NCBI RefSeq assembly: GCF_001536285.1
Contig: NZ_FAOZ01000002.1
Coordinates: forward strand, 186,001 to 250,000
DNA: 64,000 nucleotides
Source: Parafrankia irregularis
GTDB lineage: Bacteria; Actinomycetota; Actinomycetes; Frankiales; Frankiaceae
Direction of reading: 5' to 3'
This document shows positions 1 through 64,000 of the stretch, piece by piece. The notes below the pieces were generated by a model. That model did no database searches. It was not told where the DNA came from and saw only the letters and a list, made by a program, of their open reading frames with translations. Within the stretch, counting starts at the first letter, position 1. Every line of letters starts with the position of its first letter. Made by a program: the position numbers and the translations under genes.

Positions 1-227
1 GCGGATTCACGGGTGCCGCGTCCGCCTGTTCCCGGGGTCGTAGTCATGGATGCAGGCGGGAAACGCCGGCGGCCCGTGCTTCGAATCGTGCGCTCTGGCG
101 CAGAACAGATGTCGATCCGACGCTCCTGTCGGGGCGCAGCGGCACGGAATGGCGCGGAACAGGTCCACTGTTCACGCTGGCGCAGCCGGCCCGGTGCGGC
201 AGCGGGGGATTGGTTCCCGGTTAACAG

Positions 228-272
228 AGAAAAGCTCCTGCCCAGGCGGTGGGCAGGAGCGACAGAGGGCGC
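228..272 (-). terminator. Intrinsic terminator of the halogenase-like gene
   Basis: A perfect 10-bp inverted repeat (234-243 and 251-260, GCTCCTGCCC / GGGCAGGAGC) has a 7-nt loop. Read on the minus strand it is followed by TTTTCTC. It lies about 100 bp past the stop of the minus-strand gene ending at 366. The rest of 1-365 shows no gene I can support. Confidence 0.85.
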
Positions 273-365
273 TGTCCGGCAGCGTGCCGGACGGGCCCAG
301 GGCGGGAGCGGCGCTTGGCGTCGGCCGCACCCTGGGCCAGATCTGGTCGCCGTCGGTAGCAGTCC

Positions 366-2015
366 TCAGAGCGCCGCCGGCGCCGGAGCGCCACCGCTGC
401 GGGCCAGCAACGCCTCGAGGTCGTAGCCGTACCACCGGCGCATCGGCTCCGGCGAGGTCGTCCGGCCCCACTCGTACATCCGGCGCTGCGCTTCGAACGA
501 GCCGTCATGCCACCGGCGCAGGACGTCCCCGAGCCGTAGCGGACTCGGCAGGAAGTCCGCCGAGCCGAGCAGCGTGGCGAGCTGCTCCACCGCCGCCCCC
601 GGTGTCGTCCGGTTCTGCTCGACGTCCTCCATGACCAGGCCGAGCCGGCGGAACAGGTCCTGGAACTCCGGCAGGTCGGGGCAGAAGGTGCCGGGGAAGG
701 GGGCGTCGAACAGCCGGTCGAACAGCGCCGGGTCGCCGCTCTCCTCATAGGCGAAGTAGGTGCCGACGATGCGGGCGATCCCGAGGTTCCAGCCCATGAA
801 CCAGACCTTCGACCAGGCCCGCCACAGATCGAAGTCGCGGAAGGAGGTGTAGGAGCCGGCTACCAGCTGGTCGTTCACGTCGAGGATGGTCTGGTTGAGC
901 TGGTCGACGGAGGCGAAGCGCTCGGCCGAGAGGTCGTCGTCGGCGAGGGCCTCCATGAGCAGCGGCGCGAACGAGTAGATCACCTGCATCGTGTTCGCCA
1001 TGCCTCGGGAGAACAGGGCGTCGATGGCACCGGCGGCGTGGCTCATCATGGCCCAGCGATCGCCGACGGTGCGGGTGCTGGAGTACTGGGTGCGCCCGGT
1101 GGAGACCCACTCCCAGGTCGGCCGCGCGTGCTCGAACTGGCGGGCGACGCTGGGGAAGCGGTCGAGGAATGCCTGCCACTCCTCGGTCGCGCCGACTCCG
1201 GGCTGCTTCGGGAACCGGCGTGTGTCGAGGTTGAGCCCGACGCTGCACAACGGGTTGGTGGCGCCTTCGTGGTTGTCGAACGGGATCACCCACATCCAGC
1301 CACCGTCGAACAGGTGGTGCAGCGTGCCCTGATACCAGGGCGTCGGCTGACCGCTCGGCCGGGTGACGTGATCGAACGGGGTGACGCCGACCATGTGGGT
1401 GAACAGCGTCCGTGAGTGGCTCCGGAAGCGGCAGGGATCCTCGCGCAGGCCGTACTGGTTCGCGAGCACGGAGTTGCGCCCGGACGCGTCGACGACGTAG
1501 CGGACCCGCAGCTGTTCTCCGGCCCTGGTGTGCAGGATCGCCGCGCTGTCGGTGATCTCCACGCGATCGACGAAGGTCCGCTGCCGAGGATGCGCACCGT
1601 GCCGCACCGCGGAGTAGAAGAGGTAGGAGTCGATGTCCTGGCGGTGCATGTGCATCTCGGGGCCGTTCGGGAACTCCGAAACGCTACACTGCGTCACCTC
1701 CTCCGGGTTCTGGATCTCCCCCTCCCGGTGGTAGACGAAGCCGAAGTTTCGTTTCACTCCGCAGGCGGAGGAGACGTGCCGACGGACTCCCTCGAAGCTG
1801 CTGACGTGGCCGAGTTCCGGGACGTCGAACCGTTTGGCCAGGAGTTTCAGCAGATAGGTCGTCTCTCCGATCGTCGATTCCCCCAGCGCGAATCTCGGGT
1901 GTGTGCCGCTGTCGATGAGTACCACGCTGTGACCATGGCGGGCGAGGATGTTGGCCAGTGTTGAGCCGGCGATGCCGCTGCCGAGAATGGCGACCGAATA
2001 GTCGTACTCACTCAT
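366..2015 (-). CDS. Flavin-dependent halogenase-like FAD monooxygenase
   Basis: A 549-aa protein. The N-terminus carries an FAD-binding Rossmann motif (GSGIAGS, residues 11-17), followed by a GES-containing segment (ALGESTIGE). Near residue 240 lies WMWVIP, an exact match to the WxWxIP signature of flavin-dependent halogenases and their relatives. Further on, AAGAIDALFSRG resembles the family's AGxIDPLFSxG segment, with Pro replaced by Ala. Such enzymes use FADH2 from a separate flavin reductase to chlorinate or hydroxylate aromatic substrates. No reductase, PKS or NRPS gene is nearby, so the substrate is unknown. The start has GGGAG upstream (AGGGAGCAACGC-ATG). The gene is monocistronic with a terminator at 228-260. 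A non-halogenating monooxygenase of the same fold remains possible. Confidence 0.8.
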   Translation of the reverse strand: MSEYDYSVAILGSGIAGSTLANILARHGHSVVLIDSGTHPRFALGESTIGETTYLLKLLAKRFDVPELGHVSSFEGVRRHVSSACGVKRNFGFVYHREGEIQNPEEVTQCSVSEFPNGPEMHMHRQDIDSYLFYSAVRHGAHPRQRTFVDRVEITDSAAILHTRAGEQLRVRYVVDASGRNSVLANQYGLREDPCRFRSHSRTLFTHMVGVTPFDHVTRPSGQPTPWYQGTLHHLFDGGWMWVIPFDNHEGATNPLCSVGLNLDTRRFPKQPGVGATEEWQAFLDRFPSVARQFEHARPTWEWVSTGRTQYSSTRTVGDRWAMMSHAAGAIDALFSRGMANTMQVIYSFAPLLMEALADDDLSAERFASVDQLNQTILDVNDQLVAGSYTSFRDFDLWRAWSKVWFMGWNLGIARIVGTYFAYEESGDPALFDRLFDAPFPGTFCPDLPEFQDLFRRLGLVMEDVEQNRTTPGAAVEQLATLLGSADFLPSPLRLGDVLRRWHDGSFEAQRRMYEWGRTTSPEPMRRWYGYDLEALLARSGGAPAPAAL

Positions 2016-2345
2016 TGCGTTGCTCCCTGGACGCAGCTATCCGGAGACGATTGACGGATCTTGTCGCGCCCGTGGGCGCCCGAGACCCTCAGGCCTCGTC
2101 CTAATCGCGTACTGAACCACTTATCCGTCCGTTGGTCTAGATAAATGAGAAATCAATACGAAGTGGACGTTGCATTGTGGTGTTTGGCAGGGATTGATCT
2201 AACTTAGGTGTTTGGCCTGATCTGTCCGTATGGTCTTATTGGGGTGCTTTGTTGGTCTGGATCCTGTCACCTGGTCTTGTGTCACGGATGTTGACTTCCT
2301 CGGTGAGCTCGGCTCGGCCGCGGCGCGGGGTGGGAAGCTGGGGGC
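2016..2345. promoter_or_regulatory. AT-richer divergent intergenic region
   Basis: This 330-bp gap separates the halogenase-like gene (minus) from the hydantoinase-B gene (plus). Its centre, about 2100-2270, is clearly more AT-rich than the surrounding DNA and must hold the promoters of both genes. I could not assign -35/-10 boxes with confidence and see no ORF worth calling. Confidence 0.4.
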
Positions 2346-4131
2346 ATGGATCCGGTGACCCTGGCGGTGTTGTCGAGTGCGGTGGGCGGCATCGCGCAGG
2401 AGATGGGGACGCTGCTGGTCCGCAGTGCCTACTCGTCCAACATCAAGGAGCGGCGGGACTGCTCGGCGGCGCTCTTCGACGCCCGCGGGCGGATGATCGC
2501 GCAGGCCGCTCACGTGCCCGTCCATCTCGGCGCGATGTACGAGTCCGTGCGGGTGGTCACCGAGCGTGGGCCGGAGCCCGGTGACGTGTGGGTGCTCAAC
2601 GACCCGTTCTCCGGCGGCAACCATCTGCCGGATGTGACTCTGGTATCCCCGTTGCTGCTCGGTGACGAGGTCGTCGGCTATGCCGCCACCCGCGCCCACC
2701 ACTCGGACATGGGCGGGATGCGCCCGGGCTCCATGCCCGCCGACTCGACCGAGATCTTCGCGGAAGGCCTGATCATCCCGCCGATCCGTCTCGTCCGAGC
2801 CGGTCAGTGGCAGACGGACGTGCTCGATCTCATCTGCGCCAACTCGCGGACGCCTGATCTTCGGCGCGGTGACCTGCGCGCGCAGGCGGCGGCGGCCGGC
2901 TGGCCTGGCGCAGACCCGGCTCACCGAGCTCTCTCACCGGCACGGCGGGTCGGTGGTGCTGGAGTCGTTCGCCGAGGTGCTCCGCTACGGCGAGCGGCGC
3001 AGCCGGGCGGTGATCGCGAGTCTGCCCGACGGCGTGTACCGGGTGGAGAGCGAGCTGGAGGGCGACGGAGTCGACGACCGGGACATCGCGCTGCGGGTCG
3101 CGGTCGTCATCGCGGGCGACAGCATGACGGTGGACTTCAGCGGAACCTCCCCGGCGGTTCGCGGCAACGTCAACTGCCCACGTGCCGTCACCCGCTCGGC
3201 CTGCTGCTTCGCGCTGCGGGTGCTGTTGCCCGAGGACGTCCCGACCGGTGACGGCACCTACGCCCCGCTGACCGTGGTGACCGAGCCCGGCTCGCTGGTG
3301 GACGCGCGGCGGCCTTCCGCCGTCGTGGCCGGCAACGTCGAGACGTCGCAGCGGATCGCCGACACCGTGCTCGCGGCCCTGCGACTGGCGACCGGGGCGG
3401 ATGCAGGTTCGGTCGGAGTGTCGGATGCGGCCGGGGCGTCGGAGTCGGAGGCACTGCGCTCGGAGATCTCCGAGACCGTCGAGATCTCCGAGGCCGCCGT
3501 GCTGCCGGCCCCCGGGCAGGGGACGATGAACAACCTGGTGATCGGCGGAGCCACCTGGACCTACTACGAGACGCTGGGCGGCGGCCAGGGTGCGTCCGCC
3601 CGGGGGCCGGGCCCGTCCGGAGTGCACGTGGGGATGACGAACACCCTCAACACCCCGATCGAGGCGCTCGAACTGGAGTACCCGCTACGGGTGGAGCGTT
3701 ACGAGCTGGCCGACGGAACCGGTGGGCGCGGTCGGCATGCCGGGGGCGCGGGGCTCGTGCGCTCGGTGCGGGTCCTGGAACCGGCGACGCTGTCGGTGCT
3801 GAGTGATCGGCGGCGGCATGCGCCGGGTGGGATCGCCGGCGGGGAACCGGGTGCGGTCGGCCACAACGACGTCGACGGGGTTCCGCTCCCGCCCAAGGCG
3901 AGCCGGCAGCTTCCAGCCGGCGCGGTGGTCACTCTCCGTACTCCTGGTGGCGGTGGATGGGGCCCGCCGCCGTCAGGTGACGGTGCTGTGGATGGTGTCG
4001 CCGGTGGTACCGGCGGCGGCGGTCGCGGTGGCGTCAACGGCCATGTCGTCACCGGAAGTGACGACACTGACCTGGACGAAGCGGACGGAGCGCCAGTTGA
4101 CGAGCACCCGCTGCCCGCCGACGAGGTGTAG
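2346..4131 (+). pseudogene. Hydantoinase B/oxoprolinase-family gene, frameshifted
   Basis: The first part (2346 to about 2890) encodes a typical HyuB N-terminus (DPVTLAVLSSAVGGIAQEMG, LNDPFSGGNHLPDVT, HHSDMGG). The rest of the domain (LTELSHRHGGSVVLESFAEV through GGGQGASA and TPGGGGWG) continues in another frame from about 2900. The break falls inside a GGC-rich run at 2886-2904. HyuB is the ATP-independent half of hydantoinase/oxoprolinase or acetone-carboxylase-type enzymes and normally needs HyuA, which is absent here. The family usually ends near GGGGWG, so the coding body probably ends about 3970. The remaining 160 bp lie antisense to the convergent small gene. A sequencing error could produce the same picture. 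The neighbouring broken genes make real decay plausible. Confidence 0.75.
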
Positions 4132-4245
4132 CTGCTCGACTTCGCAGCGGAACACGGCCTGCGCGACGCGCCGCCGGAGTTCCTCGGGGTCGACCTCGTC
4201 ACGCAGAGTGTAGGTCTGATCGTCAATCGTTATCTGAACTGCCAC
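3973..4245 (-). CDS. Small conserved-looking hypothetical protein
   Basis: About 90 aa, starting VAVQITIDDQTYTLRDEVDP. The chosen GTG at 4245 has GAAGGTGG five bases upstream. A GTG at 4263 is in frame but lacks a ribosome site. The first 65 residues form a plausible folded beta/alpha unit with a run of charged heptads (DPEELRRRVAQAVFRCEVEQ). The tail is Ala/Thr-rich. The gene converges on the frameshifted hydantoinase-B gene and overlaps its 3' extension by about 160 bp, so one of the two reading frames in the overlap is probably not conserved. Function unknown. Confidence 0.6.
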   Translation of the reverse strand: MAVQITIDDQTYTLRDEVDPEELRRRVAQAVFRCEVEQLHLVGGQRVLVNWRSVRFVQVSVVTSGDDMAVDATATAAAGTTGDTIHSTVT

Positions 4246-4418
4246 GCGCCCACCTTCGCACACGTGTTCGACTACGGCAACGTGTCATCTAGCAAACGAT
4301 GAGCCAAAGGTGTGATCGGCGGATCCACGCAATCGGCTGCGAAATCGGCACTCGGCGTTCACGATCGAGATGGGAAAGGCAGTGGCCCGACCGGGACACC
4401 AGGCACCGGGAGGCACGG

Positions 4419-5138
4419 ATGGAAGCCGAGTTCGGTGTCGGCACGGCGATGGCCGGGTGGGCCGATCCGGGCGAACCAGGCCGCGCTCCGCGCTCGCCCC
4501 TGGCCAGAGCCTTCGACGGAGCGTTACTGACCGTCGGGGCCAGTGCCGAGGCGGGAGAGCGGGTGGCGGCCTTCGTCGATCTCGTCCGGCGCTACCGGGA
4601 ACCCGGCCGCCACTACCACACGCTGCGTCACATAGCGGAGACCACCGCGGCCTTCCACCTGCTGATCGCCGCCGATCGTGCGGAGGCCGCCGGGGTCGAT
4701 CCGGCGGTCTGCCTGCTCGCGGTGCACTTCCACGATGCCGTGTACGACTCGCGCGCCCGCGACAACGAGCGACTGTCAGCCGATCTGGCCGCTGAGGTCC
4801 TCGGCGGCCTCGGCTGCCCGGCCGGGGTGATCGCCGACGTGCGCCGGCTGGTGGAGGCCACTGCGGGCCACGGTTCGCGTTCGGTCGACGAGGCGTTCGT
4901 GAACGACGCCGACCTGCGGGTGCTGGCCCGCCCCGCGCAGTCCTACGACCACTATGTCCGCCGGGTGCGGCTGGAGTACTCCTGGGCTGGCGGCGACGCC
5001 TGGGCCGCCGGCCGTGGTGCCGTGCTGCGGCACCTGCTGGACGGGCCGATCTACGCGACGGCCTGGGCCCGCCGGCACTGGGAACCGGCCGCCCGGGCCA
5101 ACCTCAACCGCGAGCTTTCGGCGCTGTCCCTGACCTGA
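4419..5138 (+). CDS. HD-domain predicted metal-dependent phosphohydrolase
   Basis: A 239-aa protein. It has the arrangement of the small family of predicted HD-superfamily hydrolases (COG4339-like): YHTLRHI about residue 67, then HFHDAVYD about residue 105 carrying the paired His-Asp, then DADLRVLA near residue 165. These residues probably bind a divalent metal for phosphomonoester or nucleotide hydrolysis. The ATG at 4419 is preceded by GGGAGG at good spacing, which is why it is preferred to an in-frame start at 4299. It sits alone, downstream of and divergent from the small gene at 3973-4245. Substrate unknown. Confidence 0.75.
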   Translation: MEAEFGVGTAMAGWADPGEPGRAPRSPLARAFDGALLTVGASAEAGERVAAFVDLVRRYREPGRHYHTLRHIAETTAAFHLLIAADRAEAAGVDPAVCLLAVHFHDAVYDSRARDNERLSADLAAEVLGGLGCPAGVIADVRRLVEATAGHGSRSVDEAFVNDADLRVLARPAQSYDHYVRRVRLEYSWAGGDAWAAGRGAVLRHLLDGPIYATAWARRHWEPAARANLNRELSALSLT

Positions 5139-5181
5139 GACGGATCCGTCCGACCGGGCGTCCGACGGGATCTCTGACGGC

Positions 5182-5435
5182 GTGCCCGAGGCGAAGGGCA
5201 GCCAGACCGTGGCCGCGGTCGAGCGGGCCGCCGACATCCTGCTGCACTTCACCAGGGCCCGGTCGGCGAGCCTGGGCATCACCGACATCGCCTCCGAGAT
5301 GGGCCTGTCCAAGGCGGCGGTGCACCGGGTGCTCGCGTCGCTGCGCTCCCGGGATCTCATCGCGTTCGACGAGAAGACCCGCCGCTACTCGCTCGGGCCG
5401 ACGGCCCTGGTGCTCGGCCTCGGGGCGGCCCGAAC
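5182..5435 (+). pseudogene. IclR-family regulator, truncated after the HTH domain
   Basis: Residues 1-84 are a clean IclR winged-helix N-terminus (TVAAVERAADILLHF, ITDIASEMGLSKAAVHRVL, RYSLGPTALVLG). After GLGAAR the frame runs into Arg/Gly-rich sequence unlike any effector domain and continues as antisense-like noise into the next gene. The roughly 170-residue ligand-binding domain of IclR proteins is missing. IclR regulators usually sit beside the catabolic genes they control, here the CaiB and CitE-like genes. A truncated DNA-binding protein could still act, but the simplest reading is a deletion remnant. Confidence 0.75.
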
Positions 5436-5629
5436 CGGGATTCCCGCCTGCCCGTGGTCGTGCCGCGGCGGTGCTGCCGCAGGGGTCGTTGCTGTTGTCG
5501 CGGGGGTGTTGTCGCGCGCTTCGGGCGTGGGCACTGACACATCGGGTGCTGCTGTCCGGCGACTTTCCGGCGGCGGATCCGACTGTTACGAGTTTGGAAC
5601 GCAATTTCGACTGATGGAACGGAGTAGCA

Positions 5630-6817
5630 ATGGGGCCGCTCTCGGACCTGACCGTTCTGGACTGCTCGACGCTGTTCGCCGGTCCGCTCGCGGCGACGGT
5701 GCTTGGCGACTTCGGCGCCGAGGTCATCAAGATCGAGCATCCCGAGAAGGGCGACCCGAGCCGTACCCACGGGCACTCGAAGAACGGTGTGGGCCTGTGG
5801 TGGAAGATGCTCGGGCGCAACAAGCGCGCGGTCACGCTCAACCTGGGCCGCCCGGAAGGCGCGGAGATCCTCCGTGGCCTGGTGGCCGGCGCCGACGTGC
5901 TGATCGAGAACTTCCGCCCCGGCACCCTGGAACGCTGGGGGCTGGGGCCGGACGTCCTGCACGAGATCAACCCGCGGCTCGTGATCGCCCGGGTCACCGG
6001 CTTCGGCCAGTTCGGCCCGTACGCCCGTCGGCCCGGCTTCGGCACGCTCGCCGAGTCGATGAGCGGCTTCGCCGCGATGACGGGTGAGCCGGACGGGCCG
6101 CCGACCCTGCCCCCCTTCGGCCTCGCCGACGGGATCGCCGCCCTGACCTGCTACGGCGCGATCCTCACCGCGTTGCACAGCCGGGCGTCCACCGGAGTCG
6201 GCCAGGTCATCGACCTCGCGATCATCGAGCCGCTGGTCACCCTGCTCGGCCCGCAGCCGACCGTCTACGACCAGCTCGGCCTGATCCACGAGCGGACCGG
6301 CAACCGGTCCGTCAACAACGCGCCGCGCAACACCTACCGCACCGCCGACGGTCGCTGGGTGGCCGTGTCGACCTCGGCGCAGACCATCGCCGAGCGGGTG
6401 ATGCGGCTGGTCGGGCGCCCCGAGGTGATCGACGAGCCCTGGTTCGCGACCGGGGCGGGGCGGGCACAGCACGCCGAGGAGCTCGACGCGGCCGTCGGCG
6501 GGTGGATCGCCCAGCGCAGCCTCGGCGAGGTGAGCGCGGCCTTCACCGAGGCGCAGGCCGCCGTCGCCCCGATCTACGACGTCACCGACGTGCTCGGGGA
6601 CCCGCAGTACCAGGCGCTCGACACCATCACGACGGTCGACGACCCGGATCTCGGTCCGCTGAAGATGCAGAACCTGTTGTTCCGGCTCTCCACCACCCCC
6701 GGCGAGATCCGCTGGACCGGCCGGGCGGTCGGAGCCGACACCGCGGACGTGCTGGCCGAACGGCTGGGCATGTCCGCCGACGAGATCGCCAAACTGCGGG
6801 AAGAAGGTGTTCTGTGA
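5630..6817 (+). CDS. CaiB/BaiF-family (class III) CoA transferase
   Basis: A 395-aa protein of normal family length. It begins MGPLSDLTVLDCSTLFAGPL, carries GAEVIKIEHPEKGDPSR, and shows the core NKRAVTLNLGRPEGAEIL and IENFRPGTLERWG. The Asp in the GLADGIAAL segment (about residue 168) fits the catalytic Asp that forms the acyl anhydride. Such enzymes move CoA from one acyl-CoA to a free carboxylic acid in ring or branched-acid catabolism. The ATG at 5630 has GGAG five bases upstream. The stop overlaps a downstream GTG (GTGA), showing that it was coupled to a second gene, of which only a stub remains. The exact CoA donor and acceptor cannot be read from sequence. Confidence 0.9.
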   Translation: MGPLSDLTVLDCSTLFAGPLAATVLGDFGAEVIKIEHPEKGDPSRTHGHSKNGVGLWWKMLGRNKRAVTLNLGRPEGAEILRGLVAGADVLIENFRPGTLERWGLGPDVLHEINPRLVIARVTGFGQFGPYARRPGFGTLAESMSGFAAMTGEPDGPPTLPPFGLADGIAALTCYGAILTALHSRASTGVGQVIDLAIIEPLVTLLGPQPTVYDQLGLIHERTGNRSVNNAPRNTYRTADGRWVAVSTSAQTIAERVMRLVGRPEVIDEPWFATGAGRAQHAEELDAAVGGWIAQRSLGEVSAAFTEAQAAVAPIYDVTDVLGDPQYQALDTITTVDDPDLGPLKMQNLLFRLSTTPGEIRWTGRAVGADTADVLAERLGMSADEIAKLREEGVL

Positions 6818-6930
6818 GCGTGGTCGATCTCGCCTCGGCGACGGTGCCACGCCGGCGGGCCCTCGCGGAGAAGATCACGGTGGTGCCCGACACGATGTGC
6901 ACCGCGGAGTTCCCACTGGCTTTGCCCGCG
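6814..6930 (+). pseudogene. 5' stub of a gene once coupled to the CoA transferase
   Basis: A GTG overlaps the CoA-transferase stop (GTGA) and opens a frame reading VSVVDLASATVPRRRALAEK and continuing with ITVVPDTMCTAEFPLA. This looks like a real N-terminus. From about 6930 it becomes Arg/Gly/Cys-rich sequence antisense to the lyase gene on the opposite strand. The stub therefore seems to be the start of a lost acyl-CoA-metabolism gene cut by a deletion or rearrangement. I do not recognise the family. Confidence 0.45.
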
Positions 6931-6964
6931 TATCGACCCGACAGCGGTCACGACTGCTCGTCGG

Positions 6965-7981
6965 TCACGGCTGCCCTGTGCCGTGGCCGCTGCCGGGGCT
7001 TCTGCTGGGGTCGCTCAGGGCGAGGTGCGTGGCGAGGACGCGGCGCGCGCCGCGGATGACCGCCTCGTCGACCATGCTGCCGTCGCTGGCCGCCGCCGCG
7101 CCGCCGGCCGCCTCGAACCGTTCGATGAGCACACGCGCGCGCCGCACCTGCTCGGCGCCCGGCGTGAAGACCTCGTTCACGACCGGGATCTGGGCCGGAT
7201 GAATGCAGGCCCGCCCCAGGAATCCGAGCCGGCGCAGCCGGTCGGTGGACGTCCGCAGGCCGTCGGGGTCGTTGTAGACGACCGAGACCGGCGCGACGGG
7301 CGGCATGATGCCGGCCACCGCGCTTGCGAGGACGATCTGACTGCGCACCCCGAGCAGCTCCGACTCGTCCGGGCCGAGCTCGACGCCGAGGCAGGCGCGC
7401 AGGTCGGCCTCGCCGATCTGCAGATGGCGCACCCGGGGCGCGGCAGCGATCTGCGCCGCGCGGGTGATCGCGGCCGGTGTCTCCAGCAGCGGCGCGACCG
7501 CCGCCGTGGAACCGGCCCGGGTGAGCTCGGCGTCGACGGCCGCGACCTCTTCGGCGTGGTCGGTCTTGGCGAGGCAGAGGCCGTCGAGGTTCGGGGCGTC
7601 GGCGAGCGCGGCGACATCGCGGGCGCGCAGGCTGCCGGGGTTCACCCGCACCCAGATCCGCGGGCGGTCGGGTCGCCGGGCTGCTGCGGTGCCGCCGGGA
7701 GCTGTGCCGCCGGGAGCTGTGCCGCCGGGAGCTGTACCGCCGGCTGCTGTGCCGCTGCGAGCCGTGCCGCGGGCTGCTGTGCCGCCGGCCGTCGGGCCGC
7801 CGGCGGGCAGGTCCGGGAGGGTATGCAGCCAGTCGCGGACGAGCGCGCGGGCGGCGTCCTTGCCGCTGGGCGGGACGGCGTCCTCGAGATCGACGATGAG
7901 CGCGTCGGCGCCGCGGTCGAGCGCCTTCGCCAGCTTCGTGGCATCGCTGCCCGGTACGTAGAGCCAGCTTCTGATCGACAT
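6965..7981 (-). CDS. HpcH/HpaI aldolase, citrate lyase beta (CitE)-like
   Basis: A 338-aa TIM-barrel protein starting MSIRSWLYVPGSDATKLAKA at 7981. CitE-like features are ALIVDLEDAVPPSGK, RIWVRVNPG, LCLAKT, APLLETPAAI (metal- and substrate-side Glu), IGEADLRACLGVE and GRACIHPAQIPVVNEVF. Members cleave or form C-C bonds of acyl-CoA thioesters such as citryl-, malyl- or methylmalyl-CoA. An insertion of GGTAP-type repeats (about residues 63-100, encoded by 15-bp tandem repeats) interrupts the barrel between the second strand and RPRIWVRVNPG. It is probably a disordered loop. The gene converges on the CoA-transferase gene and probably belongs to the same acyl-CoA catabolic theme. Confidence 0.85.
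   Translation of the reverse strand: MSIRSWLYVPGSDATKLAKALDRGADALIVDLEDAVPPSGKDAARALVRDWLHTLPDLPAGGPTAGGTAARGTARSGTAAGGTAPGGTAPGGTAPGGTAAARRPDRPRIWVRVNPGSLRARDVAALADAPNLDGLCLAKTDHAEEVAAVDAELTRAGSTAAVAPLLETPAAITRAAQIAAAPRVRHLQIGEADLRACLGVELGPDESELLGVRSQIVLASAVAGIMPPVAPVSVVYNDPDGLRTSTDRLRRLGFLGRACIHPAQIPVVNEVFTPGAEQVRRARVLIERFEAAGGAAAASDGSMVDEAVIRGARRVLATHLALSDPSRSPGSGHGTGQP
7680..7796. repeat. 15-bp tandem repeats inside the CitE-like gene
   Basis: Seven to eight degenerate copies of a 15-bp unit (GTGCCGCCGGGAGCT and variants) encode Gly-Gly-Thr-Ala-Pro type pentads on the minus strand. The unit length is a multiple of three, so copy-number changes keep the frame. Confidence 0.85.
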
Positions 7982-8111
7982 ACGGACGTTCCACTCTGCG
8001 TGACGCCGTTCCGAACTCATGCTCTCACGGGGGGCGGGACCTGGTCGGGGTGGCGACAGGCACATGGGCCGGGGCTGGCCTGGCGGTGCGAGTGGGGGAG
8101 GATCCATCCCT

Positions 8112-8152
8112 GGATGGAAGATATGAAACATCGTTCCATCTAGAGGAACGTT
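8112..8152. promoter_or_regulatory. Candidate IclR-type operator upstream of the CitE-like gene
   Basis: An inverted repeat CGTTCC (8132-8137) / GGAACG (8145-8150) with a 7-nt spacer overlaps a second symmetry, ATGGAA (8114-8119) / TTCCAT (8134-8139). It lies 130-170 bp upstream of the minus-strand start at 7981. IclR-family boxes often contain TGGAA/TTCCA halves. Two GGAACG half-sites also precede the CoA-transferase gene (about 5596 and 5617). This is inference from symmetry only. Confidence 0.35.
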
Positions 8153-8288
8153 TGGGAGTCATCGGCGAGCCGACCGGCGAGTACGTGGCCCGCGGCTGAG
8201 TCGCGCCGCACCCGACGGCTGTCTCGTCGAGCGGAGTGGTTGTCCGTCGAGCGGTGCGGCCGGCCCGTCGTGCCGTGCGGTTGCGCTG

Positions 8289-8795
8289 TCAGGCGGTGCG
8301 GTTGGTCGGTGGCGGGGCGCCGGGAAGGTTCCCCGCCACCGGCCGGCGGGGCCAGCCACGCAGCAGGCCTGGCCATTTCCTGAGCAGGAGGGCGAGGGCG
8401 ACGCTGCCCAGTACCGCCGTGCTCAGACACGGTCCGGTGGCGAACTCGGACGGGTCCGGTTCGAGGCCCGGCCAGCTCAGCCCGAACATCAGCAGAGAAC
8501 AGACCGCACCGGTCCCGCTGGTCAGCAGCGGGAACCGGCGTGCCCCGGGCAGACCGAGCAGAGCAAGCCCGGCCGCCAGGAAACCGAGGATCGCTGCCGC
8601 GAGCAGCACCCCGCCGACGGTCCTGATCGCCATGGGAGGAAGCCAGCTCGGCTCCCAGGACCACGATGTGCCGTTCCAGCGAAGCCGGGCATCACTGCCG
8701 GGTGCCCCAAGCGGGGCGCCCGGCCAGACCAGCAGATGCACAAGACCGTGTGTCATGAGGATGAACCCAGCCGCCCAACGCACCCCCCGGCTCAC
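8289..8795 (-). CDS. Small integral membrane protein
   Basis: A 168-aa protein with about four hydrophobic segments: residues 6-24 (AAGFILMTHGLVHLLVW), 57-83 (GGVLLAAAILGFLAAGLALLG), 92-108, and 125-140 (STAVLGSVALALLL). The first loop is Trp-rich (WNGTSWSWEPSW). I see no catalytic motif. It lies beside the transposase remnant and shares no operon. Function unknown. Confidence 0.65.
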   Translation of the reverse strand: MSRGVRWAAGFILMTHGLVHLLVWPGAPLGAPGSDARLRWNGTSWSWEPSWLPPMAIRTVGGVLLAAAILGFLAAGLALLGLPGARRFPLLTSGTGAVCSLLMFGLSWPGLEPDPSEFATGPCLSTAVLGSVALALLLRKWPGLLRGWPRRPVAGNLPGAPPPTNRTA

Positions 8796-8805
8796 CGAAG
8801 TCCCC

Positions 8806-9300
8806 GGAGGATGTCCCGGCCTTCAGGCTGGGGAGGAATCCGGTTTCCCGCCCAGTGGGGCGGGGACCGCCGGTTCGGCGGGATCGGCGTTGCGGACGGC
8901 GTACCCGGTGGCGGAACTGTCTGGACACGGGGAGACACCGGTTTCCTGGCAGGCATGTGGACATCCCTTCGTAGGGTTTGTGTGTCCCGTTTCCGGCTTT
9001 GTCTGTCTGCCGAGCAGGCGGTCGCGCTGGACGAGCACCGTGGGCATGCCCGTTCTGTGGAACAGGTGGCGTGGGGTCGCGTGAGAGCCAAGCGCGGTTC
9101 CGGGTGTGGCCTGTGGGCTTCGGGGCAACGCGGGTGTGAACGCTGCTGCGAACATCGCCGCGGGGCGCGCGGTGACTGCGCGGGGAGGGGCCGGGTTGCC
9201 GGTGCCGGCGAACCGCGAACCTCAACGACGCGAACCAGTTTTCGTGCGGTTGGAGTCCTCCGCGTTCATGTGGAAGAGGAGGTCAATGGAGGGTCACCTC
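8806..9300 (+). mobile_element. IS200/IS605-type TnpB (OrfB) transposase remnant
   Basis: Fragments of a TnpB protein survive in two frames. At 8955-9090 the N-terminal pattern RFRLCLSAEQAVALDEHRGH appears. At 9106-9250 the C-terminal pattern CGLRGNAGVNAAANIAAGRA appears, followed by a PVANREPQ-like stretch. The intervening roughly 300 residues, including most of the RuvC core, are deleted. The RuvC Asp of the usual ADVNAA is Gly here. Sequences resembling the element's 3' end occur at 8806-8842 (GGAGGATGT, then a hairpin around CCTTCAGGC, then GGGGAGGAATCC) and near 9272-9290 (GAGGAGGTCAATGG). The element is dead. Confidence 0.7.
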
Positions 9301-11004
9301 GTCGTCGGTGTCCGGTCCGGCGTCCACCAGGGGGAGCCAGCTCGCACCGGGTGAACGTTCCGTGCGTCGCGCCCAGTCCGGTACCCGGGCCCATCCGCCG
9401 GTGTCGGTGCTGGTGCCGGCGCGGATGCGGGCGTGCGGGGCCGTCACCGCGGAGCCGGAGCGGCCCGGCGGCGAGGTCGGCGCCTCGTTGATCCCTGCCA
9501 GGGGCCCAGACCCGGTGGCGGCGGCAAGAACCGTCGCGGCCAGGACCGGATCCAGATCCGCCGGCACCGACCGTAGATCGAGCAGGCAGCAGCCCTGCTC
9601 CACCCGTCCCAGCACGGCCGGCCGGCCCTGGCGCAGCAGCGCGGCGAGGCTCGCGTCGAGGGCGACGGCCGCGCTTGGCAGCCCGTCCTTCCAACCATCC
9701 GCCCCGTATTCCGGCGAACCGTTGTGGCCACCATGCCCACCGTGGGCCAGGCGGCCGCCGTGGCCGCCGTGGCCGCCTGGCGCGCCGGGGCCGATCGATG
9801 CGGGTCCGCCGGCATCCGCGTCCGCATCCCGCAGGTCCTTCGGACCCGCCCCGCCCCGCTGCGAGGGCGTGCCCGTTCCGCCTGTCTCGTCGATTCCATC
9901 CGAGCTGACCACCGCCCGGCTGCTCACCGCGGACGCCGGGACGCCGGACCTGCGCAGCCAGGCGGCCAGGCGCTCGGCGCGGGTCCGGAGCTCGGCTGGA
10001 TCCGCGCGCAACGAGCGGCGGACGGGGTTGTCCTCGCCCCGCAGGGTGGCTTCGAGCGCGGCGAGCGTCAGTTTGCCGACCCGCAGCGCCCGGGCCAGCG
10101 GATGCCGGCGCATCCGGTCAACCAGATCGCCGCGGCCGAGAACGAGACCGCACTGCGGACCGCCGAGGAGCTTGTCGCCGCAGGTGATGACCAGACTGGC
10201 GCCACAGCGTAGCCAGGTGGAGGCGTCGGGTTCGTCGGGCAGCGTCTCGTCGGGTGTCAACAGACCGGATCCGGGATCGCCGACCAGGGGGACTCCGCGT
10301 CGGGCGCACAGCTCCGCGAGATCACTGAGCGCCGGCCTCGCCGTCAGCCCGACCACCCGGAAGCTGGGCGGGTGCATCCGGAGCACGAAGCCGGTTCGCG
10401 GGCCGATGGCGTCGGCATAGTCGCCCAGGGTGGTTCGGTTCGTCGTGCCCACTTCCCGTAGCCGGGCACCGGTCGCGGCCAGCAGGTCCGGGAGCCGGAA
10501 ACCGTCCGCGGTCTCGACCAGCTCGCCGCGGCTGATAACGATCTCCCGGTCCGGCGCCAACGCCATGGCGGCGAGCATGACGGCGCCGGCGTTGTTGTTG
10601 ACCACATGCACGGCGCGGGCCACCGGGACGGCGGCCGCCAGGGCGGTCAGTGCGGCGTTGCCGCGCCGGCCGCGCCGCCCAGACGCCAGATCGAGCTCGA
10701 CGTCGCAGGTCGCGGCGGCGGCGTCGATCGCGGTGCGGGCCTCGGGGGAGAGCGGCGCTCGGCCGAGTCCGTCGTGCAGCAGGATGCCGGTGGCGTTGAT
10801 CACCGGGCGGAGGTGTCCGGGCAGCCGGGCTGGGGCCACCAGCGCTGGTCTCGGCTCGGCGTCCTCCAGATAGCCGGTCGGCTGGCTGGCCGTGTGGCCG
10901 GCTGGCTGCCCGGGGGAGTGGCCCGTCGGCTGGCTGGCTGCGTGGCCGGCACCCTGGCTCGCGCCGATCGGGTGACCGTCGCTGGCACCCGGCCTGGTGG
11001 GCAT
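9283..11004 (-). CDS. selA: L-seryl-tRNA(Sec) selenium transferase (selenocysteine synthase)
   Basis: About 573 aa from the ATG at 11004. It is a PLP-dependent fold-type-I enzyme that converts Ser-tRNA(Sec) to Sec-tRNA(Sec) using selenophosphate. Visible SelA features are RPVINATGILLHDGLGRAPL, EVGTTNRTTLGDYADAI, GDPGSGLL, and the PLP-lysine segment CGDKLLGGPQCGLVLG (Lys near residue 278). LDLRSVPADLDPVLAATVLA closes the C-terminal domain. The first 45 residues are Gly/Gln/Pro/Thr repeats and probably disordered. A Gly/His-rich insertion (GGHGGHGG..., residues about 400-430) is also unusual. The start is uncertain because no good Shine-Dalgarno is seen. selB, selD and selC are not in the window. 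Confidence 0.85.
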   Translation of the reverse strand: MPTRPGASDGHPIGASQGAGHAASQPTGHSPGQPAGHTASQPTGYLEDAEPRPALVAPARLPGHLRPVINATGILLHDGLGRAPLSPEARTAIDAAAATCDVELDLASGRRGRRGNAALTALAAAVPVARAVHVVNNNAGAVMLAAMALAPDREIVISRGELVETADGFRLPDLLAATGARLREVGTTNRTTLGDYADAIGPRTGFVLRMHPPSFRVVGLTARPALSDLAELCARRGVPLVGDPGSGLLTPDETLPDEPDASTWLRCGASLVITCGDKLLGGPQCGLVLGRGDLVDRMRRHPLARALRVGKLTLAALEATLRGEDNPVRRSLRADPAELRTRAERLAAWLRRSGVPASAVSSRAVVSSDGIDETGGTGTPSQRGGAGPKDLRDADADAGGPASIGPGAPGGHGGHGGRLAHGGHGGHNGSPEYGADGWKDGLPSAAVALDASLAALLRQGRPAVLGRVEQGCCLLDLRSVPADLDPVLAATVLAAATGSGPLAGINEAPTSPPGRSGSAVTAPHARIRAGTSTDTGGWARVPDWARRTERSPGASWLPLVDAGPDTDDEVTLH

Positions 11005-11189
11005 GGTGAGGAAGCGTGTCGGCTCGACGGACGGTCGACCAGATTCGACGATCACCTTGAGTGATGCTAAGGGGGCAGATCTGTGAAGAATGGGCGGCGC
11101 TCCGCAGCGGACCGCGTATGTGTGGCCTTGCTGTCGTCTCGTCTGACCTGGTTCAAAACCTTCACCACGGCTCATCAGGCGGTAATGTT

Positions 11190-11425
11190 TCCCCCCGAAG
11201 GGGAGTAGCCCCGCCGTGGTGACCTGGTAGCCCGATTTCCAGCCCCGGTCCGGCCCGCGCCGCCGTCTGGCGGCTGGTCGCCGGCCGTGCTGGCGTCGGT
11301 GCGCTGGGTTGAGCACGGTCCGGCGTGTCGACATACTGGCTCGGATTCCGAGCCCGGCCGCCGGGCCTGACCTTCGTCAGGTGGGCGAGACCTTCGATCT
11401 GGCTGTCATGCCGGGTCGAAGGCGG
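11190..11425 (+). promoter_or_regulatory. yybP-ykoY (Mn2+) riboswitch
   Basis: The family's conserved pieces occur in order: GAAGGGGAGTAGCC at 11197-11210, GTAGCCCGATTTCC at 11228-11241 (very like the Escherichia coli alx element), ACATACTGG near 11331, and GGGCGAGACCTTCG at 11383-11396. CGAAGG (11196-11201) can pair with CCTTCG (11391-11396) to close the aptamer (P1). The same 3' strand CCTTCGA (11391-11397) can instead pair with TCGAAGG (11416-11422), giving two exclusive structures as expected for a switch. The gene downstream is a UPF0016 Mn2+ exporter, the classic target of this riboswitch. Confidence 0.85.
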
Positions 11426-11467
11426 CTCCCGTCCCGGCCCGGCCTCGAGGAGAGGACTACCGGGCCC

Positions 11468-12103
11468 GTGAATCTCACCGCCGCGTTCGTGACCTTCGGC
11501 GTGATCTTTCTGGCCGAACTTCCGGACAAGACGATGGTGGCGAGCCTCGTCCTGGGGAGCCGATTCCGTCCCCTCTACGTCTGGGCCGGAGTAGCCGCGG
11601 CCTTCGCCGTGCAGGTCACGCTGGCTGTCGCCGCCGGCAGCGCGATCTCGTTGCTGCCAGGCCGGGCGGTCGACATCGTGGCGGCGCTGCTGTTCGCCCT
11701 GGGTGCGGTGCTTGTCCTCAGGGAGGGACGGGAGGAGCCCGACGACGAGGCCGAAGGCGGACCGGCCGAGGGCGGACGGGCCAGTGACGTCGCCGCCGCC
11801 GAAGCCGTCGCCGCCGGCAAGTCCGGTTTCCCGCGGGTCGCGGCGACGTCCTTCGTGGTCGTGTTCGTCGCGGAGCTCGGCGATCTCACCCAGTTCTCGA
11901 CCGCGAACCTCGCTGCCCGCTACTCCGCGCCGGTGGCCGTGTGGATCGGCGCGGTCCTCGCGCTGTGGACGGTGGCAGCCCTGGCCATCGCGGGCGGCCG
12001 TAGCCTTCTCCGTGTCCTGTCGGTGCGTCTGATCACCCGGGTGGCCGCCACCGCCTTCGCGGTGCTGGCGGTGATCTCACTGATCGACGCGATCCGAGGC
12101 TGA
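11468..12103 (+). CDS. UPF0016/TMEM165-GDT1 family Mn2+ exporter
   Basis: A 211-aa membrane protein with two homologous halves. Each carries the family motif ExGDK/T or its variant: FLAELPDKTMVAS near residue 15 and FVAELGDLTQFSTA near residue 140. There are about six transmembrane helices and a charged Glu/Asp-rich central loop. Family members export Mn2+ (or exchange Ca2+/Mn2+ with H+) across the cytoplasmic membrane. The GTG at 11468 follows GAGGAGAGG by 12 nt and lies beyond the riboswitch. An in-frame ATG at 11408 falls inside the switch hairpin and is less likely. Control by Mn2+ is indicated by the leader. Confidence 0.88.
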   Translation: MNLTAAFVTFGVIFLAELPDKTMVASLVLGSRFRPLYVWAGVAAAFAVQVTLAVAAGSAISLLPGRAVDIVAALLFALGAVLVLREGREEPDDEAEGGPAEGGRASDVAAAEAVAAGKSGFPRVAATSFVVVFVAELGDLTQFSTANLAARYSAPVAVWIGAVLALWTVAALAIAGGRSLLRVLSVRLITRVAATAFAVLAVISLIDAIRG

Positions 12104-12183
12104 CCGAGTCGGCCGGCGCCCAACATCCGCGCAGGCTCCACACCCTGCGGAGCCGGCATCGTGGCCGCCGTCAGAATCGGGCC

Positions 12184-12882
12184 ATGACTCAGCGAACCCG
12201 GGCGGGGCGAGGCAGGTCCGATCCCTGGCAACCCGTACGGCCATCCGTGGCCGGAGTATCCCTGCCGGCCGACGGCTCGCCCCGTGGCCCAGGGCAGCCG
12301 TGGGTCATCCGTGGAACCATTGAGGACCTGGGGGCGGCGGTCGCCGACGACCCGGAGGCCGACGTTCTGGGCGGCGTCCGGATCGAGTCCGCGGTGCTCG
12401 CGTCCACCCGTGTTCTCGGGGGCGAGCTGGCCGGCCTGCACCTGCGCGACGTCCTGGTCGATCAGGCGGTTCTCGCCGGCATTGTGATCGACGGGGGCGG
12501 TGGCACGAGGGTCGAGATCACCGGTGGCAGGATCTCCGGGGCGGTGTGGATCCGCGGCGAGTTCCACGACGTCGTCCTGGACGGCGTGCGGGCGGACGAC
12601 GTCACGCTCCGGTCGTGCACGCTGGGCCGGGCCCGCTTCAGCCGGTGCGACCTGTCGCGTCTGGATCTGACCGGATCCAGGCTCGATCATGTGCGGTTCG
12701 AGGAGTGCGACCTCACGGAGGCCGTCTTCACCGATGTCGCGATCAGGGCGGCGTCCTTCCGCGGCTGTCGCTTCGACGGTGCTGCGGGTGTGACCGGCCT
12801 CACCAATGCGGAGGTGGATGCCGACAGCCTGCTGACCCTTACCGGGCCGATGGCTGCCGCACTTGGAATATCCGTGGTCTGA
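12184..12882 (+). CDS. Pentapeptide-repeat protein
   Basis: A 232-aa protein. From about residue 100 it shows repeated A/C-D/N-L/F-x-x units (ISGAVWIRGEFHDVVLDGVR, ARFSRCDLSRLDLTGSRLDH, VRFEECDLTEAVFTDV, AASFRGCRFDG) that fold as a right-handed quadrilateral beta helix. The first 70 residues are less repetitive. Roles in the family range from DNA mimicry that protects gyrase to unknown scaffolding. There is no neighbour that specifies one here. It stands alone. Confidence 0.75.
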   Translation: MTQRTRAGRGRSDPWQPVRPSVAGVSLPADGSPRGPGQPWVIRGTIEDLGAAVADDPEADVLGGVRIESAVLASTRVLGGELAGLHLRDVLVDQAVLAGIVIDGGGGTRVEITGGRISGAVWIRGEFHDVVLDGVRADDVTLRSCTLGRARFSRCDLSRLDLTGSRLDHVRFEECDLTEAVFTDVAIRAASFRGCRFDGAAGVTGLTNAEVDADSLLTLTGPMAAALGISVV

Positions 12883-13139
12883 ACGTTTCGCAGCGATCTG
12901 TAAGGCCCGAAAAGTTGGTAGTGCTCGCGAGCGCTGCGTCGGTCGGCTGGCGTTGGGTGGCAGGATCAGAATTCGGAGTGGCTCAATGGCACGACAGTGC
13001 AGAAAAAGGGCGAATTAGCCCTGCTGGGAGGGCTCCCGACGGTGCGTGCTTATATCGGTGCGTCGAGCGCGCTTGTGGCTATGTGGGCACGAAGTGTGTC
13101 TTAGGTGTCTGATTTAGCGTGTGGCGCCGGGTATTGCCG

Positions 13140-13541
13140 ATGGAGAGCGGAGGGGACGACGAGGAAATGATCACAGAGGAGGGCGGCTGCGGAGCCTGGC
13201 AGCGTGTGCCCGAGGACATAGTCGTACGGCTTGATGATGTGCCGGGAGCGGCCTACGAGGTGCCCAGTGAGGTGACCTGCGCGCTGCAGGAGGGCCACCC
13301 GGACAACCACATGGCCGTTTTGCAGGGGTGGGGAAGTGAGGAGGTCTGGCTGTCCTGGTCCGCCCCCAGAACGATCACAGCCCCCGGTTGCCGAGTCGAC
13401 GGGATGACCTGCCTGCTGCCCTCCGGTCATCAAGGCCACCATCATGTGATCATGGCGGACATGGTCGAGGACGAGGGCCCGTACTGGGTCGCCGACCGTG
13501 CCGAGCTGGAGGCACGGCGCGCCAGCGTTGCCAGAGGCTGA
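13140..13541 (+). CDS. Small protein with two Cys-Gly-His repeats
   Basis: A 133-aa acidic protein. It contains two similar units about 45 residues apart: TCALQEGHPDNHMA and TCLLPSGHQGHHHV. Each has a Cys, then five residues later Gly-His, then one or more His. This spacing could form a metal site, with ligands shared between the repeats. Start choices are ATG 13140 or ATG 13167 (preceded by GAGGA). I do not recognise the family. Gene and terminator organisation (13577-13629) support it being expressed. Confidence 0.55.
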   Translation: MESGGDDEEMITEEGGCGAWQRVPEDIVVRLDDVPGAAYEVPSEVTCALQEGHPDNHMAVLQGWGSEEVWLSWSAPRTITAPGCRVDGMTCLLPSGHQGHHHVIMADMVEDEGPYWVADRAELEARRASVARG

Positions 13542-13576
13542 TCCGCACCGTCCGGCGCCGATGCCTGCGCGGCCGG

Positions 13577-13629
13577 CCCGGCCTGCCTCGCCACCGCCCG
13601 GCAGCCGGGGCGGGGCGAGGCGGGCCGGG
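13577..13629. terminator. Bidirectional terminator
   Basis: A 16-bp stem is interrupted only by a T/G wobble: CCCGGCC-t-GCCTCGCC (13577-13592) and GGCGAGGC-g-GGCCGGG (13614-13629). It lies exactly between two convergent genes ending at 13541 and 13693. No U-tract is present, as is common in very GC-rich actinobacteria. Confidence 0.7.
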
Positions 13630-13692
13630 CGGCAGGACCACGGCCAGGGTGGCCGGACCAGTCGCGTTGCCAGGCCTGCCGTGTGGGCTTGC

Positions 13693-14331
13693 CTAGGCCG
13701 GGCCGGTGATCGCCGGTGTCGCTGTGGGGTCGACGCCTTGACTGGGGGCGTCGTCGAAGACGAGGACGACTTCGGCGTCGGTGCTGAAGTCCCGCAGCCG
13801 CGCGCTGGCAGGCACACTGGCCAGCGCATGGCGCAGACCACCTGCCGTCGTGCCTTCGGCGGCCACGATGGTGATCCGTGTGCCGCCTTCGAAGCCCTCG
13901 GTGCTCCCGCTGACAGGCAGAGGCGAACGCGCGGGCTCGGCGGGTCCGGTTGTGTCGCTCTCACCGGCCATCGAATTCCATGCGGAGTCGAGTGCCAGCA
14001 GATGGTCGACGATGCGGCGGACCTCGTCCGACTCGAGATCGGCGGACGTCGTGGGGCCGGGGTCGGCCGCGGCGATGCGGAGCCGGACCAGCAGCTGGTT
14101 CTCGTCCTCGGCCGGCCGTGCTCCACACTCCTCTGGAGCCTGGGCGCGGGCCGGATCCTGATCGGGCGAACGGGCCGTCGCGGCCACGGTGATCGCGGCA
14201 CCGTCCGCCCGGCCGACGAAGACCGTGATCTCGCGCGGTTCGGTCGTCAGATCTCGCCCGCCGAGATCGCTGCCGACATCCCGTGACGTACCGGGTGAGC
14301 CCGGTTGTGCTGGTGTTCCTGGTCGTGACAT
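13693..14331 (-). CDS. Hypothetical protein
   Basis: A 212-aa protein. The ATG at 14331 is preceded by a strong GAGGAGAAGG ribosome site, the main reason to believe the gene. Residues about 35-60 (REITVFVGRADGAAITVAAT) and 75-105 (ENQLLVRLRIAAADP, then SDEVRRIVDHLLALDSAW) look folded, as does 145-195 (TRITIVAAEGTTAGGLRHAL, AEVVLVFDDA). Pro/Ser/Gly-rich linkers join them. I do not recognise the family. It converges on the Cys-Gly-His protein gene. Confidence 0.6.
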   Translation of the reverse strand: MSRPGTPAQPGSPGTSRDVGSDLGGRDLTTEPREITVFVGRADGAAITVAATARSPDQDPARAQAPEECGARPAEDENQLLVRLRIAAADPGPTTSADLESDEVRRIVDHLLALDSAWNSMAGESDTTGPAEPARSPLPVSGSTEGFEGGTRITIVAAEGTTAGGLRHALASVPASARLRDFSTDAEVVLVFDDAPSQGVDPTATPAITGPA

Positions 14332-14970
14332 CGCGCCTTCTCCTCGCGTGGCAGGAATTCGCGGAATAGCTGTTCACCGAGGACGCTCTCACGGTGTTTC
14401 TGGTCATAACACCCCGCGAGACGGGGAGTTTCTGGCCGGCCTGTTGGTGCCAATGTGTCGATGAGGTAGATATCGCAGGTTTCGGGTCCGGGGCTTGTCG
14501 GGTGACCTGTGGGCCGGGCGAGCGGACAGGACGAAAGCGCGCGGTGAAGCGCGGCGGTGCGGTGGGCTTCGCTGTTCGTCCGCGTCGGCCAAGCGGGTCG
14601 GCCAGCCGTACCGCGTCCGGTGGAGCAACGGTGCCATTGCGCCGCGACCCGCAGGAACGGTCACCTTCCGCATCAGGTGTCCACCGCGCCGTCCGGCGAA
14701 CACGAAGGGCCACCGGTCTTTGAACGGCGAACAGCGGGCGAACAGGGAACAGCAGGAGGACAGGGAACGGCCGGCGAACAGAGCTGGTGAAGCCGGGCCG
14801 GTGATGACGTAAAGAGCAGATGCCGGGAAAACCCACCCCTGAACCTGGTGTGAGGCCGATACCCCCGGGGTAGGTGCTGGGCGATCGCGCTTGTCCGGAG
14901 CGCGTCGCGCCGCGGGAGGCCAGCTCGGCCGGGCTTCCCGCCTCGCACCATCGTCCGGCCGACCGGAGCC
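14332..14970. other. Intergenic region without a supportable gene
   Basis: About 640 bp between a minus-strand hypothetical gene and the plus-strand STAS gene. It contains GAACAG-rich short direct repeats around 14715-14780 (GCGAACAGGGAACAG type) and the divergent promoters. Reading frames here are short or of poor composition. Confidence 0.4.
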
Positions 14971-15402
14971 ATGGTCCCCAGCGTGCGTGTGGAAGTGACC
15001 GGCCGAGATGCCGTCGTGGTGCACCCGGAAGGCGAGATCGACTACTCGTCGCTGGAACCGCTACGGCAGGCACTGCTAGACGCGCGGATCGCCGGTGTCC
15101 GCGAGATTGTCGTCGATCTTCGTGAGGTCACGTTCCTGGACTCACAGGGGCTGGCCGTGATCCTCTACGCCCACCAGCGGCAGCGGTCGGCCGGTGGGCG
15201 CCTGATCCTGCGCAATCTCAACGAGAACGCCTACCGGCTGCTCTCCGTGACGAATCTGACCACTGTGATCGATGTCGACCACGGCTCGCCGGTGGCGCCG
15301 GCCCACTCGCCGGTGGCGCCGGCACAGGGGCAGCCGGCTCGCACCGGTCAGCCGACTCTCGCCGGTCAGCCTCGATCACGCCCCGGGGCGACCCGCTGGT
15401 AG
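14971..15402 (+). CDS. STAS-domain anti-sigma-factor antagonist
   Basis: A 143-aa protein. The STAS fold spans residues 5-105: VRVEVTGRDAVVVHPEGEID, REIVVDLREVTFLDSQGLAV, then ILRNLNENAYRLLSVTNL. In such antagonists (SpoIIAA/RsbV type) the Ser of DSQG is the residue phosphorylated by a partner kinase/anti-sigma factor. The unphosphorylated form binds the anti-sigma factor and frees a sigma factor. The tail is Pro/Ala/Gln-rich and contains a duplicated SPVAPA. No cognate kinase or sigma gene is adjacent. The gene converges on mshD and overlaps it by 37 bp. Confidence 0.85.
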   Translation: MVPSVRVEVTGRDAVVVHPEGEIDYSSLEPLRQALLDARIAGVREIVVDLREVTFLDSQGLAVILYAHQRQRSAGGRLILRNLNENAYRLLSVTNLTTVIDVDHGSPVAPAHSPVAPAQGQPARTGQPTLAGQPRSRPGATRW

Positions 15403-16358
15403 GAGACGTCGGCGGTATGGCGATGGAAACCGAGGCGGGTGTAGAGCCGGACGGCGTGATCGTTGTCCTCGTCCACATAGAGCATCACCGTGGCGAGGCC
15501 GAGATCCCGCAGATGTCGCAGGCCGGCGATCGTGAGAATCCGGCCCAGGCCCGCGCCGCCCGCCTCAGGCGCGACGCCCACCACGTAGACCTCACCGATC
15601 GGTCCGGGCGCCGCCTGCGGGTCCCCGGCGGGCATCGGGTCGGTGGGGTGAACCTTCGTCCAGTGGAAGCCCACCAGCTGACCGTTCCGTTCGGCGAGGA
15701 AGAAGCCGGCCGGGTCGAACCATGGTTCCGCCTCGCGGGCGCGCAGGTCGTCCATCGTCCAGCGGCCCTGCTCGGGGTGCGTGGCGAACGCCGCCGAGTT
15801 GATCGCGAGCCAGGCCTCCTCGTCCCTGCCCACCTCGAAGGTCCGGAGGGTGAAACCCGGGGGGACGGTCAGGCTCGGCAGGTCGTCGTCCGCCGTGGCC
15901 GTTGCGCTGCTGGCCGTTGGGCTGCTGGCCGCGATCAGGGGACGGCGCAGTTGGAGAAGTACCCGCGCCCGTTCGAAGCCGGCACTGCCTGCCAGCGCCG
16001 CGGCTGCCGGTGCGTCGCCGTGGGCCCAGATGTTGAGCTGCGACGACCCGGCCACCGCCGCGGACAGTTCCCGCACCAGCGCGCTGCCGACTCCGGCGCG
16101 GCGATGATCGGGGTGGACGACCAGCTCGGCCTGCCGCTCCGAGGGGTCCCCGCCCACCGCGGCGAAACCCACGAGCGTCGATCCGTCCCATGCGACCAGG
16201 TGGGCCACACCACCGGCGCTCCCGCCCGGCCGCAGGGTGAGGCGCACATCTTCGGAGATCCCGCCGTTGCCGTCGACCTGCTCCGCGCTCGTCAGCAGTT
16301 CGGTGATGGCCGCCACGTCAGTCGCGTCGAGGGTGTCGAGCCAGCTCAGCGAGGTCAT
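15366..16358 (-). CDS. mshD: Mycothiol synthase (acetyl-CoA:Cys-GlcN-Ins acetyltransferase)
   Basis: A 330-aa protein with two GNAT domains, as in known MshD. The N-terminal half has LVVHPDHRRAGVGSALVREL. The C-terminal half has EVYVVGVAPEAGGAGLGRIL (acetyl-CoA P-loop) and VMLYVDEDNDHAVRLYTRLG. It acetylates the cysteine amine of Cys-GlcN-Ins, the last step of mycothiol synthesis. Mycothiol is the main actinobacterial thiol. mshA lies 12 kb away in the same window. An Ala/Ser/Thr-rich linker (about residues 145-165) joins the domains. Its promoter must lie in the repeat-bearing region upstream (16359-16440). Confidence 0.9.
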   Translation of the reverse strand: MTSLSWLDTLDATDVAAITELLTSAEQVDGNGGISEDVRLTLRPGGSAGGVAHLVAWDGSTLVGFAAVGGDPSERQAELVVHPDHRRAGVGSALVRELSAAVAGSSQLNIWAHGDAPAAAALAGSAGFERARVLLQLRRPLIAASSPTASSATATADDDLPSLTVPPGFTLRTFEVGRDEEAWLAINSAAFATHPEQGRWTMDDLRAREAEPWFDPAGFFLAERNGQLVGFHWTKVHPTDPMPAGDPQAAPGPIGEVYVVGVAPEAGGAGLGRILTIAGLRHLRDLGLATVMLYVDEDNDHAVRLYTRLGFHRHTADVSYQRVAPGRDRG

Positions 16359-16378
16359 GTTTCAACGCTAGCCAGTGC

Positions 16379-16434
16379 GCTGTCGAAACATGCACCGTCA
16401 AAGTGAGCTGTCGAAATATGCACTGTCAAAGTGA
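16379..16434. repeat. 28-bp tandem repeat in the mshD upstream region
   Basis: Two adjacent 28-bp copies (16379-16406 and 16407-16434) differ at only two positions. Each holds GCTGTCGAAA, ATGCA and GTCAAAGTGA. On the minus strand each copy contains TTTGACNGTGCAT, giving TTGACA/TTGACG -35-like hexamers 20-80 bp upstream of the mshD start. The duplication therefore doubles a promoter or operator segment. Confidence 0.8.
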
Positions 16435-16673
16435 GCAGTGTCGGCGGGGGCCGGCCGCCGTGCGCGAGTGGAGCCGCCGGGGTGCGAAGGCGTCGATGTC
16501 ATCAGGTAACCGGCAGGTTACCGGGCCCGTCCTGATGCGTGTCGCCAGCGCAGCGGGTGGGGCCCGCCGATCAGCCGGTGCGTGCACGGCCGGAGCGCGT
16601 GTACCGCCGGAGCAGGAGGCCGGGCGCCGGGGAGCGTCGCGGCCGGGCGAAGGCCTCGGACCCCGAACACGCC

Positions 16674-16718
16674 GGAAGGGCCCGGTAGCCGTTCTCCGGA
16701 CGGCCACCGGGCCCTTCC
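16674..16718 (-). terminator. Terminator downstream of glnR
   Basis: A 13-bp stem GGAAGGGCCCGGT / ACCGGGCCCTTCC encloses a second 5-bp stem GCCGT / ACGGC. The hairpin lies 130 bp past the glnR stop on the minus strand. No strong U-tract. Confidence 0.75.
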
Positions 16719-16846
16719 CGGTGCGCGCGGTTCTCAGCACGGTTCGCTGTCTGCGCGGTGGAGCTGGTGATGCTGCGCCGGCACCGGTCGTTGAGCGGGC
16801 GCCAGCGGTGCGGTGGTACTGGTCGTGCGTCGAGTCGGCGGACCGG

Positions 16847-17587
16847 TCAGACGCGCTCGGGAGTGCGGATGTCGTCCCGATCCAGGCGGTTGGCGGTGTC
16901 GGGCAGCGGCGAGATCGGCGGGGCGACGAACTTGTACCCGACGTGACGGACGGTGCCGATCATCGCCTCGTGCTCGGGGCCGAGCTTCGCGCGCAGCCGG
17001 CGGACGTGCACGTCCACCGTCCGGGTGCCGCCGTAGTAGTCGTAGCCCCAGACCTCCTGCAGGAGCTGTGCGCGGGTGAAGACCCGCCCCGGGTGCTGCG
17101 CGAGGTACTTCAGCAGCTCGAACTCCTTGAACGTGAGCTCGAGCGGACGGCCCCGCAGCTTGGCGGAGTAGGTGGTCTCGTCGACGGAGAGGTCACCGGA
17201 CCGGATCACTCCGGCCTCTGCCGTACCGCCCGCGGCCGCGACCCGCCCGATGGCAAGCCGCAGACGAGCCTCCACCTCGGCCGGCCCGGCCGTGTCGAGC
17301 ACCACATCGTCGACGCCCCAGTCCGCCGAGACCGCGGCGAGGCCACCCTCGGTGACCAGCGCCAGCAGCGGGGTGGTGAGCCCGGTCGTGCGCAGCAGCC
17401 GGCACAGGCCCCGCGCGATGACGAGCTCGCGGCGGCCGTCAACGACGATCACATCGACTGGAGGTGCGTCGAGCAGTGCGCTTGCCTCCAACGGCGCCAC
17501 ACGGACGGTGTGGGTGAGGAGGCCAAGGGACGGGAAGGACTCGGCCGACGGACCGGGGGCGTTGGTGAGCAACAGGACGACGCTCAA
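16847..17587 (-). CDS. glnR: GlnR, OmpR-family global nitrogen regulator
   Basis: About 246 aa from a TTG at 17587, which follows GGAGGAG at five bases and gives the usual GlnR start ([16 protein letters not shown]). The receiver domain (residues 1-115: [38 protein letters not shown]) is of the atypical orphan kind with no partner kinase. The winged-helix C-terminus carries [40 protein letters not shown] and [14 protein letters not shown]. GlnR controls ammonium transport, glutamine synthetase and nitrite reduction genes in actinobacteria. The tail after KFVAPP is a short charged extension. An upstream in-frame ATG at 17680 would add 31 atypical residues. Confidence 0.9.
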
Positions 17588-17715
17588 GACGGCTCCTCCA
17601 GGTGCGATGTGTGTTGGGGCAGCGTCGACCCAGGCGATCCTTGTCTCCGGTGTCCTACGTTCCACGACCGTCATGGGCATGAAACGAGTACCGGTCTGCA
17701 GGGGAGGATAGCGGA

Positions 17716-18588
17716 GTGCCCTACTCCGCTCCTACGGTCTATCGACTTCTTCCCACCGCAGACGCTGAGATCCTGGCCACGGAGCTGCTTCATCGTGACC
17801 CCGCGGTGACAGGGCGTGACGCCGTCTGCGTGGTCGTCGCCCACGGCTTCTCCGGATCGATCGGGCGGCCCGCGCTGCGTGCTGTAACAGAGGAACTGCG
17901 CCGGCACGTGGGTGTGCTGTCCATGGACCTTCGAGGTCACGGCAGGTCGACGGGCACCTGCACCTTCGGGGACCGCGAGGTCCTGGATGTCGACGCGGCC
18001 GTGGGTGAGGCACGTCGCATGGGCTACCAGAAGGTGGTCACGATGGGGTGGTCCATGGGTGGCGCCGCCGTTCTGCGGCACGCCGGCCTCGCGATCTCCG
18101 GAGAGGTCACACACGGACACCGGCTTCGGTACCGGCCTGATGCAGTCGTCTCGGTCAGCGCGGCGAGCCGGTGGTTCGTCCGCGACACGGCGCCCATGCG
18201 GCGCATCCACTGGTTCGCCGAGACGGCGCCCGGGCGGATCGCCGCCCGGGTCGGGCTCGGAGTGCGGATCGCGACGGACCCCTGGCCGGCCGTGCCCGCC
18301 TCGCCCGTCGAGGTGATCGGGCGGATCGCGCCAACCCCTGTCCTCATCGTGCACGGTGACCGCGATGCGTACTTCACTGTGGAACATCCACGTGCGCTGG
18401 CGGCCGCCGCCGGTGACACCGGGCAGCTGTGGCTCGTGCCCGGTTTCGGGCACGCCGAGGCCGGCGTCGTCCCGGGGCTGGTCGATCGAATCGGGGCACA
18501 CCTGCCCGATCTGCTCGCCGGTCGCCCGGAGTGGACGCAGTGCGCGCGACGGATGGCGCGGGAGACCGGTCCCGCGCCGACCCGGTGA
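17716..18588 (+). CDS. Alpha/beta hydrolase
   Basis: A 290-aa cytoplasmic alpha/beta-hydrolase. [12 protein letters not shown] (oxyanion-hole region, about residue 41), [10 protein letters not shown], nucleophile elbow GWSMGG (Ser near residue 115), [10 protein letters not shown] (acid) and [10 protein letters not shown] (His) form a complete catalytic set. The GTG at 17716 has GGGGAGGA seven bases upstream. It is transcribed divergently from glnR and followed within 80 bp by moaD. Substrate unknown. Confidence 0.85.
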
Positions 18589-18665
18589 CCGCCGTCCAGG
18601 CGCGAACACCCGGGCGACCAGCCGGGCGACTACGGCGACGATTACGGCGAAGCGAGGGATGCGCA

Positions 18666-18920
18666 GTGGCACGCATCGTGGTCAGGTACTGGGCGGCGGC
18701 CCGGGAGGCGGCCGGTGTCGAGCAGGACGAGGTGGACGCGCCGACGCTCGCCGTGGCGCTGGATGACGTCGCGCGCCGCCGCGGCGCCGCCCTCGCCACG
18801 GTGTTGGCCCGCTGTGCCTTCCTGATCGACGAGATGCCGGTCGGTCGACGCGACCCGCAGGACGTCAACCTGCGAGAAGGGTCGGTGGTGGAGGTGCTGC
18901 CCCCGTTCGCCGGGGGGTGA
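18666..18920 (+). CDS. moaD: MoaD/ThiS-family sulfur-carrier protein
   Basis: An 84-aa ubiquitin-like protein from the GTG at 18666 (GAGGGA upstream). It starts VARIVVRYWAAAREAAGVEQ and ends VVEVLPPFAGG with the C-terminal Gly-Gly that is adenylated and thiocarboxylated. Length and ending fit MoaD, the small subunit of molybdopterin synthase. A ThiS-like role is possible. No MoaE or other molybdopterin genes are adjacent. Confidence 0.8.
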   Translation: MARIVVRYWAAAREAAGVEQDEVDAPTLAVALDDVARRRGAALATVLARCAFLIDEMPVGRRDPQDVNLREGSVVEVLPPFAGG

Positions 18921-18993
18921 ACACGACGGAAGGACACGTACGTCCACCCAGGGCAGTGGATTCCGGTTCGCTCGCCCGTGGCAGCATGGTGCG

Positions 18994-20130
18994 GTGCCTG
19001 TTCCCGAGCCTGGCTCGTCCGGACTGTCCGGATCTTCGGACGTGGTCCGGCCAGCCGGCGTGGCCGCGCTGCCGGGTGAGGCCGGGCTCGCCACCGCCCT
19101 CGCGGGTGCGGGTGCGGTCGGCGCAGGTATCGCGGTGCTGGTCACGGGCGCCGCGTTCGCGGCGATCGCCGGCCCATGGGCGCTCGCGGGTGTGGTCCTC
19201 GTGGCACAGATAGCGCTGGCCTGGGCCTGGACGGGGGCCCTGCGCGCCTCCGCGGGAACGATGGTGGTGGTGGCGGGCAGCGCGCTCGCCTGCGATCTCG
19301 CCGTGCTCTGGCCGCTCGGTGGCGACAACGCTCACGGCTACGGCGCGCACGGCTACGACGACAACGGCATCGGAACGGTCGCGGGCGTCGTGGGTGTGTC
19401 CCTCGGTGTCACGGTCCTCTACCAGCTGGCCCGCCGCCTACGCGGCGGCGCTACGCCGGCACCGGGTGTTTCGGCGGCGGGCGTGCCGGCGGTCGGGGCA
19501 ACCGGTACGGCCGCAGCCGGCGCCGTCGCGGCCGATCGTGTCCAGCGGGCTGCCGACAGGGTGAGCGGCGACATGACCGCCGCGCTCGGCGGGGCCGGCA
19601 TCGCCGCCTTCCTCACCGGCTTCCTGGTGTTGCGCGCCGAGGCGGGTGCCGAGCACCCCGCCGACGAGATGGTCATCGCGGGCCTGCTCGGTGTCGGTGC
19701 CGCGGTGCTCGTCGGCCGTCTGGTGACGGCACTGCTCGCAGCCACCTTCGCGCGCGGTCCGGGCATGGTCCCGGGCGCCGTGCCGGATCCGGATGCCGTA
19801 CCGCAGACGGATGCCGTACCGGATTCGGATGCCGTTCCGGGCCTCGGTCGGGCGCGGGTGTGCGCGGTCGTCGGCGCGGTGTCCGCGGCTGCCGCGGGCA
19901 CCGTGGCGGGGGTGATCTTCGGCGAGTTCACGGGCCTCGGTGTCGCCACCGCCACCGTCCTCGCCGCGGCCGGCGGTGTGGCCGCCGCCTGTGTCGCGTC
20001 GGCCGGATTCGGCGGGGCGCTCACCGCACCCCGCCTCGGCCCCGCGGCCGGGATGCTGCTGGACGTGCTGCTCCCGCTGGCATTGGCAGCACCCGTCGTG
20101 TACCTCCTCGGTCGTCAGCTTCCCGGATGA
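18994..20130 (+). CDS. Multi-spanning membrane protein
   Basis: A 378-aa Ala/Val/Gly-rich protein with about nine hydrophobic segments, for example residues 34-62, 65-85, 88-108, 130-147, 198-213, 230-250, 290-315 and 345-375. A His/Tyr/Gly/Asp loop (GYGAHGYDDNG, about residue 115) and a DPDAVPQTDAVPDSDAVPG-like repeat loop (about residue 270) interrupt them. Its stop overlaps the next gene by 4 bp (ATGA), so the two are translationally coupled. It resembles actinobacterial membrane proteins next to DUF2993 and thioredoxin-like genes. Function unknown. Confidence 0.7.
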   Translation: MPVPEPGSSGLSGSSDVVRPAGVAALPGEAGLATALAGAGAVGAGIAVLVTGAAFAAIAGPWALAGVVLVAQIALAWAWTGALRASAGTMVVVAGSALACDLAVLWPLGGDNAHGYGAHGYDDNGIGTVAGVVGVSLGVTVLYQLARRLRGGATPAPGVSAAGVPAVGATGTAAAGAVAADRVQRAADRVSGDMTAALGGAGIAAFLTGFLVLRAEAGAEHPADEMVIAGLLGVGAAVLVGRLVTALLAATFARGPGMVPGAVPDPDAVPQTDAVPDSDAVPGLGRARVCAVVGAVSAAAAGTVAGVIFGEFTGLGVATATVLAAAGGVAAACVASAGFGGALTAPRLGPAAGMLLDVLLPLALAAPVVYLLGRQLPG

Positions 20131-20894
20131 GCCGCACCGCGCGGCGGGGCCTGATCGCCTTCAGCGTCACGATTGTCGTGGCGCTGGTCATTCTCGGTGT
20201 GCTCGACCGGGTCGCGGCCCGGGTCGTCGCGGATCAGATCGCCACCAGGGCACAGGCCTCGCAGAACCTCGCCGAGCGGCCGACGGTGTCGCTCGGCGGT
20301 TTTCCGTTCCTCACCCAGGTCACCGCGGGCAGGTACCGTCACGTGAACATCGAGATCCGCGGTTATGAGCGGGACGGCGTCCGGGTCGACCGGCTCCGCG
20401 CGGAACTGGCCGGCGTCCACCTGCCGCTCTCGGACGTCCTGAACCAGGATGTCCAGCAGGTACCGGTCGACCAGGTGAAGGCACAGGTCGACCTCACCTT
20501 CGACGACCTCAACGCCTACCTCGCGACGCAGAACCCACCCGCCAGAGTCGCCCCGGCCGGGCAGGGCCTCGAGATCAGCGGAACGGTCGAGGTGCTGGGC
20601 TCGCAGTACCCGGTCTCGGGTATCGCCGACATCGGTGTGGCCGCCGACTCGGTCACCTTCACTCCCCGCGACCTCACGGCAGGTCTCGGCGCGGTGATCC
20701 CGACCCAGCTGTTGGAACCGCTGCGGGAACTGCTCACCGTCAAGGTGCCGGTCACCGGGCTGCCCTTCAACATGGGGCTGCGGTCCGTGGTGGTGGGTGC
20801 CGATCGGCTCACGTTCACAGCGGGCGGTGAGAACGTGCTGCTCGATGCCGACCTGGCGCAGACCGGGGTGCCGGCCGGCTCCTCGGGTCTCTGA
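20127..20894 (+). CDS. DUF2993 (LmeA-like) membrane-anchored lipid-binding protein
   Basis: A 255-aa protein with one N-terminal transmembrane anchor (LIAFSVTIVVALVILGVLD, residues 9-27) and a long extracytoplasmic beta-rich domain. Its pattern matches DUF2993: VSLGGFPFLTQVTAGRYRHV near residue 53, VDRLRAELAGVHLPLSDVL, LGAVIPTQLL, and VPVTGLPFNMGLRSVVVGAD. The mycobacterial homologue LmeA binds phosphoinositides and supports lipomannan elongation. The role here is inferred. It is coupled to the preceding membrane-protein gene by a 4-bp overlap. Confidence 0.8.
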   Translation: MSRTARRGLIAFSVTIVVALVILGVLDRVAARVVADQIATRAQASQNLAERPTVSLGGFPFLTQVTAGRYRHVNIEIRGYERDGVRVDRLRAELAGVHLPLSDVLNQDVQQVPVDQVKAQVDLTFDDLNAYLATQNPPARVAPAGQGLEISGTVEVLGSQYPVSGIADIGVAADSVTFTPRDLTAGLGAVIPTQLLEPLRELLTVKVPVTGLPFNMGLRSVVVGADRLTFTAGGENVLLDADLAQTGVPAGSSGL

Positions 20895-20911
20895 GGCGGC
20901 GGGCCCGCGCC

Positions 20912-21304
20912 ATGGACCCCGACCTGGGCCCAGCCGTGGATCTGGTCGCGGAGCTCGCCGCGCTCGGCCAGGTGCCCGGTGAGGTCGCGACGCTGCTGCA
21001 GTTCTCGACGGCCTTCTGCGCGCCCTGCCGGGCCGCGCGGCGCCAGCTGGCAGACGTCGCGGCGCTCGTGCCCGGCGTGCGGTATGTGGAGATCGACGCG
21101 GAGTCCCACCTGGAGCTGGTGCGGCGTCTGGGCATTCGCAGCACCCCGACGGTGGTGATCCTCGACGGGTCGGGCACCGAGGTGCGCCGGGTGACCGGTG
21201 CCCCGCCGACGAAGGCGGCGGTGATCGCGACCCTGGCGTCGTTGGTCGAGGTCGCACCCGGAGATCGGGAGCCGGGCCCAGATGGTGCCCCGGTAGATCT
21301 TTAG
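20912..21304 (+). CDS. Thioredoxin-family protein
   Basis: A 130-aa protein with a thioredoxin fold. LLQFSTAFCAPCRAARRQLA carries the active-site CAPC (about residues 36-39), and GIRSTPTVVILDGSG carries the cis-Pro loop. No signal peptide is visible, so it is probably cytosolic, unlike the coupled DUF2993 protein 17 bp upstream. Next downstream is the sulfur operon leader. A role in thiol redox is likely, partners unknown. Confidence 0.85.
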   Translation: MDPDLGPAVDLVAELAALGQVPGEVATLLQFSTAFCAPCRAARRQLADVAALVPGVRYVEIDAESHLELVRRLGIRSTPTVVILDGSGTEVRRVTGAPPTKAAVIATLASLVEVAPGDREPGPDGAPVDL

Positions 21305-21353
21305 GGTAAGGGTTAACACAGAAGTGACATTCGCTGCTACCGTGACACGAACC

Positions 21354-21431
21354 ATGTGCAGCGTCCTGCTTGTGAAGCGCCGCGCGGTCGACCTGTGCCG
21401 CGTGGGCAGCTGCTTGTGTTGCGGTTCCTGA
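21354..21431 (+). CDS. Cysteine-rich leader peptide of the rhodanese-sseC operon
   Basis: A 25-aa ORF reading MCSVLLVKRRAVDLCR and ending GSCLCCGS. Five of its 25 codons are Cys, with TGC-TTG-TGT-TGC near the end. It lies 200 bp upstream of the thiosulfate sulfurtransferase gene. It has the RRxVDLCR...CLCC pattern of the actinobacterial leader peptides placed before sulfur genes. In mycobacteria, polycysteine leader ORFs act as cysteine-responsive attenuators of the genes behind them. A TACCGT -10-like box at 21338-21343 sits 10 nt before the ATG, so the ORF may be leaderless or nearly so. Confidence 0.8.
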   Translation: MCSVLLVKRRAVDLCRVGSCLCCGS

Positions 21432-21630
21432 CAGCGCGTTGACCTAGTCCGCGCCCGGGTTCCTTGGGCGTACCGAGCGAGCCTCGACCTCGTACCTCCG
21501 CCTGCTCCGCTCCGTCTCCGTCCCCTGCTTCGCCTCGGGCCGCGGCCTGCCGCAACGCCACCTCCGGGCACCGTCCCGGATGCCATACCTGTCTCGTCCC
21601 CTGTTCCGCAACCGCGAAAGGAACGCGCGC

Positions 21631-22464
21631 ATGAGCCGCGAGAACGCGCTGGTCAACGCGACCTGGGCAGAAGAGCACGCCAGCGACCCCAAGGTCGTGC
21701 TCGTGGAGGTCGACGAGGACGTCTCGGCCTACGACAAGGGGCACATCCCCGGCGCCGTCCGGCTCGACTGGAAGTCCGAGCTGCAGGACCCGATCATCCG
21801 CGACTTCGTGAACAAGGAGCAGTTCGAGAAGCTCCTGTCCGAGAAGGGCATCGCGAACGACGACACCGTGGTGCTGTACGGCGGCAACAACAACTGGTTC
21901 GCCGCCTACGCCTACTGGTACTTCGTCCTGTACGGCCACGCCGACGTCCGCCTGCTCGACGGCGGCCGCAAGAAGTGGGAGCTGGACGGCCGCGAGCTGA
22001 CCCCCGACGTCACGCCGCGTCCGGCGACCAGCTATACCGCCTCCGAGGCGCGTACCGACATCCGGGCCTTCCGCGACGAGGTCATCACCGCGATCGGCTC
22101 GAAGAACCTGGTGGACGTCCGCTCGCCCGACGAGTTCTCCGGTCGCCTGCTCGCCCCGGCGCACCTGCCGCAGGAGCAGTCGCAGCGGGCCGGCCACATC
22201 CCGACGGCCAAGAACGTCCCGTGGGCGAAGACCGCGAACGAGGACGGCACCTTCCGGTCGGACGACGAGCTGAAGGCCCTCTACGCCGAGGTCGGGGTTG
22301 ACCTGACCAAGGACACCATCGCCTACTGCCGGATCGGTGAGCGTTCCGCGCACACCTGGTTCGCCCTGCACGAGCTGCTTGGTCTCGCGAACGTGAAGAA
22401 CTACGACGGCTCGTGGACCGAGTACGGCTCGCTCGTGGGCGTGCCGATCGAGAAGGGCGCCTGA
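21631..22464 (+). CDS. Thiosulfate sulfurtransferase (rhodanese, CysA2-like)
   Basis: A 277-aa two-domain rhodanese. The N-terminal inactive domain has VSAYDKGHIPGAVRLDWKSE and VVLYGGNNNWFAAYAYW. The C-terminal domain has NLVDVRSPDEFSG and the active-site loop AYCRIGERSAHTW with catalytic Cys. It moves sulfane sulfur from thiosulfate (or another donor) to cyanide or thiol acceptors. ATG 21631 has GAAAGGA nine bases upstream. It is followed after 2 bp by the sseC-like gene, as in the mycobacterial cysA2-sseC operon, and shares the cysteine-rich leader and a terminator. Confidence 0.92.
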   Translation: MSRENALVNATWAEEHASDPKVVLVEVDEDVSAYDKGHIPGAVRLDWKSELQDPIIRDFVNKEQFEKLLSEKGIANDDTVVLYGGNNNWFAAYAYWYFVLYGHADVRLLDGGRKKWELDGRELTPDVTPRPATSYTASEARTDIRAFRDEVITAIGSKNLVDVRSPDEFSGRLLAPAHLPQEQSQRAGHIPTAKNVPWAKTANEDGTFRSDDELKALYAEVGVDLTKDTIAYCRIGERSAHTWFALHELLGLANVKNYDGSWTEYGSLVGVPIEKGA

Positions 22465-22466
22465 TC

Positions 22467-22766
22467 ATGTGCGGTGCGACCAGTGGTGGACCATCTGTGG
22501 AAGGAATTGACGTGGCCAAGGAAACCGTGATCCAGGGAGTCGTGGTCTCCGGCGGTGAGCCGGTTTCGACTGGTTACGCCCGCCTGCTCGACTCCGGTGG
22601 CGACTTCACCGCCGAGGTGCCGCTTTCGGCGACCGGCCAGTTCCGCTTCTTCGCGCGTCCTGGCGAGTGGACGGTCCGCGCCCTGGTTCCGGGCGCGACC
22701 GGCGAGCGCAAGGTCGTCGCCCGCCAGGGTGAGCCGGTCGACACCCAGGTCGACGTCACGGTCTGA
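22467..22766 (+). CDS. sseC: DUF1416 protein SseC
   Basis: A 99-aa protein opening MCGATSGGPSVEGIDVAKET, the DUF1416 signature with Cys at position 2, followed by a beta-sandwich-like domain (QGVVVSGGEPVSTGYARLLD, TGQFRFFARPGEWTVRALVP). It always accompanies the rhodanese gene in actinobacteria and is thought to serve sulfur transfer. The mechanism is not established. It starts two bases after the rhodanese stop and ends 90 bp before a strong terminator. Confidence 0.88.
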   Translation: MCGATSGGPSVEGIDVAKETVIQGVVVSGGEPVSTGYARLLDSGGDFTAEVPLSATGQFRFFARPGEWTVRALVPGATGERKVVARQGEPVDTQVDVTV

Positions 22767-22853
22767 GGCCGGCCATGGTCTGAGGCCGGTGGTGGCCAAG
22801 GGCCACGGCCCACGCGGCCACGGCCCACGCGGCCGGTAGATCGCAGGTTCGGC

Positions 22854-22901
22854 AGCGGCCGGGTTCCGGGAGCACGTTCCCCGGAGCCCGGCCGCTTTTT
22901 C
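22854..22901 (+). terminator. Intrinsic terminator of the sulfur operon
   Basis: A 10-bp stem AGCGGCCGGG (22854-22863) / CCCGGCCGCT (22887-22896) contains an inner CCGGG/CCCGG stem and is followed by TTTT. A 15-bp duplicated segment (GCCACGGCCCACGCG) lies just before it at about 22801-22832. Confidence 0.9.
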
Positions 22902-22981
22902 GTGTGTGTGTGCGTGTGGGCGTGGGTGCCTGAGTGGGTGATCGCGACCCGGGTCGACTTGCCGTGGTCCCGTCGTCGGGG

Positions 22982-23009
22982 GTAAAAATATAAGTGTCAT
23001 GAGCTGACA
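22982..23009. promoter_or_regulatory. Candidate TetR operator and promoter
   Basis: An AT-rich stretch (TAAAAATATAAG, 22983-22994), rare in this DNA, abuts the inverted repeat TGTCA-TGAGC-TGACA at 22995-23009. It lies 110 bp before the TetR-type gene at 23121. This is the usual layout of an autoregulated TetR promoter. Binding is inferred. Confidence 0.45.
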
Positions 23010-23120
23010 GTTGTCCGATGGTGGCGTATGTTCGTCCATGACACCACGATCCGGGGGGATCGAGGTTGTCGCGGATGGGGCGCGTGGCATCGGGCGGCGG
23101 TAGCAAGGGGCGTAAGGGGG

Positions 23121-23813
23121 GTGTCGGCGGTGGCTGAGGCGGAGGGCCTGCGCGAACGGAAGAAGCGGCGCACCCGTCAGACGATCATCGAGGTGGCGCA
23201 CGAGCTGTTTCAGGAGAAGGGCTTCGACAGCGCGACACTCGAGGAGATCGCCGCGGGAGCGGACGTGTCGGTGCGCACCCTGTTCCGGTACTTCACCGGC
23301 AAGGAGGCGATCGCGCTCGCACCGTTGGACGAGATGGGCGATCTGACTGTTGCGGCACTGCGCCGCCGGCCCGCCGACGAGCCGCCGCTGACGGCGCTGC
23401 GATGCGCGGCCCTCAGCGCCTGGGCGCTGATGTCGCCGGACGGAGGCTCGTTGCGGCGCTACGCCGATCAACTGCTGCCCAGTGACGAGGCCACCCCACT
23501 GGCCGGCGCGGTGCTGAGCCGGCTGATCGTCATCGGTGACCGTCTCGCCATGGAGCTTGTCGACAACGAGGTGCTCCTGGTCGGCGGTGGAACCGGAGGC
23601 GGCGCCGGCGTCGACGGGTCGGTTGCCGGCACCGTGCCAACCCAGGCGAGCCTTTCGACGGTCACCGAACTGGACGCCCAGATGATTGTCGTCAGCTTTC
23701 TCGGTGCCATTCAGGTGGCAATCCGCTCCTGGTGCCGATCGGGCAGTACGGACCTGGTGGAGCTTCTCGCCGTGGTGGAGAAGTGTCTCGATCGGATCTG
23801 CCTCAGAACCTGA
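23121..23813 (+). CDS. TetR-family transcriptional regulator
   Basis: A 230-aa protein from the GTG at 23121 (AAGGGGG upstream). The N-terminal HTH is clear: RTRQTIIEVAHELFQEKGFD, then LEEIAAGADVSVRTLFRYFT, then KEAI. The C-terminal ligand and dimer domain follows, broken by a Gly-rich loop (VGGGTGGGAGVDG, about residue 157). It precedes squalene-hopene cyclase by 159 bp in the same direction, so it may control that gene as well as itself. The ligand is unknown. Confidence 0.85.
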   Translation: MSAVAEAEGLRERKKRRTRQTIIEVAHELFQEKGFDSATLEEIAAGADVSVRTLFRYFTGKEAIALAPLDEMGDLTVAALRRRPADEPPLTALRCAALSAWALMSPDGGSLRRYADQLLPSDEATPLAGAVLSRLIVIGDRLAMELVDNEVLLVGGGTGGGAGVDGSVAGTVPTQASLSTVTELDAQMIVVSFLGAIQVAIRSWCRSGSTDLVELLAVVEKCLDRICLRT

Positions 23814-23971
23814 ACCGCCCGTGCTGGCCGCGCCCGGCCAGCACCAGAAAATCATCCGCCGGCCCAGTGGGCCGGCGGAAGCGCGAAATTCAGGCACGCC
23901 AGCAAGTGCTTCAAGGTCGGACCAGAGCTGGCGACGCGGTTGCGTTCATCCAGAAGACGCAAGGATTAATC

Positions 23972-26176
23972 ATGTCTGTCTCCCGGGTTTCCGAGGCAAT
24001 CGGGCACCATATTCCCGAGCAGGTTGTCGATGCTTCCGCCGCGGTACGTGACCAGGCGGAACGCGATGTTCGCGATGTTCGCGACGTTCGTGACGGCGCG
24101 GACCGGCTGGCCGGCGCGCTGCGCCGGGCCACCCAGCACCTGCTGTCCCTGCAGGACAGCACCGGTTGGTGGAAGTTCGACCTGGAGAGCAACACCACCA
24201 TGGATGCCGAGGACCTGCTGCTGCGCGAGTTCCTCGGAATTCGTACGGAGTCCCTCACGGCGGCCTCCGCGAAGTTCATTCGTTCCCGCCAGCTGGCGGA
24301 CGGCTCCTGGCCGCAGTACTTCGGTGGACCGGGTGAACTGTCCATCACGGTCGAGTCCTACATAGCCCTTCGGCTGGCTGGTGACGAACCGTCGGCCCCA
24401 CATATGGAACGTGCTGCGTCCTGGATCCGGGAGAACGGCGGAGTTCCCGCCACCCGGGTGTTCACCAGAATCTGGATGGCTCTTTTCGGCTGGTGGCGCT
24501 GGGAGGATCTGCCCGTGCTGCCACCCGAGATCATGCTGCTGCCCCACCAGGCCCCGCTGAGCATCTACTCGTTCGGATCCTGGGCTCGGCAGACCATTGT
24601 TCCCCTTACCATCGTCTTCGCGCTCCGTCCGGTCCGTCCGGCACCTTTCGGCCTGGAGGAGCTGTCGGTCGACGATCCGGATGGTTCCGGTTCCACGACG
24701 TCGGTGGCCGCTGGAACCGGCGCCGGTGCTGGAGCCGGTGCTGGGTCCGGCGTTGGTGCCGGGGGCGGCAGTGGCGGTGCTGGCCACGGTGTCAGCGCGG
24801 GTGTCGGATCCGCGCTGCGCGGCATCCTTGGGCTGCGCGGCATGGTGCCGCTTGGCTGGAAGCCCTTCTTCCGGTGGGTCGATGCCGGGCTGCACCGCTA
24901 TCACCATCACCCGATCGGCCCGCTGCGCCGGCACGCGATGCGTACGGCGGAACGCTGGATCATCGCGCGGCAGGAGGCCGATGGCTGCTTCGGCGGGATC
25001 CAGCCGCCGGCCGTGTACTCGATCATCGCGCTGCGGCTGCTCGGCTATGACCTTGCGCATCCGGTGCTGAAGGCAGCGCTGGAAGCTCTCGACGACTACT
25101 CGGTCACCCTCCCCGACGGGGCGCGGATGATCGAGGCCTCGCAGTCTCCCGTCTGGGACACGGCGCTCGCGGTGAACGCGATCGTCGAGGCGGGCGACGT
25201 CATCGGCATCGAGCCGGACGACCCGGCGCTGCTGCGGGCCGCCGACTGGCTGCTCGGCCAGGAGATCCGTGATCGCAGCGGTGACTGGCAGGTGAACCAC
25301 CCGGACCTGCCCGGCGGCGGCTGGGCGTTCGAGTTCGAGAACGACACCTATCCCGACACCGACGACACCGCCGAGGTACTCCTCGCTCTGCGGCATGTCC
25401 GTCATCCCGCGCCAGAGAAGATCGAATCCGCAACCGATCGGACCGTGACCTGGCTGCTCGGCCTGCAGTCCAGTGACGGTGGATGGGGCGCCTACGATTC
25501 GGACAACACCAGCACGCTTGTCTACAAGATTCCGTTCGGTGACTTCGGCGCCCTCACCGATCCGCCGTCTGCGGACGTCACCGCCCACGTTGTCGAGGCT
25601 CTCGTCGACGCCGGGCTGACCGAGGATCCCCGGACGCGGCGTGGGGTGTCCTGGCTGCTGGACCATCAGGAGTCGGACGGTTCGTGGTTCGGCCGCTGGG
25701 GCGTCAACCATGTCTACGGCACCGGATCCGTCCTGCCTGCGCTGGCCGCCGCAGGGCTGGCGCCGACCCACCCGGCCATCGGCGATGGCGTCGCCTGGCT
25801 GCTGTCCCGCCAGAACTCCGACGGTGGGTGGGGTGAGGACCTGCGTTCCTACAGCGATCCGCGGTGGAACGGCAGGGGCGTGTCCACAGCGTCGCAGACG
25901 GCCTGGGGGATGCTCGGGCTGCTGGCGGGAGAGCAAGGGCCCGACGTGGCGGTGGCGCTCGCACGGGCCGCGGACTGGCTTGCCGAACAGCAGCGCCCGG
26001 ACGGGACCTGGGACGAGGACCAGTTCACAGGCACCGGCTTTCCGGGGGAATTCTACCTCAACTACAACGGGTATCGCCTGATCTGGCCGGTTCTGGCCCT
26101 CGGTCGTTACGGCCACTCCCTGCGGACGTCGCCCCCGCCGACAGTCGTGGACCCGAAGTCCCGGCCCGGCCACTAG
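23972..26176 (+). CDS. shc: Squalene-hopene cyclase
   Basis: A 734-aa class II triterpene cyclase that folds squalene to hopene/hopanol, the base of hopanoid membrane lipids. The protonating DxDDTA motif is DTDDTA from residue 462. Several QW repeats are visible: LQDSTGWWKFD, QLADGSWPQYFGG, LQSSDGGWGAYDSDN, HQESDGSWFGRWG, RQNSDGGWGEDL and QQRPDGTWDED. The YNGYRLIWPVLALGRY ending is typical. Two oddities are a DVRDVRDVRD repeat near residue 30 and a roughly 40-residue Gly/Ala/Ser low-complexity insert at about residues 235-278. No other hopanoid (hpn) genes are in the window. ATG 23972 follows weak ribosome-site sequence. Confidence 0.93.
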   Translation: MSVSRVSEAIGHHIPEQVVDASAAVRDQAERDVRDVRDVRDGADRLAGALRRATQHLLSLQDSTGWWKFDLESNTTMDAEDLLLREFLGIRTESLTAASAKFIRSRQLADGSWPQYFGGPGELSITVESYIALRLAGDEPSAPHMERAASWIRENGGVPATRVFTRIWMALFGWWRWEDLPVLPPEIMLLPHQAPLSIYSFGSWARQTIVPLTIVFALRPVRPAPFGLEELSVDDPDGSGSTTSVAAGTGAGAGAGAGSGVGAGGGSGGAGHGVSAGVGSALRGILGLRGMVPLGWKPFFRWVDAGLHRYHHHPIGPLRRHAMRTAERWIIARQEADGCFGGIQPPAVYSIIALRLLGYDLAHPVLKAALEALDDYSVTLPDGARMIEASQSPVWDTALAVNAIVEAGDVIGIEPDDPALLRAADWLLGQEIRDRSGDWQVNHPDLPGGGWAFEFENDTYPDTDDTAEVLLALRHVRHPAPEKIESATDRTVTWLLGLQSSDGGWGAYDSDNTSTLVYKIPFGDFGALTDPPSADVTAHVVEALVDAGLTEDPRTRRGVSWLLDHQESDGSWFGRWGVNHVYGTGSVLPALAAAGLAPTHPAIGDGVAWLLSRQNSDGGWGEDLRSYSDPRWNGRGVSTASQTAWGMLGLLAGEQGPDVAVALARAADWLAEQQRPDGTWDEDQFTGTGFPGEFYLNYNGYRLIWPVLALGRYGHSLRTSPPPTVVDPKSRPGH

Positions 26177-26191
26177 TCCGAGCCTGGCGCG

Positions 26192-26243
26192 TCGACCAGC
26201 TCGACATGTCAGTCAGCTCGACCAGCTCGGCATGTCAGTCAGC
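26192..26243. repeat. 26-bp tandem repeat
   Basis: Two copies of a 26-bp unit (26192-26217 and 26218-26243, TCGACCAGCTCG[A/G]CATGTCA...) differ at one base. They are followed by further decayed GGCTCGGC units to about 26300. They lie just after the shc stop, between converging genes. Confidence 0.85.
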
Positions 26244-26294
26244 TCGGCGTTGTCGAGGGCTGGCTCGGCGTCGTCGGCTGGCTCGGCATGTCGG

Positions 26295-26564
26295 CTAGGT
26301 CGGCGCGTCGCGGGGGGCGGGCAGGTCGCGAGGGTGCGCGGTAGTCCGCGGCGGACCATCGAACGGGATGCTGGTGGGGACCGCGAAGGCCATCGGGCCC
26401 ACGGTGAAGTGGCGCAGGTCGTTATCGGTGGCGAAGGTCGCCGCGGCACTGCGATCCGGGAACGGCGCGACCACCCGACGGACCGTATTTCGGCCCGCCT
26501 CCTCGAACTGCACCACGGCGAAGAGCATCTCGGACTCCGGCATCATGCGATCATGAAAGCGCAT
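26295..26564 (-). CDS. Small hypothetical protein
   Basis: About 89 aa. The core MLFAVVQFEEAGRNTVRRVV-APFPDRSAAATFATDND-LRHFTVGPMAFAVP looks like a small alpha/beta domain. The tail is Pro/Arg-rich. Starts at 26564, 26549 or 26528 are possible. It converges on shc. I do not recognise a family. Confidence 0.5.
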   Translation of the reverse strand: MRFHDRMMPESEMLFAVVQFEEAGRNTVRRVVAPFPDRSAAATFATDNDLRHFTVGPMAFAVPTSIPFDGPPRTTAHPRDLPAPRDAPT

Positions 26565-26712
26565 TGCAATCGCGCGGTGAACGTGACGTGTCGTGTGCCA
26601 TCAGTGGTCTGCGCTGCGCGTGCAGAAAGACGTCGCCCGCCTCCCGCACGTGCGATGAGCACATGCGGGAGGCAGTATGCGCCTCTCAGCAGGCATTTGG
26701 CTCAGCACACGG

Positions 26713-27075
26713 CTAGTACACGAGGGCCTGGACGTCCTCCGCGAGGGCCTCGCTGACGAACACCGCGGCGCCGGCGATGCGGATCCCTGGAATCACGTCC
26801 TCGGGACCGAAGGAGCGCCGTGCCGCACACTGGGTGCAGACGGTGACCCGGCCGCCGGTCAGAACCGCGTCCAGCAGGTCGGTGAGCGGTGCAGACTCCG
26901 GCAGGCTGAACTCCGCGGCACGCCCGGGAAGAGCGAACCAGGCTGATTCACCCGTCAGCCACAGCGAGACATCCACACCGGAGGCCACGGCCACCGAAGC
27001 CACGGTGAAGGCCTGAGAACAGCGTTCCGGGGCGTCGGCACCGGCGGTCACCTTGATGACAAGCGAGCGGGTCAC
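26713..27075 (-). CDS. DsrE/DsrF-like family protein
   Basis: About 120 aa from a GTG at 27075. It shows the DsrE/F alpha/beta pattern: SLVIKVTAGADAPERCSQAF, VDVSLWLTGESAWFA, PLTDLLDAVLTGGRVTVCTQCAARR. The Cys pair in CTQC is placed where related proteins carry sulfur-relay cysteines. A role in sulfur trafficking or redox is inferred from the family. It is divergent from the tiny membrane-protein gene. Confidence 0.7.
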   Translation of the reverse strand: MTRSLVIKVTAGADAPERCSQAFTVASVAVASGVDVSLWLTGESAWFALPGRAAEFSLPESAPLTDLLDAVLTGGRVTVCTQCAARRSFGPEDVIPGIRIAGAAVFVSEALAEDVQALVY

Positions 27076-27142
27076 CCGCCCAGTGTGCCCTGCCTGGTAC
27101 ACGGCTGCGGAGCGTGCAGGAGGTAAGCCTAGGCTGTGCTCC

Positions 27143-27244
27143 GTGCTGCACTACTTCGCGAGCGGTCTGCTGGTGGCCATGGCGATGCTCATCGCCTGGT
27201 TCTCCGGGTACGCCGTCTACAAGCTGTACGGGGGCCGGCGCTGA
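27143..27244 (+). CDS. Tiny single-pass membrane protein
   Basis: A 33-aa ORF with one hydrophobic helix (FASGLLVAMAMLIAWFSGYA) and a basic tail (KLYGGRR). It starts with the GTG at 27143. AGGAGGT lies about 18 nt upstream, farther than ideal. Small, uncharacterised. Called because its composition is clearly that of a membrane peptide. Confidence 0.45.
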   Translation: MLHYFASGLLVAMAMLIAWFSGYAVYKLYGGRR

Positions 27245-27324
27245 GCGGGCCGGCGCGCAGACAGGGCAGGAACGCGCAGGTGAGCGCGCCGACGGCAGAA
27301 GGGCATGGGGGGAGCGGGAAGCCG

Positions 27325-27909
27325 ATGGGTACCGACACGACCGGCGACGTGCGGACGGGCAAGGGGGCGTCCTCGTCAGAGCTTCATCCGAGTCTGCTGC
27401 CCTTGGCGTTCCTCGTCGGCACCTGGCGCGGTGAGGGCGTAGGGGGCTATGAGGGCATGGAGTCCTTCCACTACGGCCAGGAGATCACCTTCGCCGCCGA
27501 CGGGCGTCCAGCGCTCGGCTATGTGTCGCACACCTGGTGGGCCGACGAGCCTCGGGACGGCCGGGAGCCGGGCAGCCCCCTGGCCACCGAGACGGGATTC
27601 TGGCGGGTGCAGCCACCCGCCACCGAGCCCGGCCCCGACGGCAAGGTGAACCGCAACCCGATCGTCGAGGTGATGCTGGCCCACCCGTTCGGCATCGCCG
27701 AGATCTACGTCGGGACCATCGCCGGCACCAGGGTGGACCTCGACTCGAACGTTCTGATCAGAACCACCACCGCCCGTGAGGTCACCCGCTCGGTGCGGCT
27801 GTACGGCCTCGTTGAGGGCGGCGATCTGGCGTATGCGATCGACATGGAGGCCAGCGGCAAGCCACTCCAGTCCCACCTCTCGGCTCGTCTTCACCGCGTG
27901 AAGGAATAA
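27325..27909 (+). CDS. Nitrobindin-like (THAP4/FABP-like) heme-binding beta-barrel
   Basis: A 194-aa protein. LLPLAFLVGTWRGEGVGGY (about residue 27) is the N-terminal signature of nitrobindin-type 10-strand barrels. It is followed by ALGYVSHTWW, ETGFWRVQP, IVEVMLAHPFGIAEIYVG and ends LSARLHRVKE. Family members bind ferric heme through a C-terminal-region His and react with NO or peroxynitrite. Here His 189 in LHR is a candidate ligand. ATG 27325 is preceded by GGGGGGAG. Confidence 0.75.
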   Translation: MGTDTTGDVRTGKGASSSELHPSLLPLAFLVGTWRGEGVGGYEGMESFHYGQEITFAADGRPALGYVSHTWWADEPRDGREPGSPLATETGFWRVQPPATEPGPDGKVNRNPIVEVMLAHPFGIAEIYVGTIAGTRVDLDSNVLIRTTTAREVTRSVRLYGLVEGGDLAYAIDMEASGKPLQSHLSARLHRVKE

Positions 27910-27930
27910 TCCGGCCGGCGGTGAAGCAGC

Positions 27931-27965
27931 CACCCGGCGGAGGTGTGGGCCTCCTCTGGGTGTTT
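27931..27965 (+). terminator. Terminator after the nitrobindin-like gene
   Basis: An imperfect stem CACCCGGCGGAGG / CCTCCTCTGGGTG (27931-27962) is followed by TTTCG. It lies 22 bp past the stop. The rest of the 320-bp gap up to 28233 shows no gene. Confidence 0.65.
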
Positions 27966-28232
27966 CGATTCCGCGCGGCCATGGCTCCCGCCTGGTGATC
28001 GGGTGCATGATCTGACTCGACCTGGGTTTTCGGCACCCGACCTGTCGCGTCAGATTTCGGTGCGGGCCTCTGTGGGCATCGCCCGCTTCCTGCTTTGCTA
28101 CTAACGACCGGCCGAGGTGAACCACCGACCCCAGCGAGGGGAAACTGTTTCCGTCCTGCTGGAACATGGGCTGTGGTTCTGGGCTTCCTGTCGATGATGG
28201 TTCGTGTCGACGTGGCCATGTATGTGGCGGCG

Positions 28233-28727
28233 TTACGCGGGTCGCGCGGCGGATCCGCTGTCGGCGGCAAGCTTGGCGCGCCAGGCGCGTTCGCGTTGGA
28301 TGGCGCCGGCGAAGCCGATGGCGATGGCCGGGTCGAAGTTCTCGTCGGCGTAGGTGCCGACGCAGCCCAGCAGCCGGTCGATCTCGTCGGGGGTGATCGC
28401 GCTGAGCGGGACCTGCCCGGTGAGGAAGATGTCGCCCATGCTGTCGATCGAGAAGTGCACTCCGTAGGTGCGGGAGTTCCGGCTCAGCAGGAAGCCGTAG
28501 GTGCCGGCGGCGTTCTCCGCCGGAGCGCGCATGAAAAAGGCCTCCACGAGCAACGTGTGGTCCTGCACCACCAGCCACGTCATCGTGCGCAGCTTGTGTT
28601 CGCCCTCCAACGTCACCAGGAAGGCGCCGGTGTCGGAGTGTTCGTAGGCGACACCGAGGTCGTCCAGCCCGGCTTTGATCAGCTTGTCGAGACGTTCGCG
28701 CTCGGCGACGTCGATGGAGGGCGTCAT
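28233..28727 (-). CDS. YbjN-domain protein
   Basis: A 164-aa protein with the YbjN/type-III-secretion-chaperone-like fold: LDKLIKAGLDDLGVAYEHSD, KLRTMTWLVVQDHTLLVEAF, GFLLSRNSRTYGVHFSIDSM, GDIFLTGQVPLSAITPDEID. It lies 4 bp downstream of mshA on the same strand, a pairing I recall from mycobacteria (next to Rv0486) and streptomycetes. It is probably co-transcribed. Biochemical role unknown. Confidence 0.85.
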   Translation of the reverse strand: MTPSIDVAERERLDKLIKAGLDDLGVAYEHSDTGAFLVTLEGEHKLRTMTWLVVQDHTLLVEAFFMRAPAENAAGTYGFLLSRNSRTYGVHFSIDSMGDIFLTGQVPLSAITPDEIDRLLGCVGTYADENFDPAIAIGFAGAIQRERAWRAKLAADSGSAARPA

Positions 28728-28731
28728 GTCG

Positions 28732-30063
28732 TCAGACTGCCACGGCGCTCGGCGCGATGGCGGCCTGGTAGCTGCGCAGGACACCGCGTGCGGTCGCGGT
28801 CCAGCCGAAGCCCGCGGCGCGGGCCCGGGCGCCCGCGGCGAGATGCCGTCGCCACCGCTCCTCGGTGAGGATGCGTTCCAGTGCGGTGGCGTAGTCCGCC
28901 GGCTCCCAGCCACGGATGAGGACCCCGGACGTCCCGTGGTCGACGGCGGTGCGCAGGCCGCCGACGGAGGCGGCGACCACCGGGGTGCCGCAGGCCTGTG
29001 CCTCGACGGCGACCAGACCGAAGCTCTCGCTGTGGCTGGGCACGACCACGGCGGTGGCCGCGCGGTACCAGGAGGCGAGCTGATCGTGCGGTACGGGTGG
29101 CTGGAAGTGGACGATGTCGGTGATGCCGAGCTCCGCGGCAAGCTTCACCAGGGCGTCGGGGCGTTCGAGCCCGGAGCCGCTGGGTCCGCCGACCACGACC
29201 ACGGCGAGCTGGCTGCGTCGTTCCGGGTCCCGGCGGATGAGCTCGGCCGCGGCGGCGAGCAGGACGTCCGGAGCCTTGAGCGGCTGGATACGTCCGACGA
29301 AGAGGAGGAGCTGCGTGTCGGGGTCGAAGCCGAGCCGGGCTCGCGCGGCCCGTTCGTCGCCGTCGCCGGCCGGCCGGAAGACATCCAGGTCGACGCCGGG
29401 GGCGACCACGTCCACTGTGTCGGGCGGGGCCCCGTAGAGGTCGACGAGGTGACGGCGCTCGGTTTCCGTCGAGGCGATGAGGCGGCTTGCGCCCGAGATC
29501 ACCTCCTGCTCGCCATGCAGGCGCAGCTCCGGTTCCGGTCGGTCGCCGTCCGCGAGCGAGGCGTTCTTGACCTTCGCCAGGGTGTGGGAGGTGTGGACCA
29601 GCGGCACGCCCCACCGCCGGGCGGCGGAGAGGCCGACCTGGCCGGACAGCCAGTAGTGGGAGTGGACCAGGTCGAACCAGCCGGCGTCCTGCCCGGCCTC
29701 GGTGCGTAGGACGTTCGCCGTGAACGCGCACAACCAGGCCGGCAGCTCGGCGCGGCCGATGTCCTCGAACGGGCCGGCGGGAATGTGCCGCACCGTCACA
29801 CCGGGGGCGATCTCGGCGGTCGGCGGCAGCTTGCTGCTGACCGCGCGGGTGAACACCTCGACCTCGGTGCCGAGCGCGGCGAGCTGGCGGCTGAGCTCGA
29901 TGATGTAGACGTTCATGCCGCCCGCGTCACCGGTTCCCGGCTGCTCGAGCGGCGACGTGTGCATCGAGAGCATCGCCACCCGTGACGGTGACCTCGGCGT
30001 CCTCTGCGTCCTCGGCGCAGCGGCGTCACGCCGGTCCGGCGGACGGCCATCGACCAGGTGCAC
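28732..30063 (-). CDS. mshA: D-inositol-3-phosphate glycosyltransferase
   Basis: A 443-aa GT-B, GT4-family enzyme that joins UDP-GlcNAc and inositol-3-phosphate in the first step of mycothiol synthesis. Key segments are [60 protein letters not shown] and [19 protein letters not shown] (nucleotide-sugar binding, E-x7-E). The GTG at 30063 has GGAGG five bases upstream. A 29-residue basic, disordered N-terminus precedes the fold. It forms an operon with the ybjN gene. Confidence 0.93.
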
Positions 30064-30242
30064 CAACCACCTCCACTAGCGACCAAGCGGACGACCTGCG
30101 CCAACGTCATTCAACCCGGGCGGCGGCCCTCCTATGCCCGCCCGGCACACTCGGCATGAGCTGTATGTGCCCGTACCGGGTGGGCGCCATCCGACCGACC
30201 CTGTGCGAACAAGGGATTCACGGCCGGGGTTTCGAGAGGGAT

Positions 30243-31289
30243 GTGAGCGGAGTGACAGTTTCGCGGCGCCGGCCGCGCCTGGCCGCTGGCCGTGCGCGGG
30301 CGCTTGGTCTGCCCACCCGGGGCACCACGGCGCCGAACCGGTTGCGCCGGGTCGACCGGTGGCTGGCGTCGGCGGGATGGTCGGTGCTGCGGCGTGCCGC
30401 GGACCCGCTCGTCGTCGATCTCGGTTTCGGATCGTCGCCGGTCACCACCGTCGAGATGTACGACCGGCTCCGCCCGGTGCGGGCCGACGTCCGGGTTGTC
30501 GGGCTGGAGTTGGCGCCGGAACGGGTCGCCGCCGCAGAACCGGCTGCCCGCCCGCCCGGGCTCACGTTCGCCCGCGGCGGATTCGAGCTGGCGGGCCTGC
30601 GGCCCGTCGTCATCCGGGCGATGAACGTGCTGCGTCAGTACGAGGAGGGCGCGGTCGAGTCGGCCTGGGCCGCCCTGGTGGGACGCCTGCAGCCCGGCGG
30701 AATCCTGGTGGAGGGGACCTGCGACGAGATCGGCCGCCGGGCCTGCTGGTTCGCTCTTGGGCCCGATCGCCGGCCGCGGAGCCTGACCTTCTCGGCGCAC
30801 CTGGGGAGCCTGACCCTGCCGTCCGACCTCGCGCCGCGGCTACCCAAGAGCCTGATCGCGCGCAATGTGCCCGGTGAGGACGTCCACGCGCTGCTCACCT
30901 CGTTCGATGCGGCCTGGGAGCGTTCGGCGCCGCGAGGCGCGTTCGGGCCGCGACAGCGTTGGATCGCCGCCGCCGGGCTGCTGCGCCGGGACGGCTGGCT
31001 GGTCCTCGACGGCCCGCACCGGTGGCGGCTCGGTGAGCTCACCGTCGCCTGGCCGCCCGGTCCCGGGCCCACACCGCCCGGCCTCGGATCTATGCCGCTG
31101 GATGCCGGGCGCACGCGGCTGGATGCCGGGCCCACGCCGCCCGGCCCCGAGGGGTTGCCGCCGTCCGGCGTGGGCTCATCGTGGCTGGAGAGCGCCGAGA
31201 GCCTCGGTGAAGACACGGAGCATCGCTTCGTCGAACAGGACGAACCTGGCCTCCTTGACGGAGGTGGGAGCCGTGAGCACGGTGGTTAG
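30243..31289 (+). CDS. SAM-dependent methyltransferase-like protein
   Basis: About 348 aa. VVDLGFGSSPVTTVEMYDRL (about residue 60) resembles the SAM-binding motif I loop, and DVRVVGLELAPERVAAAEPA resembles motif II with an acidic residue for the ribose. VIRAMNVLRQYEEGAVESAW and LVEGTCDEIGRRACWFALGP follow. The glycine-rich loop is GFGSS rather than GxGxG, so activity is not assured. The last 70 residues are Pro/Gly repeats (TPPGL, MPLDAGRTRLDAGPTPPGP). Starts at 30243 or 30252 are possible. Its 3' end runs 114 bp into the convergent macrodomain gene. Confidence 0.7.
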   Translation: MSGVTVSRRRPRLAAGRARALGLPTRGTTAPNRLRRVDRWLASAGWSVLRRAADPLVVDLGFGSSPVTTVEMYDRLRPVRADVRVVGLELAPERVAAAEPAARPPGLTFARGGFELAGLRPVVIRAMNVLRQYEEGAVESAWAALVGRLQPGGILVEGTCDEIGRRACWFALGPDRRPRSLTFSAHLGSLTLPSDLAPRLPKSLIARNVPGEDVHALLTSFDAAWERSAPRGAFGPRQRWIAAAGLLRRDGWLVLDGPHRWRLGELTVAWPPGPGPTPPGLGSMPLDAGRTRLDAGPTPPGPEGLPPSGVGSSWLESAESLGEDTEHRFVEQDEPGLLDGGGSREHGG

Positions 31290-31700
31290 CGCGATGTCGG
31301 CGGCATCGCGGGCCGGCCAGCCGTATGCGCCGGCGCTGACGGCTGGCAGGGCGACGGTGCGTGCGCCGATCTCATCCGCCACCGCGAGGGCCTGCGTGTA
31401 GCAGGAACGGAGCAGATGGGAACGGTCCTGCCCGGGCGCGTGCACGGGGCCGACGACGTGGATGACGTGGCGGGCCGCCAGCCGGCCGGCCGTGGTGGCG
31501 ACCGCGCCGCCGGTGGGCAGCCCGTCGGGCAGCGCGCCGGCCCGGAGCCGCCGGCAGGCCGCGAGGATCTCGGGCCCGCCAGCCCGGTGGATGGCCCCAT
31601 CGACCCCACCACCACCGAGTAGCGACGAGTTCGCGGCGTTCACAATCGCATCGACGGCCTGGCTGGTGATGTCACCCTGGAGCAGGCTCACCGTGACCAT
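31176..31700 (-). CDS. Macrodomain ADP-ribose/O-acetyl-ADP-ribose deacetylase
   Basis: A 174-aa complete macrodomain. LLQGDITSQAVDAIVNAANS (residues 6-25), LLGGGGVDGAIHRAGG (diphosphate loop), LPTGGAVATTAGRLAARHVI and VALPAVSAGAYGWPARDAAD (second loop). This matches the YmdB-type enzymes that deacetylate O-acetyl-ADP-ribose or remove ADP-ribose from acidic residues. It overlaps the convergent methyltransferase-like gene. No ADP-ribosyltransferase gene is adjacent. Confidence 0.9.
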   Translation of the reverse strand: MVTVSLLQGDITSQAVDAIVNAANSSLLGGGGVDGAIHRAGGPEILAACRRLRAGALPDGLPTGGAVATTAGRLAARHVIHVVGPVHAPGQDRSHLLRSCYTQALAVADEIGARTVALPAVSAGAYGWPARDAADIALTTVLTAPTSVKEARFVLFDEAMLRVFTEALGALQPR

Positions 31701-31763
31701 ACGGACACTCTAACCGACTCCCTCGGTTTGCCAGATGTCAATGGCCTGCGATGCGATGGGTCT

Positions 31764-32261
31764 GTGGCGGAACTGGTCGTGCTCGAGTTCGACAGCAGGC
31801 AGCAGGCGGAGGAGGTCTGGGCCCGGTGTCAGCGAATGTCCCGGGCGGGCACCATCAACCTGGCGGACGAGGCCCTGGCCTGGCGTGACGACGACGGCAC
31901 GGTGCAGGTGAGGCACCTGACGCACCGGACCCGGTCGGCGGCGCTGAGCGGCGCGGCGTGCGGGAGCGCGGTCGGCGCGCTCTTCCTCGCGCCGATGGTC
32001 GGCCTGCTGGTAGGTGCCGGGTGCGGTGCGATCGCGGGACGGCTGCTGGTGACCGAGCCGATCGACGGCGCCATGGTCCGCCGGGTCGTCGGCTGTCTCC
32101 AGCCAGGTCGTGCCGCCGTGTTCCTGCTCGTCCGGCGGTCCCATCCGGCGGTGGTCGACGCGCTGCGCGAGTACCGGCCGATGGTGATCAGGACGTCGTT
32201 GTCCCCGGAACGTGAGGGGGCCCTGATCCGCGCGCTGCGGGGCGAGCCGACCGCACGCTGA
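31764..32261 (+). CDS. DUF1269-family protein with Gly-rich membrane-like hairpin
   Basis: A 165-aa protein from a GTG at 31764. It starts AELVVLEFDSRQQAEEVWAR, then a soluble alpha/beta stretch, then a Gly/Ala hydrophobic hairpin (SGAACGSAVGALFLAPMVG-LLVGAGCGAIAGRLL, residues about 65-98), then FLLVRRSHPAVVDALREYRP. This is the DUF1269 layout. The glycine-zipper-like hairpin may insert into a membrane. Function unknown. Confidence 0.75.
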   Translation: MAELVVLEFDSRQQAEEVWARCQRMSRAGTINLADEALAWRDDDGTVQVRHLTHRTRSAALSGAACGSAVGALFLAPMVGLLVGAGCGAIAGRLLVTEPIDGAMVRRVVGCLQPGRAAVFLLVRRSHPAVVDALREYRPMVIRTSLSPEREGALIRALRGEPTAR

Positions 32262-32312
32262 CGGTGCTGGCCGCGCTGGCCGCGCTGACGATGCTGACGG
32301 CGCTGGCCGTTC

Positions 32313-32339
32313 TGGCCCCGGGGAGCGGCCCCGGGGCCA
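32313..32339. terminator. Bidirectional terminator
   Basis: TGGCCCCGGG (32313-32322) pairs with CCCGGGGCCA (32330-32339) over a 7-nt loop. It lies between the convergent DUF1269 and aldo/keto-reductase genes. Confidence 0.7.
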
Positions 32340-32386
32340 ACCTGGGCCCAGAACGTCGGCTCAGCGCACCGCTCAGGAGGTGGAGG

Positions 32387-33340
32387 TCAGGACACCGGAC
32401 GTCGGGTCGGGGCGATCTTGTCGAGCACGCTGAGATCGTCCGGGCGCGGCTGCCACTGGCCGGCGGCGGCGTTGGCCCGGATCTGCTCGGCGGTCGTCGC
32501 ACCGGCGATCACGGAGGCCACCCCGGGCTGGGCGGCGAGTCCGCCGATCGCGACGTCGAGCAGGGAGCGGTCCCGTTCCCGCGCGAAGGCCTCCAGCACC
32601 TCGACACGGTCGAACAGCTCGTCGGTGAGCTCGTCCTGACGTCCCGACAGGCGGGTGCCGGGCGGTGGCATCTCGTCACGCCGGTACTTGCCGCTCAGCA
32701 CGCCGTTCGCGAGCGGGAAGTAGGGGATGACACCGATGCCGTACTTGAGGGTGGCGGGCACGAGCTCGGCCTCGGGCTCCCGGGTGAGCAGGTTGTAGTG
32801 GTTCTGCGCCGAGATGAAGCGGGTTGTTCCGGACGCGCGGGCGGTCCACTCCGCGTCCGCCACCTGCCAGGCGTCGAGGTTGCAGGAGCCCACGTAGCGG
32901 ACCTTGCCCTCCTGGACGAGCTCGCCGAGGGCCTCCAGGGTCTCCTCGATCGGGGTGAACGGGTCGAGGGAGTGGAGCTGGTAGAGGTCGATGTAGTCCG
33001 TCTGCAACCGGCTGAGCGATCCCTCGACGGCCTTGCGGATGTAGCGGCGCGATGCCCGCGCGTTGAAGTCCTGGCCGTACATGCCGCCCATGTCCTTGCC
33101 GACCTTGGTGGCGAGGACGACATCGTCGCGCCGCCCACGCAGCACGTGCCCCAGCAGCGTTTCGGAACCGCCCTTGTTCCCGTAGGTGTCGGCGGTGTCG
33201 AAGAAGTTGACGCCCGCATCCAGTGCGGCGTCGACGACGGCGCGGGTACCGGAGAGGTCCACCCGCGAGCCGAAGTTGTTGCAGCCAAGCCCAACGACGG
33301 AGACCATCAGGCCCGAAGAACCCAGGGGACGATAGCGCAT
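32387..33340 (-). CDS. Aldo/keto reductase
   Basis: A 317-aa TIM-barrel NADPH oxidoreductase starting MRYRPLGSSGLMVSVVGLGC at 33340. The catalytic tetrad is visible as D in FFDTADTYGNKGGSE (Asp and Tyr), K in VLATKVGKDMGG, and H in YQLHSLDPFTP. NADP-site features are GVIPYFPLANGVLSGKY and SVIAGATTAEQIRANAA. It is closest in pattern to the AKR subfamily of K+ channel beta subunit/YghZ-like proteins. Substrate unknown. It is monocistronic. Confidence 0.9.
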   Translation of the reverse strand: MRYRPLGSSGLMVSVVGLGCNNFGSRVDLSGTRAVVDAALDAGVNFFDTADTYGNKGGSETLLGHVLRGRRDDVVLATKVGKDMGGMYGQDFNARASRRYIRKAVEGSLSRLQTDYIDLYQLHSLDPFTPIEETLEALGELVQEGKVRYVGSCNLDAWQVADAEWTARASGTTRFISAQNHYNLLTREPEAELVPATLKYGIGVIPYFPLANGVLSGKYRRDEMPPPGTRLSGRQDELTDELFDRVEVLEAFARERDRSLLDVAIGGLAAQPGVASVIAGATTAEQIRANAAAGQWQPRPDDLSVLDKIAPTRRPVS

Positions 33341-33499
33341 GCCCCGATACAACACGCGCACCACGAACCGGTGGCACTCAGGGGGCCTGGTTCGTGGTGC
33401 GCGGAGTCGGCGGGTTGGCCGTGTTGTGTGCTGGTGGTCCTTTTTGTGTGGCTGTGCTGCTTTCGGGTGCCCGTGAGCGCTGCTACCGGGTGACCGCTG

Positions 33500-33967
33500 C
33501 TACTGGGTGACCGCGTCGCTGATGGCGCGTCCGGTCGCGCTGGCCGCGCGGCGCGTCGAGGTGCGAGCGGCCCGGGTCTGGCTGGCTGCCGTCCGTGTGC
33601 GCTTGACGGCCTCCTCGGTCGAGGGGCTGCGGCGGATGCCCGCGACGCGCTTCTCGCCGCGGCTGGCGAACGAGTTGTAGAGCTCGGTCGCCCGGCCCTG
33701 CAGGTCGGAGATCTGGGAGCCGACCGTGATCGGCAGCGCCAGGACGGCCGAGCTGACCTGGACGGGTACCCGGACCGCCTGGGCGGGAATCTGGCTCACC
33801 CGGTCCGAGATCCGGCGAACCTCTGTGCCGTAGGCCGCGGGAAGCGTCAGGAGCTTCTCGACCGCGGCATCCGCGGCGCCGACGGAGGCGTAGAGCGGCT
33901 TGCGGACGTCGGAGCTGGGCGCCGGAACTTCGCTCTTTGCCTTTGCGCTGGTTCGGGTGGTGGCCAT
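33500..33967 (-). CDS. Heparin-binding hemagglutinin (HbhA)-like protein
   Basis: A 155-aa protein with ATG at 33967 and AGGAG nearby. Like mycobacterial HbhA it has a helical, apolar central region (AADAAVEKLLTLPAAYGTEV-RRISDRVSQIPAQAVRVPV) and a Lys/Arg/Ala-rich C-terminus (RTRTAASQTRAARTSTRRAA). HbhA is a surface or lipid-associated adhesin in mycobacteria. In a non-pathogen this protein more likely serves the cell envelope or lipid bodies. It lies directly downstream of an HTH gene, as in mycobacteria (Rv0474-Rv0475, from memory). Confidence 0.7.
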   Translation of the reverse strand: MATTRTSAKAKSEVPAPSSDVRKPLYASVGAADAAVEKLLTLPAAYGTEVRRISDRVSQIPAQAVRVPVQVSSAVLALPITVGSQISDLQGRATELYNSFASRGEKRVAGIRRSPSTEEAVKRTRTAASQTRAARTSTRRAASATGRAISDAVTQ

Positions 33968-34008
33968 GTGATCTCCTAGTGATCTCCGCTGATTGTGATG
34001 TTGTTGGG

Positions 34009-34923
34009 TCAGGTGGTGCTGTCGTCCTGCGGCGGCGCCGATGCCGTGGTGGGTTCGCCGCCGGCCTCCGCTGCCGCCGTCTTGGAACCAACGGCGTTGG
34101 AGCCTTTGGCGGCGGTGGCCGACGTGCGCTTCGTACCGCTGCTACGCGGCGTCCTGCTCCCGGCCCCCGCCTTCGAGGCCGAACGGGCGGCGCCGGCGGT
34201 GCGTCGGGTGCCGGCCGACGCTGACCTGCGCCCGGCCGGCCTGGCGGCGCCGGATCCCTCGCCGCCAGAGCTGTCAGATCCGTCAGAGCTGCCAGAGCCG
34301 TCCGGAGCGGACGTACCGGATGGTTTCGGCGGGGTGGTGCCGGCCTTCCGGGTCCTCCGCACCTTGCCGGCCCTGGGTGAGACGGCCTCCGCGCCGGATT
34401 CCACGGCCGGTGCTTCTGGAGCAGCCGGTGCTTCTGGTGCAGCCGGTGCTTCTGGTGCAGTCGGTGCTTCTGGTGCAGTCGGTGCTTCCGGAACGGCCGG
34501 CGCCTCTGGCTTCAGGCCGCTGGCCGTGGGAAGTGGGGCCTCGGCCGGCTTCGCGCCCGAGGACGCCCCGGTGAGCGCGTTCTCCCGGCGGAACGCGTCG
34601 TAGATGTCGACGATGACCTGCTTCTGCCGCTCGGTCAGCGTGTCGTCGGCGTGCACGGCGGCGATCAGATCCTCGCCGCCCTCCCGTTCCTCCAGAATCC
34701 CGGCCTGCACGTAAAGAACCTCCGCGGAGATCCGCAGCGCCTTCGCGATCTGCTGGAGGATCTCGGCCGACGGCCGGCGCAGGCCGCGCTCGATCTGGCT
34801 CAGGTAGGGATTGCTCACGCCGGCCTGCCGCGCGAGCTGACGCAACGAGATCTGCGCTCCGCGCCGCTGCTCACGGATGAAGTCGCCGACATCCTTCACG
34901 TGGATTGCCGCCACGGCAGTCAC
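34009..34923 (-). CDS. XRE-family HTH regulator with Ala/Pro/Glu repeat tail
   Basis: About 304 aa. The N-terminal HTH is GDFIREQRRGAQISLRQLAR then QAGVSNPYLSQIERGLRRPS (residues about 15-65), followed by LTERQKQVIVDIYDAF. The rest is low complexity. A block of TAPEAP/AAPEAP hexads comes first (about residues 130-165), then Ser/Gly/Lys/Thr/Arg-rich sequence with basic SK-type ends. The GTG at 34923 follows GGAGG closely. GTG 34914 is an alternative. It is upstream of, and probably co-transcribed with, the HbhA-like gene and may regulate it. Confidence 0.8.
   Translation of the reverse strand: MTAVAAIHVKDVGDFIREQRRGAQISLRQLARQAGVSNPYLSQIERGLRRPSAEILQQIAKALRISAEVLYVQAGILEEREGGEDLIAAVHADDTLTERQKQVIVDIYDAFRRENALTGASSGAKPAEAPLPTASGLKPEAPAVPEAPTAPEAPTAPEAPAAPEAPAAPEAPAVESGAEAVSPRAGKVRRTRKAGTTPPKPSGTSAPDGSGSSDGSDSSGGEGSGAARPAGRRSASAGTRRTAGAARSASKAGAGSRTPRSSGTKRTSATAAKGSNAVGSKTAAAEAGGEPTTASAPPQDDSTT
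34401..34502. repeat. 18-bp tandem repeats in the XRE gene
   Basis: Five to six copies of GGTGCTTCTGGTGCAGTC and close variants encode the PEAPTA/PEAPAA hexads on the minus strand. The unit is a multiple of three, so length variation would be frame-neutral. Confidence 0.85.
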
Positions 34924-35114
34924 CCACCTCCGCAACTACGCCCTGACACCCCGGACGATACGGCCGCATGCTAGCTCTGGCAAGCGGACAGTTAGCACAA
35001 CCGCCGCGTTCGGAGTGGTGTCGTCGGCGGCGAGACGCGGATGTGGCCGGCTCAGGTGGTCTCGCTCGGGTAGATGGATCGGGCTAAAAGGGGCAGCGGG
35101 TCACCTGGAAAGCA

Positions 35115-35166
35115 CGAAGAGTGGAGGATTCTGGCCGTCGGAACGACGAAAACCCTCCACTCTTCG
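35115..35166. terminator. Long hairpin, probable terminator of the DUF349 gene
   Basis: A perfect 13-bp inverted repeat CGAAGAGTGGAGG (35115-35127) / CCTCCACTCTTCG (35154-35166) flanks a 26-nt loop. The loop itself holds CGTCG-GAA-CGACG, making a branched hairpin. It lies 73 bp past the DUF349 stop on the minus strand. It is unusual for its low GC and symmetry. Confidence 0.6.
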
Positions 35167-35238
35167 GACCCGCCCGCCCAGGTCGGCACGGCAGAGCCCA
35201 CCACAGCACCGCCGCACGCACCTGCGAAGGAGGCGCGA

Positions 35239-36564
35239 CTAGCTCTGCTGCTCGGCCTGGGCGAGCCAGGCCCGCTGGGTGGCCAGCGCGCTCTCGGCCT
35301 CCGCGATCTCGCGGGCCCGCCCGTTGGCCCGGGCCCGCTCCAGCTTCGCCTCGAGCTTCGTGATCGACTCGCGCAGCTTGCGCAGGAACGGTGACTCCTC
35401 GATCTCCCGCCGGTCCCAGCGGGCGTCCGAGGCCTCACGCAGCTTGTCGCCGATGGAGCTGAGCTGGCGCTCCAAACTGTTCACAGCGTCACGCGGGACA
35501 TGCCCGATGGCATCCCAACGGTCCTGGATCTCCCGGTAGCGGCGCAGTGACCGCTCGACGTCCGCGGGGTCGAGCGCGGTCGCCTCGGCGAGCAGCTCCT
35601 CCTTGCTGGCCTGGTTGGCCCGCAGCTCCGCGTCGCGCTCGGCGTTGACGGCGTTGCGCCGGCTGAAGAACGCGTCCTGCGCGGCGCGGAACTGGTTCCA
35701 CAGCTCGTCGTCGACGTCCTTCGCGGCCCGCCCGGCCGACTTCCACTCGACCATCAGAGCCCGGTAACGCGCCGTCGTCGCACCCCAGTCGCTCGAGCCC
35801 GAGATGCTGACCGCCTCGGCGATGATCGCTTCCTTGCGCTCCCGGGAGCGGGTGCGCTGGGTGTCGAGCGCGGCGAAGTGTGCGGTTCGGCGGCGGGTGA
35901 ACTCGTCACGGGCCACCGCGATCCGCCGCCACAGCGCCGAGTCGGTCCGCTTGTCGACACCGGTGATCGCGCGGAAGTCCTCGCCGATGGTGCGGAAGCG
36001 CTCGCTGGTCGCCTTCCACTCGGAGCTGCGGGTGAGCTGCTCCGCCTCGGCGACCAGTTCCTCCTTCGCCGCGACGGCGGCGGCCACCCGCTGGGCGCGC
36101 TGGGCCGCGAGCTCCGTGCGCCGGACGTCCGTCGCGGCCAGGACCGCGTCGAGACGGGCGGCGAGGGCGCCCACATCACCGACCACGGCCGCCTCGGCCA
36201 GCCCGTCGCGCAGCCGCCGGGCACTGCCGGCGATGCCGGCGGGGTCGACGCCGCTGACGGTCAGCCGCCGCTCCAGCAGCACCACCTCGGCGGCCAGGTC
36301 GTCGAACCGCCGGCGGAAGTGTGCGAGACCTTCCTCCGGACTGCCCGCGCGCCAGGAACCAACCGCCCGCTCGCCCTCGGCGGTGCGGAGGTAGACCGTG
36401 CCGTCGGACGAGACTCGGCCCCATTCGCTCTGGTCGTTGCTTACCTGGTCGCTGCCGCCGGTTCCGCCGGGACGTCCGTCCCCGTCGTGGTGGCGGGCAG
36501 CCGCATCAGGCCCGGTGCCCAGGCGTGCGCTGTCGTCGCGTCCGCCGTCGCTGCGGTCACTCAT
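35239..36564 (-). CDS. DUF349 coiled-coil protein
   Basis: About 441 aa, mostly alpha-helical. Repeated DUF349 units are visible: SSEWKATSERFRTIGEDFRA, ALWRRIAVARDEFTRRRTAH, SSDWGATTARYRALMVEWKS, LWNQFRAAQDAFFSRRNAVN and VERSLRRYREIQDRWDAIGH. A long coiled coil ends the protein (IEESPFLRKLRESITKLEAK). The N-terminal 55 residues are Gly/Asp-rich. The start could be 36564 or 36585. Function unknown. In related actinobacteria it is a stand-alone cytoplasmic protein. Confidence 0.85.
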   Translation of the reverse strand: MSDRSDGGRDDSARLGTGPDAAARHHDGDGRPGGTGGSDQVSNDQSEWGRVSSDGTVYLRTAEGERAVGSWRAGSPEEGLAHFRRRFDDLAAEVVLLERRLTVSGVDPAGIAGSARRLRDGLAEAAVVGDVGALAARLDAVLAATDVRRTELAAQRAQRVAAAVAAKEELVAEAEQLTRSSEWKATSERFRTIGEDFRAITGVDKRTDSALWRRIAVARDEFTRRRTAHFAALDTQRTRSRERKEAIIAEAVSISGSSDWGATTARYRALMVEWKSAGRAAKDVDDELWNQFRAAQDAFFSRRNAVNAERDAELRANQASKEELLAEATALDPADVERSLRRYREIQDRWDAIGHVPRDAVNSLERQLSSIGDKLREASDARWDRREIEESPFLRKLRESITKLEAKLERARANGRAREIAEAESALATQRAWLAQAEQQS

Positions 36565-37080
36565 CGCGTTCCCGAAGATCGACATCAAGATGCCTGTCAT
36601 TGTTGCAGGCATTCGGCCAGAAGGGGACCGTCGGCGGGCACCGGATCTGGCGCAGCGCCCGCGCGCCGTGCCGCCAGCCGCGTCGGGCCCGCCGGAGCCC
36701 GTGGTCGCGGCGAGCGCGTCGCGCGTCGCGGCACCCGTGCGGCCCGGTGGCCTGGCGGCGTTCGGGCGCCCGGCGGTGGCCTGCGACCAGGCCTGGCTGC
36801 AGGCCTGCGAGCGGACTGGCGGTGGCTCGGCGGTGGCCTGGCGGTGTCCTGGTAGTGGCGCGATTGTGGACTGGTTGCGGGCTTGGTTGCGGGCCGGCGG
36901 TAGGGGCCGGCGGTGGCCTGGCGGTGTGGGCGGGTGCCGCGACCAGCGTCACGCCCGCACCTGCGCTGCCCGGGCAGCCCGCGCCTCACCAGGCTGTGGC
37001 GGGAATGACCCGGGCTGTTCATGATTTCCACACACCCCGGTGCGTGCGTGTCGCTCCGGCCGGGGCCAAGATGCATAACC
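36565..37080. other. Divergent intergenic region, GGCGGTGGCC-rich
   Basis: About 500 bp between the DUF349 gene (minus) and the ABC operon (plus). From 36800 to 36940 it is made of short direct repeats of GGCGGTGGCCTGGCGGTG type. It must hold both promoters. No gene is supported here. Confidence 0.4.
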
Positions 37081-38088
37081 GTGGCGGAGGGTACGGGAGC
37101 CGGACGGGATGGCTGGCGGGCGGCCGCACTGGTCGCGCCGGCATTTGTCGGGCTGTGCGTGTTCGTGATCGGGCCGGCACTTGTGTCCGCCTTCGTGGCC
37201 GGCACCGACAAGAAACTGACCGGTCTCGACTTCCACTGGGTCGGGACGGCGAATCTGCGGGAAGCACTGGCGGACCCGGATCTGGGGCGCGCTGTCCGTA
37301 ACACCCTCGTCTACTGCCTGCTGACGGTTATTCCGTCCGTGCTGCTCGGCCTGCTGCTGGCGCTGGCGGCGGAGCGGGTCACCCGGGGCCGCCCGCTGGT
37401 CCGCTTCGCGCTCTTTCTGCCGGCCAGCGCGAACATGGTCGCGATGGCCGTGGTCTTCAAATACATCTTCGACAGCAACCCGGACGGACTGGCGAACACC
37501 CTGGTCGGGGTCGTCGGTATCGACCCGGTGGACTGGCTGGGCGACAAGGCCACCGCCTTGCCGGTGGTCGCGCTCGTCGGTGGCTGGCGCCTGACCAGCC
37601 TGGTGTTCGTGGTCTACCTCGCGGGTCTCACCGCGATTCCACGGTCCGTCCATGAGGCGGCGGATGTGGACGGGATCCGTGGGCTGGCCTGCCTGCGCCA
37701 CATCACCCTGCCGCTGTTGGCTCCCACGACGGTGTTCCTGGCGGTATTCGTCACCGTTCTGACGCTGCAGACATTCGAGACGGTGGCGGTGCTGACCGAA
37801 GGCGGACCGCTGGACTCCAGCACCACGATCATCTACTACATCTATGAGGTCGGTTTCAAAGGCTCCTACCGGATCGGCTACGCGTCGATGATTGCTCTCC
37901 TGCTGCTGGTGGCAGTGGTGCTTCTCGGCGCCGCGGGCGCGTTGCTGGGCCGCCGGCTCAGAACGGCCCGGGAGGACGCCGCGGCGGGCACTGACGCCGG
38001 CGCGCCGACACCGGCTGTCACCGTCCCCGCGGCCTCCGGTGCGGGTTCCGCGGGCGCTGCCTCCGCGGCGGAAGGACGCCGATCGTGA
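37081..38088 (+). CDS. Carbohydrate-type ABC transporter permease (MalF/UgpA-like)
   Basis: About 335 aa. Six hydrophobic segments are visible, from LVAPAFVGLCVFVIGPALVS (about residue 17) to MIALLLLVAVVLLGAAGALL (about residue 275). The cytoplasmic EAA loop that contacts the ATPase is EAADVDGIRGLACLRHITLP (about residue 198). It is the first gene of a four-gene operon and its stop overlaps the next GTG (GTGA). The C-terminal 40 residues are Ala/Gly/Thr-rich. The GTG at 37081 is a best guess for the start. Confidence 0.88.
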   Translation: MAEGTGAGRDGWRAAALVAPAFVGLCVFVIGPALVSAFVAGTDKKLTGLDFHWVGTANLREALADPDLGRAVRNTLVYCLLTVIPSVLLGLLLALAAERVTRGRPLVRFALFLPASANMVAMAVVFKYIFDSNPDGLANTLVGVVGIDPVDWLGDKATALPVVALVGGWRLTSLVFVVYLAGLTAIPRSVHEAADVDGIRGLACLRHITLPLLAPTTVFLAVFVTVLTLQTFETVAVLTEGGPLDSSTTIIYYIYEVGFKGSYRIGYASMIALLLLVAVVLLGAAGALLGRRLRTAREDAAAGTDAGAPTPAVTVPAASGAGSAGAASAAEGRRS

Positions 38089-39023
38089 CGGGCCGGGATG
38101 CGGGCCCGGGCGCGAGGTCGAGGTCGAGGGTGAGAGCGAGGTCGAGTGTGGGTTCGGGCCTGGGCACCGGTGCGGTGGTGAGCCCGCCGCTGCGCCCGGC
38201 CCGGGCGGTGTCGACGACGGCGCGGTTCGCGTTTCTCGCGGTCGGTGTCACCGCCGCGCTGCTCCCGTTCGTGTGGATGCTGCGCACGGCCCTGGGCCCA
38301 CCGCAGAACGCCCTCACGTTCTCGTCCAACCCGCTGCCGTCCTCGGTCAGCTTCGACTCGTTCGAGAACGCCTGGACGGCGGCCGATCTGGGGTCGGCGC
38401 TCGTCACCGGTGTCCTGGTCAGCCTGGCGATTCTGGCGCTGCAGCTGATCACCGCGATCCCCGCGGCGTACGCGTTCGCCTGGGTGCCGTTCCGTGGCCG
38501 TTCGGTGCTCTTCGGTGTCGTGCTTGCCACCCTGCTCGTCCCGCCGCAGGTCACGGCTGTCCCCAACTATGTGACGATTTCGGCGCTCGGGTTCGCCGAC
38601 ACCCGGGTCGGCCTGGTCCTTCCGTTCATGAGCCATGCCGCCGCGATCTTCCTGCTGCGTCAGTACATGACGACGATTCCCGCGTCGGTGCTGGAAGCGG
38701 CACGGATGGACGGGCTCGGGACCTGGCGCACCCTGCGGCTGGTCATCGTCCCGCTCTGCGCACCGGCGATTGCCACGGTCAGCGTGTTCAGCTTCCTGCT
38801 CTCGTTCAACGAGTACCTTTGGCCGCTGCTGGTCGCGCGGTCGCCCGACATCGCCACCCCGCCGCTCGCGCTGGCCGGGCTCGCCACGAAGAACTCGGCG
38901 TTTCCCGACTTCGCCCAGCTCGCCGCGGGATCATTGATCATCAGCCTGCCGACGCTGCTCGTGTTCGTCGTCGCCCAGCGGCGGCTGTCGGCGGGGATCT
39001 CGGGCACTGGGCAGGCGGCATGA
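38085..39023 (+). CDS. Carbohydrate-type ABC transporter permease (MalG/UgpE-like)
   Basis: A 312-aa second permease. The N-terminal 30 residues are Arg/Gly/Ser-rich (SRVRARSSVGSG). Then come AFLAVGVTAALLPFVWMLRT and five further membrane segments. Its EAA loop is EAARMDGLGTWRTLRLVIVP (about residue 204), followed by FNEYLWPLLVA, both characteristic of MalG-type subunits. It pairs with the upstream permease and is coupled by 4-bp overlaps on both sides. Confidence 0.9.
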   Translation: MTGRDAGPGARSRSRVRARSSVGSGLGTGAVVSPPLRPARAVSTTARFAFLAVGVTAALLPFVWMLRTALGPPQNALTFSSNPLPSSVSFDSFENAWTAADLGSALVTGVLVSLAILALQLITAIPAAYAFAWVPFRGRSVLFGVVLATLLVPPQVTAVPNYVTISALGFADTRVGLVLPFMSHAAAIFLLRQYMTTIPASVLEAARMDGLGTWRTLRLVIVPLCAPAIATVSVFSFLLSFNEYLWPLLVARSPDIATPPLALAGLATKNSAFPDFAQLAAGSLIISLPTLLVFVVAQRRLSAGISGTGQAA

Positions 39024-40435
39024 TCACTGGTATTCGAACTCTCCGTGGCCGGACACTTCGGAACCGAACACTGCGCGACCGAACTCTCCGTGGCCGACGC
39101 GCGGTGCCGGTCGCCGCGGCGGCGCTGCTCACCCTCGCCGCCTGCGGCGGAGGCGGCTCAGCACCGCCTGATCCGGCCCGGAGCCTCGGCCCGACGGCGC
39201 GTTCCGCGACGACCGGGGTCGACGACGCGACGGGCTCGAAGGCGTCGTCGCAGTGCGCCGCCGCGGTCAGAACCCTGCGGCTGTACACGATCGAGAACCT
39301 CGAGAACGTCGCCAGGTCGGGCAAGGCCGCCATGGAGAAGGCGCATCCGGGGCTCACGGTGGAGCTCGTCACATCGGCCACCAGCTACGCCGGGCTGGCC
39401 CAGCAGCTGAGCACGGACTCCGCCGCCGGCCAGCGGGCCGACGTCGCGGTCGCCGGCCTCGACCTGCTGCCGGAGTTCGCCGGGCGGCTCGGTGCGCAGG
39501 AGCTGTCGCCGCGGCTGCTGCGAGCCTCCTACGACCAGCGGCTGGTCGGGCTCGGCCAGATCGGCGGCCGCCAGATCGGGATACCCCAGCAGGTCTCGAC
39601 CCTGGCGCTGGTCTACAACCTCGACGTCCTGGAGAAGGCCGGGGTTGATCCCGGCTCGCTCACGACCACCGCCGGCGTGCTCGCCGCGGCCGAGAAGATC
39701 GCGACGTCCGGGCAGGACGTCCAGCCCATCGACATCCCGACCGGCCAGCAGTTCGGTCAGTGGGTGCTGAACACCCTCGCCAGCTCCAAGGGCGCGCCGA
39801 TCCAGGGCGACGACGGCCGGCCCCGGCTGGACACGCCGCAGGCCCGCGAGGCGGCGCAGTTCCTCGCGAAGGCCGCCACCTACGGACCACAGTCGACCGA
39901 TCCGACGAACCAGGGCCTGCTCCGCTTCGGGTACCGCAAGGAGACCGCGATGACCGTGATGACGGTCGAGTCGCTCGCCGGCGGGCTGAAGTTCATCCAG
40001 GACCAGGGGGCGCGTGGCTTCCGGGCCGGTGCGGTGCCGTTCCCCACGCTGCCCGCGGGCAGGCAGGCACCGGTGGCCCGCGGCAACGCGCTGACCGTGC
40101 TGGCCACCGACCGGTGCCAGCGGGAGATGGCGACCGAGCTGGTCGTCTCCCTGCTCGCCCCGGACGTCGTCGCGGCGAGCACCGAGTCGTTGAGCTACCT
40201 GCCCGTCGACTCCGACGCGCTGGCCCGGCTGGCGCCGTTCTACCGCCAGTACCCCCAGCTCGCCGCGTTCAACGAGCTGGCACCGTCGCTGGTCGCGCCA
40301 CCGTCCTGGGCCGGCGCCCGTGGCCCGGAGCTGCCGCAGGCCATCAACAACCAGGTCGTGCGCATCATGGGCGGTGCGGACATCGACCAGACCCTGGCAG
40401 CGGCCCAGGCAGAGGCAGAGAGCTTCAACCAGTGA
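39020..40435 (+). CDS. Sugar-type ABC transporter substrate-binding lipoprotein
   Basis: A 471-aa protein. The lipoprotein signal peptide ends in LTLAAC with the lipid-modified Cys at 42, after a basic region made of four TLRGR/TLRNR/TLRDR repeats encoded by 15-bp tandem repeats. The mature protein follows the extracellular solute-binding family 1 pattern: LRLYTIENLENVARSGKAAM, RADVAVAGLDLLPEFAGRLG, IGIPQQVSTLALVYNLDVLE, ALTVLATDRCQREMATELVV. The ligand is unknown. The family mostly binds oligosaccharides or glycerol-3-phosphate. The ATG overlaps the upstream stop (ATGA). Confidence 0.9.
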   Translation: MITGIRTLRGRTLRNRTLRDRTLRGRRAVPVAAAALLTLAACGGGGSAPPDPARSLGPTARSATTGVDDATGSKASSQCAAAVRTLRLYTIENLENVARSGKAAMEKAHPGLTVELVTSATSYAGLAQQLSTDSAAGQRADVAVAGLDLLPEFAGRLGAQELSPRLLRASYDQRLVGLGQIGGRQIGIPQQVSTLALVYNLDVLEKAGVDPGSLTTTAGVLAAAEKIATSGQDVQPIDIPTGQQFGQWVLNTLASSKGAPIQGDDGRPRLDTPQAREAAQFLAKAATYGPQSTDPTNQGLLRFGYRKETAMTVMTVESLAGGLKFIQDQGARGFRAGAVPFPTLPAGRQAPVARGNALTVLATDRCQREMATELVVSLLAPDVVAASTESLSYLPVDSDALARLAPFYRQYPQLAAFNELAPSLVAPPSWAGARGPELPQAINNQVVRIMGGADIDQTLAAAQAEAESFNQ

Positions 40436-41751
40436 CGACACACGCGGTCATCGCCACCCCGGGCGCGCAGGTCGACGCGGTCGGCATCGGCCGGGACTTC
40501 GGTTCCGTGCGCGCGCTCGCGGGCGTTGACCTGACGATCGCCGCGGGCGAGATCGTCGCCCTGCTCGGCCCGTCCGGTTCGGGCAAGTCGACCCTGCTGC
40601 GCATCCTCGCCGGCCTCGAGCAGCCGACCACCGGCGAGCTGCGCTTCGACGGCCGCAGCCAGCTCGGAGTCCCGCCGCACCAGCGGGACGTCTCGATGGT
40701 GTTCCAGCACTACGCGCTCTATCCGCACCTGTCCGCGCAGGACAATCTCGTGCTGGCGCTGCGCTACGGCCGCGGGATGTCACGCGCGGCGGCGCGGGCG
40801 CGTGCCGACGAGACGCTGCGCATGCTCGGCATCGCGGAGCTGGCCCGCCGCCGGCCGGCCCAGATGTCCGGCGGCCAGCGCCAGCGGGTGGCCATCGGCC
40901 GGGCGCTGGCGACCCGGGCCCGGGTCGTCCTGCTGGACGAGCCGATGTCCGGGCTCGACGCGAAGCTGCGGGTCGAGCTCCGGGTGGAGATCGTCGACCT
41001 GCTGCGCCAGCTCGGCACCACGGCCGTCTTCGTCACCCACGACCAGGCCGAGGCGATGGCCGTCGGGGACCGGGTGGCGGTCATGAACCAGGGCGCCATC
41101 GAACAGATCGCGACGCCCGACGAGATCTACGACCTGCCGGCCACCCGTTTCGTGGCGACCTTCGTCGGCAGCCCGCCGATGAACGTGCTCGAGGGCACAT
41201 GGGCCAAGGGCCGTCTGAACGGCCCGGGCTTCTCCGTGGCGGCGCCGCCGTCCGCGGTCGCCGTCGGCGTTCGGCCGGAGCACCTGCGGCTGGTCCGAGC
41301 CGGGGATTCCCCCGGGACCTCCCGGGACGTCCCCGGCTCGTCCGCCGGCCCGGGTGCCCCGGCGGTGTCGACCGGTGAGGTGACAGGTCGGCCGGCCGGC
41401 GGCGCGGGAGGCCGGGCGGCGGGCGAAGCGGCCGGTCAGACCGCCGGTGGTGCAGGTGGAGCTGCTGGTGCGGCCGGTCGGGCGGCGGACAGGGCGGCGC
41501 ACGGCGCCGGTCCGGACGCGCCGGACAGCGGGTTGAGCCTGCACGGGCAGGTTGTCGTGGCGGAGCGGCTCGGCGCGGAACGGACCATGTTCGTGCGGTC
41601 CGCGGCGGGCATGCTCGGCCTGCGGGTGGACGTCAGTGTCCCGGTGGTGCCGGACGAGGTCGTGACGGTGACCGCGCCCGCCTCGGCGTTGCTGTGCTTC
41701 GGGGCGGACGGCCGCTCCCTTCCCGTGCCCGCCGCTCGGCAGCCGTCCTGA
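40432..41751 (+). CDS. ABC transporter ATPase (MalK/UgpC/MsmK-like)
   Basis: A 439-aa protein. Walker A GPSGSGKST (about residue 45), Q-loop FQHYALYPHLS, signature MSGGQRQRVAIGRALA, Walker B RVVLLDEPMSGLDAKL and H-loop VFVTHDQAEA are all intact. The C-terminal MalK-type regulatory (TOBE) region is present (VGVRPEHLRLVRAG, LHGQVVVAERLGAERTMFV). It is split by a roughly 70-residue Gly/Ala-rich insert (about residues 295-365). The GTG overlaps the binding-protein stop (GTGA). Having its own ATPase suggests a dedicated importer rather than one sharing MsiK. Confidence 0.92.
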   Translation: MTTHAVIATPGAQVDAVGIGRDFGSVRALAGVDLTIAAGEIVALLGPSGSGKSTLLRILAGLEQPTTGELRFDGRSQLGVPPHQRDVSMVFQHYALYPHLSAQDNLVLALRYGRGMSRAAARARADETLRMLGIAELARRRPAQMSGGQRQRVAIGRALATRARVVLLDEPMSGLDAKLRVELRVEIVDLLRQLGTTAVFVTHDQAEAMAVGDRVAVMNQGAIEQIATPDEIYDLPATRFVATFVGSPPMNVLEGTWAKGRLNGPGFSVAAPPSAVAVGVRPEHLRLVRAGDSPGTSRDVPGSSAGPGAPAVSTGEVTGRPAGGAGGRAAGEAAGQTAGGAGGAAGAAGRAADRAAHGAGPDAPDSGLSLHGQVVVAERLGAERTMFVRSAAGMLGLRVDVSVPVVPDEVVTVTAPASALLCFGADGRSLPVPAARQPS

Positions 41752-42599
41752 CGTCCTGCCGTCCTGCCGTCTCGATCCGTAGCCAGCTCGAAGAGCGAAG
41801 GTTTTTGGCCGCCCTCGAGCCCGTAGCGAATCCCGAGCCTCGGGACGCCGTTGCTGCCGGGCAAGTGTTGAGGATCGTGGTCGTCGGCGCGACCGAAATT
41901 CCATGATCTTCGAGCGGCGCCGATCTCGGTCGACGTGATTTCGCGACGGGCACCCTCGCGACCGGGATCCTTCGCTCCTGTCCGGTGGCAATGCCAGCCG
42001 CGGCGGCGGCCTGCGGCCTTGTCTGGTGGCAACGTCGGCATCCCGCGGGCGAGCATGGCCTGGCTCCTGGCGCGTCCCGGAGGTCCTTCGGCTCGGAATT
42101 TGTGTTCCGGAGTTACTGTGGAGATCTTCCGTTGTTCGAAGTGTCTGTCGGCGAGCTCAGGGATGGACCTTTGCCCCTGTTGGTCGGGCCTTCGATGATG
42201 AAGGCTTATTCCGGGCAAAGGTGACGTTCCCGTGTCGCAGGCGGCTTGGCGCGCGGCTGACGGGAACAACTGCACCGGTTTGCTCGGCGCGCCGTTCCCT
42301 GTGGGGAGTCTGGTGGTGCCGAGGGTGCGTCGCCCGAATTTTTCGGGCGCATCCGACGACGGGATAGTCATCGGACTTGTCCGATGATGGGCCGCATCTC
42401 GCTTCTGCGGGACGATGCCGGGCATCGTCGCACGCGGGTTGATGGGCGAAGCGTGCAATCACAGCGCTGAAGTGGTCCGTGTGTGACCTCTCTGCGCACA
42501 TCGCACTCTCCACACCCCTGGGTCACAAAGATGTCGCGACATAGCGTTGCGAGCTGGTCACGCAATCGACTGTGTCAGGGACCCAGAGGAGATGCGCCG
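41752..42599. other. Intergenic region with two palindromic hairpins
   Basis: About 850 bp with no supportable gene. Two compact palindromes stand out: CGCCCGAATTTTTCGGGCG (42331-42349) and CATCGGAC-TT-GTCCGATG (42369-42386). Nearer the next gene are TGTCGCGACA (about 42533-42542) and TTGCG-N9-CGCAA (about 42547-42565). The first could terminate the ABC operon. The others are possible operators for the HTH/TPR gene at 42600. Confidence 0.5.
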
Positions 42600-43949
42600 A
42601 TGCTGACGGATAACGCCCATGCCTGCACTCACCCACTGGCCTTCGTCCGCGCGCAGCGTGGGTGGTCCTACCAACGGCTTGCCCGCGTCGTCGCGCGTCG
42701 CGCCCGAGATCTCGGCGTCGCGAACATGGCCGCGGAACGCCAGAAAGTCTGGCGGTGGGAGCACCGCGGGGTCGTCCCCGACCGGGTGTCCCAGCTGGCG
42801 CTCGCGGCCGAGCTCGGCGTGCCGGCCGACCGGCTGGAATCCCACCCGTGGCCGGCCTGGCTGCCCACCGGTGACGCGGTACGCACCGAGTACCCGTGGA
42901 CGTCCTCGGGCAGCGTCACCGCTCTCATGGACGTCGTCGAGGACGCGCTGACCGACCGGCGTGGCTTCCTCACGATCACCGGTACCGGTGTCGCCTCCCT
43001 GTCCGCGGAGTGGCTCGGCCTGGAACCGGCCCGGATGCAGGCGGCGCTCGCGGGCGGCCGGGTCGACGAGCAGATCGTCAACCGCATCGAGCACAACATC
43101 CCGGGCCTGCGGGTGATGGACGAGCGGCTCGGTGGTGAGAGCGTCCGCCGCCTGGTCGACGCCGAGCTCGGGGTGGTCGCCGACCTGCTCGCCCGCGGCT
43201 CCTACACCGAGGGGATCGGCCGCCATCTGCACCTGGTCGCCGCCGAGCTCGCCCGGTTCGCGGGCTGGGTCTCGTTCGACGCGGGCTTCCAGACGGCGGC
43301 ACAGCGGTACTGGGTCACCGCGTTGCACGCCGCGCACGCCGCGGGGGACCGGCTGCTCGGGGCGAACGTCCTGAAGAACATGTCCCTGCAGTGCGTCGAC
43401 TTCGCCCGGCCGCGGGAGGCCGTGGACCTGGCGGAGGCCGCGGTCGCGAGCGCGCGGCGGGCGCCGGGTCGGGTCGCGGCGATGCTGCAGATGCGCCGGG
43501 CACGTGCCCACGCGGCGCTCGGCGAGTCCAGTGCCTGCGCCCAGGCACTCGCCTGCGCGGAGGCGGCGTTCCTCGAGGCACGTGCCGAGGACCCGGCCTG
43601 GTCCGCCTACTTCGACGAGGCCGAGTACCAGGCCCAGGTCGGAAGCTGCTACATCGACCTCGGCCACCTCGTGCACGCCGATCGCTGGCTGGAGCGGTCG
43701 CTGGCGATCCACTCCCACCAGCGGACCCGCGACCGTGCCACCTATCTGCTGCGGCGTTCCGCGGTCCAGATCGACCTGGGCAACCTTGACCTCGGCTGCG
43801 AGCTCGCGAAGGACGCGGTGCCGATGCTGGAGGCGACGCGTTCGAAGCGGAACAGCCGGCGGGCCGACGAGGTCCGCCGGCGGCTGCGGCGGCACTCGGC
43901 CGACCCGCTGGCCCGGGAACTGGACCAGCTGCTCGCCCGTACCGCCTGA
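42600..43949 (+). CDS. HTH/TPR transcriptional regulator (NsdA-like)
   Basis: A 449-aa protein. The N-terminus is a degenerate XRE-type HTH: FVRAQRGWSYQRLARVVARR, then QKVWRWEHRGVVPDRVSQLA, then LAAELGVPADRL. The rest is helical, TPR-like (FAGWVSFDAGFQTAAQRYWV, LLGANVLKNMSLQCVDFARP, SCYIDLGHLVHADRWLERSL). Actinomycete proteins of this build, such as NsdA, influence differentiation and antibiotic production. That role is inference here. ATG 42600 has GAGGAG about 9 bases upstream. Confidence 0.8.
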   Translation: MLTDNAHACTHPLAFVRAQRGWSYQRLARVVARRARDLGVANMAAERQKVWRWEHRGVVPDRVSQLALAAELGVPADRLESHPWPAWLPTGDAVRTEYPWTSSGSVTALMDVVEDALTDRRGFLTITGTGVASLSAEWLGLEPARMQAALAGGRVDEQIVNRIEHNIPGLRVMDERLGGESVRRLVDAELGVVADLLARGSYTEGIGRHLHLVAAELARFAGWVSFDAGFQTAAQRYWVTALHAAHAAGDRLLGANVLKNMSLQCVDFARPREAVDLAEAAVASARRAPGRVAAMLQMRRARAHAALGESSACAQALACAEAAFLEARAEDPAWSAYFDEAEYQAQVGSCYIDLGHLVHADRWLERSLAIHSHQRTRDRATYLLRRSAVQIDLGNLDLGCELAKDAVPMLEATRSKRNSRRADEVRRRLRRHSADPLARELDQLLARTA

Positions 43950-44188
43950 GCAGCGACGACGTGCCATCCTCTGCTTGCGCCCGAGCCAGTTCGGCGGCTC
44001 GGGCCGTTGGTCGGGGGTGGCGCGCCGTCGCCGCCACCCGCCCGCCGCCGCCCGCCCGCGACCGGCGGCTTGCGACCGGCGGCCCGCGCAGCCGCTGCCG
44101 CTGCTGTGGTCGTGCTCGCGGCCGTGGTCGCCGGCGCGTGCATGACCACGGCCGCGGGCGCCGTCAGACCGCCCCTGCGGCGGAGTGG

Positions 44189-45427
44189 TCAGCCGTCGCT
44201 GCCCGGCCCGTGCAGTCGCCCGGCCGGGCGACTCGGCTGCTCCGGCTCGGCGTCGGGGTCGATCGCCGCCGCGACCTGAGCCCCGTCCTGATCGGTCACG
44301 ACGAGCGGGACGTCGAGCGCGACGGACCGCTTCACCACGGCGAGCGCGATCGGGCCCAGCTCGTGATGCATCTCGGACGAGCCGACGAACCCGACGGTCC
44401 GCCCGGCCGCGGTGACCGGGCAGCCCGGGGCGGCGACCGTGCCGTCCAGGTGCAGGAGCACCAGGCGGCGCGGCGGCCGGCCGAGGTTGTGGACCCGCGC
44501 CACGGTTTCCTGACCGCGGTAGCAGCCCTTGTCCAGGTGCACGGCGGACGCCAGCCAGCCGACCTCGTGCGGGATCGTGCGGTGGTCGGTCTCCCGGTTC
44601 AGCCGGGGCTGGCGGCTCGCGATCCGCTGGGCCTCGAACGCGCTCAGCCCGATGAGGGCCGCGCCGGCGGACGTCAGCCGGTCGGCGGTCGCGGCGAGAT
44701 CGGAGCGGGCGACGAGCAGGTCCAGCCCGTGCGGCATCCGGCGAATCAGTGGAAGCCGGCCACCCGCCAGCGCATCCGACGCGCTCTGCTCGTCCGGCGC
44801 AGCCTGCGTGCCCGCCGGAGCCGCGTGGCTGACCGGGTAGGGGCCTGACGTCACCACTCCCGCACTCGTGCGCGGGACGGCACCGGCACCGCCGGTGCCG
44901 GCCAGCGGAGCCGGCAGGGCCGCCGGCCCGAACACCGCCGCCGCGGCCTCGTCGGCGCGCGGACCGGTCAGGGAGAGCACCGCGACTTCGGCGGTGACGT
45001 CGACCGGCTCGACCCGCATCAGGAAGCGCATCGACTGCAGGAACGCCAGCAGCCGCGGGGCGGTCGTGGGCTCGACGTCGATCCAGGTGGCCGTGCCGTC
45101 GTCGGCCAGCACGAGGTGATGTTCGACGTGGCCGTGCGGCGAGAGCACCAGCGCCTCGGTGCCATGCATCGGCGCGAGCTGGGACAGGTGCTGCGAGGTG
45201 ACGCTGTGCAGCCAAGTCAGCCGGTCCGCGCCGGTGATCCGTACCACCTCGCGGTTGGAGCGGTCGACCAGTGCGGCCCCGGTGGCGGCCAGCCGCTGCT
45301 CCCGCAGCGGATCACCGTAGTGCGCCGCGACGGCCGTGTCCGGCTCGGGGGCGGCGACGGCCCCGGGACGCCCGAGCAGCGGGGACGGGGCCAGGGCCGG
45401 ACGGAGGTCCTGGGTGTCGGTACTCAT
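44189..45427 (-). CDS. ygfZ: YgfZ/GcvT-like folate-binding protein
   Basis: A 412-aa protein starting MSTDTQDLRPALAPSPLLGR at 45427. The YgfZ signature K-G-C-Y-x-G-Q-E appears as DKGCYRGQETVARVHNLG (about residue 305). VRITGADRLTWLHSVTSQHL and VAVLSLTGPRADEAAAAVFG belong to the GcvT-like folate fold. YgfZ proteins help assemble or repair Fe-S clusters with tetrahydrofolate. An Ala/Pro-rich insert (about residues 185-230) and a disordered N-terminus enlarge it beyond the usual roughly 330 aa. It lies 7 bp downstream of the Fur-family gene on the same strand. Confidence 0.87.
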   Translation of the reverse strand: MSTDTQDLRPALAPSPLLGRPGAVAAPEPDTAVAAHYGDPLREQRLAATGAALVDRSNREVVRITGADRLTWLHSVTSQHLSQLAPMHGTEALVLSPHGHVEHHLVLADDGTATWIDVEPTTAPRLLAFLQSMRFLMRVEPVDVTAEVAVLSLTGPRADEAAAAVFGPAALPAPLAGTGGAGAVPRTSAGVVTSGPYPVSHAAPAGTQAAPDEQSASDALAGGRLPLIRRMPHGLDLLVARSDLAATADRLTSAGAALIGLSAFEAQRIASRQPRLNRETDHRTIPHEVGWLASAVHLDKGCYRGQETVARVHNLGRPPRRLVLLHLDGTVAAPGCPVTAAGRTVGFVGSSEMHHELGPIALAVVKRSVALDVPLVVTDQDGAQVAAAIDPDAEPEQPSRPAGRLHGPGSDG

Positions 45428-45434
45428 GACCCGT

Positions 45435-45869
45435 TCAACGCCGACCGAGGGCCGTGCACTCCGCACACCGGCCCGCCAGGGTCAGATGGGCCATGTCGAC
45501 GACGAAACCGAGCTCCGATCGCAGCTCGCTGACGACGGCGGCCAGCCGGTCGGGCGAGATCTCCCGGATCGACCCGCAGCTGCCGCACACCAGGTGCACA
45601 TGTGGATCGACCCCGGTGACGTGGTAGGTCGGCGCGCCGTGCCCGAGGTGCGCGTGCGAGACGAGCTCGAGCTCCTCCAGCAGGTCGAGCGTGCGGTAGA
45701 CGGTCGAGATGTTGATCGCGCTCGCCGTCTGCCGGACCTCGTGGACGATCGCCTCCGGCGTGGCATGCCCCAGCTTCGCCACGGCCTCCAGCACGAGCTG
45801 GCGCTGCGGGGTGAGCCGGTGACCGCTCGCGCGCAACCGGGTGTGCCAGTCGTCGACGTGGGCTGTCAT
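45435..45869 (-). CDS. Fur-family metalloregulator
   Basis: A 144-aa protein. The winged helix is HRLTPQRQLVLEAVAKLGHA, then SAINISTVYRTLDLLEELEL. The regulatory metal site lies in THVTG-HVHLVCGSCG (H-x-H...C-x2-C) and the structural zinc cysteines near the end in RCAEC. It is a full-length member (Fur, Zur and PerR types share this build). The HAHLGHGAPTYHVTGVDPHV stretch is His-rich. Its operon partner ygfZ links it to Fe-S or iron supply. Which metal it senses cannot be read from sequence. Confidence 0.88.
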   Translation of the reverse strand: MTAHVDDWHTRLRASGHRLTPQRQLVLEAVAKLGHATPEAIVHEVRQTASAINISTVYRTLDLLEELELVSHAHLGHGAPTYHVTGVDPHVHLVCGSCGSIREISPDRLAAVVSELRSELGFVVDMAHLTLAGRCAECTALGRR

Positions 45870-46047
45870 ATCTCGAGTCTAAGTCCGATCACAGCAGCGG
45901 TCGGGGCGCAGCGGTCGCGGCCCCGGAGCGCGAGCGCGATCACGGAGCGCCACCAGGGAGGGCCACCACGGAGCGCGAGGGCGGCGATCATCTCGAAAAA
46001 ACAGTTTGCGGCGGCCCCCGCTGCGCGCGTAGCGTTCCCGGTACACG

Positions 46048-46107
46048 AGAAGGGAGGTGGTCCAAGCTTTGTATGCACATAGGACTCGTGAGGTGACTGT
46101 CCGCTAG
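46048..46107 (+). promoter_or_regulatory. Near-complete complement of the 16S rRNA tail with tiny ORFs
   Basis: AGAAGGGAGGTGGTCC at 46048-46063 can pair along its whole 16 nt with the 16S rRNA 3' end (GGATCACCTCCTTTCT), using two G-U pairs. Tiny frames follow: TTG 46069 ([12 protein letters not shown], stop at 46105-46107) and ATG 46073 (MHIGLVR). The sequence lies 336 bp before gpmA and divergent from the Fur gene. Such a strong site before a peptide of 7-13 residues suggests a translated leader or ribosome-binding control element. It resembles sequence I have seen in other actinobacteria but cannot name. Confidence 0.45.
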
Positions 46108-46442
46108 CCGGTCTCGTGGTCCTCACCCTCTTGCCGGGTGGCCCTCGGGCACCGGCGCCGGCGAGTACCAGGCAGACACCGGACCCCCGGGTGCCGTCGA
46201 TCAGTCCCGACGGCCCATCCCTCCCATCCTGGGCGGGGTGGAGCACCCCGGGGGTCACTGCTTTTCCGGGTCGGGTGGACGCCCTGGCCGGGCGTGCCCC
46301 CGGCCCACCACCCGCTCCGGCAACCCGCACCACCCGTACCGGCCAGATGCGCCGCCAGCCCACACATCTCGTGGCGGCCGACGCACTCGCCGTGAGTGGG
46401 GGTCACTGGCCGAGGAGTGTGCCGAGCGGGCAGGATTCACCT

Positions 46443-47180
46443 ATGCCGACGCTCGTCCTGCTCCGCCACGGCGAGAGCACCTGGAACCGCGAGAACCTGT
46501 TCACCGGCTGGGTGGACGTCGATCTGTCCGAGAAGGGCCTGCAGGAGGCGACACGGGGCGGTGAGCTGCTCCGCGAGGCCGGTGTCCTGCCGGATGTCGT
46601 CCACACCTCACTGCTCATCCGTGCGATCCGCACCGCGTGGCTCGCCCTGGACGCGGCCGGCCGGAACTGGGTCCCGGTCCGGCGCAGCTGGCGCCTGAAC
46701 GAACGGCACTACGGCGGCCTGCAGGGGCTGAACAAGGCCGAGACCCTGGAGAAGTACGGCGAGGAGCAGTTCATGCTCTGGCGCCGTTCCTACGACACGC
46801 CCCCGCCGGTCATCGAGCCCGGGCAGGTCAGCGGTGTCGACGAGCGTTACGCCGACCTTGCACCGGATGTCGTGCCGCTCACCGAATGCCTGCAGGACGT
46901 GGTTGTCCGGATGCTGCCCTACTGGTACGACACGATCGTCCCCGACCTGCGCGCCGGGCGCACGGTGCTGGTCGCCGCGCACGGCAACTCGCTGCGGGCG
47001 CTGGTGAAGCACCTGGACGGGATCTCCGACGCCGACATCGCGGGTCTGAACATCCCCACCGGCATCCCGCTGCGCTATGAGCTGGACGAGGAGCTGAAGG
47101 TGGTGGATTCGGGCTACCTCGACCCGGAGGCGGCCGAGGCCGCGGCCGCCGCGGTCGCGGCGCAGGGCAAGAAGAAGTAG
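46443..47180 (+). CDS. gpmA: 2,3-bisphosphoglycerate-dependent phosphoglycerate mutase
   Basis: A 245-aa glycolytic/gluconeogenic enzyme interconverting 3- and 2-phosphoglycerate. [20 protein letters not shown] carries the phospho-acceptor His (residue 9). [20 protein letters not shown] has the catalytic Glu, RRSYDTPPP is conserved, and [18 protein letters not shown] holds the second His. The tail is Ala/Glu/Lys-rich. The gene opens a block (gpm, phoU, senX3, regX3, ppx) with the same order as in mycobacteria, from memory. Confidence 0.95.
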
Positions 47181-47324
47181 CACCCCACCGAATACGGGCG
47201 CACGGAGCTGGCCTGCCCCCACGGGGCCGGTCAGCTCATCCGTGCCGGCTGGACCGGCCGCGCTGGCCGGCCCGGCCCGGGCCCGACCTGGGCCGGTCGA
47301 TCCGAGCCGACCGGCCGAAGCCGG

Positions 47325-47969
47325 CTAGGCCGTCATTTCTCCGGTGACCAGGTAGATCACTCGCCGGGCGACCGACACGGCGTGGTCCGCGTACCGCTCG
47401 TAGTAGCGCCCGCACAGGGTGATGTCGATGGCGGCTTCCATGCCGTGCGGCCAGGGCTTCTCGATGAGCACGTGGAACAGGGCACGGTGCAGCCCGTCCA
47501 TCGCGTCGTCGTCGGCCTCCAGCTCCTTCGCGAGCTCGGTGTCACGGCTGGCGATCACGGATCCGGCCTTGGCGACGATCCGCTGGGCGACCTGGCCCAT
47601 CTGCAGAATCGTGGAGTGCAGCTCGGGCGGGACCGCACGCCCCGGGTAGCGCCGGCGGGCGACCTTGGCGACGTGCAGGGCGAGGTCGCCCATCCGCTCC
47701 AGGTCGGCGACGATGCGCAGCGTGGTGACCATCGTGCGCAGGTCGGTCGCGACCGGGGCCTGGCGCGCCATCACGTCGAAGGCGCGTTCCTCGATCTCGT
47801 TGCGGAGCAGGTCGACGGTCTCGTCGGCACTGATGACGTTCTCGGCGAGCTGAAGGTCAGCGTCCAGCAGAGAGGTGGTGGCCCGGGCCATCGCGGACGC
47901 GACCAGGTTGGTCATCTCGATCAGTGACCGGTTGATGCTGTCCAGTTCTTCCTGGAAGACGTCCCGCAC
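47325..47969 (-). CDS. phoU: PhoU phosphate-transport regulatory protein
   Basis: A 214-aa helical protein from the GTG at 47969 (AAGGAG seven bases upstream): VRDVFQEELDSINRSLIEMT. It is built of two PhoU three-helix repeats, each with the metal-binding E/DxxxD pattern (LRIVADLERMGDLALHVAKV and DITLCGRYYERYADHAVSVA). PhoU restrains the phosphate-responsive kinase when phosphate is ample. It is divergent from senX3-regX3 and convergent with gpmA. Confidence 0.95.
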   Translation of the reverse strand: MRDVFQEELDSINRSLIEMTNLVASAMARATTSLLDADLQLAENVISADETVDLLRNEIEERAFDVMARQAPVATDLRTMVTTLRIVADLERMGDLALHVAKVARRRYPGRAVPPELHSTILQMGQVAQRIVAKAGSVIASRDTELAKELEADDDAMDGLHRALFHVLIEKPWPHGMEAAIDITLCGRYYERYADHAVSVARRVIYLVTGEMTA

Positions 47970-48069
47970 AGACGGCTCCTTACAACTAGGCGAGGTCCGG
48001 AGCACCATTCGATCACAGTTGGCCGGTGGGCCTCGGGGGGCTGACGTCCGACGATGATGCGCAGCCCTC

Positions 48070-48110
48070 GCCGCACGGTGAACATCGACGATAGGCCGGA
48101 TGAACAGCTG
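48070..48110. promoter_or_regulatory. Possible PHO-box-like direct repeats
   Basis: GGTGAAC (48077-48083) and GATGAAC (48099-48105), the reverse complements of the GTTCACC/GTTCATC units bound by PhoP/RegX3-type regulators, are spaced exactly 22 bp, two 11-bp periods. The middle unit is not conserved. They lie between the divergent phoU and senX3 genes. Confidence 0.3.
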
Positions 48111-48402
48111 GCGACCATCGGCAGTGAATCAACTCATGGCAAAGCACAAACGACCTGGCGAGGCCTAGCATTCGGCACGTGGTGGACAGGTCGGGCGTCG
48201 CGATGACTGCTGGTCACCTCTTGTTTCGCGACAGTTGTGCTCCGTGTACCCGGGTGGGCATCCCTGATGGTGGGACTCGGCCTCGTGAAACGTTCATGTT
48301 GTGGGGTGGCGGAACGATGAAGCGGACCGACACGGCGCGGCTGACCGGCATGGCGGGTCTGACCGGCACGGTGCGGCTGGCCGGCGTGGCGGGGTCGGCA
48401 AG

Positions 48403-49632
48403 GTGACCGTGACCCGGCCCGACCCGGAAGACCGTCACGGCGCCGCGGCGGCTCGCGCGGGGGCGACCGGTCCGCACTCGTTGCCGGCCGCGCTGGTCCG
48501 GCAGGTGATCGCCGGGCTGCCCTCCGGGCTGGTTGTGGTGAACAACACCAATGTCGTCGTGCTGGTCAACTCGGCCGCCCGGCGGATGGGTGTCGTCGCC
48601 GGGGACCAGCTCGGCGTCCCGGACGTGGCCGATCTGGTGACGGCCTGCCGGCTCGCCGGCGCGGAACGCAACCGCCAGCTGGATCTTCCGCCGGTGCCCG
48701 AGCCGCCGCTGACCCGGGCCCGGCCCGACCAGACCGCACTCGCGGTCTGGGCCTACGCCAGGCCGCTCGGTGACAGCGGGTACGTGTCGGTTCTGCTCGA
48801 CGACATCACCGACTCGCGGCGGGTGGAGGCCGTGCGGCGTGACTTCGTCGCCAACGTCAGCCATGAGCTCAAGACGCCCGTCGGGGCACTGCACCTGCTT
48901 GCCGAGGCGGTCAGCGAGGCCAGTGAGGACCCGGTCGCCGTGCGTCGCTTCGCCTCGCGGATGACGCACGAGTCCGCCCGCCTGGCCCGGCTGGTCCAGG
49001 AGATCATCGATCTGTCCCGCCTGCAGGGCGCGGAACCGATGCCGGAGCTGGCGCCGGTGCCGGTGTCGGTGGTGCTCGCGGAGGCGGTCGACCGGAACCG
49101 GTACAACGCGCAGGCCCACGAGATCTCGGTCGCGGTCATCGGTGCCGGCGGGCTCCGGGTGCGCGGCGACGAGGGCCAGCTGGTGACCGCGGTGGCGAAC
49201 CTGCTCGACAACGCCATCAGCTACTCGCCGCGAGGAACACGGGTGGTGCTGGGAGTCCGGCAGGTCGGGGAAATAGTCGAGATCTCCGTCGCGGACGAGG
49301 GAATCGGTATCGCGGAAAAGGATCTGGAGCGCGTTTTCGAGCGTTTCTACCGCGCGGATCCGGCCCGTTCCAGGGCTACCGGCGGAACCGGTCTGGGACT
49401 TGCGATCGTGAAGCACATAGCAACGAATCACGGTGGGTCGGTGGGTGTTTGGAGCGCGGAGGGGCGTGGTTCGACGTTCACGCTCCGGCTGCCGTCGGGG
49501 TCGGACGATCCGGCTGCGGCGGACGGCCGCTCGGCCGACGACCGAGCGACCGAGGACCGAGCGGCGGAAGACCGCACAGGGGGCGCCGTGAGCGGTGCCG
49601 TGGGTGCCGGCTCGGCACCTGGGCCACGGTGA
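48403..49632 (+). CDS. senX3: SenX3-type phosphate sensor histidine kinase
   Basis: A 409-aa protein. A PAS-like domain (residues about 30-135: QVIAGLPSGLVVVNNTNVVV, YVSVLLDDITDSRRVEAVRR) leads into HisKA with FVANVSHELKTPVGALHLLA (phospho-His). The ATPase domain has N-box VANLLDNAISYS, G1 VADEGIGIAEKD, F-box ERFYRADPARSRA and G2 GGTGLGLAIVKH. Unlike mycobacterial SenX3 I see no N-terminal transmembrane helices, and the frame upstream is Gly/Arg/Asp repeat. Its GTG overlaps the stop of a 29-codon ORF (48317-48406). In streptomycetes the equivalent pair is PhoR/PhoP. Confidence 0.88.
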   Translation: MTVTRPDPEDRHGAAAARAGATGPHSLPAALVRQVIAGLPSGLVVVNNTNVVVLVNSAARRMGVVAGDQLGVPDVADLVTACRLAGAERNRQLDLPPVPEPPLTRARPDQTALAVWAYARPLGDSGYVSVLLDDITDSRRVEAVRRDFVANVSHELKTPVGALHLLAEAVSEASEDPVAVRRFASRMTHESARLARLVQEIIDLSRLQGAEPMPELAPVPVSVVLAEAVDRNRYNAQAHEISVAVIGAGGLRVRGDEGQLVTAVANLLDNAISYSPRGTRVVLGVRQVGEIVEISVADEGIGIAEKDLERVFERFYRADPARSRATGGTGLGLAIVKHIATNHGGSVGVWSAEGRGSTFTLRLPSGSDDPAAADGRSADDRATEDRAAEDRTGGAVSGAVGAGSAPGPR

Positions 49633-49845
49633 AGTGGGGCCGCCGTGGTCCGATCGGACCGGTTCGGCGTACACGGAGCCCACAATGCTGGACACTGATC
49701 TTTTTCGGCGTGTGACCTTCGGCCGGATTCACCCGGCAGTTTTTTCCGGTGCCCCCTGTTCCCGGCGCCGGAATCTGAGACGACGCGATCGTGCGGCGTG
49801 ACATTTGTTCCCGGAGAACCCCGGGGACGCGGGAAGACAGGGAGC

Positions 49846-50532
49846 GTGACGGTGACCAGGCTGCTCGTGGTCGAGGACGAGGAGTCCTTCTCCGATGCGT
49901 TGTCGTTCATGTTGGAGCGGGAGGGATTCGAGGTCGCGGTCGTCGGTGACGGACCGAGTGCCCTGGCCGAGTTCGACCGGCGCGGCGCCGATCTCATCCT
50001 GCTCGATCTGATGCTTCCGGGGCTGTCCGGCACGGAGGTCTGCCGGACGCTGCGCGCCCGTTCGACCGTTCCGGTGATCATGCTGACCGCCCGGGACAGC
50101 GAGATCGACAAGGTCGTCGGGCTCGAGCTCGGTGCGGACGACTACGTGACCAAGCCGTTCTCCGCGCGCGAGCTGGTCGCCCGGATCCGCGCGGTGCTGC
50201 GGCGTCGGGTCGAGACCGAGGAGGTGTCCGACGCCACCCTGGAGGTCGGCCGGGTGCGCATGGACGTCGAACGGCACGTCGTCACCGTCGACGGCAACCA
50301 GGTGGCGCTGCCGCTCAAGGAGTTCGAGCTGCTGGAGATGTTCCTGCGCAACGCGGGCCGGGTGCTCACCCGCGGCCAGCTGATCGACCGGGTGTGGGGG
50401 TCGGACTACGTCGGCGACACCAAGACCCTGGACGTCCATGTGAAGCGGTTGCGGACCAAGATCGAAGCGGAACCCGGGGCCCCGCGCCACCTGGTGACCG
50501 TGCGCGGACTGGGCTACAAGTTCGAGCCCTGA
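49846..50532 (+). CDS. regX3: RegX3/PhoP-type response regulator
   Basis: A 228-aa OmpR-family regulator. The receiver has VVEDEESFSD, phospho-acceptor Asp in LILLDLMLPGLSG (about residue 54), VIMLTARDSE, and Lys in DDYVTKPFSARELV. The DNA-binding domain carries LPLKEFELLEMFLRNAGRVL, RVWGSDYVGDTKTLDVHVKR and VTVRGLGYKFEP. Starts GTG 49846 or 49852 are possible. The latter is better spaced from AGGGA. A 214-bp T-rich gap with hairpin-plus-TTTTTT (about 49725-49746) separates it from senX3, so the two may also be transcribed separately. Confidence 0.93.
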   Translation: MTVTRLLVVEDEESFSDALSFMLEREGFEVAVVGDGPSALAEFDRRGADLILLDLMLPGLSGTEVCRTLRARSTVPVIMLTARDSEIDKVVGLELGADDYVTKPFSARELVARIRAVLRRRVETEEVSDATLEVGRVRMDVERHVVTVDGNQVALPLKEFELLEMFLRNAGRVLTRGQLIDRVWGSDYVGDTKTLDVHVKRLRTKIEAEPGAPRHLVTVRGLGYKFEP

Positions 50533-51172
50533 GCCGCCGTTCCCCCGGCGTCTGACGGCCAGCGGCGAGCCTGGTGAATGTGCCTGGTCAACGTGCCTGG
50601 TCAACGTGCCGCTACCTTGACATGTGCGCGGGTCGGCCAGATTCCACGCTGGTCGGATCTCGGGGCTGGCCGGCTGTGCGGCGTACTGGTCACGGGACGT
50701 CAGCAGCACCATACGCAGGGGGTGACCATTTGGTGGCTTTTGGTCACGGAGTGGGGTGTCACGGAATGGTATTTCGCGCAGTGATCCGCGACCGCGGAGT
50801 CGTTCGCGGAGTCGATCACGGGGCGGGCGGCCGCCGGGCCGCCGGCTTCGGCCCGGACCGGGCTGGTGATCGACGGTGCGGCTGAGGCCAGCGTTGTCCC
50901 GCCGCGGGCCGGGCGGCGGCGAGGTCGACGCCCCCGAGCCCGCCGAGGTCGGCTGGGGCTCGGCGCCGGCGCCGATACAGGACCCGGCGCCGGTGTCGGC
51001 GCAGGACCCGGCGCCGATGGTGATGCAGGACCGCGCACTCGTGCCCGTTGTCGGTGCCGCGCCGGGCTCGCCCCGTGCCGCCGCCGGGCCGGGCTCGCCA
51101 GCGGGTGCCGCCGAGGGTCCGGAGGGCAGCGGCCGGCCGGCGCAGGTCCACGCCTCCCAGCGTGACGAGCCG
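50533..51172. other. Intergenic region before ppx
   Basis: About 640 bp. 50576-50615 holds two to three copies of GTGCCTGGTCAAC. 50690-50780 has GGTCACGGAGTG/TGTCACGGAATG direct repeats in a locally AT-richer stretch that could be the ppx promoter. A long in-frame extension of ppx to 50876 is Ala/Gly/Pro-rich and not believed to be translated. Confidence 0.4.
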
Positions 51173-52147
51173 ATGCGGCTCGGTGTCATCGACATCGGGT
51201 CGAACACCGTGCACCTGCTGGTGGTCGACGCGCACCGGGGCGGCCAGCCGCAGCCGGCCGCGAGCGTGCGCATCCCGCTGCGGCTCGTCGAGCTCCTGGA
51301 CGGTGAGGGCCGGCTGGCGGACAACGGTGAACGCGCACTGACCGCCTGCATCCACGAGCTGCGGACGCACGCGCAGAACCTGAACGTGGTCGACCTGGTG
51401 GCCTTCGCCACGTCGGCGGTCCGGGAGGCACCGGACGGGGACGACGTGCTCGCGCGGGTGCGTGCCGACACCGGGCTCGCGGTGACGGTGCTGCCCGGCG
51501 AGGCGGAGGCCCGGCTCACGTTCCTCGCGGTGCGCAGATGGTTCGGCTGGAGCGCGGGCCGCCTGCTCGCGCTGGACATCGGCGGCGGCTCGCTGGAGAT
51601 CGGCGCGGGCATGCACGAGGATCCGGACGTCGTCGCGTCGCTGCCGCTCGGCGCGAGCCGGCTGACCAGGAACTGGCTCGGCGAGAACGACCCGCCCAAG
51701 CGCTCGGAGCTCAACGCCCTGCGGCGCTACGTCCGGGCGCAGATCGCCCCGGTGGTCGGGTCCCTCTACCACGTGGGCGAGCCGACCCGGGCAGTCGCGA
51801 CGTCCAAGACGTTCCGCTCGCTGGCCAGGATCGCCGGCGCGGCGCCGTACGGGCGCGGCACCTATGTGCGGCGGTCCCTGCGCCGGGCGGATCTCGCCGA
51901 GGTCGCGGCCAGGGTGTGCCGCATGTCGGCGTCCGAGCGCGCGGCGCTGCCCGGGGTGTCCGCGTCCCGGGCCGGCCAGCTGGTCGCGGGCGCGGTCGTC
52001 GCGTCCGAGGCGCTCGACCTGCTCAACCTCGACGAGGTGGAGATCTGCCCCTGGGCGCTGCGGGAGGGTGTGATCCTGCGCCGGCTCGACCAGCTGACCT
52101 CCGGTCTGGACGGCCCACGAGCTCTGCCGCCGGTCGGCGGGGTATGA
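51173..52147 (+). CDS. ppx: Exopolyphosphatase / ppGpp phosphohydrolase (Ppx/GppA)
   Basis: A 324-aa actin-fold phosphohydrolase from ATG 51173, giving the usual start [20 protein letters not shown] (phosphate-1 loop). [40 protein letters not shown] (catalytic-site Glu) and [16 protein letters not shown] (phosphate-2 loop) follow. It degrades inorganic polyphosphate or pppGpp and fits the adjoining phosphate-control genes. The short length matches the two-domain actinobacterial Ppx. Confidence 0.92.
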
Positions 52148-52396
52148 CCTTCGTCAAGGTGTGGGACCGGCCCAGCCGGTGCCGCAGCGACCGACGGCCC
52201 GCGAACGGATCTTCGTGGCCCGGCCGGGGAGGCGGTCCGCGGAGTATGGCCTAGCCTGGAAGACGGGCCCGGTTCCTTACCGGTCCGGGGCAGGTCCGTG
52301 AGCGGCCGTCCTGGCTGGCTGCGCTGGTCGGCTGGCCGAGATGATCGGCTGGCCGAGCTGGTCACCGTGCCCCGAAGCTGCGACAGGGGAGTCCAC

Positions 52397-53356
52397 GTGC
52401 AGCCAAACGGTGCCAGGAGGCGGTCGGCGCCCGTGGCGTCGGTGGAGGCCGCCCCGACCACGTCGACCACGCCACCGCCGGGTCTGGTGGTGACCCCACG
52501 TCAGGAGGCGGCCGTAGCGGCGGCCCCCCAGGTGCCTGCGGCCAGGCCGCTGGCTGGTGGCCTGGTGGCGCTGTCGACGGCGTCGACCTACCCGGAGTCG
52601 ACGGCGACCGCGTTCGAGATGGCTGCCCGCCTGGGCTATGACGGCGTCGAGATCATGGTCTGGACGGATCCCGTCAGCCAGGACCCGCAGGCACTGCGTC
52701 GGCTGCGGGACTACCACGGCATCCCGATCCTGGCCATTCACGCACCGTGCCTCCTGCTGACGCAACGTGTCTGGGGGAGTGACCCCTGGGCGAAGCTCCA
52801 GCGGGCGCGCTCGGTGGCCGAGTCCCTCGAGACGCCGACGGTCGTCGTCCACCCTCCGTTTCGCTGGCAGCGGGACTACGCCCGCGATTTCGTCGCGGGG
52901 ATCGATCGGATGGCGGGCGAGACCGACATCCGGTTCGCGGTGGAGAACATGTTCCCGCTGCGGGCCCGTGGCCGTGAGGTCTCCGCCTACGCGCCCGACT
53001 GGTCGCCGATCGACGACGGCTACCGGCATGTCACGCTCGACCTCTCCCACACCAGCGTCTCCCGGTCGGACGCCCTGGCCATGGCGGACGACCTGGGTGA
53101 CCGGCTCGCGCACATCCACATGGCGGACGGGACCGGGCTGGCCAAGGACGAGCACCTGGTGCCCGGCCGTGGCACGCAGCCGTGTGCCGAACTGCTGGAG
53201 CGGCTGGCGGTCAACGGCTTCGCCGGAACGGTCGTGGTCGAGATCAACACCAGGCGGGCGGAGTCGCGTGACCAGCGGGAGGCGGACCTCGCGGAGGCGC
53301 TCGCGTTCACCCGGCTCAACCTCGCCGCCCCCGCCGAAGTGACGCCGGCCGGTTGA
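52397..53356 (+). CDS. Sugar phosphate isomerase/epimerase (xylose isomerase-like TIM barrel)
   Basis: A 319-aa protein from the GTG at 52397 (AGGGGA six bases upstream). After about 50 disordered residues the AP-endonuclease-2-type barrel starts: [106 protein letters not shown] and VVVEINTRR. His, Glu and Asp residues fit a divalent metal site. It keeps the position after ppx seen in mycobacteria. Substrate unknown. Confidence 0.85.
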
Positions 53357-53414
53357 CATCCGGTCCGGTGACATCCGGTCCGGTGACATCGGTCCGGCGA
53401 TGTCGGTCCGGTGA
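53356..53414. repeat. Short direct repeats of GACATCCGGTCCGGT type
   Basis: Three to four degenerate 13-15-bp copies (GACATCCGGTCCGGT, GACATCGGTCCGGCG, GATGTCGGTCCGGT) fill the gap after the isomerase gene. Confidence 0.7.
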
Positions 53415-53501
53415 CGCCCGTCCGGGCCCGGGGCATCGATGTGGTCGTGGTCGTGCCTGCGTTGTTGGCGATGACCCGCCGCGGCGGTCCACTATCGGGG
53501 G

Positions 53502-54251
53502 GTGAGCCCCGGATCACTCTTCGACCCATTGGCGGATGCCTACGACCAGGCCCGGCCCAGCTACCCGGACCAGCTCTTCGTCGATCTGGAGATGTTGGCC
53601 GGCCGGCCCGTCGCCGGCGCCCGGGTGGTCGATGTGGGGGCCGGCACGGGTATAGCGACCCGGGCGATGCTGGCCCGCGGGGCCCAGGTGCTGCCCGTCG
53701 AGCCCGGCCCGGTGATGCTCGACCACCTTCGCCGGCACAACCCCGGCCTGCCCGTGGTGCGTGGCGACGGTGAGGCACTGCCGTTGCGGTCCGCCGCCGT
53801 CGATCTGGTCAGCTACGCCCAGGCCTGGCACTGGATGCGGGTTCCGGTGGCGGCGGCGGAGGCGGCCCGGGTGCTGCGCCCGGGCGGCTCGCTGGCCGTG
53901 TGGTGGAACGACGTCGACGCCGACGAGTTCCACTGGTACCAGCGCCAGCAGGACCGCCTGGAGGCCATGAGCCCGGGCTACACCAGGGACTACCGCAACC
54001 GGCCCTTCGCCGAGGAACTGCGCTGGACCGGGCTGTTCACCGAGGTCGTCACCGTGACCTGCCGGTGGTTCAGGGAGATCGACGTGGATCTCTACGAGAC
54101 CTGGCTGCGTTCGAAGTCGTTCGTCGCCGCGATCGGGGACCGGCTGGACGACTTCCTCGCCGCCGAACGTCGCTCGCTGCTCCGGTCGTTTCCCGACGGT
54201 CGTGTCATCGAGCCGTTCCGCACGATGCTGGTCGTCGCGCGGGTGCCGTGA
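53502..54251 (+). CDS. Class I SAM-dependent methyltransferase
   Basis: A 249-aa protein. Motif I is VVDVGAGTGIATRAMLARGA (residues about 42-60), motif II VLPVEPGPVMLDHLRRH, motif III VVRGDGEALPLRSAAVDLVS, and LRPGGSLAVWWNDVD follows. The AQAWHWMRV segment is common to the YcgJ/UbiE-like methyltransferases of unknown target. It is monocistronic. The GTG start is at 53502. Confidence 0.85.
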   Translation: MSPGSLFDPLADAYDQARPSYPDQLFVDLEMLAGRPVAGARVVDVGAGTGIATRAMLARGAQVLPVEPGPVMLDHLRRHNPGLPVVRGDGEALPLRSAAVDLVSYAQAWHWMRVPVAAAEAARVLRPGGSLAVWWNDVDADEFHWYQRQQDRLEAMSPGYTRDYRNRPFAEELRWTGLFTEVVTVTCRWFREIDVDLYETWLRSKSFVAAIGDRLDDFLAAERRSLLRSFPDGRVIEPFRTMLVVARVP

Positions 54252-54751
54252 CGCCGGTGTCGTGACGCGGGTGCCGTGTCCATGACGCTGTGAGTGGTCG
54301 GTCTTCCGACAGCGCGACTGTCCCGGCACTGACGGCGTCATCCGCCCGGCCGAGTACGCATCGCTCACCGTGACGCAGGTTGTGCGCGCGCGTAACCATG
54401 ACGTTGCGTGAGAATGGCGCGATCTACGCGATCTACGCCACTTCGCGGTGCTTCTGGCCTGGTAATGGCCCATAGGTGGCGCGGGGTCCTGATCGAGTTC
54501 ATCAGAAAGCCATAGGTGCCGCTGTCCGGTACGCAATGAAAGTCTGATAAAACCTGTCCGCTATCGTCTAGCAAGTTCGTGGGGTTCTGGTCGGTTCGCT
54601 GACGTAGTCATACGACAGTCGAGCTCGGCCGTGCCCTGTCCGCGGGGCCAGGCGCCGATGCCGGCCGTGGACAGACGACGGACCAGGGATCGCCAGGCGC
54701 CCATGCCGGGTTCGCCGCGGTGTCCCTGGCTGGACGAGGAGACGCGCGATC
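54252..54751. other. Intergenic region before the acyltransferase gene
   Basis: About 500 bp. It starts with GGTGCCGTGACGCCGGTGTCGTGACG repeats (split across 54242-54285), has GCGATCTAC duplicated at about 54417-54438, and an AT-richer stretch with TGATAAAACC...TATCGT at 54543-54567 that may be a promoter. No gene supported. Confidence 0.4.
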
Positions 54752-56993
54752 GTGAGAGCTGGTTCTCGGCCGAGGACCGACGGACCGCCGCAGCCCGAGC
54801 GTTCCGCGGTCACGCGACGTTCCGCGGCCGCAGAGTCGTCGCGGCGTGGGCCGACCGAGGCGGAGGCGCTGGCCGCGGCCAAGTTCGCCTACAATCCGGC
54901 GCTCGACGGCCTCCGCGTGGTCTGCATCTACATCATTCTCGCGGGGCACATGGGCGCGATCCGCGCCAGCAACGTCGCCGTGGACATGTTCTGCGTGCTG
55001 AGCGGCTTTCTGATCACAACCCTGCTGCTCGCCGAGCAGGCCCGAACGGGCACGATCGCCATCGGCAAGTTCCTGGTGCGCCGATCCTTCCGCCTCATGC
55101 CGGGGATGTGGTTCTACCTCCTGGTGGGCCTGGCCGTCACGGTCGCCTTCAAATGGGACGACATCCCGTACCGCGACGACTTCTTCAAAACCGCGATCAG
55201 TACGTTTTTCAACGTCAACAACTGGTACCGGATCGTTAACCCGGAGGCCGGTGGCCGCTGGCTGCCGCACGTCTGGTCGCTGTCGATGGAGGAGCAGTTC
55301 TACCTGATCTGGCCGGGGGGCGTTCCTGCTCTTCATGCGCTCGCGCCGACTGCGGCCGTATCTGCTGATGTTCCTGGTCGCCTCGGTCGGGCTCGTGCTG
55401 GGCTGGACGTATGTCTGCGCCGCCAGCGGGGCGGTCCGCACCCGCGTCTACTTCGGCCTGGACACGCACATCGCGCCGCTGCTCATCGGCTGCATGGTCG
55501 CGATCTGGCGGGACAACCGCCTGCGGGCCCTGGCCGGGCCGGCCGGTGACTCCGCCGGCGGTGAGGAGAAGGGACGGGAGCGCCCGGCGCGCGGCGCCGC
55601 GTCCACGGTGACCATGGCCGCGGTGCGGCGCTGGACGACCGGTCGCCGGCTGGGCGTCCTCGGCCTGCCGGCCGGGATCGCGATGCTGGTCCTGTGCTTC
55701 GCCGGCCCGAGCAAGGAGCAGTACCTCCCGAACTGGATCGACTACGCCGCCTATGTGCCGACCGCGGCGCTCGGGGCGATCCTGATCCTCGGGTGTGACG
55801 TCAACCGGGAGGCCCGCTGGGTCAAACTGCTCGGCGCGCCGAAGATGGCCTGGCTCGGAAAGATCACCTACAGCATCTACCTGTGGCACTACCCGTTCAT
55901 CTCCGCCTCCGCGGGCCAGGTCGTCCCGCGGATCGGACTGTGGCCCGGGGTGTTCGTCGCGGCGGTGGGCACGACGATCGCCGCCTATCTCGCGAACCGA
56001 TTCATCGAGAAGCCCATCCAGGCGCGCCGGCCGAAGTGGTCCGACACCCCGCGCGGGCCGGCGAGGCCCCGGGATGACGCGGCGGGCCCGTCGCCGGCCG
56101 ACGCGCCCCGCCCGGACTCCGAAGCGGACCGCTCCGGACGCGCGCCCGGCGCGCCTGGCCGGGATCTGCCGGACCTGCCTGAGCTGGCGGAAGGTCCCGA
56201 CTCCCTGGAACTGCCGGACCCGCGGGACCGGGAGCGGAACCGGGACTGGGACCGGGAGCCGGTCGCGGCGATGTCCCGCTCGGACGGGGACGTCGACTGG
56301 GTGGACGAGGGGTACCCACAGCGCGACCGGGACCCGTTGCCGGCCCAGGGCGGGTGGCGAGGTGCCACGGGCCTGCCGGTTACTTCCGGGTTCGGTCGGC
56401 CGCAACCAGGTGACGTCACCTACGACCAGCCGGACGGGCCCGCGGTGTACGAGCACGGTCCGGCGGTCGGTGCCGTCCGCACCGCCGGGATGGAACCGAC
56501 ACCCGTTCCGGACTGGGCCCGCTACCCGTCCACCGGACGGCATGGTCCGGACGACCGCTTCCCGGCGGGGGACCCGCGGGCGGCGGCGTCCGTCGTCGGG
56601 GAGACGATGAACCTGCAGCTGCCGGCGCTCACCGATCCGCGAGCCGACGCGGGCCGCCGGCCCACACCGACGCCACGGCCCGGCCACGACTCGGGGCACC
56701 ACGGTCGGGCGTTCGCGCACGGGCCGGTCAGCGGTCAGGGCCCCGGCCACGCGCACGGGCCGGTCAGCGGGCACGACGCGGGTGGGCGGCCCCCTGCGGG
56801 ACGTCCCGGGCCCGGACCTGGCCGGGATCGCCACCCTGGACCGGCGCAGGGCCCGGACCACGAGTACCCGGCGGGCCGTCAACCGGCCGGCGCGCGGGAC
56901 GGTCGGGACGCGCGCGCCGGGCGCTCCGAGCGGGAGTCGGCCCAGCCTGATCCGCTGTTCGGACCGATTCCCGGAGCCGGAGGCGACTGGTAG
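54752..56993 (+). pseudogene. Acyltransferase-3 family membrane protein, frameshifted at a G6 run
   Basis: The first part (54752 to about 55320) has the acyltransferase-3 start YNPALDGLRVVCIYIILAGH, then VDMFCVLSGFLITTLLLAEQ, FLVRRSFRLMPGMWFY and WSLSMEEQFYLIWP. The rest (FMRSRRLRPYLLMFLVASVG ... KITYSIYLWHYPFISASAG ... RFIEKPIQARRP) is in another frame from about 55316. Removing one G from the six-G run at 55315-55320 would give LIWPGAFLLF and one continuous protein. Such proteins O-acylate surface sugars or lipids. The C-terminal 320 residues are disordered Pro/Arg/Gly sequence. The cause could be phase variation, decay or sequencing error. Confidence 0.8.
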
Positions 56994-57075
56994 GCCGCGT
57001 CCGTCCGCCGAGGTCATAGCCTTCATCAGCGGTGGCCGCCACGGGCGGTGGCGGATCGGTGGTGAAGGGGAGTGA

Positions 57076-57918
57076 GTGGTGGTGCAGGGCAGTAGCGTTC
57101 TGGCGATCGTCGGGGTCGGGCGCCTTGGCGGTGCGCTGATGTCCGGGCTGCTGGGGGCCGGGCGCGCGCCGTCCGAGGTGCTCGCCGCGGAGCGCGATCC
57201 GGGCCGGGCCGCGCAGGTCGCCGCGGAGTACGGCGTCGAGGTGCTGGACCCGCCGGCGGCCGTCGCGGCGGCCGGCACCGTCGTGCTGGCCGTCAAGCCG
57301 CAGGACATGGGAAGCGTCCTGGACCAGATAAGCGCGCACATCAAGCCCGGCACGCTGGTGGTCTCCGTCGCGGCCGGGGTGTCGTCGTCCTTCGTCGCGC
57401 AGCGCCTGCCGGCGGGCACGCCCGTCGTTCGGGTCATGACGAACACCCCGCTGCTCGTGAACGAGGCGATGTCGGCCCTGTGCGCCGGGCCGGGCGCGGG
57501 TGACGAGCACCTGGCGACCGTCGAGGAGATGCTCCGCCCGGTCGGCCAGGTGGTCAGGGTGAGCGAGAGCCAGCTCGACGCGGTGACGGCGCTGTCCGGC
57601 AGCGGTCCGGCCTACTTCTTCTACCTGATCGAGGCGATGATCGAGGGCGGGGTGCTGCTGGGCCTCCCACGGGCACTGGCGGCCGAGCTGGTGGTGCAGA
57701 CCGCCGCCGGGTCCGCGCTGATGGCCCGCGGCGCTGCGGGGGACGGCTCCGGTTCGTCCGGTGCGGAGCATCCGTCGCTGCTGCGCGAGGCGGTCACCTC
57801 CCCGGGCGGGACCACCATCGCGGCCCTGCGGGAGTTCGACCGCGCCGCGGTGCGCGCCGCCGTGCTGGACGCGGTGGAGGCCGCGTGCGCCCGCTCCCGG
57901 GAGCTCGGTGCGTCCTGA
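57076..57918 (+). CDS. proC: Pyrroline-5-carboxylate reductase
   Basis: A 280-aa enzyme that makes proline from pyrroline-5-carboxylate with NAD(P)H. The dinucleotide fold is VLAIVGVGRLGGALMSGLLG. VVLAVKPQDMGSVL, TALSGSGPAYFFYLIEAMIE and the signature REAVTSPGGTTIAALREFD are intact. VVRVMTNTPLLVNEAMSAL has Thr where most homologues have Pro (MPNTP). The GTG at 57076 has AAGGGGAG upstream. Its place before the bS22 gene is conserved in actinobacteria. Confidence 0.93.
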   Translation: MVVQGSSVLAIVGVGRLGGALMSGLLGAGRAPSEVLAAERDPGRAAQVAAEYGVEVLDPPAAVAAAGTVVLAVKPQDMGSVLDQISAHIKPGTLVVSVAAGVSSSFVAQRLPAGTPVVRVMTNTPLLVNEAMSALCAGPGAGDEHLATVEEMLRPVGQVVRVSESQLDAVTALSGSGPAYFFYLIEAMIEGGVLLGLPRALAAELVVQTAAGSALMARGAAGDGSGSSGAEHPSLLREAVTSPGGTTIAALREFDRAAVRAAVLDAVEAACARSRELGAS

Positions 57919-58041
57919 CGGCGAATCGGTGGTTGCCAGGCCGGCATCGCCGGCACTGGTACCGTGCACCGGTTGCCGGGCCACACGGTTTCGACGGGTA
58001 GGCTCGCTCGGAAAAACATCTTCAACAGATCGGTCGGGTAC

Positions 58042-58140
58042 GTGGGTTCCGTAATCAAGAAGCGTCGCAAGCGTATGGCCAAGAAGAAGCACCGCAAGCT
58101 GCTCAAGCGGACACGGGTCCAGCGCCGCAACAAGAAGTAG
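58042..58140 (+). CDS. Ribosomal protein bS22 (AURKAIP1/COX24-domain peptide)
   Basis: A 32-aa extremely basic peptide: [20 protein letters not shown], then [11 protein letters not shown]. This is the small actinobacterial 30S-associated protein bS22, related to the mitochondrial AURKAIP1/COX24 domain. It starts with the GTG at 58042 and lies 124 bp after proC, matching the location of Rv0500B in mycobacteria (from memory). The excisionase/BldC-like HTH gene usually found between them is missing. Confidence 0.92.
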
Positions 58141-58443
58141 CACTCGCGGGGGGCGACCCAGGCCGGCGACCGACCCGCGGGCGGCCCGCGGCCGCCGGGC
58201 GGTGCCGGTCTCGGTGGTCCCGGTGGTCCCCTGCGGTGCGCCCCCGGGCGCGGGCTGCTGTCGCCCCCTGCCGTCGCACTCTGGTCGTCGCCCTCCGCCT
58301 GGTGTCGCGGAGCGACTCGCGGGCGGCCTGTAGCCGTGTAACGAGGCTGTTTCACTCCGTGTGCTCGTTCGTGCCGATGTGGTGACCGTATGGCACCCTG
58401 GTCGCGTGGCCGGCACCGGCGCCGGCCGGGCGCAGGGGGTCCT
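58141..58443. other. GC-rich intergenic region
   Basis: About 300 bp. The first 120 bp are GGC/GGT-rich with possible hairpins after the bS22 gene (GGCGGCCCGCGGCCGCCGGG around 58180-58200), probably its terminator. No gene is visible. Confidence 0.4.
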
Positions 58444-59304
58444 ATGGCCAGCGGGTGGATCACGTTCATGTCGGACTACGGAGTGGACGGCGCCTGCGTC
58501 GGTGTCTGCCATGGGATCATCGCCAGGCACGCGCCCGAGGCGCGGGTGCTGGACCTGTGCCACTCCATCGAGCCGCAGGACGTCGGCCAGGCGGCGGTGA
58601 CTCTGGTGGGTGCGGTCGGCTACCTCCCGTCCGGAATCCATCTCGTCGTCGTCGAGCAGCTCGACGCCAGCGGATACACGCGTGGCATCGTCGTGCGCAC
58701 CGCCGAGGGCTCGCTGTTCGTCGTGCCCGACAACGGGGTCGCCTCGCTGGGCTGGGAGCTGCTCGGCGGGGTCGAGGAGGCCTACGAGATCTCCAACCCG
58801 GACCTGTGGCTGCCCCTGCCGACGGCGGTGTTCCGTGGTCGGGACGTGTACGCGCCGGTCGCGGCCCGACTGGCGGTCGGGCTGTCCCCCGCCGACGTCG
58901 GCCCCCGGCTCGACCCCGCCGAGCTGGTGGTCGTCGAGCCGCGCGGATGCCATGTCGACGACGACCACGTCCACGGCGAGGTGGTCTCGGTGGACCACTT
59001 CGGGAACCTCTCGCTCAACATGACCCGGTCCGAGCTCGAGGCCGCCGGGGTGCTGCTCGGTGATCCGGTGGAGGTCCGGGCGGACGCCAGGAAGCTCACG
59101 ATGCCGTTCACCCACACCTACGGCGAGGTCGCGCCCGGCGAGCTGGCGCTCTGTGAGGACGCGCTGCGCCAGGTCATGATCGCGGTGAACTGCGGTCGGG
59201 CGGCGGAGGTGCTGCGGCTGCGGCGCGGTGACGCGGTCGTGGTCGCCCAGGTGCCCCGCAACGGTCCGCGTCCCGCCGTGGTCGCGGCCCGCGGCCGGCG
59301 GTGA
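58444..59304 (+). CDS. SAM hydroxide adenosyltransferase (DUF62, chlorinase/fluorinase superfamily)
   Basis: A 286-aa protein from ATG 58444 with AGGGGG upstream. WITFMSDYGVDGACVGVCHG opens the N-terminal domain. VLDLCHSIEPQDVGQAAVTL, GIHLVVVEQLDASGYTRGIV, LFVVPDNGVASLGWELLGG and EVVSVDHFGNLSLNMTRSEL (C-terminal domain, SAM pocket) follow. DUF62 enzymes hydrolyse SAM to adenosine and methionine using hydroxide. True fluorinases and chlorinases have halide-site changes that I cannot verify here. Cys residues after VDGA (CVGVC) are atypical. Confidence 0.88.
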   Translation: MASGWITFMSDYGVDGACVGVCHGIIARHAPEARVLDLCHSIEPQDVGQAAVTLVGAVGYLPSGIHLVVVEQLDASGYTRGIVVRTAEGSLFVVPDNGVASLGWELLGGVEEAYEISNPDLWLPLPTAVFRGRDVYAPVAARLAVGLSPADVGPRLDPAELVVVEPRGCHVDDDHVHGEVVSVDHFGNLSLNMTRSELEAAGVLLGDPVEVRADARKLTMPFTHTYGEVAPGELALCEDALRQVMIAVNCGRAAEVLRLRRGDAVVVAQVPRNGPRPAVVAARGRR

Positions 59305-59578
59305 TCCGCCAACCCCGCCAACCCCGCCCCGACCCCGCCGACCCGGGCCCCACCGCCCCCGGCCTCACCGGCGGCACCTCGTCCCGACGCCGTCCCGAGC
59401 TCTGACGTCAGTGGTCGGGCGGCGCCGCCGCGGGGACGGGATCGACATCTGGCTACTCTAGGTGTCGATCTGGAAGTTTTTTGTGACGCTGCGCAGCTGG
59501 CGGGGTCGCATCCGGCGTACGATGGCCCCGCAAGTCCGGCCGCCGGTCGACTTGGAGAGCTTTGCGCGGGAGGCGTCC

Positions 59579-60622
59579 ATGAGGCCACGTCGCGTGCTTG
59601 TGACGGGGGTGTCACGCCCGCTGGGCGCCGAGATGGCACTGGCGCTGGCCGCTGATCCCGAAATCGTCGACGTGGTCGGTGTCGACACGATCGCGCCGGC
59701 GGAAGATCTGGGGCGAACCCAGTTCGTCCGGGTGGACATCCGCAATCCCCTGATCGCGAAGGTGATCTCCACCGCCGCGATCGACACCGTCCTGCATCTG
59801 AGCGTGCTCGCCACGCCGCTGGGCGCCGGCGGGCGCACGGCGATGAAGGAGATCAACGTCATCGGGACGATGCAGCTTCTCGCGGCCTGCCAGAAGGCGC
59901 CCGGGGTGCGCAAGCTGGTGGTCAAGTCCACGACGTCGATCTATGGCTCATCCTCGAAGGATCCGGCGCTGTTCACCGAGGAGATGGAGCCGCGCGGCTT
60001 TCCCGGTGGTGGGTACGCCAAGGACGCGGTCGAGGTCGAGGGCTATGTTCGCGGCTTCGGTCGCCGGCGGCCCGATATCGCCGTGACGGTGCTCCGGCTC
60101 GCGAACGTGCTCGGCCCGGGAGTCGACTCCCCGCTCGCCCGTTATCTCGATCTGCCGGTGGTTCCGACCGTTCTCGGCTTCGATCCCCGCATCCAGCTGC
60201 TGCACGCCGAGGACGCGATGGCCGTCCTGATGAAGGCCACCAGGGAGGACCACGCCGGGACTTTCAATGTCGCCGGTGATGGCGTGCTCCTGCTGTCGCA
60301 GGCGATCAGGCGGGCCGGGCGGCCGCCGCTGCCGATTCCCTTTCCGGCGATCGGGTCGTTGGGCAACATCGCGCGCCGCCTGCGGCTCGTCGACTTCTCC
60401 TCCGAGCAGCTCGGCTTTCTCGCGCACGGTCGCGCGGTGGACACCACGAAGCTCAAGGAAGTGTTCGGGTACGTTCCGCGGTACTCGACCGTCGCGACGT
60501 TCGACAGCTTCGTGCATGACCGGGAGCTGCGGTACACCATCGACCACGAACTCGTCGAGCGGGTCGAACAGGGCCTTCGCGGCATGCTGGCCGGCCACCG
60601 GCCCGCGGGAACGCCCCGATGA
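59579..60622 (+). CDS. NAD-dependent epimerase/dehydratase (extended SDR)
   Basis: A 347-aa protein. ATG 59579 has GGGAGG upstream. RRVLVTGVSRPLGAEMALAL is the NAD-binding motif (TGxxxxxG, close to the TGxxGxxG form). DTVLHLSVLATPLGAGGRTA, KLVVKSTTSIYGSS and GGGYAKDAVEVEGYVRGFG follow. The Tyr and Lys of the last segment are not at the usual YxxxK spacing, so the active site may be altered. LRLANVLGPGVDSPLARYLD and QLLHAEDAMAVLMKA are typical of the Rv0501/GalE2-like group found between bS22 and the acyltransferase in mycobacteria. Confidence 0.87.
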   Translation: MRPRRVLVTGVSRPLGAEMALALAADPEIVDVVGVDTIAPAEDLGRTQFVRVDIRNPLIAKVISTAAIDTVLHLSVLATPLGAGGRTAMKEINVIGTMQLLAACQKAPGVRKLVVKSTTSIYGSSSKDPALFTEEMEPRGFPGGGYAKDAVEVEGYVRGFGRRRPDIAVTVLRLANVLGPGVDSPLARYLDLPVVPTVLGFDPRIQLLHAEDAMAVLMKATREDHAGTFNVAGDGVLLLSQAIRRAGRPPLPIPFPAIGSLGNIARRLRLVDFSSEQLGFLAHGRAVDTTKLKEVFGYVPRYSTVATFDSFVHDRELRYTIDHELVERVEQGLRGMLAGHRPAGTPR

Positions 60623-60655
60623 CCGCATGCCCGCGACCGGTGGAGAGGGGCTGAG

Positions 60656-61729
60656 ATGCCGTTGACACCGCACGGAAGGACCGACTCGGGCGGGCGGTCC
60701 GACTCGAACGGCAGGAGCGGCGCGGTCGGCCTACACGTGGTCGGTACCGACGAGATGCCCCACAAGGGCAACGCCGGGAAGAGCTCGGCCGGGGCGAAGG
60801 CCGATGCCGAGGCGGAGAACGGCGCGGAGGCCGAGACCGACGCCGACGCCGACGCCGGGACGGGTCCCGGCGACCCGCCGGCCGATGCCGGTGAGCTGGA
60901 GCGGGTCCTGGCCGAGCTGCTCGCGTTCCTCCGCCGCCGGATCACCGGGGACTACACGGTCGACGAGCACGGATTCGACGTCGATCTCACCGAGCATGTC
61001 GTGGCGCCGCTGCTACGCCCGATCTACCGCAGCTATTTCCGGGTCGAGACCCGCGGCCTGGAGAACATTCCGGACCGGGGCGGTGCGCTCGTCGTCTCGA
61101 ACCACTCCGGGACACTTCCGCTGGACGCGCTGATGACCGCCCTGGCGGTCCTCGACCATCACCCGGCCCACCGCCACCTGCGGATGCTGGCCGCCGACCT
61201 GGTCTTCGCCGTTCCGTTCCTGGCCCCGCTGGCGCGAAAGACCGGCAACACGCTGGCCTGCCACGCGGACGCCGAACGCCTGCTGGGCGCGGGTCATCTC
61301 GTCGGGGTGTGGCCCGAGGGCTTCAAAGGCATCGGCAAGCCGTTCAGCGAGCGTTACAAGCTCCAGCGTTTCGGCCGCGGAGGTTTCGTCTCGGCGGCGC
61401 TGCGTTCCGGTGCGCCGATCATTCCCTGCACCGTGGTCGGCGCGGAGGAGATCTATCCGATGGTCGGTAACGCCCGGACCCTCGCCAGGGTGCTGGGGCT
61501 GCCCTATGTGCCGATCACACCGACGTTTCCGTGGCTGGGTCTGCTCGGTCTTCTCCCACTGCCGAGCAAATGGATCATCGAGTTCGGTGAGCCGGTGGAC
61601 ACGAGCCAGTACACCGCCGCGGCGGCCGAGGACCCGATGCTCGTCTTCGAGCTCAACGACCGCATTCGCGAGACGATTCAGCACACGTTGTACGGCCTGC
61701 TGATGCAGCGTCGGTCGGTGTTCTTCTGA
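60656..61729 (+). CDS. Lysophospholipid acyltransferase-like protein (PlsC superfamily)
   Basis: A 357-aa protein. An acidic disordered N-terminus (KADAEAENGAEAETDADADA) precedes the acyltransferase domain. VVSNHSGTLPLDALM carries the NHxxxxxxD form of the catalytic motif. GNTLACHADAERLLGAGHLV, GVWPEGFKGIGKPFSERYKL (substrate-binding EG) and GAPIIPCTVVGAEEIYPMVG follow. It is likely membrane-associated and esterifies a lipid or lipid-linked alcohol. It follows the epimerase by 33 bp, so the two are probably one operon. Confidence 0.87.
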   Translation: MPLTPHGRTDSGGRSDSNGRSGAVGLHVVGTDEMPHKGNAGKSSAGAKADAEAENGAEAETDADADAGTGPGDPPADAGELERVLAELLAFLRRRITGDYTVDEHGFDVDLTEHVVAPLLRPIYRSYFRVETRGLENIPDRGGALVVSNHSGTLPLDALMTALAVLDHHPAHRHLRMLAADLVFAVPFLAPLARKTGNTLACHADAERLLGAGHLVGVWPEGFKGIGKPFSERYKLQRFGRGGFVSAALRSGAPIIPCTVVGAEEIYPMVGNARTLARVLGLPYVPITPTFPWLGLLGLLPLPSKWIIEFGEPVDTSQYTAAAAEDPMLVFELNDRIRETIQHTLYGLLMQRRSVFF

Positions 61730-61789
61730 CCCGAATCACGGATCACCCGAATCACGGAATTCGGGCCAGCCGAGGTCCGCGAGTCCCGT

Positions 61790-62674
61790 TCAGGTTCCGC
61801 CGTAGCGGCGGCGCAGGGCCATTCCGGCCGCGACACCGCCACCGAGAGCACCCAGCCCGGCCGCGGTCGGGATGCCGATCCGGGCGGCCTTTCGCGCGGT
61901 GCGGAAATCCTTGATCAGCCAGTCCCGTTCCTTGGCGACGGCGCGCAGGTCCGGGTCCGGGTTGATCGCCACCGGATGGCCGACCAGGGAGAGCATCGGA
62001 AGGTCGTTGATCGAGTCCGAGTAGGCCCAGCACCGCGAAAGGTCCAGGCCCTCGCGTTCGGCCAGAGCCCGCACCGCCGCCCCCTTGGCCGGCCCGTGCA
62101 GCGGCTCGCCGACCAGGTGCCCGGTGTAGCAGCCGTCCGCGACCTCGCTGACGGTGCCGAGCGCGCCGGTCAGGCTGAGGCGCCGGGCGATGATCGAGGC
62201 CAGTTCGACCGGCGTCGCGGTCACGAGCCAGACCCGCTGCCCGGCGTCGAGGTGCTGCTGGGCGAGCGCGTGCGTCCCCGAGTAGATCTGCTGCGCCATC
62301 CGCTCGTCGTAGATCTCCTCGCCGTAGCGGACGATGTCGGTGACGTTGCGCCCGGCGACGAAGGCCAGGGCGGCCTCGCGGGCGTCCCGCATCCCGTTCG
62401 GGTCCTCCAGCCCGCGAAGCCGGTAGCTGATGTGCTGCCACCCGAACTTCAGCAGGTCCCGCGAGTCGAAGAAGTCGCGGGCCGCGAGCCCACGCGCGAA
62501 GTAGAAGATCGAGGCGCCGGCCATCATGGTGTTGTCCACGTCGAAGAACGCCGCGGCGGACTCGTCCGGCGGAGCCTTCGCCACTTCCTCGGCGGCGACC
62601 TTCAGCGCGGCGGTGGCCGCGACCTCGGCCGCCTCCCGGCCATCCAGGTGGTCCTTGCGTCGTCGCACCCTCAT
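61790..62674 (-). CDS. HAD-IB family phosphatase (SerB-like) with membrane tail
   Basis: A 294-aa protein. HAD motif I is [20 protein letters not shown] (nucleophile Asp, about residue 46). Motif II is [19 protein letters not shown] and motif [25 protein letters not shown], with Lys in [11 protein letters not shown]. The C-terminus has a hydrophobic helix ([20 protein letters not shown]) ending RRRYGG, so it may be membrane-anchored. It resembles the SerB1-type proteins placed here in mycobacteria and next to bldN in streptomycetes. The substrate need not be phosphoserine. Confidence 0.88.
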
Positions 62675-62843
62675 GTCATCTCCGCCCCCGTCCGATCACC
62701 GTCGCCGGTGGCCTCCGGCCCGGCCCGCCGCGCCTCGCCCGCGGATGCCCCTGGCAGCGCCTCCGACTGGCACTGCCTCCGGCTGTCCGGGCTCGTCGAG
62801 CGGCGCAGTCAGCCTACGACGTGCGACGGCCCACGGACGGAAC

Positions 62844-62895
62844 GGCTGACCGTGCGGGTCAGTCCCCGCGGCTGACCGTGCGGGTCAGTCCCCGC
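62844..62895. repeat. 26-bp tandem duplication across the bldN stop codon
   Basis: Two identical 26-bp copies (62844-62869 and 62870-62895, each GGCTGACCGTGCGGGTCAGT plus six bases) span the bldN stop at 62885. Each copy contains the small palindrome CTGACC..GGTCAG, which may form a terminator hairpin. Confidence 0.85.
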
Positions 62896-63712
62896 GGGGC
62901 GCGGGCAGCTGCCGGGCGAGGGTACGTACGGCCCGCAGCTGCAGCGCTCGCACCGCGCCCTCCTTCTTGTTCATCGCCAGCGCGGTCTCGCGCACGGAGA
63001 GCCCCTGGAGGAACCGGAGCGTGACGCACTCCCGCTGCTCGGCGCCCAGCGAGCTCAGCGCCTGGAGCAGCTCCCGCAGCTCGATGGCGGACAGCACGGT
63101 GTCCTCCGGCCCGGGGACCACCGTGCCCGAGCCCACCCGCTCGTCGGCGGTGGCCAGCAGGTCGGCGGTCGGGAACTCCAGCCGGGCGCGGCCTGAGCGA
63201 GCCAGGTCGACGATGTGGTTGCGGGCGATGGTGATCAGCCAGGCTCCGATCTCGCGCCCCTGCCACTCGAAGCTCGAGATCCGGGTCAGGGCCCGCAGAA
63301 ACGTCTCGGACACCACGTCCTCGGCGACCGCGCGGTTGCCGCCGACGCGGTAGTAGGCATAGCGGAAGACGAGGTCGGCGTGCTGGTCGTAGATGAGCCC
63401 GAACGCCTCCCGCTCCCCGCGGCGGGCCCGCCGGACGAGGTCGTCCTCCCCCCGCGGGCCGGCCAGCTCCTCACCGCGGGCGTCGGAGGCCTGGGCGAGC
63501 AGGTCGGATGGCTCGACGCTGGCGGTGTTCCCGGCGGTCGCCCGGGCCATGGCCACGGCCGCGCCGAGCAGTGGCAGCAGGCCGAGCAGATGACGGGCCG
63601 ATGAGCTGCCGGCGGGTGGGTTGGCGGCGTGCGGCCCAACGGCCGATGGCCCAACGGCCAGTGGGCTGCCGGCGAGTAGCCCGCTGGGAGTGAGGCACGT
63701 CGTGGCGCACAT
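62885..63712 (-). CDS. bldN: BldN-type ECF sigma factor
   Basis: A 275-aa ECF sigma factor with a roughly 85-residue N-terminal extension, as in Streptomyces BldN, whose precursor is trimmed. Region 2 is EAFGLIYDQHADLVFRYAYY, RVGGNRAVAEDVVSETFLRA, then LTRISSFEWQGREIGAWLIT. Region 4 is QRECVTLRFLQGLSVRETAL, ending AVRTLARQLPAPRGD. The match to BldN in YYRVGG, SETFLRAL and WQGR...GAWL is very strong. BldN drives chaplin, rodlin and late sporulation genes in streptomycetes. No RsbN anti-sigma gene lies downstream. The next gene is the HAD phosphatase. Confidence 0.88.
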   Translation of the reverse strand: MCATTCLTPSGLLAGSPLAVGPSAVGPHAANPPAGSSSARHLLGLLPLLGAAVAMARATAGNTASVEPSDLLAQASDARGEELAGPRGEDDLVRRARRGEREAFGLIYDQHADLVFRYAYYRVGGNRAVAEDVVSETFLRALTRISSFEWQGREIGAWLITIARNHIVDLARSGRARLEFPTADLLATADERVGSGTVVPGPEDTVLSAIELRELLQALSSLGAEQRECVTLRFLQGLSVRETALAMNKKEGAVRALQLRAVRTLARQLPAPRGD

Positions 63713-63954
63713 GCGGGCTCCCGAGCGTGGACGTCGCGGGCGGAGACGGTTCGCGGGCGGAGACGGTTCGCGGGCCGAGCTGATGCCGGAAACGGCCTGG
63801 TGACCGTCACCACCATAGCCGTCGGGTAGCTGAGTGTAGCCGGGTCTCCAGCCACGCCAGACCTGGCACCGTCGCGCGCCTGACTGCCGACGGGGAGTGG
63901 ATCGTCACCCGATGGTAGGTAACCGGACGGCGTCGAAGCACTATCGTCGCTGAG

Positions 63955-64000
63955 GTGATCGACGTCCGTGCGCAGATGTCCGAACGGAACCACAGTCGAA
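63955..64000 (+). CDS. Possible start of a gene cut by the window edge
   Basis: A GTG at 63955 opens VIDVRAQMSERNHSR and runs off the window end. It is divergent from bldN. In related genomes a glutaredoxin-like or other gene sits here, but 15 residues are too few to identify it. Confidence 0.25.
   Translation, partial: MIDVRAQMSERNHSR

Follow-up and report, generated by a model that had tools for sequence, protein, structure and literature searches.

A cysteine-rich leader peptide upstream of a rhodanese operon in Parafrankia irregularis: a probable Frankiaceae ortholog of the mycobacterial Ms5788A leader

The trp, leu and his leaders are amino-acid attenuators that work through a terminator, with the regulatory codons placed in a leader ORF and ribosome stalling as the readout. 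The mycobacterial cysteine leader of the Ms5788A type, located upstream of the cysA2 operon, was reportedly the subject of a functional study by Canestrari in 2020. A Cys-rich ORF ahead of cysA2 in mycobacteria had been described by Shell in 2015 (PMC4633059), and two papers, in the passages where they cite the mycobacterial functional work, speak of translational attenuation dependent on cysteine (PMC13236596, PMC9031893). Here we analyze a related leader in a stretch of 64,000 nucleotides from the actinobacterium Parafrankia irregularis, which is referred to as the window and supplies all coordinates below unless another contig is named.

The leader ORF occupies positions 21354..21431 of the + strand, from an ATG at 21354 to a stop codon at 21429-21431, and its 25 codons specify a peptide of 25 aa (MCSVLLVKRRAVDLCRVGSCLCCGS) with cysteines at codons 2, 15, 20, 22 and 23, so that three of the five fall within the last six codons. 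In these respects the original prediction was accurate: it had described a 25-codon ORF with five cysteines clustered at its end, about 200 bp from the sulfur genes and preceded by a -10-like box, and we find the ORF and its translation as stated, a distance of 199 nt from the leader stop to the rhodanese start, and a box, TACCGT (21338..21343, + strand), that ends 10 nt 5' of the ATG. A possible -35 element, TTAACA (21313-21318, + strand), is separated from the -10-like box by a 19-nt spacer. The underlying TAnnnT pattern precedes the start in all 33 Frankiaceae leaders examined, with a gap of 9-10 nt in 30 of them, as against the 7 nt of the Ms5788A type; of 81 leaders from outside the family with a recognisable box, 68 have a gap of 7 nt. 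A 7-nt gap is what is expected of a leaderless mRNA. As the gap in the window is 10 nt instead, the 5' UTR of the leader mRNA probably measures 0-3 nt, which would leave no room for a Shine-Dalgarno sequence (SD). The mRNA, earlier described as probably leaderless, would in that case be nearly so, its gap being longer than the typical one.

Profile comparisons place the peptide within a known family. It matches NF042934 (putative leader peptide, cis_reg_atten) with 35.6 bits (E 4.8e-9), above the curated cut-off of 27 bits, and NF042933 (Ms5788A family Cys-rich leader peptide) with 40.2 bits (E 1.9e-10), a little short of the equivalog threshold (45 bits), which the leaders at the same locus in four other Frankiaceae (G014, G020, G023 and G025) do pass. 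By these scores it is a member of NF042934 and a near relative, under the equivalog line, of NF042933. With NF042934 it has in common the [VI]DLxR[VI] signature followed at a fixed distance by a cysteine coded UGU, and with Ms5788A the core KRRAVDLCRV and the place before the same rhodanese gene; it differs from the latter in having CLCC where Ms5788A leaders have a run of up to seven cysteines. The peptide was recovered in all 35 Frankiaceae genomes searched and the NF042933 profile has a match in 225 of 297 genomes of the class, a degree of conservation that rules out a chance ORF. Among 80 named actinobacterial genomes, 59 have such a leader within about 1.1 kb on the 5' side of the rhodanese gene. 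The peptide is under purifying selection, with a pN/pS of 0.20 in the family and 0.25 over the class sample, and a search of Rfam returned no family at the leader locus. Five cysteines in 25 residues and a conserved peptide could also point to a functional small protein that binds metals or thiols instead of regulating genes. However, relatives have between one and about eight cysteines, at varying places, and both the position before sulfur operons and the complementarity of the tail to a downstream SD fit a role in cis, so that we regard such a protein as highly improbable.

The relatives of this leader mostly precede the same rhodanese gene, mycobacteria included. We therefore regard it as orthologous to the Ms5788A cysteine leader of mycobacteria, and not as the extension of the mechanism to a new, sulfurtransferase operon that had originally been put forward. 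In mycobacteria the founding member already precedes this very cysA2 operon (PMC4633059), mycobacterial-type loci share the gene order thioredoxin-leader-DUF4395-rhodanese, and NCBIfam models already exist. The more general part of that proposal, a cysteine-responsive attenuator peptide, gains support from the family, from class-wide conservation and from SD complementarity in relatives. What emerges is that the Frankiaceae, plant symbionts among them, have an orthologous version of a regulator known from mycobacteria, which suggests that cysteine-leader regulation is likely to be ancient in this class.

The first complete gene 3' of the leader in the window codes for a rhodanese-type sulfurtransferase of the CysA/SseA type (277 aa; 21631..22464, + strand; PF00581 in two stretches), which has a match in 57 of 58 related genomes searched and is provided with the SD AAAGGA (21617..21622, + strand). 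It is followed by a gene for an SseC-like protein (DUF1416; 22467..22766, + strand; PF07210). On the 5' side, a thioredoxin-like (ThiX-like) gene (20912..21304, + strand; PF00085) is a conserved neighbor, at the same place in relatives, outside the leader transcript; an LmeA-like gene is also found upstream. Ms5788A loci and Frankiaceae relatives alike have a thioredoxin gene upstream, and in most relatives a DUF4395 gene (PF14340) is situated between leader and rhodanese. Unlike the Ms5788A-type loci, the window has lost this gene: it is reduced there, as in G001, to a remnant of its 3' end (21541..21629, + strand), recognizable by an alignment score of 49, where none of 200 shuffles exceeded 37. 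In G005 the gene was shortened independently and in another way, and no DUF4395 match was found at the G020 locus. The operon was thus rewired through gene loss while the leader stayed. Within the remnant an in-frame ATG at 21580, 51 nt 5' of the conserved rhodanese start, adds MPYLSRPLFRNRERNAR and could mislead gene finders as the start of the rhodanese gene.

The relatives that retain DUF4395 indicate what the leader might control. In the Frankiaceae the SD of the DUF4395 gene, UCAGGAGA, is complementary to UUUCCUGA, the sequence in which the leader closes with Ser and stop, and folding of the family loci with an intact DUF4395 places the SD against this Ser codon plus stop. In 17 of 22 family loci no other stretch pairs with the SD better than the leader end, and the mean energy of the duplex is -13.9, compared with -8.6 (sd 0.6) for shuffled ends, with none of 300 sets as good. 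In these intact loci the predicted openness of the SD is often about 0.1 when the leader is free, and it rises to 0.3-0.7 once a ribosome sits at the Cys codons or the leader is covered, more so in the latter case. A permutation within the family gave no sign that leader end and SD covary pair by pair (fraction 0.83); the evidence is hence one of conserved complementarity and not of compensatory change. Outside the family the complementarity is uneven, with a median shuffle p of 0.28, partly through uncertain start codons: those of several relatives were picked by their SD and may be wrong, and the mycobacterial DUF4395 starts used are upstream starts with an SD. In some mycobacterial-type loci the run of Cys codons is itself complementary to ACAACAGG/GCAACAGG overlapping the SD, so that the partner would be the Ser-stop end in the Frankiaceae versus the poly-Cys run in the Ms5788A type; this appears to be the same logic implemented with another sequence. 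In a Frankia relative (L059) the tail of the leader is frame-shifted and runs 9 codons further, and UUUCCUGA is kept as RNA even though it is no longer the stop, which favors a role of the tail at the RNA level.

This complementarity fits a translational attenuation that is lifted when ribosomes stall on the Cys codons, and we consider it probable that the Frankiaceae ortholog of Ms5788A is a Cys-tRNA-sensing leader governing the SD of the next gene. The nearly leaderless mRNA would be translated at once. With plentiful Cys-tRNA the ribosome would pass the Cys codons and depart, leaving the 3' end of the leader free to block the next gene's SD by base pairing. With scarce Cys-tRNA it would wait at the Cys codons, above all at an invariant UGU (21417-21419), and by covering the leader end would open the SD, so that the sulfur genes are made. 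We infer the stalling, the cysteine response and the identity of the SD controlled in the window from the sequence and from the mycobacterial work. The classical attenuators act on a terminator, whereas the relatives of the window leader suggest control at the Shine-Dalgarno sequence.

In the window itself the ancestral target of such a switch, DUF4395 with its SD, is gone, and because this gene has been lost save for a remnant, the predicted control of the rhodanese start by the leader is weak. The leader tail GCGGUUCCU (21421..21429, + strand), the equivalent of the UUUCCUGA tail that pairs in relatives, is the candidate anti-SD; with a ribosome at the UGU codon the openness of the rhodanese SD is predicted to rise from 0.25 to 0.32-0.38, a small change, and the leader region as a whole folds no better than shuffles (z 0.23). 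Taken alone, the pairing of the leader end with the rhodanese SD looked like a good case of rewiring (-20.0 kcal/mol, p 0.02), but the tail pairs about equally well with the rhodanese SDs of several other species, and a specific rewiring was therefore rejected. Both the disappearance of the SD partner conserved in relatives and the small predicted change in openness are what one would expect of a vestigial leader, which exerts no strong control after the loss of DUF4395 and its SD and leaves the rhodanese to be translated from its own SD. This we think unlikely. The leader is identical in G001. In G005, where DUF4395 was lost in a different way, the leader plus the next 16 nt is nearly the same as in the window (two amino-acid differences), and the remaining intergenic stretch has diverged between the two. 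That the one part was kept as the other changed suggests continued selection, and retention of the leader in the window, G001 and G005 speaks for a control that persists.

Transcription control has been proposed for other actinobacterial leaders (PMC8079986), and the window leader might likewise use a terminator or Rho to govern RNA polymerase, given that the intergenic stretch 21498-21540 is C-rich and G-poor and in this resembles a Rho loading site. The original prediction had pointed to alternative hairpins in 21432-21630; a search of this stretch is complicated by its holding the remnant of the deleted DUF4395, whose SD pairs with the leader end in relatives, and no intrinsic terminator-like site was found at the leader locus. 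The C-rich stretch itself lies close to the remnant, where the intergenic region has changed, and the relatives show SD complementarity instead. We accordingly hold transcriptional attenuation to be quite improbable here, and retain a leader acting on the SD as the preferred reading.

If ribosomes do wait on this leader, the last conserved Cys codon, the UGU of codon 22 (21417..21419, + strand) followed by a pyrimidine, looks like the sensing codon. Of 149 distinct leader cores, some of them from leaders that precede other genes, 148 have TGT for the cysteine ten codons past the Val of VDLxRV; the sole exception (L136) has TGC and then directly TGT. By comparison, TGT is used in 9 of 125 cases for the first core Cys, in 15 of 67 for the next, and for 53 of 264 Cys codons in the flanking genes. 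Since these counts are drawn from related species, a tree of 116 rhodanese proteins served to guard against kinship: on it the UGU codon underwent no change, as against at least 22 changes of the Asp codon and at least 6 and 4 of the other leader Cys codons. The base 3' of UGU is a pyrimidine in 99% of the rhodanese-type and 95% of the other leaders, and it is kept though the next residue varies among R, C, P, Q, L, H, F and S. Conserved RNA pairing as a cause was not seen as a general feature on inspection by eye. UGU is read via wobble by one tRNA-Cys (GCA), and a 3' pyrimidine tends to create a poor codon context; the simplest reading of the invariance would be a slow codon at the sensing site. 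We did not find it described in the literature searched, a set from which the main mycobacterial functional paper is absent.

These observations raise the possibility, which we advance tentatively, that across actinobacteria one fixed Cys codon (UGU plus pyrimidine) behind a VDLxRV nascent chain is the sensor rather than the number of Cys codons, with a slow wobble codon stopping the ribosome and the poly-Cys runs being later amplifiers. If true, a wobble-read UGU in poor context would halt the ribosome exactly there when Cys-tRNA drops, and a loose notion of many Cys codons becomes a one-base prediction, namely that UGU -> UGC should weaken the response. It is also conceivable, and in our opinion rather unlikely, that KRRAVDLCRV in the exit tunnel helps arrest at the UGU, the peptide itself then sensing together with the number of Cys codons. 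VDLxRV is better conserved than the number of cysteines, which falls to two in several leaders of Streptomyces and Actinomadura and to one or two in other leaders of the P. irregularis genome, and the core shows a pN/pS of about 0.2 while its Asp, Val and Leu codons vary freely among synonyms; the passages reporting the published mycobacterial work, however, describe codon-dependent slowing.

A search of the P. irregularis genome with the NF042934 profile yielded five leaders over the cut-off, that of the window included. The further leaders have one or two cysteines, the aligned one coded TGT, and the genes 3' of them include those for NIR_SIR, TauD, an ABC permease, a family 5 solute-binding protein, a ROK protein and a Trans_reg_C protein. 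Some of these genes serve sulfur uptake or reduction, which fits a shared cysteine response. One NF042934 leader, ARLHVDLLRVSSAGCRRSR (L064, C2:277988-278041, about 28 kb past the end of the window), precedes a nitrite/sulfite reductase gene, and an NF042934-like leader on the reverse strand (L067, C30:77223-77273), with 25.5 bits just below the cut-off, precedes a gene for a TauD-type dioxygenase.

Elsewhere in the window, 2.4 kb upstream of the leader, a gene for a ThiS-family sulfur carrier (18681-18920, E 3.4e-10) encodes a possible partner of the sulfurtransferase. Downstream lies a squalene-hopene cyclase gene (24032-26176), with a TetR-type regulator (23133-23813) in between, and the Rfam actinobacterial sRNA Ms_IGR-5 is detected at 46043-46263 with 78.4 bits.
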